37,561 nucleotides of DNA, from assembly GCA_031284065.1 (NCBI GenBank), contig JAITAP010000014.1:1-37561 (forward strand), given 5' to 3'. The translations under genes were made by a program, and so were the position numbers. The notes under the pieces are model-generated. The model was not told the origin of the DNA, did not search any database, and saw only the letters and a list, made by a program, of their open reading frames with translations. The stretch comes from Prevotellaceae bacterium (GTDB taxonomy: Bacteria; Bacteroidota; Bacteroidia; Bacteroidales; UBA932). Positions 1-37,561 of the stretch are shown here, piece by piece. Within the stretch, counting starts at the first letter, position 1, and every line of letters starts with the position of its first letter.

Positions 1-93
1 AAGCCACTCCAGCTTTTCGATGTCTTGCCCCGTGAGCGGGCTGTCGGCGCTTACCGCCAAAACGCTTGCCGATGACTGAAAAAAAAGAACCAT
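1..93 (-). CDS. purL: Phosphoribosylformylglycinamidine synthase, N-terminal fragment (runs off the window)
   Basis: Minus-strand translation from ATG at 93: MVLFFQSSASVLAVSADSPLTGQDIEKLEWL, resembling the N-terminus of Bacteroidetes PurL. Open to the window edge; too short for the ORF track. Confidence 0.75.
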   Translation of the reverse strand, partial: MVLFFQSSASVLAVSADSPLTGQDIEKLEWL

Positions 94-320
94 ATTTTTG
101 TAAATTAGGGGTTAAGAATTAGAAATTTAGAGGCGTAGAAATGTAAGAATAGAATATGTTACCTGACTTTCAGCTGTTCGACCCTGTGCGAGGGTTGAGT
201 GTCCGGTGCGGGAACATTTTCATGCCAGCATTTGAGCCCTGCGGGTTTCTACCCGCTTTCGCACATGCGTACAGGCACATTCCGATATTCATAATATCTA
301 ACAGCTTTCTTCATCTTTGC

Positions 321-542
321 TTATTTAAGCTCATTTTGCAGATGCAATTTACATACTGCTATTGCAATACGTATTGCTATCTCTAATTTTCGCTTCTCCT
401 CATCATCGCGAATTTCAAGACCTTCGTCCTTCATTCGTATGATAAGGTGGCGCATCGACATTTGCTGTACGATGTTTCTAAGGTTTACACCTACAGTATC
501 AGGCGACATTTCGTCCAATACTTTCTTTACTTCTTCTGTCAT
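321..542 (-). CDS. Small hypothetical protein (MTEEVKKVLDEMSPDTVGVNLRNIVQQ...)
   Basis: 73-aa ORF from an internal ATG. The N-terminal extension to 632 crosses a tRNA T-arm-like sequence and is probably not coding. Confidence 0.35.
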   Translation of the reverse strand: MTEEVKKVLDEMSPDTVGVNLRNIVQQMSMRHLIIRMKDEGLEIRDDEEKRKLEIAIRIAIAVCKLHLQNELK

Positions 543-562
543 AAGCTTGCCGGTTAAACATT

Positions 563-590
563 TGGAGGTGTAGCGGGATTCGAACCCACA
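563..590 (-). other. tRNA 3'-end-like fragment (T-arm plus acceptor 3' strand)
   Basis: Minus strand TGTGGGTTCGAATCCCGCTACACCTCCA: GTGGG/CCCGC stem with TTCGAAT loop. No D-arm or anticodon arm upstream. Confidence 0.4.
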
Positions 591-697
591 GGGTTGTTCC
601 GATTTTGCGAAAATAAAACAGGTAACAAGCAATTTAAAGCGAACATCCCCCTTCCTCGTACGCCTCTTACTCTAACGGTAGATGGCGCTGCGTACTC

Positions 698-1348
698 CTA
701 AACAATTTGCCCGTCGCTCATGACAATTTTGCGGTCGCACATGTTGGCGAGCTCTTCGTCGTGCGTAACAATGACGATGGTTTGCCCCATTTCTTTTCGC
801 AGCTTGAAGAACAGCGCGTGCAGCTCCTGCTTGTTGTGCGAATCAAGGTTTCCCGAAGGCTCATCGGCCAAGATAACCGAGGGGCTGTTGACCATAGCGC
901 GCGCAATCGCCACGCGCTGCTGCTCTCCTCCGGACATTTCTGCCGGCTTGTGCTGCATACGGCTGGCAAGCCCAAGGTAGCCGAGTAGCTCTTTGGCGCG
1001 CTGCTCGGCCTTATGCTTGTCTGCGCCGGCAATGAACGCCGGAATACAGACGTTTTCCAGCGCCGTAAATTCGGGCAGCAGGTGGTGAAGCTGGAAGACA
1101 AAGCCGAGCTTCCGGTTGCGCAGGCGCGCCAGCTCTCGCCTGCCAAGCGCAAATACGTCAACGTCGTGAAGGCGCACCACGCCGCTATCGGGGCGGCTCA
1201 GCGTACCCAAAATTTCGAGCAGCGTAGTTTTGCCGGCGCCGCTTGCGCCTACTATCGACACTACCTCGCCGCTCGCCACGCTAAGGTTAATACCCTTGAG
1301 CACCTGTAGAGAGCCAAAGGATTTGGTTATATTTTCGGACTGAATCAC
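698..1348 (-). CDS. lolD: ABC transporter ATP-binding protein, LolD/MacB-like
   Basis: Walker A GASGAGKT, signature [14 protein letters not shown], Walker B VILADEP; 216 aa. Confidence 0.85.
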
Positions 1349-1653
1349 GCAAAGATTTTCTTAAGAACCTGCAAACTTACATGAAAAATCTAAGTTTTAC
1401 AAGCGCATGGAGCGGAAAAAGTTTTTTTACGAAAGGAGAAACAGCCGTAATTGAGGTTGAAACCCATCTGTATTATCAGATATTTAAAAACATATTAACA
1501 ATTATTGGAGGTAAAAAGTTGCTTCTTGCGGATAATGTGGCTACATTTGCAATTCAATCGTTGGAGTTTAAAGTTGAAGAGTTCCCTACCTGCAAAATGG
1601 GGAATTCTTTATTTTTTTTGCATCATCAACAGTAATAAAACTATTTAATCGCT

Positions 1654-2124
1654 ATGGCATACACCTATTTGACAGAAAATGGCTTGGAGAAGCTTCGCGC
1701 GGAGCTGGACAAGCTGAAGCATATAGAGCGTCCGGCGGCTTCGCGCGCCATTGCCGAAGCGCGCGATAAAGGCGACCTCTCGGAAAACGCAGAGTACGAC
1801 GCGGCAAAGGAAGCGCAGGGATTGCTCGAAATGAAAATTTCAAATCTGGAGCACATGTTGGCTAATGCCAAAATTATTGACGACTCCAAGATTGACACCT
1901 CAAAAGTACAGCTGCTGAACAAGGTAAAGCTCAAAAACGTGCGCACCAAAGCGACGATGGAGTACTCGCTGGTTACCGAAAATGAGGCAAACCTCAAGGC
2001 GGGCAAGCTCTCAATAGCCACGCCTATTGCCAAAGCCCTGCTCGGTAAAAAGGTGGGCGACGTGGTGGAGATAAGCGTCCCCGCCGGCAGCATGAAGCTT
2101 GAAGTTCTCGAAATATCGTTGTGA
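1654..2124 (+). CDS. greA: Transcription elongation factor GreA
   Basis: 156 aa; coiled-coil N-terminus (LTENGLEKLRAELDKLKHIERPAASRAIAEARDKGDLSENAEYDAAKE) and C-terminal GKKVGDVVEI. Confidence 0.96.
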   Translation: MAYTYLTENGLEKLRAELDKLKHIERPAASRAIAEARDKGDLSENAEYDAAKEAQGLLEMKISNLEHMLANAKIIDDSKIDTSKVQLLNKVKLKNVRTKATMEYSLVTENEANLKAGKLSIATPIAKALLGKKVGDVVEISVPAGSMKLEVLEISL

Positions 2125-2154
2125 TGAACAGAATTTTGTAACCCCCCAATCCCC

Positions 2155-2553
2155 ATGAGTACTGTTTTTTCTAAAATTGCAAGCGGCGAAATTCCCAGCT
2201 ACAAGGTGGCTGAGAGCGACGACTACTACGCCTTTCTGGACATTAACCCGATAGCCAAAGGGCACACGCTGGTTATTCCCAAAAAAGAGGTGGACTACCT
2301 GTTTGACCTCGACGAAAAAACGTTGAGCGGGCTGTGGCTGTTTGCGCAGAAAACGGCAAAAGCGATACAGGCGGCCGTCCCCTGCAAGCGCGTAGGCGTG
2401 GCGGTGCTGGGGCTGGAGGTGCCGCACGCGCATATTCACCTCATTCCCCTCAACAGCGAAGCCGACGTGGATTTTAAAAAGCCGAAGCTGACGCTGGCGA
2501 AGGAGGAATTTGAAAGTATTGCGAAAGCAATTGGCGCAAAGCGTATAGCGTAA
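2155..2553 (+). CDS. HIT family (histidine triad) protein
   Basis: FxKIxxGEIPSYKVAE start and the HAHIHLIPL histidine triad. Confidence 0.94.
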   Translation: MSTVFSKIASGEIPSYKVAESDDYYAFLDINPIAKGHTLVIPKKEVDYLFDLDEKTLSGLWLFAQKTAKAIQAAVPCKRVGVAVLGLEVPHAHIHLIPLNSEADVDFKKPKLTLAKEEFESIAKAIGAKRIA

Positions 2554-2588
2554 AACATAACAATAATTTTTTTTACACAATAAAAGAT

Positions 2589-2906
2589 ATGGCATTAGAG
2601 ATAACAGATGTAAACTTTGAGCAGGAAGTGCTCAAGAGTAGCAAGCCCGTATTGCTTGATTTTTGGGCTACATGGTGCGGCCCTTGCCGCGCAATTGCTC
2701 CTGCCATCGAGGAGCTGGCTAAGGAGTATGAGGGTCGCGCCGTGGTGGGCAAGCTGGACGTTGACGACAACGACCAAACCCCCGCAAGCTATGGCGTTCG
2801 CAGTATCCCAACGGCGCTGTTTTTCAAGAACGGCGAGCTGGTGGATAAGCTGGTAGGGTCAGCGCCGAAGAGTACTTTTGAGGAAAAGCTGAAGGCGCTG
2901 CTTTAA
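2589..2906 (+). CDS. trxA: Thioredoxin
   Basis: 105 aa with DFWATWCGPCRAIAP active site and cis-Pro SIPT. Confidence 0.95.
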   Translation: MALEITDVNFEQEVLKSSKPVLLDFWATWCGPCRAIAPAIEELAKEYEGRAVVGKLDVDDNDQTPASYGVRSIPTALFFKNGELVDKLVGSAPKSTFEEKLKALL

Positions 2907-2920
2907 GCGCGCGGAAAAGT

Positions 2921-2942
2921 GAGAAAGGCAACGCCATTTCTC
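2921..2942. terminator. Possible bidirectional hairpin between convergent genes
   Basis: GAGAAAGGC-AAC-GCC-A-TTTCTC inverted repeat between trxA(+) and the HhH gene(-); no long U-tract. Confidence 0.35.
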
Positions 2943-4986
2943 AAAGCGTGATTTTCAGCTGGAGCTTTACGTCGGTGCGGTGGTTGGCGTTGATTTGCGT
3001 TGCGTCGCTTCCGACAACGTCGCGGTCGTAGTAGTAGGTTTGCGCACAGCGCAGCCATACGTCCAGCCTGTCCAGCGGCTGCCAGTGCAGGTTGACGTAC
3101 CAGCGCGAGCCTTGCCCGTAGTATGCAGGCACGGAGAAAGCGTAGAGCACGTCGCTCTCGTAGGCGTACATGCGCGAGGCGTAGCTGTCGGCGCCGAAGA
3201 TGGCGTAGCGTAGCGATACGGACAAAGGCAGCTGCCGAAGCTTGTACTGAGCATCCTGAAAAACCAGCACGCCCCGCTCGCGCTCCTGCGTGCCCGCCTT
3301 GTACAGCGCAACCTCTGCGTGCGTTTCGCAGTCAAGCCCTGCCAGTAGCGAGTAGGTAATGTTGTAGCGCAGGTTTATTTTTTCTACCGCATCGGTTGTT
3401 TTTGTCGGTATCAGCTCGTCGGCAACATTCTCCTCCTTTGTGTCGTAGCGCAAGCGCAGGGACATTTTGCAAAGCGGCTGCGGCGTGTAGTCGGTTTGGA
3501 GCAAAAAATCAAAACCTTTCGAGGGAGCCATCGCCTTGTACCGCAGCCACGCAAAAGTGTATGCGTCAAAGTACAGCGTAGTCTTTACCTTGGGGTGCGG
3601 AAAAATATTTGCGCCAATGTAAAACCCGTTTTCGTTTGCCGTTTTCCCGCTTTCGGCAAAAGCGGCGGCGTAGTATGCCTGATACTGGGGTTGGTAGTAG
3701 CGGTGCAGGAGCGCCAGCTGCATGCGCGGCGCAATATCGGCCAGACACCCGTTGAGAGCGGCAAGCCCACCGTTTTGGCTCACGCCAAATTCACCGAACA
3801 AGTATGTTTTTTTGATAAACCAGCGATAATCTGCGCTAAGGTTGGCGTTTTCGTTTTTATTCAGCTCGTAGTAGCTGTACGGGTGCACGTTTCGCTGGTA
3901 CGACCCGCCAAGCTTGTGCCACAAGCCGGTTACGCCAATTCGCAACTTTGTCATCCTGTAGGACACGTTGGCTCCCGCCGCCATTTCGCTCACCGCGTCT
4001 TTCTCCCCCATTGCTTTTGGCGTGGCGTGGAGCCCTGAGGTTTGCAGCGTAGAGAAAACGCCGAGCGTATCGGCGTTGGCGTCAACATCTTTGTAGGAGA
4101 AAAATGCCGTAGCCGTAACCGTTTTGGAGACGTTTACGCTTGCCGCCGCGCCCCGAAAAAATAAATTTTCGTTCGCTCCGCTGTACGCCGCCACGCCGTT
4201 GCCGCGCTTGGCTATGCTGAAAGCGTCGCTTGATTTTCCCATCGTCCCGCCTTTCCAAAGCGACAACCCCTGCCCAAACTGCGCGTAAAAATCGCCCAGC
4301 ACCAGCGTGCGCAGAGCGCCGGTGTTGGCTACCTGCAAGTGCCCCGAGTAAAAATCAAATCCGGCTTCGTTGCCGCTCTTGCCGAAAGGCTCGCCCGCAT
4401 CCTTGTCCGCCGTAACCCCCCATTGCAGCTTGTTGCTGAAAGTATAGCGGTAGCGAGCGTACAGGGCTTGCTTGCTGCCCAGGTAGTAGCCGTTTTTGTA
4501 CCCCGCTTGCTCCTCTGCCGTCTGCATGGCGCGCGCCAAGAGCAGGTGTTGCCCCTTTGTGAGCATTTGCCGCAGCGAAGGCTTTTGCAGGTCTTCGCCC
4601 GGAAGCGTTGCAACAAAAGGCAGCAACTTCATCATCATCTCCTGCGTAATGCCGTGCACGTATTGCAGCTCGTAGGGCGTTTGCATTTCGCCGTTCTGCG
4701 CAATGTATTCGCGTATGCTTGCCGCCTGAAATTCGTTGAGCACGCACAGCCGCAGCAGCTCCGCTTCGCTTGCCGTATTCAGGTTTAGCGGGTTGGCGGC
4801 GTAGCTTGTGAGTTGCTCGTACATCACCTCGAGCGTAACGTCGGCGTCTTCCAGCGTAGAGGCTTCCTCCACGATGCTTTCGATGGCTTTTTGCACCGTA
4901 ACGGCTTGCGAAAACGCAGGCGCTGCGCAAGCCGCTGCCATAGTTAGGGAGATGGCAGCACGTAGCGTGTGAGCGTGGCGTTTCAT
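2941..4986 (-). CDS. Secreted helix-hairpin-helix (ComEA-like) protein with probable C-terminal outer-membrane beta-barrel
   Basis: 681 aa; signal peptide; NLNTASEAELLRLCVLNEFQAASIREYIAQNGEMQTPYELQYVHGITQEMMMKLLPF (tandem HhH); long aromatic-rich amphipathic beta C-terminus. Confidence 0.82.
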   Translation of the reverse strand: MKRHAHTLRAAISLTMAAACAAPAFSQAVTVQKAIESIVEEASTLEDADVTLEVMYEQLTSYAANPLNLNTASEAELLRLCVLNEFQAASIREYIAQNGEMQTPYELQYVHGITQEMMMKLLPFVATLPGEDLQKPSLRQMLTKGQHLLLARAMQTAEEQAGYKNGYYLGSKQALYARYRYTFSNKLQWGVTADKDAGEPFGKSGNEAGFDFYSGHLQVANTGALRTLVLGDFYAQFGQGLSLWKGGTMGKSSDAFSIAKRGNGVAAYSGANENLFFRGAAASVNVSKTVTATAFFSYKDVDANADTLGVFSTLQTSGLHATPKAMGEKDAVSEMAAGANVSYRMTKLRIGVTGLWHKLGGSYQRNVHPYSYYELNKNENANLSADYRWFIKKTYLFGEFGVSQNGGLAALNGCLADIAPRMQLALLHRYYQPQYQAYYAAAFAESGKTANENGFYIGANIFPHPKVKTTLYFDAYTFAWLRYKAMAPSKGFDFLLQTDYTPQPLCKMSLRLRYDTKEENVADELIPTKTTDAVEKINLRYNITYSLLAGLDCETHAEVALYKAGTQERERGVLVFQDAQYKLRQLPLSVSLRYAIFGADSYASRMYAYESDVLYAFSVPAYYGQGSRWYVNLHWQPLDRLDVWLRCAQTYYYDRDVVGSDATQINANHRTDVKLQLKITL

Positions 4987-5822
4987 TGTTTTTTTTGCGT
5001 TTGCGAAAAGTTGTAGGAGAGCGAAATTTGCGGCGAGTAGCCAAGCGTTTCGTGCCGCGAAAATGCCATATCAATGTGCAGCTTTCGGTAGGTGTAGCCA
5101 AATCCGGCAAGCAGCTCCACCGGTTTTGCCAGCACGCCCAGGCGCAGCGCAAGCGTTTTGAGAATCACCACCTCCAACCCGGCTTTGGCCTGCGCCGCCT
5201 GCTCCGACTCGATTTTTGTGCCGACCAGCAGGCTGGCATGTTGCGCAAAGCGGTAGCCCATGCCCACGTCAAAGATTACGGGTAGCCGCTCGTGGTGGGC
5301 GTTGCTGAAGTAGCGCGAGTTGGTGAAGTTGAACACGTGAGCGCCTACCCACAGGTTGTCCGTTGGCTTGGCAAGCAGCCCGAGCTCGGCGGTGAGGGCG
5401 CTCGTTGCGCCGTATCCTGCCACCTGCACCAAGTGGTAGCCGAGCTGCGTCCCCACCGCAATACGCTCCGAGAGCTGTTTGCCCCAGGCAACGCCCATGC
5501 GCGTTTCGCGGTAGAGGGAGTACCCAAACGAGCACACGTCAACGCCCAGCACGCCGGCAACCGGAACAGGCATGGCAAAAACGGCGGCGCTAAGGTTGAG
5601 CGCTTCGGTAAAATACTTGTTTTCGTGGTGTACTGCCGCCTGCGGCGAGGAAAGGAAGCCCAGCGCGGCTTGGTTGTTGTAGGCGGCAAAAACATCGGTA
5701 TTCACCACCCCCATGTAGCCCAGCGCCGCGGCGCGGCTACCGTGCGGAAATACGTTTTCACCTGCGCGGCAGAGGGCTGTTGCAAGCAACATAAAAAGCA
5801 GAGGCGGGTAAAAGAATTTCAC
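4983..5822 (-). CDS. PorQ/PorV-like outer-membrane beta-barrel protein
   Basis: 279 aa; signal peptide, then SRAAALGYMGVVNTDVFAAYNNQAALGFL. Overlaps the HhH gene start by 4 nt. Confidence 0.7.
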   Translation of the reverse strand: MKFFYPPLLFMLLATALCRAGENVFPHGSRAAALGYMGVVNTDVFAAYNNQAALGFLSSPQAAVHHENKYFTEALNLSAAVFAMPVPVAGVLGVDVCSFGYSLYRETRMGVAWGKQLSERIAVGTQLGYHLVQVAGYGATSALTAELGLLAKPTDNLWVGAHVFNFTNSRYFSNAHHERLPVIFDVGMGYRFAQHASLLVGTKIESEQAAQAKAGLEVVILKTLALRLGVLAKPVELLAGFGYTYRKLHIDMAFSRHETLGYSPQISLSYNFSQTQKKQ

Positions 5823-5839
5823 AAGCTATGGTAGATAAG

Positions 5840-5885
5840 GCAAAGCGAAGAAGCTCCAAAAAGACATGGAATTTCTTCGCTTTGC
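5840..5885 (-). terminator. Hairpin between ssb and the PorQ-like gene
   Basis: Perfect 13-bp inverted repeat GCAAAGCGAAGAA...TTCTTCGCTTTGC with a 20-nt loop. Confidence 0.45.
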
Positions 5886-5906
5886 TGTAAAGTTTCAGAT
5901 GGTCTT

Positions 5907-6341
5907 TTAGAGCGCGTTGTTACCCCTCATTGGGTCGTCAATAGAGGGAGCGTTTTGCGTTGCCGGCGGCGAAAATCTGGCAGGAGCAGGCGCTCCGGCG
6001 TTGCTGTCTTCACGGCGGCCAAGCAAGCGCACGTTTTCCGCCACGATTTCTGTAGTGTAGCGTTTTTGTCCATTCTTATCGTCCCATGAGCGGGCTCGGA
6101 TTTTTCCCTCAACAAATATCTGCGAACCTTTACGAATGTACTTCTCTGCCAGCTCTGCCAGCTGATGCCATAACACCACGTTATGCCATTCGGTGTTGGT
6201 TACACGTTGCCCCGAATTTTTGTCGGTATAGACTTCAGACGTAGCTAACGTAATCGTAGTAATAGCCACACCGGTATCAAGGTGGCGTATTTCGGGGTCT
6301 CTGCCCACATTGCCAATAAGCATTACCTTGTTTAGCGACAT
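5907..6341 (-). CDS. ssb: Single-stranded DNA-binding protein
   Basis: MSLNKVMLIGNVGRDPEIRHLDTG...NTEWHNVVLW...YIRKGSQIFVEGKIRARSW OB-fold. C-terminus SIDDPMRGNNAL is atypical. Confidence 0.95.
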   Translation of the reverse strand: MSLNKVMLIGNVGRDPEIRHLDTGVAITTITLATSEVYTDKNSGQRVTNTEWHNVVLWHQLAELAEKYIRKGSQIFVEGKIRARSWDDKNGQKRYTTEIVAENVRLLGRREDSNAGAPAPARFSPPATQNAPSIDDPMRGNNAL

Positions 6342-6587
6342 AATTTTTTTGTTTTAAATGATGCGTTATTTTCTTTTAATTCGTTCCGGCAAAGGTAGAA
6401 AAACTTTTTAATATATCCATTATTTTTATCTGTAAAAAATTGTGATGAGGATGAAAATTTGGCATATTTGCGCCCCCGCTCTACTCTGGATAGCGGTTTT
6501 AGCAACGTGTAAACAAAGAATCGCTGTTTTTTAAAGGCTACCCGCACCTTTTTTCCTGCGTTAAGCGTTGCATATACGAAAAAAAAT

Positions 6588-6595
6588 TACCTTTG
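6588..6595 (+). promoter_or_regulatory. Bacteroidetes-type -7 element (TACCTTTG) upstream of the redox cluster
   Basis: Matches TAnnTTTG; the -33 element is weak (TTG ~17 nt upstream). Confidence 0.35.
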
Positions 6596-6668
6596 CAGGG
6601 AAATTGTTGGAGCAATACGGCGCACAAGTATAATTTTGTGCAGTAAAAACATGCGGCAATTGGCTTCG

Positions 6669-6685
6669 ATTCCTCGTAGGGGAAT
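6669..6685. repeat. GTA-loop palindrome ATTCCTC-GTA-GGGGAAT
   Basis: 7-bp stem with one T.G pair; same family as 14764-14780 and the 53-bp array. Confidence 0.7.
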
Positions 6686-6732
6686 AATATCAACCGAGCG
6701 TAGCAAGTTGTAGAAACGGCAAATAGCCCGGC

Positions 6733-6795
6733 ACAACGTATTCCGTTAGGAATGTGCCAAAAAATATTTCGGAGACATTCCTGCGGAATGTGGTA
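6733..6795. repeat. Dispersed double-palindrome repeat
   Basis: TATTCCGTTAGGAATG...CCAAAAAATATTTCGGAGACATTCCTGCGGAATGTGG; closely matched by the reverse complement of ~36715-36765 and partly by 14481-14520. Confidence 0.75.
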
Positions 6796-7011
6796 ACCCC
6801 GAAAAACATTTGCAAAAGCTGAATAAGGAAATAAGGGAGAATGTATCGGGGGGTGAAATTGCTGCTACTAAGGGGGCTTTTGATGACGCTACGAAGGGGG
6901 CTTTTGGGAACCCTTATTTTTCCAAAGTTCCCTTAGTAGAGCAGGGCAAAGAGCATACGTCCCGCTACCCTTATTACCTTATTGTCAAATCAGCATTTAG
7001 CTCAGAACGCT

Positions 7012-8037
7012 ATGGATGAAGAAAAAAGTAACCAAAGCACGGTAATCAACCCAATGACCCGCAAAAAATTTCTGCGGACGTGCGGCGCAATTGTTGCCGG
7101 AGGCGCTGTTGCTGCGGTATCGGGTACGCTGATGAGGCGGACGCTTGCGCCGCCGGTTGGCGTTGCGCCGGATGGGCTGCGTCCGGTGCGAGGCGAGGCA
7201 TTTGCATCGCCCTACAAGCTGGTAGCGGCTTTTGCCACAGACCAAGCCATAGAAAGCCTTGCGCTGCGGGGCGACGAGCTGTACGTGGCGGCGGCGGGCA
7301 CGGTTTCGGCTTACGACGGCTACGGCACGCTGCTTCGCCGCTTTACCGCCGCCGAACCCATACGCGATATTGCCGTCGCCGGCGATGAGATTTACCTGCT
7401 GCACCCCAACAGCATCGGGGTGTATTCGCCGACGGGCGAGCTGCTGCGCGGCTGGGAGGCTTGCAGCGACTTGTCCGACTACTGCTCGCTTGCGCTTGCG
7501 TCAGGCTGCGTATTTGTTACCGATGTGAGGAACAAGAATATTTGCAAATACACCGCCGAAGGAAATTTTGTAAAGTTCATCCACAGCCCCAACGGGTTTG
7601 TTATCCCCAGCTACACGTTCGGGATTGAGCATATCGGCGGCGCGCTGTACTGCTCCAACCCGGGGCGGCATCAGGTGGAGCGCTACACGGTTGACGGCGA
7701 ATACGTCGGCTCGTTTGGCAAACATGGCGCTGCTCCCGGCATGTTCACCGGATGCTGTAACCCGGTGTACTTGTCGTGCACCCCAAGCGGCGACGTTATT
7801 ACCTCCGAAAAGGGAGACCCGCGTATCAGCTGCTACGGGCGAGACGGTGCGTTTCGGGGCGTACTGCTCGACGGAAAAATGCTGGGCGGCGGAAGAATTG
7901 CCTACGACGTGAAGGTGCAAGGCGACAAAATAGTGGCGGCGGGGAAAAAGAGAGTTTCCATTTTTCGCTACGACAGCGCCCAAACGGCAAGCACAGCCTG
8001 CGGCGGATGCGGCGTTAGCTGCCCGCTGCGCGGATAA
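7012..8037 (+). CDS. Exported NHL-like beta-propeller protein with Tat-like signal and Cys-rich C-terminus
   Basis: NPMTRKKFLRTCGAIVAGGAVAAVSGTLMRR signal; repeated propeller blades; ends ACGGCGVSCPLRG. The ORF track starts at TTG 6982; ATG 7012 is preferred. Confidence 0.75.
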   Translation: MDEEKSNQSTVINPMTRKKFLRTCGAIVAGGAVAAVSGTLMRRTLAPPVGVAPDGLRPVRGEAFASPYKLVAAFATDQAIESLALRGDELYVAAAGTVSAYDGYGTLLRRFTAAEPIRDIAVAGDEIYLLHPNSIGVYSPTGELLRGWEACSDLSDYCSLALASGCVFVTDVRNKNICKYTAEGNFVKFIHSPNGFVIPSYTFGIEHIGGALYCSNPGRHQVERYTVDGEYVGSFGKHGAAPGMFTGCCNPVYLSCTPSGDVITSEKGDPRISCYGRDGAFRGVLLDGKMLGGGRIAYDVKVQGDKIVAAGKKRVSIFRYDSAQTASTACGGCGVSCPLRG

Positions 8038-8057
8038 AAATTCAAACGTTACAAACA

Positions 8058-8624
8058 ATGGGGCATAACATTGCAAACCCTGTTTCCCGCAAAAAGTTTT
8101 TGCGGCTCTGCGGCTCCATCGCTGCGGGCGTTGCTGCTGCGTCCATCTCCGGCGTGCTGCTCCGGCGGGCGCTGACGGCGCAGCCGCGCTATTTTTGGCA
8201 GATAGACCCCATGAAATGCACCTGCTGTGGCCGCTGCGCAACCGCCTGCGTGCTGCCTGTTTCGGCGGTAAAGTGCATCCATGCCAACAAGGTGTGCGGG
8301 TACTGCGACCTCTGCGGGGGCTACTACCGCACCAACGCGAAAGACCTCAATACCGCGGCCGAAAACTTGCGCTGCCCCACCGGCGCTATCGAGCGAAAGT
8401 TTGTAGAAGACCCGTACTTTGAGTACGCCATCAACGAGAGCTTGTGCAACGGCTGCGGAAAGTGCGCCAAAGGCTGCAACTCATTCGGGAACGGCTCGCT
8501 CTACTTGCAGGTAAAGCGAGACTTGTGCAAGAACTGCAACGAGTGCCAAATTGCCAACGTGTGCCCTTCGGGGGCTATCATGCAGGTGGCATACGACAAG
8601 GCGTACATGCTAAAAGACGCTTGA
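8058..8624 (+). CDS. Tat-type exported polyferredoxin (NapG-like 4Fe-4S protein)
   Basis: SRKKFLRLCGSIAAG signal; CTCCGRCATAC, CGYCDLC, CNGCGKCAKGC and CKNCNECQIANVCP Cys motifs. Confidence 0.82.
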   Translation: MGHNIANPVSRKKFLRLCGSIAAGVAAASISGVLLRRALTAQPRYFWQIDPMKCTCCGRCATACVLPVSAVKCIHANKVCGYCDLCGGYYRTNAKDLNTAAENLRCPTGAIERKFVEDPYFEYAINESLCNGCGKCAKGCNSFGNGSLYLQVKRDLCKNCNECQIANVCPSGAIMQVAYDKAYMLKDA

Positions 8625-8660
8625 CGCAGCCGGATACCTGTTTACTTATAACCTACTACT

Positions 8661-9947
8661 ATGCTGAACGCAGTGAAAAAATCGGCTACACTTTCTACTC
8701 GCATCCTGCGAATATGGGCTACTTTGCCATTCCTTTTTCATGCCGGTGTTGCCGGTGCGCAGCGGTTTCCCAAGCCCGATTTTGAATCGGGGTACAAGTA
8801 CCCGGAGCTGTACTACGCCATCCCCAACGAGTCGCTGTGGACGGCTGTGGATATTACCCTGCTGGCGGCGCTGATGAGCGTGGTGGCGTGGGCAGTCATC
8901 AAAAGGCGAACGCGCGCGCCGGTGGTCGTCACGTCCGTTATTTCGGTGGCGTACTTTGGCTTTTTCCGGAGCGGGTGCGTTTGCAGCATTGGCGCAATAC
9001 AAAATGTGGCGGTGGCGCTCGCCGACAGCTCATACGTCATACCGCCGTCGGCGTTGCTCTTCTTCATTTTGCCCATCATTTTTGCCATTTTAGCGGGACG
9101 GGTGTTTTGCGCGGGCGTATGCCCGCTGGGTGCGCTGCAAGAGCTGGTCAACGTAAAAAGCTATCGCCTCTCCAAAGCGCTCACGGCTGCCCTGAGCATA
9201 ATCCCCTGGATTTACCTTATCTTTGCGGTGTTGTTTGCGGTTACGCGCAGCGGCTTCATCATTTGCCGCTTCGACCCGTTTATCGGCATATTCCGTCTGG
9301 GGGGCGACATTGGGATGATTGTCTTTGGAGCGCTTCTGCTCGTTGCCGCCATCTTTACGGGGCGACCGTTTTGCCGTTTACATTGCCCGTACGGTGCGCT
9401 GCTGAGCCTCTTTGCCCGCGTATCGGTATGGAAGGTAAAAATCACGCCCGGCTGCATCAGCTGCGAGCTGTGCCACAACGCCTGCCCCGTTGACGCTATC
9501 CGTGCGCCTTACGCAAACAAGGTAAAAGAAAGCCGTGCGCAAGGCGTAAAACGAATACTGCTCTACCTGCTTTTGCTGCCTGCAATGGCCTGCGCAGGCG
9601 CCCTGACGCTGCGCGTAGCGAGCAACTCGCTAAGCCGCGTGAATAAGGACGTCCGGCTGTACGATATGGTAGCGCAAAACGAAGCGACGCCGCAGGACGT
9701 GCAATTGCCGGAGCTGGAGGCTTTCTACGGTCAGGGCGGAACGGTGGAGGAGCTGAGCCGACGCGCCGCAACGGTAGAAGCCGATTTCAGGCGTTACGCC
9801 ACCGCTGCCGGCGCGCTAATGGGCATGGTCGTCGGCTTTACCCTGATAGGGCTATCGCTAAAGCGCACGCGGAAAACATACGAGATAAACGACGCTGCCT
9901 GCGTACATTGCGCCCGCTGCTTTAGCTACTGCCCGCAAAAAAAATAG
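8661..9947 (+). CDS. Polytopic membrane 4Fe-4S protein, NapH/NosR-like
   Basis: Two CX3CP motifs (FCAGVCPLGA, FCRLHCPYGA), ferredoxin motif CISCELCHNACP, C-terminal CVHCARCFSYCP, several TM segments. Confidence 0.85.
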   Translation: MLNAVKKSATLSTRILRIWATLPFLFHAGVAGAQRFPKPDFESGYKYPELYYAIPNESLWTAVDITLLAALMSVVAWAVIKRRTRAPVVVTSVISVAYFGFFRSGCVCSIGAIQNVAVALADSSYVIPPSALLFFILPIIFAILAGRVFCAGVCPLGALQELVNVKSYRLSKALTAALSIIPWIYLIFAVLFAVTRSGFIICRFDPFIGIFRLGGDIGMIVFGALLLVAAIFTGRPFCRLHCPYGALLSLFARVSVWKVKITPGCISCELCHNACPVDAIRAPYANKVKESRAQGVKRILLYLLLLPAMACAGALTLRVASNSLSRVNKDVRLYDMVAQNEATPQDVQLPELEAFYGQGGTVEELSRRAATVEADFRRYATAAGALMGMVVGFTLIGLSLKRTRKTYEINDAACVHCARCFSYCPQKK

Positions 9948-10103
9948 CGGCGGGGTAAGAGCTGTGCGGTACGCGGAGGGAGCCTCCTCGTTACGCTCGG
10001 AGTAACGCGGGTGGCGTTGCCTGAAAGTCAAGGCAATTTGAGTTTGCCATAAAAAGCGTCGTCATTAATTTGAAAGAATTAATAAGACTTTATATAATTT
10101 ACC

Positions 10104-11933
10104 ATGAAAAAGAAAATTTTCCGGAATATCGCTATCGTATCGGCTATCTTTATCGTTGCCTTTTCGGCAATGCTGATAACAAACTATTTTCAGGTAAGGG
10201 GCTTTGACCCGCTACAGGCAGAGGTTGTTGAGACGCTCAAGCAAATCAACGACGAAAATGCCGGCAACGTCAAGCTTCAGGAGCAAATCCGCCAGCTCGA
10301 CCTGCTGGCGCGGCGGGCTTACTTCGTGCGCCTCGACCACCTCAGGTCGGGGGTGTACATAATGGTTGCCATGCTGGTGGTGTTTGTGGCGGCGCTGCGG
10401 TTCTACTTTGCCGAAGAAAAAAACATTCCCGGCAAGCAGATTAGCCCCGTTGACGATTGGATGGAGAAAACGCTTGCCCGAAAGTACGTGGCGTGGATAG
10501 CGGGCGGGCTGGTTGCCGCTGCGCTGGTGTTTGTGTTTTTTACCGCGCCGTTTCTAAAAAGCGGAACGGATGCTCTTATGGGGCAGCCTGCCGGCGATGT
10601 GTACGCCGCCGCCGAGCAATCCGCCGCCGGAGAGGGCGAAAATGTAGCGCCGTCGGCAGGCGAGGATACGGTAGAGAACACGGCGGACGGCTTGGCGGAG
10701 AGCTTGGCGGAAGCCGTTGGCGAAAATCCGGAAGGGGCACAAGAGGCGCAAAATCCGGCAGAGGAAGCGGCCAGCGTCAGCGCTCCGAAGGTAGCGCACA
10801 GTTGCTTTCGCGGCAACAACTCCAACGCCGTGTCGCCCGCCCGAAACGTACCTGTCAAGTGGAACCCCACAACCGGCGAAAATATTGCGTGGGCGAGCGA
10901 TATTCCCCGTCATGGCTTCAACTCGCCGGTGATAACCGGCAACAAGGTGTTCATCACGGGGGCAGACGAGCAAGCCCGCGAGCTGTACTGCTACGACCTG
11001 ACGACGGGCAAGCTGCTCTGGACGCTGGCGGCAAGCAATATTCCCGGTTCGCCCTCCAAAATGCCCGAAACCACCGAAGACACAGGGCTTGCCGCGTCCA
11101 CCGTAGCCACCAACGGCAAGCAAGTGTGCGGCATATTTGCCTCCGGCGACCTGATTTGCGCCGACATGGAGGGCAAGCGGCTTTGGGCAAAAAATCTTGG
11201 AGTTCCCCAAAACCACTACGGATACGCCTCGTCGCTGCTGACGTTCGGCAGCTTGCTCATCGTTCAGTACGACAACAGCGTCGCGCCAAAGGTGATGGCG
11301 CTGGACATGGCTACCGGCGACGAACGCTGGACAAAAAGCCGGACGGACAAAATCACGTGGAGCTCGCCCATCATTGCCTACGTTAACAATCAGCCGCAGC
11401 TCGTGCTGATGGGCAGCCCAAGCATAACCGCCTACAACCCCAGCAACGGGGAGCAATACTGGCGGGTAGAAGGGTTGAGCGGCGAGGTGGCGTCAAGCCC
11501 GTGCAGCGCGGCCGGAGTGGTGTTCGGCGCAAGCGAGTACGCCGCGCTGATTGCCGTGAACGCTACCACCGGCCAAACCTTGTGGACGGCAAACGATTTT
11601 CTCCCCGAAGTTTCGTCGCCGGTAGCCACAAAAGACAACGTGTACCTTGCCACGAGCTACGGCGTGCTGGCATGTTACGACGCGCAAACCGGCGAGCTGA
11701 AGCGTTCGCACGAGCTGAACACCGAGTTCTACTCCTCGCCGATAATCACCGAAGGAAAGCTGTACGTTTTCAGCAACAGCGGCAAAATGTTCATCTACTC
11801 CGCCAACCAGAGCTTTGACCTGCTAAGCTCGTTCGATACCGGTCAAAAAACGTTTGCTACCCCCGCCTTCACCGATGGCAGAATAGTGGTGCGCACCGAA
11901 AAAGGCATCTACTGCGCGAAAGTTGAGAGCTGA
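10104..11933 (+). CDS. Membrane-anchored PQQ-like beta-propeller protein
   Basis: N-terminal TM segments, Ala/Glu/Gly-rich linker, then CFRGNNSNAVSPARNVPVKWNPTTGENIAWASDIP and repeated blades (ELYCYDLTTGKLLWTL, LIAVNATTGQTLWTA). Confidence 0.82.
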   Translation: MKKKIFRNIAIVSAIFIVAFSAMLITNYFQVRGFDPLQAEVVETLKQINDENAGNVKLQEQIRQLDLLARRAYFVRLDHLRSGVYIMVAMLVVFVAALRFYFAEEKNIPGKQISPVDDWMEKTLARKYVAWIAGGLVAAALVFVFFTAPFLKSGTDALMGQPAGDVYAAAEQSAAGEGENVAPSAGEDTVENTADGLAESLAEAVGENPEGAQEAQNPAEEAASVSAPKVAHSCFRGNNSNAVSPARNVPVKWNPTTGENIAWASDIPRHGFNSPVITGNKVFITGADEQARELYCYDLTTGKLLWTLAASNIPGSPSKMPETTEDTGLAASTVATNGKQVCGIFASGDLICADMEGKRLWAKNLGVPQNHYGYASSLLTFGSLLIVQYDNSVAPKVMALDMATGDERWTKSRTDKITWSSPIIAYVNNQPQLVLMGSPSITAYNPSNGEQYWRVEGLSGEVASSPCSAAGVVFGASEYAALIAVNATTGQTLWTANDFLPEVSSPVATKDNVYLATSYGVLACYDAQTGELKRSHELNTEFYSSPIITEGKLYVFSNSGKMFIYSANQSFDLLSSFDTGQKTFATPAFTDGRIVVRTEKGIYCAKVES

Positions 11934-12035
11934 AAGGTTGAAAATTGAAAAGTCGCGGATTGCGCAAAAGCCCACCCCGATGCTCCAACGGAGAAAACGC
12001 CGAGGCGCAATGTTCGGCGTCAGCCAATTCAAAAT

Positions 12036-12800
12036 TCAAAATTCAAAATTTCTCCGTCCTCCGGCCCTTGATTGCCGCGTTTTTGCCTTAGGCACATCGC
12101 CGCTGTACGCAAAGCCCTCCGGCTCTACAAGTACCTTACTTTGCGGCAGCGAAAACTTGAGGTAGGTAATGGGGTAGCCTTCGCTGATGAAAATATTTTC
12201 GTAGGCTGTTTTTATGGCGAGCTCGGCGGCGGCGGCGGTTGCGTACAAATTGTTGGCGCTCTGGAGCGGCGCAATGCCGTTGGCGGCAAGCGTGGCTTTG
12301 GCGTACTCGTGCAGCATTTGGCTGTCGGTTTTGAGGTGCACTATGCCCTGCGGCGCAAGAATTTGCGCGTAGCGGTTGAGGAACATTGGCGAGCAGAGCC
12401 GCTTGCGGGCGCGGGATGGCTGCGGGTCGGGAAAGGTAATCCAGATTTCGCCCACCTCGCCGGGGGCAAAGAGCGAGGTAACGACCTCTACTTTGGAGCG
12501 GACAAATGCAACGTTGCGCATGTTCTCCTCAGTGGCGGTCTTGGCTCCGCGCCACAGCCGCGCCCCCTTAATGTCGATGCCGATAAAATTTTTGTCGGGG
12601 CACATTCTTGCCAGCTCCACCGTATATTCGCCGCGACCGCAGCCCAGCTCCAGCGTTATCGGATTTTCGTTTCCAAAAAAATCCTCACGCCACCGCCCTT
12701 TCAGCGAAAAATCTCCCCTGAATAAGTCGGCAAACGCAGGCTGGTGTAGCAGCGCAAAAGTTTCGTTTTCCTGAAATCGCGACAGCTTGTTTTTTCCCAT
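12036..12800 (-). CDS. trmB: tRNA (guanine-N7-)-methyltransferase
   Basis: ELGCGRGEYTVELARMCPDKNFIGIDIKGARLWRGAKTA...ITFPDPQPSRARKRL. Confidence 0.93.
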   Translation of the reverse strand: MGKNKLSRFQENETFALLHQPAFADLFRGDFSLKGRWREDFFGNENPITLELGCGRGEYTVELARMCPDKNFIGIDIKGARLWRGAKTATEENMRNVAFVRSKVEVVTSLFAPGEVGEIWITFPDPQPSRARKRLCSPMFLNRYAQILAPQGIVHLKTDSQMLHEYAKATLAANGIAPLQSANNLYATAAAAELAIKTAYENIFISEGYPITYLKFSLPQSKVLVEPEGFAYSGDVPKAKTRQSRAGGRRNFEF

Positions 12801-12975
12801 AATGTTTCATTAAGCAGCGGCAAAGTTACGGAAAAGTCCCGCTCCGGCGTCAGCTGCCCCGAAAAATTTTGCGCTGTTGAGGTGGCTTTGTTGCTTGAAT
12901 TAGGTGGAAGAGAGGCTTTATAGCACACGCCCTTTGGCGAAAAAAACAACCAATTTTACAGCCTGAAATTTATAG

Positions 12976-13140
12976 CATTGCCACACTACAAGCTCGAAAT
13001 GTGCAGAGAAGTACAGTATTTCCGGTAGAACGGCACGCACGGATTTATTAGAGTTGGCTGATGAAAAATTGCTTAACGGGCAAGGAGAGTATAAAATGGC
13101 AAAGCTCTATTTTGGTAGATTTCCGGTAGATTTCCGATAA
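12976..13140 (+). pseudogene. Possible remnant of a winged-helix C-terminus (Fic/DeoR-like)
   Basis: In-frame HCHTTSSKCAEKYSISGRTARTDLLELADEKLLNGQGEYKMAKLYFGRFPVDFR* resembles the SxRTAxRDLxxLxxKGLL winged-helix motif; no start or upstream domain. Confidence 0.35.
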
Positions 13141-13154
13141 AATAAATTTTCCAT

Positions 13155-13189
13155 AATCCCCCAAGTGAGGATTGGGGGATTTTTATTTT
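13155..13189 (+). terminator. Rho-independent terminator
   Basis: Perfect 10-bp stem AATCCCCCAA-gtgagga-TTGGGGGATT followed by TTTATTTT. Confidence 0.75.
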
Positions 13190-13282
13190 AGCGGTATAAA
13201 TTCATATCCAAGCGTCTCCCCGCAGAGCGGTTCAGGATTTAAAAATTTCTACCTATCTTTACGGGATGATTTTTACCGGAAA

Positions 13283-14251
13283 ATGAAAAGTAGCGTATTG
13301 ACGTGGGATGAGGCGATAGCCGATTTCTTGGCGTTCCTCCGGCTGGAGCGGTCGCTGTCCGAAAAGACGCTGACGGCCTACTGCGCCGACGTGCGCAAGC
13401 TGCGCGAGTACGCGGAGGGCGAGCTCGGCCTACAGCCGCAGGAGGTGGAGCGCACGCACGTAGAGCAGCTCCTGTCGCGCCTCTACGACGGGGGGCTGGG
13501 CGGTCGCTCGCAGGCGCGGGTGCTGAGCGGCGTTAAGGCGTTCTTCAAGTACCTCCTCCTCGACGACGCGGTGGAGGCCAACCCTACCCAGCAGATTGCC
13601 GCCCCCAAGCAGGGGCGCAGCCTCCCGGAAGTCCTCACGGTGGACGAGGTGGAGCGCATCATTGCCGCCGTTGACCTGAGCAAGCCCGAGGGGCACCGCA
13701 ACAAGGCAATGATGGAGTTGCTGTACAGCTGCGGGCTGCGCGTGTCGGAGCTGGTGAACCTGCGCTTCTCGAGCATGTACCTCGACAAGGGGTTTCTGCG
13801 CGTGGTGGGCAAGGGCAACAAGGAACGCCTTGTGCCCATTGGCGGCAAGGCCGTGAGCGCATTGGAGCTCTACCTTGCAGGTCGCCGCGCCACTACGGAG
13901 CAGCGCAGCGCCGATGACGTGGTCTTCCTCAACCGACGAGGCGCAAAGCTGACAACGGTGATGGTTTTCCTCATTACCAAAGACCTTGCGGCAAGGGCGG
14001 GGATTACGAAAACGATAAGCCCGCACACGTTTCGGCACTCGTTTGCCACCCACCTCGTGGAGGGCGGCGCAGACCTCCGCGCCGTGCAGGAAATGCTGGG
14101 GCACGAAAGCATCACCACCACCGAAATTTACACGCACCTCGACCGCGAGTACCTCCGGCAGGCTATCCTGCTCTACCACCCAAGAGCGCGGCGTGCGTCC
14201 GTCGGGGATGGCGAAAGGGGTAGCCGGAGCGCGGGGAGTAAAGCGGAGTAG
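13283..14251 (+). CDS. xerD: Tyrosine recombinase XerD-like
   Basis: N-terminal SAM-like domain, LLYSCGLRVSELVNL, HTFRHSFATHLVEGGADLRAVQEMLGHESITTTEIYTHL. ATG 13283 preferred over the upstream start in the ORF track. Confidence 0.9.
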   Translation: MKSSVLTWDEAIADFLAFLRLERSLSEKTLTAYCADVRKLREYAEGELGLQPQEVERTHVEQLLSRLYDGGLGGRSQARVLSGVKAFFKYLLLDDAVEANPTQQIAAPKQGRSLPEVLTVDEVERIIAAVDLSKPEGHRNKAMMELLYSCGLRVSELVNLRFSSMYLDKGFLRVVGKGNKERLVPIGGKAVSALELYLAGRRATTEQRSADDVVFLNRRGAKLTTVMVFLITKDLAARAGITKTISPHTFRHSFATHLVEGGADLRAVQEMLGHESITTTEIYTHLDREYLRQAILLYHPRARRASVGDGERGSRSAGSKAE

Positions 14252-14283
14252 CATTGTTGAACCATGTAAATGAAAAAAGAGCC

Positions 14284-14478
14284 ATGCAAAAAGAGTTGAC
14301 CTACGGCGAGGCCATTGCCGAAGTGGAAGAAATCCTTGCGCAGCTGGAGAGCAGCACGCTGGACGTAGATAACATGTCGGCAGCCGTGAAGCGCGCCGCC
14401 GACTTGCTACAGCTGTGCCGCAAAAAGCTGCACGACACGGAGCAAAGCATCAAAAAGACGGTGGTGGAGGAGGGGTAA
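14284..14478 (+). CDS. xseB: Exodeoxyribonuclease VII small subunit
   Basis: MQKELTYGEAIAEVEEILAQLESSTLDVDNMSAAVKRAADLLQLCRKKL. Confidence 0.88.
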   Translation: MQKELTYGEAIAEVEEILAQLESSTLDVDNMSAAVKRAADLLQLCRKKLHDTEQSIKKTVVEEG

Positions 14479-14480
14479 AT

Positions 14481-14577
14481 TCGCCGGAAATGTTTAGGAG
14501 ACATTCCTACGGAATGTGGTAGCTTGGGGGAGGCGCGGCATTTTCTACCGAGCGTTCCATCCCTAACGGGATGGCGC
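14481..14577. repeat. Dispersed repeat module: ACATTCC-TAC-GGAATGT palindrome plus TTTTCTACCGAGCGTTCCATCCC
   Basis: Same sequences recur at 6733-6795 and 36651-36830. Confidence 0.75.
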
Positions 14578-14650
14578 AAGCGTCGCCAATCCGCTGTCGC
14601 CGCCGCCATCGCCAATCCGCCGCCGCGCTTCGCGTCCCTCTCCCCCCTCC

Positions 14651-14708
14651 CGTCATTCCGACCGGAGCGCGTGAGGCACGAGCGCGCGTAGTGGAGGAAC
14701 CTCCCGCC
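14651..14708. repeat. Interspersed repeat (CGTCATTCCGACCGGAGCGC...GGAGGAACCTCCCGCCA)
   Basis: Near-identical ~58-bp segment at ~36934-36991. Confidence 0.75.
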
Positions 14709-14763
14709 ACAACGCACCCCCGCGCTCGGTGGTTAGGGGGGAGATTGGCTGCGCCGAGCTCCA

Positions 14764-14780
14764 ATTCCCCGTAGGGGAAT
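14764..14780. repeat. GTA-loop palindrome ATTCCCC-GTA-GGGGAAT
   Basis: Perfect 7-bp stem; same family as 6669-6685 and the tandem array. Confidence 0.75.
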
Positions 14781-14836
14781 AATAGAAAATGACGATGCTA
14801 TTAAAGCCCTACGGGCGAGGCTAACGGCGAAAGCGG

Positions 14837-15038
14837 GCGATGGTCGTTTTTCTATTGCTATTATTGCCCTACGGGCAATCGGGACGGGTGCGATACACGT
14901 TTTTTTATTGATATTATTGCCCTACGGGCAATCGGGACGGGTGCGATGGTCGTTTTTCTATTGATATTATTGCCCTGCGGGCAATCGGGACGGGTGTGAT
15001 ACACGTTTTTCTATTGATATTATTGCCCTGCGGGCAAT
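14837..15038. repeat. 53-bp tandem repeat array (4 palindromic cores)
   Basis: ATTGCCC-T[A/G]C-GGGCAAT cores start at 14863, 14916, 14969 and 15022, exactly 53 bp apart; the adjacent tetranucleotide alternates tggt/acac/tggt/acac. Confidence 0.92.
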
Positions 15039-15122
15039 TGAGACGCAACCAACTGAAAATATTTATTAGGTCTTGCACAACTTTTAACTTTTAACTTTTA
15101 ATTTTTAACTACCAATTAAAAA

Positions 15123-18098
15123 ATGCCTTCTCTTCCCAGCATCCGGCAGCTATACTTTAAGGATACCTCCTTTGCCAACCTGATGAATCGCCGCATCTAC
15201 AACATCCTGCTCATCGCCAGCCGGTACGACATCTTCATGCTGGAGGACGACGGGCGGGTGGACGAGCAAATTTTCAACGAGTACGTTTCGCTCAGCCTGC
15301 GCTACCCGCCTCGCTTCACGCAGGCGTCAACGGAGGCGGAGGCGCTGGCGCTGCTGCGGGAGCGGCCGTTTGAGCTTATCATCAGTATGCCCGGCGGCGA
15401 CAGCGATACCTTTGAGCAGGCAAAGCGCATCAAGGCGCAGCACGCCAACATCCCTATCGTGGTGCTCACGCCCTTTTCACGCGCCGTTTCGCAGCGCATC
15501 GCCAACGAAGACCTTAGCGCCATAGACTACGTGTTCAGCTGGCTGGGCAACACCAACCTGCTCATGGCCATCATCAAGCTCATAGAAGACCGCATGAACG
15601 TTGAGAACGACGTGAGCGAGGCGGGCGTGCAGGTGCTACTCTTCGTGGAAGACTCCATCCGCTTTTACTCCTCCATTTTGCCGCACCTCTACCAAGTCAT
15701 TTTCAAGCAGTCGCGCTCGTTTATGACCGAAGCGCTCAACGACCACCAGCGTATGCTCCGTATGCGCGGCCGGCCAAAAATCATGCTGGCGCGAACTTAC
15801 GAGGAGGCTGTGGCGATATACAGCCGCTACAGGGACAACATGCTGGGGGTAATATCGGACGCCAGCTTTGAGCGGAACGGGAAAAAGGACAAGCTGGCGG
15901 GGGTTGACCTCTGCCGCTACATCCGCGCTGTTGACAAGTTTGTGCCGTTCCTGCTGCAATCGTCGGAGAGCGAAAACGTCCGCTACGCCAACGAAATGAG
16001 CGTGGGGTTTATCAACAAAAATTCCAAAACGCTGGAGCTGGAGCTGCGCGACCACATGAAAAACGACTTCGGGTTTGGCGACTTCATCTTCCGCGACCCC
16101 GATACGGGGCAGGAGGTGGCGCGCGTGAGCACCCTGCGCGAAATGCAGGACAGCATTTTCGACGTCCCCGACGAGTCGCTCATTTACCACATCTCCAACA
16201 ACCACATTTCGCGCTGGCTTTACTCCCGCGCCATCTTCCCCGTAGCCGAGTTCCTCAAGAGCATTATTTTTGAGGGAGACAGCGACCTTGCTCAGGTGCG
16301 CCAAATCATTTTTGACGCTATTGTGCAGTACCGCAAGATAAAGAATCGCGGCGTGGTGGCGGTTTTCCAGCGCGACAGGTTCGACCGCTACTCCAACTTT
16401 GCCCGCATTGGCGAGGGGTCGATGGGGGGAAAGGCGCGGGGGCTGGCGTTCCTCGACTCGCTCATCAAGCGCAACGCTTCGCTCAGCGAAATGGACATGC
16501 TGGACGTTGCCGTCCCCAAAACGGTGGCGCTCTGCACCGACATTTTCGACGAGTTTATGGAGCAAAACAAGCTGTATCCCATTGCGCTGTGCGTTATTCC
16601 GGATGAGGAGATGCTTCAGCATTTTCTCCGCGCCAAGCTGCCGCGCCGCCTCATAGCCGATTTCCTCGCCTTTATTGAGGCAATAGACTCGCCCATTGCC
16701 GTGCGCTCGTCGAGCCTGCTGGAGGATTCGCACTACCAGCCGTTTGCCGGAATTTACAACACCTACATGATTCCCTACGTAAAGGGGAGCAAGACCGGCA
16801 CGCTAAGTATGCTCCGCGAGGCCATCAAGGGCGTGTATGCGTCGGCATTTTTCAGGGACAGCAAGGCGTACATGGCGGCAACGTCCAACGTGATTGACAA
16901 CGAAAAAATGGCCATCGTGCTGCAAGAGGTGTGCGGCAGCGCCTGCGGGCAGCGCTACTACCCTTCGTTTTCGGGCGTGGCGCGCTCCGTCAACTTTTAC
17001 CCCATAGCGCCGGAGCTGCCGGAGGACGGCGTGGCAAACATCGCGCTGGGGCTTGGAAAGTACATTGTGGACGGCGGCGTAACGCTCCGCTTTTCGCCGC
17101 GGCATCCGCAAAATATTTTGCAGCTGAGCACGCTCGACCTTGCGCTGCGCGAAACGCAAACCAAGTTCTACGCGCTCGACCTCTCAAAAAAGAATTTCGC
17201 CCTGCAACCCGACGATGCGTCTAACCTGCTCAAGCTGCCCGTGTCCGAAGCCGAAAAAGACGGCACGCTGCGCCTCATTGCCTCCACCTACGACCCCGCC
17301 GACCAGCTAATCCGCGACGGGCTGTACGAGGGCGGACGAAAAATTATCTCCTTTGCCAACATTTTGCAGCACGGCGCGGCGCCCATTGCGCAGGCGCTGG
17401 ACAGGGTGCTTCAGGTGGGGCACAGCGAAATGGGACGACACGTGGAAATAGAGCTCGCCGTGAACCTTTCCCTCGACAGCAGCAAGCCCAGCACGCTCTA
17501 CCTCCTGCAAATACGCCCGGTGGTCGATAGCCGCGAGGTGATAACCGAAAACCTTGCCGACGTGCCGCAGGAGCAGCTCATCATCGGCACGGAGAACGCC
17601 CTGGGGCACGGCGCTACCGGCGACGTGTGCGACGTGGTGTACGTAAAGCCCGAAAACTTTAGCGCGTCCAACAACCAGCTCATAGCGTACGAAATCGAAA
17701 ACATCAACCGCCGGCTGACGGAGGAGGGGAGGGGCTACGTGCTGGCGGGTCCCGGACGCTGGGGCAGCAGCGACGCAAGCTTGGGTATTCCGGTCAAGTG
17801 GCCGCACATATCGGGGGCGCGGCTCATTGTGGAGGCGGGGCTTACCTCCTACCGCATTGACCCGAGCCAGGGCACGCACTTTTTCCACAACCTCACCTCG
17901 CTGCGCGTGGGCTACTTCACCGTGAACCCCTACCTGAAGGAGGGCGGCGGCTTTTACGACGTGGCGTTTCTCGACGCGCAGCCCGCCGTTACCGAAACGG
18001 CATACCTCCGGCACGTGCGCTTTGAAAAGCCCGTTGTGATAAAGATTGACGGGAAAAAAGGTCGGGGCGTGGTGATGAAGCCGACAGGCGAGGAGTAA
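15123..18098 (+). CDS. PEP/pyruvate-binding (PPDK N-terminal-like) protein with N-terminal receiver-like domains
   Basis: 991 aa; VLLFVEDSIRFYSSILP...GVISDASF receiver-like segment; SPIAVRSSSLLEDSHYQPFAGIYNTYMIPY PEP/pyruvate-binding motif. Confidence 0.82.
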   Translation: MPSLPSIRQLYFKDTSFANLMNRRIYNILLIASRYDIFMLEDDGRVDEQIFNEYVSLSLRYPPRFTQASTEAEALALLRERPFELIISMPGGDSDTFEQAKRIKAQHANIPIVVLTPFSRAVSQRIANEDLSAIDYVFSWLGNTNLLMAIIKLIEDRMNVENDVSEAGVQVLLFVEDSIRFYSSILPHLYQVIFKQSRSFMTEALNDHQRMLRMRGRPKIMLARTYEEAVAIYSRYRDNMLGVISDASFERNGKKDKLAGVDLCRYIRAVDKFVPFLLQSSESENVRYANEMSVGFINKNSKTLELELRDHMKNDFGFGDFIFRDPDTGQEVARVSTLREMQDSIFDVPDESLIYHISNNHISRWLYSRAIFPVAEFLKSIIFEGDSDLAQVRQIIFDAIVQYRKIKNRGVVAVFQRDRFDRYSNFARIGEGSMGGKARGLAFLDSLIKRNASLSEMDMLDVAVPKTVALCTDIFDEFMEQNKLYPIALCVIPDEEMLQHFLRAKLPRRLIADFLAFIEAIDSPIAVRSSSLLEDSHYQPFAGIYNTYMIPYVKGSKTGTLSMLREAIKGVYASAFFRDSKAYMAATSNVIDNEKMAIVLQEVCGSACGQRYYPSFSGVARSVNFYPIAPELPEDGVANIALGLGKYIVDGGVTLRFSPRHPQNILQLSTLDLALRETQTKFYALDLSKKNFALQPDDASNLLKLPVSEAEKDGTLRLIASTYDPADQLIRDGLYEGGRKIISFANILQHGAAPIAQALDRVLQVGHSEMGRHVEIELAVNLSLDSSKPSTLYLLQIRPVVDSREVITENLADVPQEQLIIGTENALGHGATGDVCDVVYVKPENFSASNNQLIAYEIENINRRLTEEGRGYVLAGPGRWGSSDASLGIPVKWPHISGARLIVEAGLTSYRIDPSQGTHFFHNLTSLRVGYFTVNPYLKEGGGFYDVAFLDAQPAVTETAYLRHVRFEKPVVIKIDGKKGRGVVMKPTGEE

Positions 18099-18119
18099 CC
18101 CAAAATGTTCGCCCTGCAA

Positions 18120-18310
18120 GCAACGCTCTATAACCTTGACAAACCTCGACTTTTAGTAAGCTCTGCTTTTGTCCCGGTCGCAAGCCTTTAGCCCCAAAAA
18201 GACTTGTGCTGACAGGCATAGCCGGAAGGGCAGCTTTGAAGCACAGCCCGAACTTCTACCCTGACTGCCCGGCGCACTTTGGAGAGCGCCATCTGGCGAT
18301 ACCGGCGTTC
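18120..18310. other. Possible structured or repeat-derived intergenic sequence
   Basis: Several local inverted repeats (TTGTGCT...AGCACAG; GGGCAG...CTGCCC) between convergent genes. Confidence 0.25.
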
Positions 18311-18322
18311 TGGGAAGGGTAG

Positions 18323-18883
18323 TTAGAACTGAATATTGAATCGCCCAATGTAGTGGTCAAAAAAGGCGGGGTTTACGTTGGTCAGGTTCATCAGCTCCGG
18401 CTCGCTAATGTTGCCGCTCACTTCTATGCAGTAGCAGGAGGGGTCGCTATCGTTTGGGTAATTTTTGTCGGTTTTGCTTAGCAGCAAAATCAGCGAATCC
18501 ATAGCTTTCGTTTGATTTTTCACCCCGAAAATTTTCAGGCAATGCCCGTCCCGCTCTACGTTCAGCAGCAGCACGTAGTCCGACTTGCCCAGCCGCTCGG
18601 CAAAATCGTCGAGCGCCAGCTTTGTTGGCAGGCGGTAAATGTGGACGTTGTCCACCGTTTTCAAAAAATTTTTCAGCGTGGCCTCCTCTGCGCGGTTTTC
18701 GTCAAGAAAGGGGGTGAGCATTGTTGGGTAGATGCTTATCTGGTGCACCGGCACGCCTAAGGAAACAATGTTTTTTTGCACATCAAAGCGTTTGGTCTGC
18801 GAGTAGCTGCAACCAAAAAACAGCCCCAAAACAACCGGTGCAAAGGGCAATACGGGCATACTATGGCGAACAGAAGCGTACAA
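18323..18883 (-). CDS. Putative lipoprotein of unknown function
   Basis: 186 aa; hydrophobic N-terminus ending VLGLFFGCSYS (lipobox-like). Confidence 0.6.
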   Translation of the reverse strand: MYASVRHSMPVLPFAPVVLGLFFGCSYSQTKRFDVQKNIVSLGVPVHQISIYPTMLTPFLDENRAEEATLKNFLKTVDNVHIYRLPTKLALDDFAERLGKSDYVLLLNVERDGHCLKIFGVKNQTKAMDSLILLLSKTDKNYPNDSDPSCYCIEVSGNISEPELMNLTNVNPAFFDHYIGRFNIQF

Positions 18884-19012
18884 AGTGTTTTTGATTATAA
18901 GTTGAACAAAATTACATCCCGCAACCCAATTTTCGGGCAGGATTGGCGCGAAAAATGTTACATTCTCCTAAAGAAAAAAAAGCTGCCGGCAATACATTCC
19001 GAATTTTTGAGG

Positions 19013-19423
19013 CTATTTGTCAAAGTGAGGCGCAAGAATAGCTGCCAAAACTTGAGGAATACGGCACGGTCTGTGGGTTGCCTCGTTCACGAAAACAAGC
19101 GTGAGCTCCGCTTCATTGATGAGCTTTTCGTCTTGGTTGCGTAGCTGGTAGTGAAAAATAATGCGCGCTCCGGGAAATTGTTTTATCGTTACGCGAACGG
19201 TCAGCAGGTCGTCGTAGTACGCCGGCGCAATGTACCGGACGTGCATTTCCGTTACCGGCATCATAATGCCCTGCCGCTCGAGCCCTACGTATGAAATGCC
19301 TGCGCTGCGCAGCATTTCGGTACGCGCTTCTTCGTAGTACAGGGGGTAGCAGCCGTGATACACTACCCCCATCTTGTCTGTTTCGCCGTAGCGTACTCGT
19401 ATTTTATGCTCGTAGCTGTACAT
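19013..19423 (-). CDS. Acyl-CoA thioesterase, YbgC/4HBT family
   Basis: 136 aa; RVRYGETDKMGVVYHGCYPLYYEEARTEMLR hot-dog motif. Confidence 0.9.
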   Translation of the reverse strand: MYSYEHKIRVRYGETDKMGVVYHGCYPLYYEEARTEMLRSAGISYVGLERQGIMMPVTEMHVRYIAPAYYDDLLTVRVTIKQFPGARIIFHYQLRNQDEKLINEAELTLVFVNEATHRPCRIPQVLAAILAPHFDK

Positions 19424-19463
19424 ATTTACTGGTATTGATTGATATTCTATTCCTAATTCAGCT

Positions 19464-20768
19464 TCACCTGCACCGTCCGCTGCCCGCTATGCGCGGCTCA
19501 TTTTCCATTGCACGCAGCAGGTCCTGCATCATGTTTTCCACCTCAAAGGGGAAGTCTGCCCCTTTTTTTGAGGAAGTATTGGTAACGAAAGCCCAGCGCC
19601 ATCCGCTTGTGTCGCGCACAACCGCAGCCGAAGTCCCGATAAGGGTTCCTGTTCGTATCCAGCGGCGTTCGTCCGCCATTCGCCACCCCAAAGGGTCAAA
19701 AACCGAATCGCAGCGCGCCATTGCCGCTACCGACTCCGGCGATAGAATGTCGGGGATTTCCGGCTTGCCGTCTATGCAGAGCGCAAAGCGCAGCAGCGCT
19801 ACCGGCGAGGCTACCCAGCCACCCGCCGCGCCAAGCGTGCGCATGTCGTACCCGCCCTCGCACTTCGGCACGTACAGGCGGGGATTGTCAAATGCCGCTA
19901 CGGGCTTTGCGCCGGGCGCATCGTAGTAGCACACTTCGTTGGCGTAGCGGTCGCGCGGGTAGCTGTTGCCCAGCCGCATGTTTGTAATGCCCATTGGCGT
20001 GAGCAACGCCTCGCGCACGTAGTCTTCGTAAGCAACGCCCGTAATCTTTTCGATGACGCAGCCCAGCACGGCGTAGCCAAAGTTGGAGTACTCGCTGTGG
20101 TCGCCTGCCTCAAAGTCCAGCGGCCTGCCCAGCACAAAGCAAATAATATCCTTAATGCCCACAGGCGGCGGGACGCGGAGTTCGCCTGCAATGGCGTGCC
20201 CCATGAACATCGGGTCGTCCCCTTGCGAGGCGTCCCAGCCGGCGGAGTGCTCCAGCAGGTGTCTTACGGTGATTTGCAGCGTGCGCTTATCGCAGATTTC
20301 GCAGGAAACAAAATCGCCCAAAATTCCTTCGCTGCCGAACACCTTGTCGTCCAAATTCAGCTTTCCCTGCTCTGCCAGCGCCATAATTGCGGTTGCCGTA
20401 ACCAGCTTGGATACGCTTGCCACGCGAAAAACATGGGTAGGGGTTACCTCCGTTCTCTGCTTCACGTCGGCGTAGCCAAAGCCTTTTGCGTACAGCAACC
20501 GGCCATCCTTTGCAACGGCGAGCGACGCGCCGTTAATTTTCCATTTCTTCAAAAAAAGCGATACCGCTTCATTCACGCTGTCAAACGCCGGAGCGCTGCA
20601 TGTTTCGTTGGTCAGGCACGGAATGGGGGACAGCGGAAAGGGTGAATACGATGAATCTCCTTCGCTTTCCCTGTGGCAGGCGCGCGTAAAAAAAAGCGTG
20701 AGGCACGCCAGCCCCGCCACCGCAGCAACCCCCGCTGCATAAAATATTTTCCGCTTGCTTCTCAACAA
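19464..20768 (-). CDS. Serine hydrolase, beta-lactamase (class C)/D-Ala-D-Ala carboxypeptidase-like
   Basis: FRVASVSKLVTATAIMALAEQGKLNLDD (SxxK), YSNFGY (YxN); N-terminal TM/signal. Confidence 0.88.
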   Translation of the reverse strand: MLRSKRKIFYAAGVAAVAGLACLTLFFTRACHRESEGDSSYSPFPLSPIPCLTNETCSAPAFDSVNEAVSLFLKKWKINGASLAVAKDGRLLYAKGFGYADVKQRTEVTPTHVFRVASVSKLVTATAIMALAEQGKLNLDDKVFGSEGILGDFVSCEICDKRTLQITVRHLLEHSAGWDASQGDDPMFMGHAIAGELRVPPPVGIKDIICFVLGRPLDFEAGDHSEYSNFGYAVLGCVIEKITGVAYEDYVREALLTPMGITNMRLGNSYPRDRYANEVCYYDAPGAKPVAAFDNPRLYVPKCEGGYDMRTLGAAGGWVASPVALLRFALCIDGKPEIPDILSPESVAAMARCDSVFDPLGWRMADERRWIRTGTLIGTSAAVVRDTSGWRWAFVTNTSSKKGADFPFEVENMMQDLLRAMENEPRIAGSGRCR

Positions 20769-20777
20769 CCTGATTTT

Positions 20778-21557
20778 TTATTCCTGATTCCTAAATTTTT
20801 CGCTCCTTCTCACCGCAATTCCTTTTTCCGCCAAATATTTTTTCAGCGCGGAGATTTCCAGCTCTTTGAAGTGAAAAAGGCTGGCGGCAAGCGCGGCGTC
20901 GGCTTTACCTTTGGTAAATGCTTCCTCAAAATGCTGCATGTTGCCTGCGCCGCCGGAGGCGATTACCGGAATACCCAGCGATTCGGAGAGCTGCGCCAGC
21001 GCGTCGCACGCAAAGCCCTGCTTTACGCCGTCGTGGTTCATGCTGGTAAAAAGTATTTCGCCTGCGCCGCGATTTTCGGCTTCCTTTGCCCAGCTGAACA
21101 AATCCTTACCGGTGGAGATTCGCCCGCCGTTCAGGTAGCACGTCCAGCGGCCGTGCTCAAGCTTTGCGTCAATGGCGCACGTAACCACTTGGTTGCCGAA
21201 ATTTTTTGCAATCTCGTCAATAAGCTCCGGACGGCGGAGCGCGGCAGAATTTACCGACACCTTGTCCGCGCCGGCGGAGAGCAGCTCCGCCACGTCCCGC
21301 AGCTCGTTGATACCGCCGCCCACCGTAAACGGAATGTTTATGCGCCGCGCAATTTTTTTCACCAGCTCGGCAAATGTTTTTCGCTCCTCGTGCGAGGCGG
21401 TAATATCCAAAAACACCAGCTCGTCCGCACCCTCGCGGCTGTAGGCTGCGCCCAGCTCCACCGCGTCGCCCGCATCGCGAATGTTGACAAAGTTAACGCC
21501 TTTTACGGTGCGCCCGTTTCTAATGTCAAGACAGGGAATGATACGTTTGGCAAGCAT
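20778..21557 (-). CDS. hisF: Imidazole glycerol phosphate synthase, cyclase subunit
   Basis: [36 protein letters not shown]...IPFTVGGGI...VIASGGAG. Confidence 0.95.
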
Positions 21558-21663
21558 TTAAATTTACAGAATTACAGAATTAATACAGAATTTACGCATA
21601 AATCCATCACAATACCCCTCGCTCCACTCTTCACCCTACCTACAGCTAACTTCCCCAACTCCC

Positions 21664-22248
21664 TCAGCTCTTCAAAAAATTCTTCAAGATTTGTTCGCCT
21701 ACCTGTGCGCTTTTTTCGGGGTGGAACTGTACGGCGTAAAAATTATCCTTGTGCAGCGCGGCGCTAAAGGGCTGCGCGTAGCTGGTGGTAGCGATGGTAT
21801 GTGCGCCAACCTGCGCACAGTAGCTGTGAACGTAGTACACGTAGGGCTCTTTTTCCAGCCCTGCAAACAGCGGAGAGTCTTTTGCTTGAATGGTATTCCA
21901 TCCGATATGCGGAATCTTGTGCTCGCCCGGATTGAAGCGGCTTACGCGCTCGTCAAATACGCCGAGGCACTCCGTGTCGTCTTCTTCGGAGTACGCGCAT
22001 AAGAGCTGCAATCCAATGCAAATGCCCAGCGTGGGCTGCCTCAAGCTGCGGATAAGCGTATCCAGGCCATGCTCGCGCAGGTACCGCATGGTTGTACCCG
22101 CCTCGCCAACTCCCGGAAAAATAACCTTGTCGGCGGCGCGAATTACGTCGGGATTGTCGGTAACCACAGCCTCCCGGCCTATTCGCCTCATCGCATTTTC
22201 CACCGAAAAAATATTCCCGGCGTTGTACTTAATAATTGCTACGCTCAA
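21664..22248 (-). CDS. hisH: Imidazole glycerol phosphate synthase, glutamine amidotransferase subunit
   Basis: VIFPGVGEAG, TLGICIGLQLLCAYSEE, FYAVQFHPEKS. Confidence 0.95.
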   Translation of the reverse strand: MSVAIIKYNAGNIFSVENAMRRIGREAVVTDNPDVIRAADKVIFPGVGEAGTTMRYLREHGLDTLIRSLRQPTLGICIGLQLLCAYSEEDDTECLGVFDERVSRFNPGEHKIPHIGWNTIQAKDSPLFAGLEKEPYVYYVHSYCAQVGAHTIATTSYAQPFSAALHKDNFYAVQFHPEKSAQVGEQILKNFLKS

Positions 22249-22296
22249 TGAACTCTTAGTTTAAAAAAAAATATTCCGGTATTTTCAAGCCGTTTG

Positions 22297-23043
22297 CTAC
22301 CTTATTTTGCCCCTGTGCACCTTTATGTACGCCTTGCGGTCGAAGCGGAAGTAGCGGGCGGCGCGGTGCGTTACGTTACGCTCCTTTTCCTCCAAGTCAA
22401 CAATATATTTTTCGTTCTCTATAAACTTCTTGTAAAAATTACGCACGTCGTAATTCTTGTTAAACAGCGTGCTGTAGGCCATCCGCAGCTCACGCGCCGT
22501 AAATTTTTTAGGCAGCAAGTCAAAAATTATAGCCGGATTGTAGATTACCTGACGGCGTATTTCCGCCAGCGCTTCGAGCAGGATAAGGGTGTGGTCAAAC
22601 GCCAACTTCACTGTGGTATCTGTTACGTCAAACCACTTTACGTCGTACTCTTTTGAGAAAGCGCCCCGCCGTTGGTTCATCTTAATGAGCGTAATGTAGC
22701 ACACCGTAACAATGCGGCCTATTTTTTGCCGTGTGGCATTTTCCAGCCACCGTGTGTCGCGCGGGTTGCTTGTCCTGTACGGCGAGCCGAAGCTTTTGAA
22801 CTGCCGCAGCTTTATATTTTTCAGCCCCGTAATATCTCTTACGGCGCGCTCTGCCGCCATGTCCAAATCTTCGTTGGCGTAAATAATGCTGCCGGGGAAT
22901 TTAAAATCGTTGTATTCGCTATTAGTTTCCTTACCCTGCCTGCTCATCAGAAGCATCTGGAGAGATTTGCCGTCAAAACCTAAAATTACACAATCTACCG
23001 ATACCGAACTAAAAAGAGCCTCTGTGCTTGAATAGTTTTCCAT
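22297..23043 (-). CDS. NUDIX-domain winged-helix transcriptional regulator (NrtR/AraR-like)
   Basis: NUDIX-like fold with degenerate Nudix box (GSIIYANEDLDMAAERAVRDITGL) and C-terminal wHTH (LPKKFTARELRMAYSTLFNKNYDVRNFYKKF). Confidence 0.82.
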   Translation of the reverse strand: MENYSSTEALFSSVSVDCVILGFDGKSLQMLLMSRQGKETNSEYNDFKFPGSIIYANEDLDMAAERAVRDITGLKNIKLRQFKSFGSPYRTSNPRDTRWLENATRQKIGRIVTVCYITLIKMNQRRGAFSKEYDVKWFDVTDTTVKLAFDHTLILLEALAEIRRQVIYNPAIIFDLLPKKFTARELRMAYSTLFNKNYDVRNFYKKFIENEKYIVDLEEKERNVTHRAARYFRFDRKAYIKVHRGKIR

Positions 23044-23235
23044 ACTGTCATCAACCTGTTGAATTAGGGGGCAAAGTTAGCAAATTTGTTTATCTATATG
23101 CAATGTTTAACAAAAAATATAGCGTAAATATATGATAGTCAAACTGTTGCATATCGTATAAAACACAATATCTTTTGTTGATTTGGCGGCGCGGTGAGCA
23201 GACGGTGTTCGTTCGGCGCGTGCAATTATCAATTT

Positions 23236-24192
23236 TCAATTTGCGCGGCTCGTCGGATTCCATGCGTCGCAGCCTTTCAGGACGTTTTGCGGGGTATATT
23301 TTTCCGCCTCTTTGCTGCTTAGCTGGCGCGACCACAGCACGCGCTGCGACGTATCCGCGCCTGCGCCCGTGTTCTGAAATTCGGCGTAGCGAGCCGTTTG
23401 CTCGCGCTCCGGCGCGTTCCAGTTGTGCCATCCTGCGGGAAGAATATGCGCGCCCAAGCTGCAACGCATGAACAGCGCTGCGGCGTAGCTGCGCCACGGC
23501 CGCCCAAGGTACACCCTGCTTACCGCCGAATCGGCTACCAGTGTACACCGGTTAAAAACGTAGCCAAACTCGTGATTTTGCGGCGTGGAGGCTGCCGTTA
23601 TGTACGAATTTTTTTTGCTCTTGATGGCGCAGCGCTCAAACCACGCCGTGGCGGGGCCAAAAATGAAGTCGGTAGTGCCCTCAATGTAGCACTCGGCGTA
23701 GTACTGCCGGCTGTCGCCGTTACCCGTAAACAGGGTATCCTGATTGCCCAAAAAGCGGCAACCTTTGAACACGGCTCTGTCGCCCTCTACGTGCACCGCC
23801 ACCGCCTGCCCCAGCTGCGGCGCGTTGTTTTCAACGGTAAGGTTTTCCGCCCTGAAATCGCTCCCCAGCACCAGCAGCGTATAAGTTTTGAACGTGCCCA
23901 TTTTGTTGATATTGGCGTGGTCGTTGTAGGTAATAACCGTTTCGTCCACGCTTTCGCCAATCAGCGTAATGCTGGTTTTGAAGGCCGGAATCACCAGCTT
24001 TTCCCGGTACACGCCCTTTCGGATAAAAATTCTGGTCTCGCCCTCCGGGCGGTAGTCGCGCACGGAGTTTACCGCCTCCTGAATGGTCGTAAAGCTACCG
24101 CTGCCGTCCTGCGCAACGATTATGTCGTAAGGAGCCTGCGCTTGCGCAAAGGCGCAGAGCAGGCAAAACGCTGAAAAAAGTACATGCTTCAT
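23236..24192 (-). CDS. Pectinesterase (CE8 family), secreted
   Basis: Signal peptide; IIVAQDGSGSFTTIQEAV, RIFIRKGVYREKL, CRFLGNQDTLF, YIEGTTDFIFGPATAWFERC, VYLGRPW. Confidence 0.93.
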   Translation of the reverse strand: MKHVLFSAFCLLCAFAQAQAPYDIIVAQDGSGSFTTIQEAVNSVRDYRPEGETRIFIRKGVYREKLVIPAFKTSITLIGESVDETVITYNDHANINKMGTFKTYTLLVLGSDFRAENLTVENNAPQLGQAVAVHVEGDRAVFKGCRFLGNQDTLFTGNGDSRQYYAECYIEGTTDFIFGPATAWFERCAIKSKKNSYITAASTPQNHEFGYVFNRCTLVADSAVSRVYLGRPWRSYAAALFMRCSLGAHILPAGWHNWNAPEREQTARYAEFQNTGAGADTSQRVLWSRQLSSKEAEKYTPQNVLKGCDAWNPTSRAN

Positions 24193-24694
24193 AAGGTAAG
24201 TTGCTATTTAATTTGGGGTATCTCAATATTGCGCAGCCCTCGAAATTTTAGAATGATTTTTTTTGTCCACAAGCTATAAGGAATTAGCGTAGTTCACGGG
24301 CAAAGCCGCAAGCTCTTCTCCGAGCATATTAATTGTTTTTTCTATTGCTCCGATTCGCTGCAAAGGTGGAACACATGCGTTATATCCGCAAGCTTTTGAA
24401 AAAAATTTCCGTTATATAGCGTTAATTTCAAAGCGTTTTTCGGGGCTGCGCCATTCCGGACGGGGCTGCGGTAACTTGTCGGCGGTGAGACGCGCGCCAA
24501 ATTTTGCAAATAAATTTTGCGCTACTTCTTGTTTTTTTGGTAAAAAAAACCGAAATTTGCAGGCTCGTAGTCGAGTATGGTATCGGGTGTTAGCGAATTA
24601 CAGCACAAAAGCATCACGCATTTACGCCTATAAATGTTTGATGTTCAAATAGTTAAGCATAGGCATATTATTAATTTTTTAGGAGGACAACCTT

Positions 24695-25306
24695 ATAAAG
24701 TCTCAGTCTTACAGCCCGAATTTTGGTGGAAACAGGCCATCTTCGAGGCCAAAACCAACGGGAAGAAAACCGTTACCTCAACGCCGTAACGATTCTTCAG
24801 GGTACAGAGTTAATCGCGATATTCGCGTACCGCAAGTGCGCTTGGTTGGCGAAAATATTACGAACCAAGGCATTTATTCATTGTCGGAGGCGCAGAAAAT
24901 GGCAGAGGCAATGGAGCTGGATTTGGTCGAAATATCAGCGCAAGCCGACCCTCCCGTTTGCAAAATTGTTGACTTCCAGAAATTCCTTTACCAGCAGCGG
25001 AGAAAACAAAAGGAAATGAAAGCCAATACCGTAAAGGTAGAGGTGAAGGAAATTCGCTTTGGCCCTAATACCGGCGAGCACGACTACGCATTCAAGCTTA
25101 AGCACGCCGAAAATTTTTTGAAGGAGGGCGACAAGGTGAAGGCATACGTCTTTTTTCACGGCCGCGAAATTATGTTCAAAGATCAAGGCGAAGCAATGTT
25201 GGCGCGCTTTGCCAGCGACCTCGAGGAGTGGGGCAAGGTGGAAATGCTACCCAAGCTCGAGGGTAAGCGCATGAACATGATTTTGGCGCCCAAATCAAAA
25301 AAGTAG
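24695..25306 (+). CDS. infC: Translation initiation factor IF-3 (probable AUA start)
   Basis: IF3 sequence ([23 protein letters not shown]...[31 protein letters not shown]). The frame is open back to ATA at 24695, 8 nt after AGGAGG (24681-24686); the ORF-track start GTG 24836 would truncate the N-domain. Confidence 0.88.
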
Positions 25307-25391
25307 CAGGTGCAATTGCAGAGCGTTCACATGCCATCTGAAAGCAGGAAGTTTTGAAATATTATAACCCCAAAAAAAACAAACGAAGAAG

Positions 25392-25589
25392 ATGCCAAAA
25401 ATGAAAACAAATTCGGGAGCAAAAAAGAGATTTGTGCTTACCGGGTCAGGAAAAATCAAGCGCAAGCACGCATACTTGCGCCACATTTTGACGAAAAAAA
25501 CTACCAAGCAAAAGCGCAACTTGTCGCACTCTACGCTGGTTGCAAGCGTCAACATGAAGCAAGTGAGAGACCTGCTTGTAAAAAAGTAG
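25392..25589 (+). CDS. rpmI: 50S ribosomal protein L35
   Basis: [36 protein letters not shown]. Confidence 0.97.
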
Positions 25590-25696
25590 CAAAGCGCTAC
25601 ACAACTACTATTTTTTAACCGAATGAATTAGCAGGAAAGAGTTCCGATGCAGGGAAACGCTAACCATTCACAACCAACAAAAGGAGAGAAGAAGAA

Positions 25697-26041
25697 ATGC
25701 CACGTTCAGTGAACAGCGTTGCCTCGAGAGAGCGGCGCAGAAAAGTTTTGAAGCTTGCCAAGGGTAATTTTCTTGCCCGCAGCAACGTTTGGACGGTTGC
25801 CAAAAATACCGTCGAAAAAGGTTTGACCTACGCTTACCGCGACCGCCGCACCAAAAAGCGCAACTTCCGCTCGCTGTGGATTCAGCGCATCAACGCAGCC
25901 GTTCGCCCGCAAGGGTTAACCTACTCGGTGTTTATCAGTAAGCTTAACGCAAAGGGCATACAGCTCAACCGCAAGGTACTTGCCGACTTGGCAATGAACC
26001 ACCCCAGCGCTTTTGAAGCTGTAGTAAATGCCGTAAAATAG
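25697..26041 (+). CDS. rplT: 50S ribosomal protein L20
   Basis: [25 protein letters not shown]...[23 protein letters not shown]. Confidence 0.97.
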
Positions 26042-26065
26042 CATAACGCCAAATGGGTAAAAATC

Positions 26066-26100
26066 AGCCGGAGCAGCAAAAATGCTTCGGCTGTTTTTCT
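26066..26100 (+). terminator. Rho-independent terminator after rplT
   Basis: AGCCGGAGCA-gcaaaaa-TGCTTCGGCT (one G.T) followed by GTTTTTCT. Confidence 0.75.
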
Positions 26101-26299
26101 ATGCCGGCAGGCGCATTTCACATGCCCAACAACGGAAAGGCTTCGGCGGCACGCTGTTTTTGAGCCGCTACTCCCCAAAATATCAACACGGAAGCAAAAC
26201 ATTATGTGCAATTTCTTATCTTTGCAAGTTATTTCGTCAGCGCAAATATTTGCCAAGCATAGTTACTCCGTAATTTTCAATTCTTAATTCTTAATTATA

Positions 26300-28957
26300 A
26301 TGACCTCACAAGAAATTCGCAGCGCCTTTCTGGATTTTTTCAAATCAAAGGAGCACCTTATTGTCCCCTCTGCGCCAATGGTGGTAAAGAACGACCCTAC
26401 GCTCATGTTTACCAACGCCGGAATGAATCAGTTTAAGGATTATTTTCTGGGCAACGCTACCCCCAGCCACCGCCGCGTTGCCGATACGCAAAAATGCCTG
26501 CGCGTAAGCGGCAAGCACAACGATTTGGAGGAGGTGGGGCACGACACCTACCACCACACCATGTTTGAGATGCTGGGCAACTGGAGCTTTGGAGATTACT
26601 TCAAAAAGGAAGCCATTGCGTGGGCGTGGGAGCTGCTTACCGGCGTGTTCAAAATTGACAAATCCCGCATGTACGCCACCGTTTTTGAGGGCGATAAGGC
26701 AAACGGCATTGAGGAGGACGGCGAGGCGCTGGAGCTGTGGAAGCAATTTCTGCCCGCGTCGCAAATCATTTACGGCAACAAAAAAGACAACTTCTGGGAA
26801 ATGGGCGATACCGGCCCCTGCGGTCCCTGCACGGAAATTCACGTGGACTTGCGCAGCGACGCCGAACGCGCCGAAGTTGACGGGGCTACTTTGGTCAACA
26901 AAGGCTTGCCCACCGTGATAGAAATTTGGAATTTGGTGTTTATACAGTTCAACCGCAAGGCCAACGGCAGCCTCGAGGCGTTGCCCGCCAGACATGTTGA
27001 TACGGGTATGGGGTTTGAGCGTCTCTGCATGTTGCTGCAAGGCAAAAAGAGCAACTACGATACCGACGTTTTCCAGCCCGTCATTTCAAAAATAGCCGAG
27101 CTGAGCGGGAAAAAGTACGGCGACAGCGATACGTGCGACGTCGCCATGCGCGTCATAGCCGACCACCTGCGGGCGGTGAGCTTCTCCATTGCCGACGGGC
27201 AGCTGCCGAGCAACGTAAAAGCAGGCTACGTTATCCGGCGTATCCTGCGGCGTGCCGTGCGCTACGGATTTACGTTCCTTGGGTTTAGCGAACCGTTTAT
27301 TTGCAAGCTTGTCCCCATCTTGGTTGCGCAAATGGGAAAGTACTTCCCCGAGCTTGAAGCCCAAAGAAGCTTGGTGGAAAAAGTGATAGCCGAAGAGGAA
27401 GCCACCTTTTTACGAACTCTCGAAATAGGCATACGGCTACTCGATTCCGAAATAGAAAAGCTGCAAAAAGAGGGCAAAGCGCAAATTGACGGGAAAACAG
27501 CCTTTGTGCTGTACGACACTTACGGCTTCCCATTTGACCTCACCGAGCTTATGGCGCGTGAAAAGGGATTGACCGTTGACCAAAAAACGTTTGAGCAGGA
27601 GCTGAACGCGCAAAAAGACCGGAGCCGCAACGCCGCTGTGGTAGAAACGGGCGATTGGGTAGAGGTAAAATCCGGCGGCAGTTTCGAGTTTGTAGGCTAC
27701 GATACGTGCGAAGCGGAAGCCGAGATTGTGCGCTACCGCAAGGTGAAAAGCAAGGGCAAGGAGCAGTATCAGGTGGCGCTCAACGTTACGCCTTTTTACG
27801 GCGAAAGCGGCGGTCAGCAGGGCGATACGGGCTACCTGCAAAGCGCGGACGAGCGCATAGAGGTGCTGAGCACGCACAAGGAAAATAACCTGACCGTGCA
27901 CATCACCGCCCGCCTGCCGCAAAATGTGAGCGCACCGTTGCTCGCCGTTGTTGACGTTGAGAAGCGCACGGCAACGGCCAACAACCACTCGGCGACTCAC
28001 CTGCTCCACTACGCGCTGCGCGAGGCGCTGGGGAAGCACGTGGAGCAAAAAGGCTCTATGGTCTCGTCCGGCAGCTTGCGCTTTGACTTTTCGCATTTTC
28101 AAAAGGTAACAGATGAGGAGATAGCGCACGTGGAGCAGCTGGTGAATAAGCTTATTCGCAAAAACGCTGCGCTTGTTGAGCGTCGCTCCGTAACGATGAA
28201 AGCGGCAAAAGAGCTGGGCGCAATGGCGCTGTTTGGCGAGAAATACGGCGATAGCGTTCGCGTTATTCAGCTGGGCGATTCGGTGGAGCTGTGCGGCGGA
28301 ACGCACGTGAAGGCTACCGGGCAAATCGGGCTGTTCAAAATCACGTCGGAGACGGCAATTTCGGCGGGGGTGCGGCGCATAGAAGCGGTAACGGGCGAAA
28401 ACGCCGAGCAGGTAGTGTACCACCTGCAAAATCTGTTCAGGGAAATAAGCGCATTTTTCCACAATACGCCAAATCTACTGTCCGCCATAAAAAAGACAAT
28501 TGGCGAAAACGCCGATTTGCAAAAGCAAGTAGAGTCCTACATAAAAGAACACCTCGCCACGTTCAGGAGCGAGCTGCTTAGCCGCGCGGTGGATAAAGGC
28601 GAGTACAGGCTGGTAACGTTACAGGAGGTGGATACGCAAGCGGAAAGGCGGATGAATTTTTCGCCTGATTTTGCGAAAGAGCTGGCGTTTCAGCTGCGCA
28701 CTTCGGCGTCCGACGTTGTTTTTGCAATGACAGGCGTATTCGGCGGCAAGCCCGCCATCACGCTCATGCTTGGCGATGATGTAGTAAAAAAAGGCCTCAA
28801 CGCCGCGCAAATTGTGCGCGAAGCGGCCAAGCACATAGCGGGCAGCGGTGGGGGGCAACCATTCTTTGCGACGGCGGGCGGAAAGAATTGCGAGGGGTTA
28901 AACGCCGCTTTACAGAAAATAATAGAGCTGATAGACAGCCACATAGAAGCGTTATAG
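26300..28957 (+). CDS. alaS: Alanyl-tRNA synthetase
   Basis: 885 aa; [19 protein letters not shown]...[15 protein letters not shown]; editing domain [16 protein letters not shown]...[13 protein letters not shown]. Confidence 0.97.
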
Positions 28958-29010
28958 CTTTTAATGAGATAAGTTAACGTTCTTTGAGCATCAAAACCTC
29001 GAAATTGAAT

Positions 29011-29103
29011 TACCTTTGTAGTGTGCGAAAGCACAGTAGAGTTTTTTCATAGGTTAAGTTTTAGGTTAGAAGGCCCGCTCTCGTGTAGAGCGGGTTTTTT
29101 TTT
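29011..29103 (+). ncRNA. Candidate small RNA between alaS and yggS
   Basis: TACCTTTG -7 element (29011-29018), GTGC-GAAA-GCAC hairpin (29023-29034), then a strong rho-independent terminator ~70 nt downstream. Confidence 0.4.
29074..29103 (+). terminator. Rho-independent terminator
   Basis: CCCGCTCT-cgtgt-AGAGCGGG followed by a T9 run. Confidence 0.85.
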
Positions 29104-29764
29104 ACCTCCCTCCAAAAATCAGCGTGCCGATGCGAACCAGCGTAGCGCCCTCTTCGACGGCAACGGCGTAGTCGCCGGACATGCCCATAGAAATTTGAGT
29201 GAATAAATCGGGTAGGGGAGCGAGCGGTTTGCTCTGCCCGTGCAGCTGCCTTATGAGCCGAAACTCCTTGCGGACTTGCGCCATATCGCTGGTGTTGGAG
29301 GCCATGCCCATAAGCCCGCATACTTGAACGTTGCGGAGCGCGCCCACGTCGCCGGAGCGCAAGCAGCCAAGCAGCTCGTCGGGCAAAAATCCGAACTTTG
29401 TTTCCTCCTGCGCCACGTGCACCTGTAGCAGGCAGCGGGCGGTAATGCCCAATTTTTCGCAAGCTTTATTCACCTCGTGCAGCAGCTTCACGCTGTCTAT
29501 GGAGTGAATGAGGTGGGCGCAGGGCGCTACCATTTTTACCTTGTTGCTTTGCAGGTGCCCGATGAAGTGCCAGCGAATATCTCGCGGCAGCGCCGACGCT
29601 TTTTGAAGCAACTCCTGCGGACGGTTCTCCCCAAAATCGCGCTGACCCGCGCCGTATGCAACCATGACGGCTTCGCTGCTGTGCGTTTTCGATACAGCTA
29701 TCAGCGTAACGTGCGGCGGAAGCTGCGGCTTAATACGCTCTATATTTTCGGCTATTGCGGACAT
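29102..29764 (-). CDS. yggS: YggS family pyridoxal phosphate-binding protein
   Basis: LIAVSKTHSSEAVMVAYGAGQRDFGENRPQELLQK...WHFIGHLQSNKVK...GMSGDYAVAVEEGATLVRIGTLIFG. Confidence 0.94.
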   Translation of the reverse strand: MSAIAENIERIKPQLPPHVTLIAVSKTHSSEAVMVAYGAGQRDFGENRPQELLQKASALPRDIRWHFIGHLQSNKVKMVAPCAHLIHSIDSVKLLHEVNKACEKLGITARCLLQVHVAQEETKFGFLPDELLGCLRSGDVGALRNVQVCGLMGMASNTSDMAQVRKEFRLIRQLHGQSKPLAPLPDLFTQISMGMSGDYAVAVEEGATLVRIGTLIFGGR

Positions 29765-29767
29765 GGT

Positions 29768-31651
29768 TTAGCGGTATTGTACTATCTCCATCCAAGGGGT
29801 GTAGCGCAAAAGAAAAACGCCTTTGTTTTCGTAAGCGCCGCCGGGCATGATGGGGATAAAGTTGTAGGAAGATTGCAGCAAATCTTCGTGGTGAAAAGGG
29901 AGGCAACCCTCAAAATTCTTGCCATAGCGGTGCATTGCAGAAATGAAGTACAGCATTACGTCGTAACCCTGAAAGGCAAATTGCGACGGCTCTGTTTTGT
30001 AGGAGTAGCGGTAGCGCTGCACAAACTTTTTTACGGCCTCCGAATTGTAGTCAGTAAAGTAGGGTACGGCAACATGCAGCTTGAGCTCGTAAAAAAGGTT
30101 GAGCTCTATCTTTTCAAATTTTCTCCAATCGCTCGTTCCATAAATTGCTATATTGCACTTGTAGCGGTTGGAAAAGGCTTTCAGGTTAGACAGCAGCTCC
30201 GAAACAAAAGGTTCGTCCTGTGATGCAATAATTACCTTGTTTTCGATGTTGGGAAGGAATATTTTCAGGAAAGTTTCCTGATTTTCGCGTGGCTGCATAC
30301 CTATTTTGTACGATAAATTTTTCACGGTAGGCACGTGCACGCGGGTTTCGTATGCCCGATGCAGATGCTCCAGATACAAAGAGTCGTTTCGCACGGCTGA
30401 GTTGTAGTACATGTTGCTATCCCTTTTGGGCAGGTACTGCCGGTAGTCGTTACGCAGCTTTTGGCTCTCCTCTTCGTCGCGCTGCGATACAAGAATGATG
30501 TTGCTTTGTTCCGGGTTAAGGCGCTCATGCGTCAAGGCTTTTTGCACCTGACTGCTAAAGTCGGTAACAACCTGAAACACGTTAGCATATCCGTACAAAG
30601 AGGTGTCAATAGCCGTGAGGGGCGATACTATTTTTATGTTTCTCGATTTCGCAAATTTTGCAAGAGGGCTAAACAAGTCTTGGTACACAGGCCCAATAAT
30701 AATATCGGCCTTATCAAACACAGCGTTGCGCGTCCACGTGTTTTCGCTTATATTTTTAGAGTCAAGCACGTTGAGGTTAACGGACACACCTCTCAGGCTC
30801 AGAGTTTCGAGCGCCAACAGCGCGCCTTCGTACATTTCCGCAAAGCGAAATGATTTGTAAAGGTTGCTTTCGCTTTCATGGCTGCTTACATCAAACGGTA
30901 AGAGCATGACTACGTTGACAGGCTCTTTATACTTTTGGCTGCTATCGCATTGGGGAACAGCTATTACATTTGGCGTGCTGCTTTTTTTCAATCCGGACAT
31001 TGCAATGGGTATGTAAACTGTCTGACCGGCCTTGATTTTATCTGTTTTTTTGCTGAATATTTGCGGATTATACTGTTTGATAAAATCTATATCTACTTCG
31101 TAGAGGTTAGCGATGGAAAACAGCGTTTCTTTACGCTGCGCGACATGCTTTATGAGGGTTACCTCCGGCTCGCGGCTTTCGTTGTTATTTTCCGAGTTGG
31201 AAGACGTTGTGGCGGTAGCGTTGGCGTCAGGCGTTGGAATTTGCAGCACGGCGTTCACCGGAAGCGTTTTAGAAACTTTGGGGTTGGCGGCAAGGATGTG
31301 GTCCACGCTTACGCCGTACATGCGAGCAATGGAGTAGATGGTTTCTTTGGCCTGCACCACATGCTTGGCGAAGTACTTCGTGCTGTTGGCCGGCGTAAGC
31401 ATAATTTTGAGCCATTGCCCTGTTTTTAGCCCGCCGCTCAGCACGGGGTTGTCGCGCAGCAACTCCTCCATGCTCACGACGTAAACGCGGCAGATGGAGT
31501 ATAACGTTTCGCCCGGCTTTACTGCGTGCAGGTAGTAGCGGTTGTTGCCATCGGTAAGTATTTCGCTCGAGCGGGTAATAGTGGGCGGCTGTTGCTGGGC
31601 AGACAATGTGCAACAAAGTAGTATGGAAAATATGGCGAATATGAATTTCAT
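29768..31651 (-). CDS. LysM-repeat protein with periplasmic-binding-protein-like C-terminal domain
   Basis: Signal peptide; three LysM repeats (HAVKPGETLYSICRVY, HVVQAKETIYSIARMYGV, HVAQRKETLFSIANLYEV); type-1 PBP-like remainder. Confidence 0.85.
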   Translation of the reverse strand: MKFIFAIFSILLCCTLSAQQQPPTITRSSEILTDGNNRYYLHAVKPGETLYSICRVYVVSMEELLRDNPVLSGGLKTGQWLKIMLTPANSTKYFAKHVVQAKETIYSIARMYGVSVDHILAANPKVSKTLPVNAVLQIPTPDANATATTSSNSENNNESREPEVTLIKHVAQRKETLFSIANLYEVDIDFIKQYNPQIFSKKTDKIKAGQTVYIPIAMSGLKKSSTPNVIAVPQCDSSQKYKEPVNVVMLLPFDVSSHESESNLYKSFRFAEMYEGALLALETLSLRGVSVNLNVLDSKNISENTWTRNAVFDKADIIIGPVYQDLFSPLAKFAKSRNIKIVSPLTAIDTSLYGYANVFQVVTDFSSQVQKALTHERLNPEQSNIILVSQRDEEESQKLRNDYRQYLPKRDSNMYYNSAVRNDSLYLEHLHRAYETRVHVPTVKNLSYKIGMQPRENQETFLKIFLPNIENKVIIASQDEPFVSELLSNLKAFSNRYKCNIAIYGTSDWRKFEKIELNLFYELKLHVAVPYFTDYNSEAVKKFVQRYRYSYKTEPSQFAFQGYDVMLYFISAMHRYGKNFEGCLPFHHEDLLQSSYNFIPIMPGGAYENKGVFLLRYTPWMEIVQYR

Positions 31652-31713
31652 ACGAATTTTTCATCCATTAGATAGTAAGCCGCAAATTTACGTATTTTTA
31701 TTGAGAAACAGCA

Positions 31714-31745
31714 TTTGCGAATACCATAAAATTGTACTACCTTTG
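31714..31745 (+). promoter_or_regulatory. Bacteroidetes promoter for the thr genes
   Basis: TTTG (31714-31717), 20-nt gap, TACCTTTG (31738-31745), 65 nt upstream of the thrA ATG. Confidence 0.6.
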
Positions 31746-31810
31746 CCAAATTTATATATCATTGTTCTTTTCATTGATAAATAGCAGGTTATAAATTTTT
31801 GACGGTATAG

Positions 31811-34243
31811 ATGATAAGAGTACTGAAATTTGGAGGCTCGTCGGTTGCCACGCCCGAGAGCATACGAAAGGTAAAAGCAATTGTGGAGCAAAGCGCTGAT
31901 AATAAGTTTATAGTAGTATCGGCGCTGGGAGGCATAACCGACCAGCTGGTGAAGGCAAGCGCAATGGCGGCGGCGGGAGAAGACGACTTCAAAAAAGAGC
32001 TGAACGAAATAGAGCAACGCCACCTGAGCGCGGCAAAATCGTTGGTAAAACCGCAGCAGCAAGGGCACGTGCTGAGCGAGCTGAAGGTAATGCTTAACGA
32101 GCTCGAAGATTACTTACAGAGCATTGCGCGCCTGCGCGAGCTCACGCCCAAGCTACAGGACTACGTGCTGAGCTTTGGCGAGCGCATGAGCGCATTTTTG
32201 CTGAGCGAAACCATCGCCGACGCCGTCCTGATTGACTCGCGCAGCATCATCAAAACCGATAGCACGTTTGGCAAGGCCACCGTAGATTTTGCAAAAACGA
32301 ACGAGCTCTGCAAAGCGTCACTCTCCGACGTTAAAGGCCGCGCGGTGCTGCCGGGCTTCATTGCCTCCGACAAAAACGGCGCTACCACTACGCTCGGAAG
32401 AGGCGGAAGCGACTACACTGCCGCCATTCTTGCGGCTGCCATAGGCGCTTCATTCGTAGAAATCTGGACAGATGTGGACGGTTTTATGACCGCAGACCCG
32501 CGCAAGGTCGAGAAAGCGTACACCATTAAGCGCCTCAGCTACTCGGAAGTTTTTGAGCTGTCGAATTTTGGCGCAAAGGTAATTTACCCGCCTACGGTGC
32601 ACCCGCTGCTTTCTGCCGACATTGCCATGCTGATAAAAAACACGTTCAACCCGGCAGCCGACGGAACGCTGGTAGATGCTCACGCCGACACGTCAACCGA
32701 CCAAGCTATCAAAGGCATTTCATCCATTGACGATATTGCCCTCCTCACGCTGCACGGCGTTGGGATGACCGGCGTATCGGGCACCTCAAAGCGGCTGTTT
32801 AGCGCGCTGGCGGAGGCAAAAGTCAACGTGATACTCATTTCGCAGGCTTCGTCGGAGCAATCCATAACTTTTGCCATAGCGCCGGAGCACGTAGAGCCGG
32901 CAAGGCAAACCATAGAGCGCGAATTTGAGGCGGAAATACGCCACAAAACCATCGGGTTGAGGGTGGAGGACAAAATGTCCATCATTGCCATTGTGGGCGA
33001 AAATATGAAGCGTATGCCGGGCATATCGGGCAAACTTTTCAACGCCTTAGGCAAAAACGGCGTAAACGTGGTGGCAATTGCGCAAGGCTCGTCGGAGCTT
33101 AACATTTCAACCGTAGTTCACAAGCTAAACCTGCGCAAGGCGCTCAACGTAATTCACGAAGCTTTTTTTTTATCGGGCTATAGAGAGGTACACCTGTATA
33201 TAGCCGGGATTGGTACTGTGGGTGGAAATTTAGTGCAGCAGATACGGCAGCAGCGCGAAGACCTGATGAAAAATCATCGCCTCAAAATAAACGTGGTCGG
33301 CGTGATGAACTCTAAAAAAATGCTGTTCGACGTGCAAGGCATAAACCTCGACGACGTGAGGGGCGAGCTTGAGCGCAAGGGGACAACGCTAAGCCTGAAC
33401 AGCTTTGTGCAGCACATTGCTTCGGTGAACCTGCGCAACAGCATTTTTGTCGATTGCACCGCCAGCGGAGAGGTGGCGGATATTTACGGAATTGCGCTAC
33501 AGTCATTTGTGTCGGTGATAACGGCCAACAAAATTGCCTGCTCAAGCGATTACGCGCGGTACCGGCAGCTGCAAGACCTGTCGCGCATACGGGGGGTGAA
33601 ATTTTTGTACGAAACCAACGTTGGCGCAGGATTGCCCGTAATTAAAACCATAAACGAGCTGATGCTTAGCGGCGACAGGATTGTAAAGCTGGAGGCCGTA
33701 CTCTCCGGCACGCTCAACTTCATTTTTAACACCATCAGCGAAGAAATTACGATGAGTCAGGCCATAAAAATGGCTCAAGAAAAAGGCTACTCGGAGCCCG
33801 ACCCGCGCGTTGACTTGAGCGGAATAGACGTGCTCCGCAAAATTTTAATCCTCTCCCGCGAATGTGGCTACCCTTTGGAAAAAACAGATGTGGAGGTAAG
33901 CAAGTTTTTACCCGACAGCTGCTTTGACACGCCCACTATGGACATGTTTTTTGGCGAGGTGCAAAAGCTGGATGCGGACTTTGAGGCGCGTCGCAAAGCG
34001 TTGTACAAAGCGGGAAAACGCTGGCGGTTTGTAGCCTCGCTTGACAACGGGAAAGCCAAAGTCAGCCTGCAAGAGGTAGATGTTGCGCACCCGTTCTTCA
34101 ACCTGCAAGGCAGCGATAATATTATAACGCTGCACACCGAGCGGTATAGCGCACAACCTATGGTGATAAAAGGCGCAGGCGCGGGAGCGGCCGTTACGGC
34201 GGCCGGCGTATTCGGCGATATTATCAGGGTGGCGAATATTTAG
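31811..34243 (+). CDS. thrA: Bifunctional aspartokinase/homoserine dehydrogenase
   Basis: KFGGSSVATPESI kinase N-terminus, ACT region, HSDH domain (GIGTVGGNLVQQI...VLSGTLNFIFN). Confidence 0.97.
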   Translation: MIRVLKFGGSSVATPESIRKVKAIVEQSADNKFIVVSALGGITDQLVKASAMAAAGEDDFKKELNEIEQRHLSAAKSLVKPQQQGHVLSELKVMLNELEDYLQSIARLRELTPKLQDYVLSFGERMSAFLLSETIADAVLIDSRSIIKTDSTFGKATVDFAKTNELCKASLSDVKGRAVLPGFIASDKNGATTTLGRGGSDYTAAILAAAIGASFVEIWTDVDGFMTADPRKVEKAYTIKRLSYSEVFELSNFGAKVIYPPTVHPLLSADIAMLIKNTFNPAADGTLVDAHADTSTDQAIKGISSIDDIALLTLHGVGMTGVSGTSKRLFSALAEAKVNVILISQASSEQSITFAIAPEHVEPARQTIEREFEAEIRHKTIGLRVEDKMSIIAIVGENMKRMPGISGKLFNALGKNGVNVVAIAQGSSELNISTVVHKLNLRKALNVIHEAFFLSGYREVHLYIAGIGTVGGNLVQQIRQQREDLMKNHRLKINVVGVMNSKKMLFDVQGINLDDVRGELERKGTTLSLNSFVQHIASVNLRNSIFVDCTASGEVADIYGIALQSFVSVITANKIACSSDYARYRQLQDLSRIRGVKFLYETNVGAGLPVIKTINELMLSGDRIVKLEAVLSGTLNFIFNTISEEITMSQAIKMAQEKGYSEPDPRVDLSGIDVLRKILILSRECGYPLEKTDVEVSKFLPDSCFDTPTMDMFFGEVQKLDADFEARRKALYKAGKRWRFVASLDNGKAKVSLQEVDVAHPFFNLQGSDNIITLHTERYSAQPMVIKGAGAGAAVTAAGVFGDIIRVANI

Positions 34244-34293
34244 CGAAAAAGCGCAGCCGTAATCAAACGCAAAACCATAATCAGACGCATAAA

Positions 34294-35217
34294 ATGCCGG
34301 ACAAGCTCAAAATATTTTCGCCTGCCACAGTTGCCAACGTTGCCTGCGGGTTTGACGTGCTGGGCTTTGCGCTCAACAACCCCGGCGACGAAATCAGCAT
34401 AGCGTTCAACAGTAGCGGCGCTATTGCGCTGCGCGACGAAACGCCGTATGGCTTGCCGCTGTCGCCCGAAAAAAACGCAGCGGCCGTAGCGCTGCAATCC
34501 ATGCTTAATGCCCTGCAAAGCAGGCAGGGGTTTGATATTACCTTTTTGTCAAAAATCATGCCCGGTAGCGGCGTTGGGTCAAGCGCGGCAAGTTCGGCCG
34601 CCGGCGTGTTTGGCGCTAACGAATTGCTTGGTCGTCCGTTTACGCGCAAGCAGCTGGTGGAGTTTGCCATGCAGGGCGAGAGGGTCGCAAGCGGCTCGGC
34701 ACATGCCGACAACGTAGCGCCGGCGCTCATGGGCGGCTTCACGCTGGTGCGCAGCTACGCGCCGCTTGATGTTATTCCCATTCCCAGCCCTCCGGTATTT
34801 GCCGCTGTGGTGCATCCTCAAATTGAAGTACGCACGAGCGATAGCCGCAAAATTCTGCGTCAGGAAGTACCCATAAAAAAAGCTGTGGAGCAGTGGGGAA
34901 ACGTTGCCGGGCTTGTTGCCGGACTTTTTACCAACGACTACGACCTCATTAGCCGCTCGCTGCACGACGTGATTGTAGAGCCTGTGCGCGCGCTACTTAT
35001 TCCCGAATTTTACGCCATCAAGCAGGCTGCCATTGACGCCGGTGCGCTGGGGTGCAGCATTTCCGGCAGCGGGCCTTCCATCTTTGCCCTGAGCAGGGAC
35101 AAAGAAACGGCGCAAAACGTAGCGCAGGCAATGCACTATGGATTTGACCGGGTAGGCATTGAAAGCCACATTTTTGTATCGCCCATCAACAAAGAGGGGG
35201 TGCGGGTTAGCGAGTAG
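34294..35217 (+). CDS. thrB: Homoserine kinase
   Basis: GHMP-kinase motif PGSGVGSSAASSAAGV; C-terminal GCSISGSGPSIFAL. Confidence 0.95.
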   Translation: MPDKLKIFSPATVANVACGFDVLGFALNNPGDEISIAFNSSGAIALRDETPYGLPLSPEKNAAAVALQSMLNALQSRQGFDITFLSKIMPGSGVGSSAASSAAGVFGANELLGRPFTRKQLVEFAMQGERVASGSAHADNVAPALMGGFTLVRSYAPLDVIPIPSPPVFAAVVHPQIEVRTSDSRKILRQEVPIKKAVEQWGNVAGLVAGLFTNDYDLISRSLHDVIVEPVRALLIPEFYAIKQAAIDAGALGCSISGSGPSIFALSRDKETAQNVAQAMHYGFDRVGIESHIFVSPINKEGVRVSE

Positions 35218-35267
35218 CCCGACGCAAAAAAAATGCGTACTTTTGCCCTCACATTATCATTAGCAGA

Positions 35268-36560
35268 ATGAAATACTATAGCACCAACAAGCAAGTCCCG
35301 CTATCGACGCTGAAAGACGCGGTTTTAAAAGGGTTAGCCGATGATAACGGCTTGTACATGCCGGAGCGTATTCCGCAGCTCGGCGGCGATTTTTTTGCCG
35401 CGCTGCACGCCAAAACGCTTCAGGAGATAGCGTCGGAGGTTGCCGTCGCGCTTTTTGGCGAAGACATACCGGCGGCAACGCTGCGCGATATAGTGCACGG
35501 TGCGCTGAATTTTGACATTCCGCTGGTGAAAGTAGCCGACAACCGCTACAGCCTTGAGCTGTTTCACGGGCCTACTATGGCATTCAAAGACGTTGGCGCT
35601 CGCTTTTTGGCGCGAATGATGCAGCATTTCACCCGCAACGAAAGCGTTGAAACAAACGTGCTGGCGGCAACCTCCGGCGACACGGGAAGCGCGGTGGCAA
35701 ACGGGTTTCTGGGAATTGAGGGTATTACCGTTACGATTTTATACCCAAAAGGCTTGGTGAGCAAAATTCAGGAGTCGCAGTTTACCACGCTGGGGCAAAA
35801 TGTGTGCGCTCTCGAAGTGGAGGGCACATTTGACGATTGTCAGCGCTTAGTCAAGCAAGCTTTTCTGGATAAGGAGCTCAACGCGCAGCGCAAGCTCACG
35901 TCGGCGAACTCTATCAACTTGGCACGCTTCATCCCGCAGGCGTTCTACTACTTTTGGGCTTGGGCGCAAATGCCGAAAGACTGCGAGGTGGTAGCGTCCG
36001 TTCCGAGCGGAAACTTCGGCAACCTGATGGCGGGATTGCTTGCCATGCGCATGGGGTTGCCCGTAAAGCATTTCATTGCCGCAAACAACGCCAACGACAT
36101 TTTTTTGAAGTACCTGCAAACGGCTAAATTTTCGCCGCGCCCAAGCATTGCCACCATCGCCAACGCGATGGATGTGGGCAACCCGAGCAACTTTGCCCGT
36201 ATCATGGACTTGTACGGCAGCAATTACGCCAGCGTAACGGCAGACATTTCGGGCTACAGCTATAGCGATGCGCAAATTCGAGAGGTGATAAAGCGTACAT
36301 TTACCGAAACCGGATACACGCTCGACCCGCACGGAGCCTGCGCCTGCGAAGCCTTGCGCGAGTACTTGGAAACGAACAAAACGCCTAAGGGATTTTTTCT
36401 GGAAACGGCGCACCCTGCAAAGTTCAAGGAAACGGTGGATGATATTTTGGAGGCTGATATTGCCGTTCCCGAAAAGCTGCAAGCCTTTATGAGCGGTAAA
36501 AAGCAAACCGTTGGCATGAGCATCCGGTACGAAGATTTCAGGGATTTTCTGCTGAAATGA
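35268..36560 (+). CDS. thrC: Threonine synthase
   Basis: MKYYSTNKQVPLSTLKDAVLKGLADDNGLYMPE...HGPTMAFKDVGARFLARMM...LAATSGDTGSAVANGF. Confidence 0.97.
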   Translation: MKYYSTNKQVPLSTLKDAVLKGLADDNGLYMPERIPQLGGDFFAALHAKTLQEIASEVAVALFGEDIPAATLRDIVHGALNFDIPLVKVADNRYSLELFHGPTMAFKDVGARFLARMMQHFTRNESVETNVLAATSGDTGSAVANGFLGIEGITVTILYPKGLVSKIQESQFTTLGQNVCALEVEGTFDDCQRLVKQAFLDKELNAQRKLTSANSINLARFIPQAFYYFWAWAQMPKDCEVVASVPSGNFGNLMAGLLAMRMGLPVKHFIAANNANDIFLKYLQTAKFSPRPSIATIANAMDVGNPSNFARIMDLYGSNYASVTADISGYSYSDAQIREVIKRTFTETGYTLDPHGACACEALREYLETNKTPKGFFLETAHPAKFKETVDDILEADIAVPEKLQAFMSGKKQTVGMSIRYEDFRDFLLK

Positions 36561-36639
36561 TTTTACCGGCTTCACTACTGACCAGCTAAAATTCGGTCGT
36601 AAGGCTTTAGCCTAATATCACTAAGGGGCGCGGCACGGG

Positions 36640-37075
36640 GCGCGGCGTTCGCGCCATCCCGTTAGGGATGGAACGCTCGGTAGAAAACCATCCCCACCAC
36701 CAAACCCGACAGTCCGTAGGAATGCCTCCGAAATATTTTTGGACACATTCCTAACGGAATGTGTTGCGCCGAGAAGATTGCCCTTTTCTACCGAGCGGTT
36801 CATCCCTACGGAATGAAAGACGCAAGCGACCTGCCACACCTTGCTCCCGGACCTCACCCCCGACCCCTCTCCAAAGGAGAGGGGAGGCTTGCGCCGAACA
36901 TCGCGCCCCGCCGCGCATCGCGCCCCACCCCACCCGTCATTCCGACCGGAGCGCGCAAGGCACGCGCGCGCGCAGCGGAGGAACCTCCCGCCATTTTTGC
37001 CATATAACGGCAACAAGGGTGGGTGGTAAGGTGGGAGGTTCCTCGCTACGCTCCGAATGACGGCGGGAGGGAACG
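36640..37075. repeat. Mosaic of several dispersed intergenic repeat families
   Basis: GCGCCATCCCGTTAGGGATGGAACGCTCGGTAGAAAA, ACACATTCCTAACGGAATGTGT, TTTTCTACCGAGCGGTTCATCCC, CCCCGACCCCTCTCCAAAGGAGAGGGGAGGC and CGTCATTCCGACCGGAGCGC...; most recur at 6.7, 12.0 or 14.5 kb. Confidence 0.8.
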
Positions 37076-37103
37076 GCGGTGGGGCGTTTGCGGGGCGGAG
37101 ATA

Positions 37104-37283
37104 AACCTCATTTCCACCTCATTTCTTTAACAAAACAACCTCAGTAGCAATGGCATGAAAATCTCTCCCACAACCTCATTACCTCATTACAAAGCGATTG
37201 AATGAGGTAATGAGGTTGGCAGGTATGTACGTATTTCTGCTACTGAGGTTGTTTTGTTGTTTGAATGAGGTGGAAATGAGGTT
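37104..37283. repeat. 180-bp nested inverted repeat with three perfect stems
   Basis: Stem 1: 37104-37123/37264-37283 (20 bp). Stem 2: 37129-37149/37238-37258 (21 bp). Stem 3: 37172-37188/37201-37217 (17 bp). Internal loops 5/5 and 22/20 nt; 12-nt apical loop. Confidence 0.95.
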
Positions 37284-37321
37284 GTTGCGGCGGGACGGGA
37301 CGAACGCCGCGACCCCGCGCC

Positions 37322-37561
37322 CCCCCAAGCCCTGAAAGGGCGAAATCATTAGCGTAGGGCAACGCCCTGCGAACGCCGAGCCCCCGCGCCTCCCCCAAGC
37401 CCTGAAAGGGCGTAATCCATTAGCGTAGGGCAACGCCCTACGAACGCCGCGCATCGCGCGCCTCCCCCAAGCCCTGAAAGGGCGTAATCCATTAGCGTAG
37501 GGCAACGCCCTACGAACGCCGCGCTCCCGCGCCTCCCCCAAAGCCCTGAAAGGGCGTAATC
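37322..37561. repeat. 70-72-bp tandem repeat array, truncated by the window end
   Basis: AGCCCTGAAAGGGCG starts at 37328, 37398, 37470 and 37542; complete units also carry GTAGGGC-AAC-GCCCTAC (last bases vary in the first copy). Confidence 0.92.

Follow-up and report, generated by a model that had tools for sequence, protein, structure and literature searches.

Four adjacent genes at positions 7012-11933 of the window (the whole 37,561-nucleotide stretch of DNA that was analysed, contig JAITAP010000014.1 of a Prevotellaceae genome) are, on balance, best read as the membrane-bound and periplasmic components of an electron-transfer system of Bacteroidales that also has a cytosolic Bfu-type module, with a NapH-like protein as conduit and exported proteins as electron acceptors or donors. 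The cluster to which they belong is a real and conserved variant, apparently undescribed, that combines NapGH-like with Bfu-like parts, and by which gut and marine Bacteroidales probably move electrons between the cell's pool of NADH and ferredoxin and proteins beyond the inner membrane. Such a system would join NapGH-like conduits and Bfu-type bifurcating modules, which are not described together in the papers cited here, in an order whose members are major anaerobes in guts and sediments. It also provides a concrete candidate for a group of Bfu proteins that has no assigned function. The question is testable because cultured strains carry the cluster, namely Parabacteroides sp. PH5-46 and PF5-9, Mangrovibacterium marinum, Carboxylicivirga linearis and Plebeiobacterium marinum.

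The four genes and their products

The preliminary description of this DNA, made from its letters alone, gave the four genes and their coordinates correctly: all are open frames on the forward strand, with intergenic gaps of 20, 36 and 156 bases, an ssb gene upstream on the opposite strand and a TrmB-type methyltransferase gene downstream. Chance open frames are ruled out by the strong protein conservation across Bacteroidales. The profile searches proposed in that description returned a weak NHL match for gene 1, a ferredoxin for gene 2, NapH/MauN for gene 3 and PQQ_2/BamB for gene 4, and TatC, one of the TatABC components it suggested looking for, is present in the window's genome. A sigma-70-like site (11/12) lies at 10070-10098, immediately before gene 4; promoter- and terminator-like sites across the region, sigma-70-like ones included, are not more frequent than in shuffled sequences.

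Gene 1 (NHL1; 7012-8037, + strand) encodes 341 residues from its ATG, with an alternative TTG start 30 bases upstream, and its product begins with a Tat-like N-terminus, TRKKFL, that has RK rather than RR and ends in a Cys tail, CxxCxxxC. Its match to the NHL profile is weak; its AlphaFold2 model (pLDDT 88) matches NHL domains with a TM-score of up to 0.80 on the target, and the fold search returned the general NHL fold and nothing more specific. NHL1 is thus, as modelled, confidently predicted to be a propeller. The GCCNP motif (C248-C249 in NHL1) occurs in 33 of 33 NHL1 proteins, in 14 of 15 proteins of the related NHL2 and in every NHL protein listed from the second of the two lineages described below. 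Residues 171-272 hold 24 of the 27 columns that are invariant in both lineages, and the invariant columns include H220, C248-C249, E266, K267 and R271. Because the invariant residues cluster in this way, we take the NHL protein to be the likelier active component; a docking or catalytic role for a propeller, as the preliminary description had suggested, is possible, and the NHL protein with its conserved GCCNP is the best candidate. A plasmid search with the NHL protein gave no match.

Gene 2 (8058-8624, +; 188 residues) encodes a NapG-like ferredoxin. Its Tat-like N-terminus has RK, where relatives show either RR or RK; its 16 cysteines make up four 4Fe-4S sets and are all invariant among 13 aligned sequences; and its score against the NapG profile is weak (21 bits; cut-off 269). 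The best profile of gene 3 (8661-9947, +; 428 residues) is NapH/MauN at 61 bits (cut-off 213), and the protein, as judged from this score, is a distant relative of NapH; the NosR profile gives 53 bits (cut-off 1000). It has two CX3CP motifs (C150/C154 and C238/C242), two complete 4Fe-4S motifs (C265-C275 and C414-C424) and, by hydropathy prediction, a signal peptide followed by seven transmembrane helices. When the positive-inside rule was applied by hand to the charge counts, the CX3CP and both ferredoxin motifs were predicted to face the cytosol, and an invariant CxC (C106/C108) as well as C202 to face the periplasm. The AlphaFold model of the NapH-like protein (pLDDT 58.5) was too poor for use. 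All core features of a NapG-like and NapH-like pair (Cys sets, Tat N-terminus, transmembrane helices and motifs) are found in the quartet, and the earlier proposal of such a pair with propeller partners is borne out by motifs, Cys sets and profiles. NapGH-type membrane pairs move electrons between the inner membrane and the periplasm.

Gene 4 (PQQ4; 10104-11933, +; 609 residues) encodes three N-terminal transmembrane helices followed by a PQQ_2/BamB-type propeller. It scores 80 bits against the BamB profile (cut-off 285) and 42 bits against the PQQ alcohol dehydrogenase profile (cut-off 480), has no full-length quinoprotein match, and matches PF01011 over 37 residues.

Conservation and the wider cluster

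With gene 1 as the query in a search of named genomes, we obtained 39 loci, all but one of which are titled Bacteroidota. The exception, titled Eubacteriales (L033), has a cluster closely resembling that of a Parabacteroides metagenome-assembled genome (L032) and may reflect mis-binning or transfer. The ferredoxin, NapH-like and PQQ4 genes follow the NHL gene in order in 27 of the 28 Bacteroidales loci whose sequence extends 4.2 kb or more past that gene; since loci were picked by gene 1, the count describes the companions of gene 1. The neighbourhood survey that the preliminary description had called for therefore finds the quartet co-conserved. Within the window's genus, 8 of 11 genomes have the NapH-like gene. 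The system looks restricted to the order Bacteroidales: in a phylum sample of 396 genomes only the window's own genome matched (E <= 1e-60), compared with 70 of 393 genomes of the order at a looser cut-off, other phyla being unevenly sampled.

The quartet of relatives is embedded in a cluster of 9-12 genes, whose parts are one to three PQQ-like propellers, one or more NHL propellers, the ferredoxin, the NapH-like protein, PQQ4, a BfuC-BfuB fusion of about 800 residues (BfuBC), a BfuA-like protein and a further propeller, PQQd. The fullest order in the first lineage begins with a ferredoxin, a radical SAM protein, a DUF116-polyprenyl synthase and two cyclase-like proteins, continues with one to three PQQ-like propellers (PQQa, PQQb), PQQc, NHL2 and NHL1, and ends with the ferredoxin, the NapH-like protein, PQQ4, the BfuC-BfuB fusion, the BfuA-like protein and PQQd; NHL2, PQQa and the terpenoid part are absent from some loci. 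PQQc stands upstream of the quartet in 30 of 34 loci, and its vicinal Cys pair is present in all 28 first-lineage proteins and in few of the second lineage. Where the sequence allows, an ABC ATPase and an FtsX-type permease follow the cluster, often with a family-4 glycosyltransferase. The second lineage is more diverged (NapH-like protein about 40% identical) and has the same redox genes.

Some loci depart from this order. The order in genome G770 is broken by small unrelated genes, and small genes also lie between redox-cluster genes at L034:9078-9407, L073:2227-3285 and L131:6949-7266 and 9838-10194, some of them toxin-antitoxin-like by eye. The cluster of Bacteroides sp. BH.2_15 (L042) is in many short open frames, as pseudogenes or assembly errors would be. 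Related histidine kinase and LytTR genes (L127:211-2098, L025:2168-3948, L027:1597-3377, L040:1404-3160 and L125:2501-4340; LytTR only in L052 and L054) sit upstream of the PQQ propeller genes or the terpenoid cassette, from which the redox system may have its own two-component control.

Association with a Bfu-type flavoprotein

In 21 of 22 related loci the next gene after the quartet encodes a fused NADH/ferredoxin flavoprotein of the BfuC-BfuB type, behind which a BfuA-like gene usually lies. The preliminary description had held that the only non-Fe-S partners were propellers, and this does not stand: BfuBC adjoins the quartet in these loci, and BfuBC and BfuA are encoded elsewhere in the window's genome. 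The same association leads us to reject a quartet standing alone. The Pfam domains of BfuBC in relatives (Complex1_51K, SLBB, NADH_4Fe-4S, Fer4 and 2Fe-2S thioredoxin-like) are those of the published Bfu definition, and its cluster cysteines, including extra N- and C-terminal ones, are conserved, also in the copy of the window's genome. In the PDB, the BfuBC profile matches nine chains of the HydB/NfnB type at 688-851 bits; formate dehydrogenase beta and NuoF chains reach no more than 482 bits. The BfuA-like proteins of relatives and of the window's genome have 2Fe-2S and further Fe-S domains. Second-lineage BfuA has a Rossmann domain with GltD/NfnL-like profiles, the BfuA of the window's genome has a Rossmann-type domain too, and the 320-residue form of the first lineage is without it. 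Where the domain is present, Bfu could use NAD(P)H on its own, a point against the electron route proposed below. In one second-lineage BfuBC (L064:7498-9837), a cysteine of the NuoF-type 4Fe-4S site is replaced by Gly.

Across 393 genomes of the order, a NapH-like protein was found in 70, a high-scoring BfuBC in 63 and both in 62, so that only 1 of the 63 BfuBC genomes is without a NapH-like protein (cut-offs of E about 1e-40 for NapH and 1000 bits for BfuBC, chosen after the lists were seen). Fisher's test gives p of about 4e-62, a value that overstates independence as the genomes are kin by descent. Lower-scoring BfuB-type proteins are common (258 of 393 genomes at E <= 1e-200) and presumably belong to other enzymes. 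In the first lineage, the four proteins and BfuBC have correlated family distances (r 0.74-0.89; none of 200 permutations was as high), as is equally expected from shared vertical descent.

In the window's own genome, contig C205 carries one full-length BfuBC (71% identity to the Mangrovibacterium protein), C22 a BfuA-like gene with a Rossmann-type domain adjoining a PQQd gene, and C25 a PQQc gene preceded by genes for a histidine kinase and a LytTR regulator. With these parts on three other contigs, the window's cluster is dispersed, not partnerless. A close relative (L023) likewise has the quartet without an adjoining BfuBC; elsewhere PQQc is still beside the quartet (G002), or BfuBC and BfuA lie behind the NapH-like and PQQ4 genes (G009). 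No terpene cyclase was found in the window's genome assembly (86.6% complete, 280 contigs).

Comparison with described systems

The quartet resembles NapG/NapH in its Tat-type four-cluster ferredoxin and in a membrane protein with two CX3CP and two ferredoxin motifs, predicted on the cytosolic side. It differs in that the membrane protein has seven predicted transmembrane helices rather than the four of published NapH, and an extra conserved CxC and Cys on the predicted periplasmic side; the cluster, moreover, has propeller and Bfu partners instead of NapA, NapB and NapC. Neither NapA nor NapB was recognised in the neighbourhoods read, and the preliminary description was right that neither NapA nor NosZ is near the quartet.

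Like the Bfu family of HydABC-type enzymes as set out in the main text of Schut et al. 2022 (PMC9304861), the partner protein has BfuB and BfuC domains, the cluster cysteines and, in relatives, a BfuA-like neighbour; unlike the enzymes treated there, BfuC and BfuB here form a single fused chain, which is linked with propellers and a NapGH-like conduit. That main text lists 17 BfuB clades without assigned function and has no mention of NapH, PQQ or propellers. Flavinylated NapH-like, NosR and PceC systems (PMC8238504, the eLife 2021 flavinylation survey, and PMC5928378) share with the quartet a NapH-like core with CX3CP motifs and varied partners. Unlike them, the quartet and the partner proteins scanned have no FMN-binding domain, and membership of the flavinylated NapH-like and NosR systems is on this evidence not supported. 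PQQ4 has the repeat type of BamB and other PQQ_2 propellers, and unlike BamB it is anchored by three transmembrane helices and lies within an electron-transfer cluster. We found no published description of this cluster in open-licence papers, and within that scope the term "undescribed" used at the outset holds.

Proposed electron route and alternatives

The association with Bfu suggests that NADH and ferredoxin are the partners on the cytosolic side; it points, by gene content, to a putative cytosolic electron source or sink, and given it the quartet need not depend on quinol. We infer an electron path as follows. The cytosolic Bfu module (BfuC-BfuB fusion plus BfuA-like protein) would exchange electrons with NADH and ferredoxin, and the NapH-like protein would carry electrons across the inner membrane, outward to or inward from the exported ferredoxin with its four clusters and the exported propellers. 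Among the propellers, the NHL protein is the likeliest candidate for acceptor or active component, and the PQQ-like ones would most probably be scaffolds. On this reading the system would most likely serve to supply low-potential electrons to an acceptor outside the cytoplasm, perhaps a lipid or glycoconjugate that the linked ABC transporter and glycosyltransferase handle. Direct electron transfer between BfuA and NapH is not proved by gene order and co-occurrence. Tentatively, the Bfu NADH/ferredoxin module, the NapH-like protein and the periplasmic Fe-S and propeller proteins might even form one transmembrane complex for quinone-independent, confurcation-driven reductions outside the cytoplasm, an extension that we regard as doubtful.

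A classical NapGH-type quinol dehydrogenase, in which menaquinol would feed the NapH-like protein, the ferredoxin and an unrecognised periplasmic reductase with Bfu linked only metabolically, would agree with NapH/MauN being the best profile of gene 3 and with the proposal that Wolinella NapH takes electrons from quinol and hands them to NapG (PMC5928378). We consider this rather unlikely: a known reductase is absent from all neighbourhoods read, the quartet is tied to BfuBC instead, and at 61 bits against a cut-off of 213 a quinol site cannot be assumed. The flow could also run inward, a propeller oxidising a periplasmic substrate and the chain reducing NAD+ and ferredoxin through Bfu by bifurcation. 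Bfu enzymes are proposed to be reversible in the main text of Schut et al. (PMC9304861), and oxidases such as ExaA are among the partners of NapH-like systems (PMC8238504); with no recognised oxidase, and with PQQ-like propellers that have no full quinoprotein match and only short, local matches to quinoprotein dehydrogenases in the PDB, inward flow seems unlikely. The same profile and PDB results disfavour quinoprotein catalysis by the propellers. That they are quinoprotein dehydrogenases donating via NapH to quinone is highly improbable, even with PQQ_2/BamB-type domains in several cluster proteins and published NapH-ExaA clusters (PMC8238504): the PQQ alcohol dehydrogenase score is far below its cut-off, and PqqC was not found in 61 genomes (a search without a positive control).

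The chain might instead reduce or desaturate an exported terpenoid or glycolipid of the neighbouring terpenoid cassette. This cassette lies upstream of the redox cluster in 15 of 21 related loci, a NapH-like protein is present in 13 of the 15 genomes of the order sample with this cyclase (G593 and G591 have the cyclase without a NapH-like match), and a glycosyltransferase and an FtsX-type transporter are linked. Set against this, 57 of the 70 NapH-positive genomes, the window's among them, have no cyclase match at the cut-off used. As most NapH carriers are thus without the cyclase, a terpenoid cannot be the general substrate, and we hold this reading to be very unlikely.

The terpenoid cassette

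The cassette itself, for which we found no published description, consists of a ferredoxin, a radical SAM protein, a DUF116-polyprenyl synthase fusion, a small cyclase-like protein and a class II terpene cyclase that bears a D-x-D-D-T motif. Pirellula staleyi is known to have a DUF116-polyprenyl synthetase fusion (PMC5898192). The cassette adjoins the redox cluster or stands alone, and we located it at L052:559-6596, L121:9039-15434, L123:9748-16023, L125:4611-10846, L128:3327-9678 and L043:54-4259, the last with only the final three cassette genes in view.

Follow-up and report, generated by a model that had tools for sequence, protein, structure and literature searches.

REPINs are hairpin-forming doublets of REP sequences whose movement depends on RAYT transposases (Bertels and Rainey 2011, PMC3116915). 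In TIRtrons (TIRYT), a Y1 gene is enclosed by long terminal inverted repeats, and some of these repeats have multiplied as dimers (Di Nocera et al. 2013, PMC3733652). In the portion of Quentin et al. (2018, PMC6006769) on which we draw, most known TIRYTs belong to subclass 2.1, in which the protein carries a helix-turn-helix at its C-terminus and the repeats contain GGGGWSAS. The same portion describes TnpA-Y1 subclass 1.2 as 'generally without typical terminal IS200 secondary structure features' and reports no repeat family for it. Here we describe a 180-bp palindrome at positions 37104-37283 of the window, meaning the whole 37,561-nucleotide stretch of DNA that was analysed. It is very probably a non-autonomous, REPIN-like miniature transposon derived from a Y1/HUH transposon, and it shows on which DNA a hitherto orphan group of Y1 transposases may act.

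The palindrome is a nested inverted repeat made of two convergent arms. As the first-pass annotation had claimed, the outer stem is exactly 20 bp long (37104-37123 / 37264-37283) and the middle stem exactly 21 bp (37129-37149 / 37238-37258); the inner stem, given there as 17 bp, is really 18 bp (37171-37188 / 37201-37218, with the 17-bp core at 37172-37188 / 37201-37217). The left arm (37104..37188, plus strand, 85 nt) reads AACCTCATTTCCACCTCATT, a spacer, the core AACAAAACAACCTCAGTAGC, 22 variable nucleotides and AACCTCATTACCTCATT, and matches our arm model R1 with 69.1 bits (E 1e-20). The right arm (37201..37283, minus strand, 83 nt) is the opposite-strand version of this unit (63.8 bits, E 5e-19). 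Between the arms lies a 12-nt loop (37189..37200), at the position that a Y1 transposase gene of ~450 nt occupies in autonomous relatives. Conservation is highest in the 20-mer AACAAAACAACCTCAGTAGC (37129..37148 in the left arm, plus strand; 37239..37258 in the right arm, minus strand), in which A40-G44 is invariant among the 50 arms of alignment A2, and which contains a GTAG tetranucleotide, as in REP sequences. Each arm carries ACCTCATT four times in mirrored orientation, as had been noted before, and in addition a fifth variant, ACCTCAGT. The non-pairing loops of the earlier description are indeed present, but they are variable spacers within a repeated arm unit of ~85 nt, whose consensus runs from AACCTCATTnnCACCTMATT through a short spacer, the core AACAAAACAACCTCAGTAGC and ~20-25 variable nucleotides to AACCTCATTACCTCATT.

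The 180-bp element folds far more stably than expected from its composition. Its DNA folding energy is -62.6 kcal/mol compared to -17.0 (sd 3.3) for shuffled sequences (z -13.9), its RNA folding energy is -102.7 (z -14.8), and none of 200 shuffles folds as well. Single arms have no fold of their own: for four arms, analysed on both strands with DNA parameters, z lies between -0.3 and 0.9. The ~85-nt arm is nevertheless a discrete unit that is also found alone, and the outer and inner ends of solitary arms are constant and match those of paired arms. The stems owe their near-perfect pairing to the fact that each arm is a copy of the same family sequence. The selection or recent fold-back that the first-pass annotation had read from the stems is therefore not needed, and when arms were compared within a genome, those of one copy were no more alike than those of different copies, so that co-variation indicative of structural selection was not seen.

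Searching the genome and its relatives for further copies, as had been recommended, gave 77 query matches in the window's own genome (G000; 2.49 Mb, 280 contigs), corresponding to at least ~39 separate places after strand merging, and matches in 18 of the 61 genomes searched, including all but one of ten congeners. Many of the G000 copies lie at contig ends, as a repeat that breaks assembly would be expected to do. With an arm-only profile, we counted 71 arms in G000, at least 150 in each of G004, G007 and G010 and zero in G003; most congeners carry 12 to over 150 arms of the same family. Copies end exactly at AACCTCATT...AATGAGGTT and their flanks are unrelated. This identical structure, with identical boundaries, recurs across many contigs and genomes, which disposes of an assembly artefact, one of the two outcomes by which the first-pass annotation would have been refuted. 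The species collection contains at least 113 stretches that match the 20-mer AACAAARCAACCTCAGTAGC, and their carriers include Prevotellaceae, Dysgonamonadaceae, Tannerella, Paludibacter, Odoribacteraceae, Ca. Symbiothrix, Planctomycetaceae and Cloacimonadota. Nearly all of the carrier bins look termite-gut derived, as read from their isolate codes, and we found no literature on these repeats in termite bacteria. The planctomycete placement of three carriers (L106, L180 and L181) is supported by DUF1559 proteins beside the copies, as such proteins are a hallmark of planctomycetes.

The arms are arranged as 51 convergent pairs, 59 single arms and 7 divergent pairs, counts that are biased by the fetching of loci through an exact-core search; opposite-strand pairs are thus convergent in 51 of 58 cases. 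The placement of the units is intergenic, with only 4 of 68 unit centres falling inside ORFs of at least 100 aa, compared to 79% of random positions. The best arms of doublets score higher than those of singlets (81.9 versus 66.6 bits, p 1e-6), although the arm profile was built from the same data and somewhat favours doublets. In several genomes flanking sequence has been amplified along with the element and, given these co-amplified flanks, part of the spread may have occurred by segmental duplication. Species-specific outer flanks are co-amplified at copies in G001, G004, G008 and G010 (L051-L088), an example being GCACGCTTCGCGCCGCCCC in G008. Copies differ in position between congeners. 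At one site, G010 carries a composite of ~290 bp with divergent arms (L108:6827-7113) that G004 and G009 lack at the orthologous position; its ends run into AT-rich simple sequence, where no single-base boundary can be assigned. This one presence/absence polymorphism thus concerns a related composite with divergent arms and blurred ends.

The parent was found by asking which Y1 genes sit near arms. Two Y1_Tnp genes of the genus abut arms, one decayed and with both arms (L212), the other with one full arm and a truncated right arm (L218), and a Y1 (HUH) transposase of about 145-150 aa adjoins arms in twelve relatives. According to a protein search with L218 as the query, followed by an arm scan of the loci, all twelve proteins have at least 73% identity to the query; nine have a convergent arm on either side (L220, L224, L251-L255, L259 and L276, with broken genes at L224 and L259) and three an arm on one side only (L219, L250 and L256). 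No CCTCATT-type arms were found at ~40 Y1 proteins with less than 50% identity. Arm-flanked transposases occur in G004 (L218:1486-1938), and among the other carriers are Paludibacter, Dysgonamonadaceae and Planctomycetaceae bins. The reading frame begins after the inner motif of the left arm, and its stop codon overlaps that of the right arm. In Paludibacter (L197, gene at 4128-4580), for example, the whole element of ~630 bp consists of an arm, an ATG ~12 nt further on, 150 codons and the right arm, with the TAA stop inside the inner motif of the latter. Y1_Tnp is the sole domain found by Pfam (62 bits, residues 6-119 of 150); HxH, Y115 and Q119..HH are invariant across 13 proteins, and a dN/dS of about 0.04-0.13 indicates that the transposase is under purifying selection. 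A PDB sequence search gave zero matches, and an AlphaFold model of one transposase, made without an alignment, has a pLDDT of 54, too low for use. In the window's own bin, which is 87% complete, we did not find a transposase of the parent clade (best identity 30%); the gene may have been lost or may be missing from the assembly. A Y1/RAYT-like gene of 202-205 aa in that bin (L049, G000:C175) was rejected as the parent. It carries its own short REP array, CCGCAGGTCAGCGACCTGCGG, which is unrelated to the present arms.

Sister transposases with 58-67% identity have the same arm layout with other letters, namely CCTTATT (L221, L222, L282, L283 and L285), CCTTCTT (L223) or CCCTTATT (L257, L258 and L277). 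In the tree, the CCTCATT group forms a clade of 10 rows (support 100/97) and the CCCTTATT group a separate one (92/99), so the arm letters follow the transposase tree. Each of these two clades holds one Planctomycetaceae bin among Bacteroidales (L255 and L258, the latter with stop codons). More distant Y1 genes (40-46% identity) have ordinary hairpin repeats with GTAG-like tags alongside (L225 and L226). The long-arm type thus looks derived: it would have kept the GTAG tag, while the hairpin of each unit would have given way to pairing between arms.

As in REPINs, two inverted repeats and a spacer form a hairpin here, the doublets are dispersed, intergenic, favoured and better conserved than singlets, the same repeats flank a Y1 transposase in relatives, and GTAG is present in each unit. 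The arms differ from REPs in being ~85 nt rather than 20-60 nt long and in having no palindromic core of their own; moreover, the transposase gene sits inside the inverted-repeat frame as part of one compact unit, and transposase and arms are found in more than one phylum. The Y1 gene between long inverted repeats, and the occurrence of these repeats as a dispersed family of singles, dimers and groups, recall TIRtrons. Unlike in most known TIRtrons, the protein is ~148 aa long, with a Y---Q--HH signature and Y1_Tnp as the sole domain found, and the repeats have CCTCATT motifs and GTAG, with no GGGGWSAS in the arm consensus. With IS200/IS605 and their MITEs/PATEs the element shares a Y1 HUH transposase with a single catalytic tyrosine and the lack of a target-site duplication, but long, mutually complementary arms take the place of a subterminal hairpin at either end. 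Its protein scores 50.9 with the NCBIfam IS200 model, under the cut-off of 55, and no TnpB was seen. By length and signature motifs, the transposase looks like TnpA-Y1 subclass 1.2: when set against the table in the part of PMC6006769 used here, it agrees in its ~148 aa, in [DE]H[VI]H, WQ and Y---Q--HH, in low copy number, in its occurrence in Bacteroidetes and in the absence of IS200-type end hairpins. It departs from that subclass, as presented there, in having a defined cognate DNA and in having members in Planctomycetaceae bins as well.

Taken as a derivative of such a transposon, the palindrome would be what is left of the ~630-bp element once its transposase gene was lost, namely the two ~85-nt ends with a ~12-nt loop between them. 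The arms would pair into a long hairpin while the DNA is transiently single-stranded, probably on the lagging strand. Since a single arm has no fold of its own on either strand, recognition would proceed through arm-to-arm pairing or through repeated linear motifs, and the Y1 transposase would probably recognise the arms by their CCTCATT repeats and by the core that bears GTAG. A single tyrosine would nick the strand at the presumed cleavage sites, and the element would be excised and then reinserted, mostly between genes, with no target-site duplication. From the analogy to IS200/IS605 and REP-RAYT systems (PMC6006769, PMC3116915), we infer that this amounts to the cutting and rejoining of one single strand exposed at replication. 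With both arms and the 12-nt loop retained, the 180-bp form would depend on mobilisation in trans. A broader proposal, which we offer tentatively and rate at somewhat below an even chance, is that a Y1 clade related to subclass 1.2 recognises paired long, distant arms (or repeated linear motifs) rather than a hairpin at each end, and that the autonomous element and its non-autonomous partner move between phyla in the termite gut.

Long terminal inverted repeats, many copies and sharp ends would also suit a classical MITE that a DDE transposase mobilises in double-stranded form. However, the suggested check for target-site duplications found none above shuffled pairs in 85 unique copies, although a DDE-type MITE would have one of fixed length; the gene between the arms is Y1/HUH rather than DDE, and an all-against-all comparison of the ORFs near 113 pattern loci yielded no linked gene that recurs across hosts. 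We therefore regard this origin as highly improbable. Of the roles listed in the first-pass annotation, a MITE comes closest, in that the element is mobile, non-autonomous and dispersed and has a known parent; it is not a classical DDE-type MITE, since it lacks a target-site duplication and the parent is Y1/HUH. Errors of repair or replication, such as template switching or fold-back, might instead have made the palindromes without transposition of a unit, and the coexistence of solitary, convergent and divergent arms, as well as copies inside other palindromes (L016 and L157), could be read in this way. Yet the arms of one copy resemble each other no more than they resemble arms elsewhere, solitary arms have constant inner and outer ends, and arm letters track the transposase clade, which makes such an origin very unlikely.

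It is also unlikely, if less markedly so, that a formerly mobile repeat has been domesticated for a host function, as a terminator, an mRNA 3' stabiliser or a protein-binding site. The very stable RNA fold, the intergenic placement and the near-perfect stems would agree with such a role, but the orientation of neighbouring gene pairs is shifted only mildly (11 convergent, 11 divergent and 32 tandem at copies; 47, 57 and 257 in the background), copy positions vary between congeners, many solitary arms are unable to fold, and the family has spread across phyla along with an intact transposase. The structured RNA of the first-pass annotation is likewise unsupported, as copies are dispersed and intergenic and Rfam gave no match on the 180-bp element. 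Its other two suggestions, an iteron-type replication site and an Xer site, find no support in dispersed, intergenic copies either. Mirrored ACCTCATT motifs are compatible with an iteron array for replication or partition or with an Xer-like site for site-specific recombination, but tens to over 150 arms per genome, lying between genes, contradict it; there were zero matches in viral contigs (searched with the exact 20-mer) and in plasmid and phage collections, and a transposase gene is located between the arms. We find this reading scarcely credible.

A REPIN-like derivative of a Y1/HUH transposon matters in part for what it says about its transposase. As far as the portion of PMC6006769 used here describes it, subclass 1.2 had no typical terminal structures and its DNA substrate was open until now; a clade with the subclass 1.2 signature now has a clear, repeated cognate DNA. 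Because intact elements, deletion derivatives and single arms exist side by side, and the arm letters of sister elements change with the protein, recognition and cleavage are directly testable. The element type is common to at least two phyla, in bins whose apparent source is a single kind of animal gut, and much of the stock of palindromes between genes in these genomes is explained by the family.

The window contains further repeats. A decayed solitary arm of the same family lies at 12864..12915 on the minus strand (arm model R1, 23.8 bits, E 1.4e-6). At 6820-6983 there is a relic of a sister arm family (AACCCTTATT / CCCTTAGTAG / CCCTTATT) with two divergent arms: one at 6907..6983 on the plus strand (AACCCTTATT..CCCTTAGTAGA..CCCTTATTACCTTATT), with the same letters as the arms at L257, L258 and L277, where the transposases of this family are found, and just upstream of it an opposite-strand arm at ~6820-6877 (minus strand). 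An inverted doublet at 36655-36815 (CCCGTTAGGGATGGAACGCTCGGTAGAAAA / TTTTCTACCGAGCGGTTCATCCCTACGG) is like the GTAG-type REP array beside the L226 Y1 gene. Another palindromic intergenic repeat, CCGTCATTCC...GAATGACGG, occupies 36930-37063, and in G002 (L016) single arms of the present family lie in the loop of a similar palindrome. Finally, a 72-bp tandem array at 37308-37561 matches Rfam Acido-Lenti-1 (RF01687). Within this array, the paired GTAGGGCAACGCCCTACG / GCCCTGAAAGGGC hairpins resemble the REP array beside the L049 Y1 gene, suggesting that the Rfam 'sRNA' Acido-Lenti-1 may be a REP.
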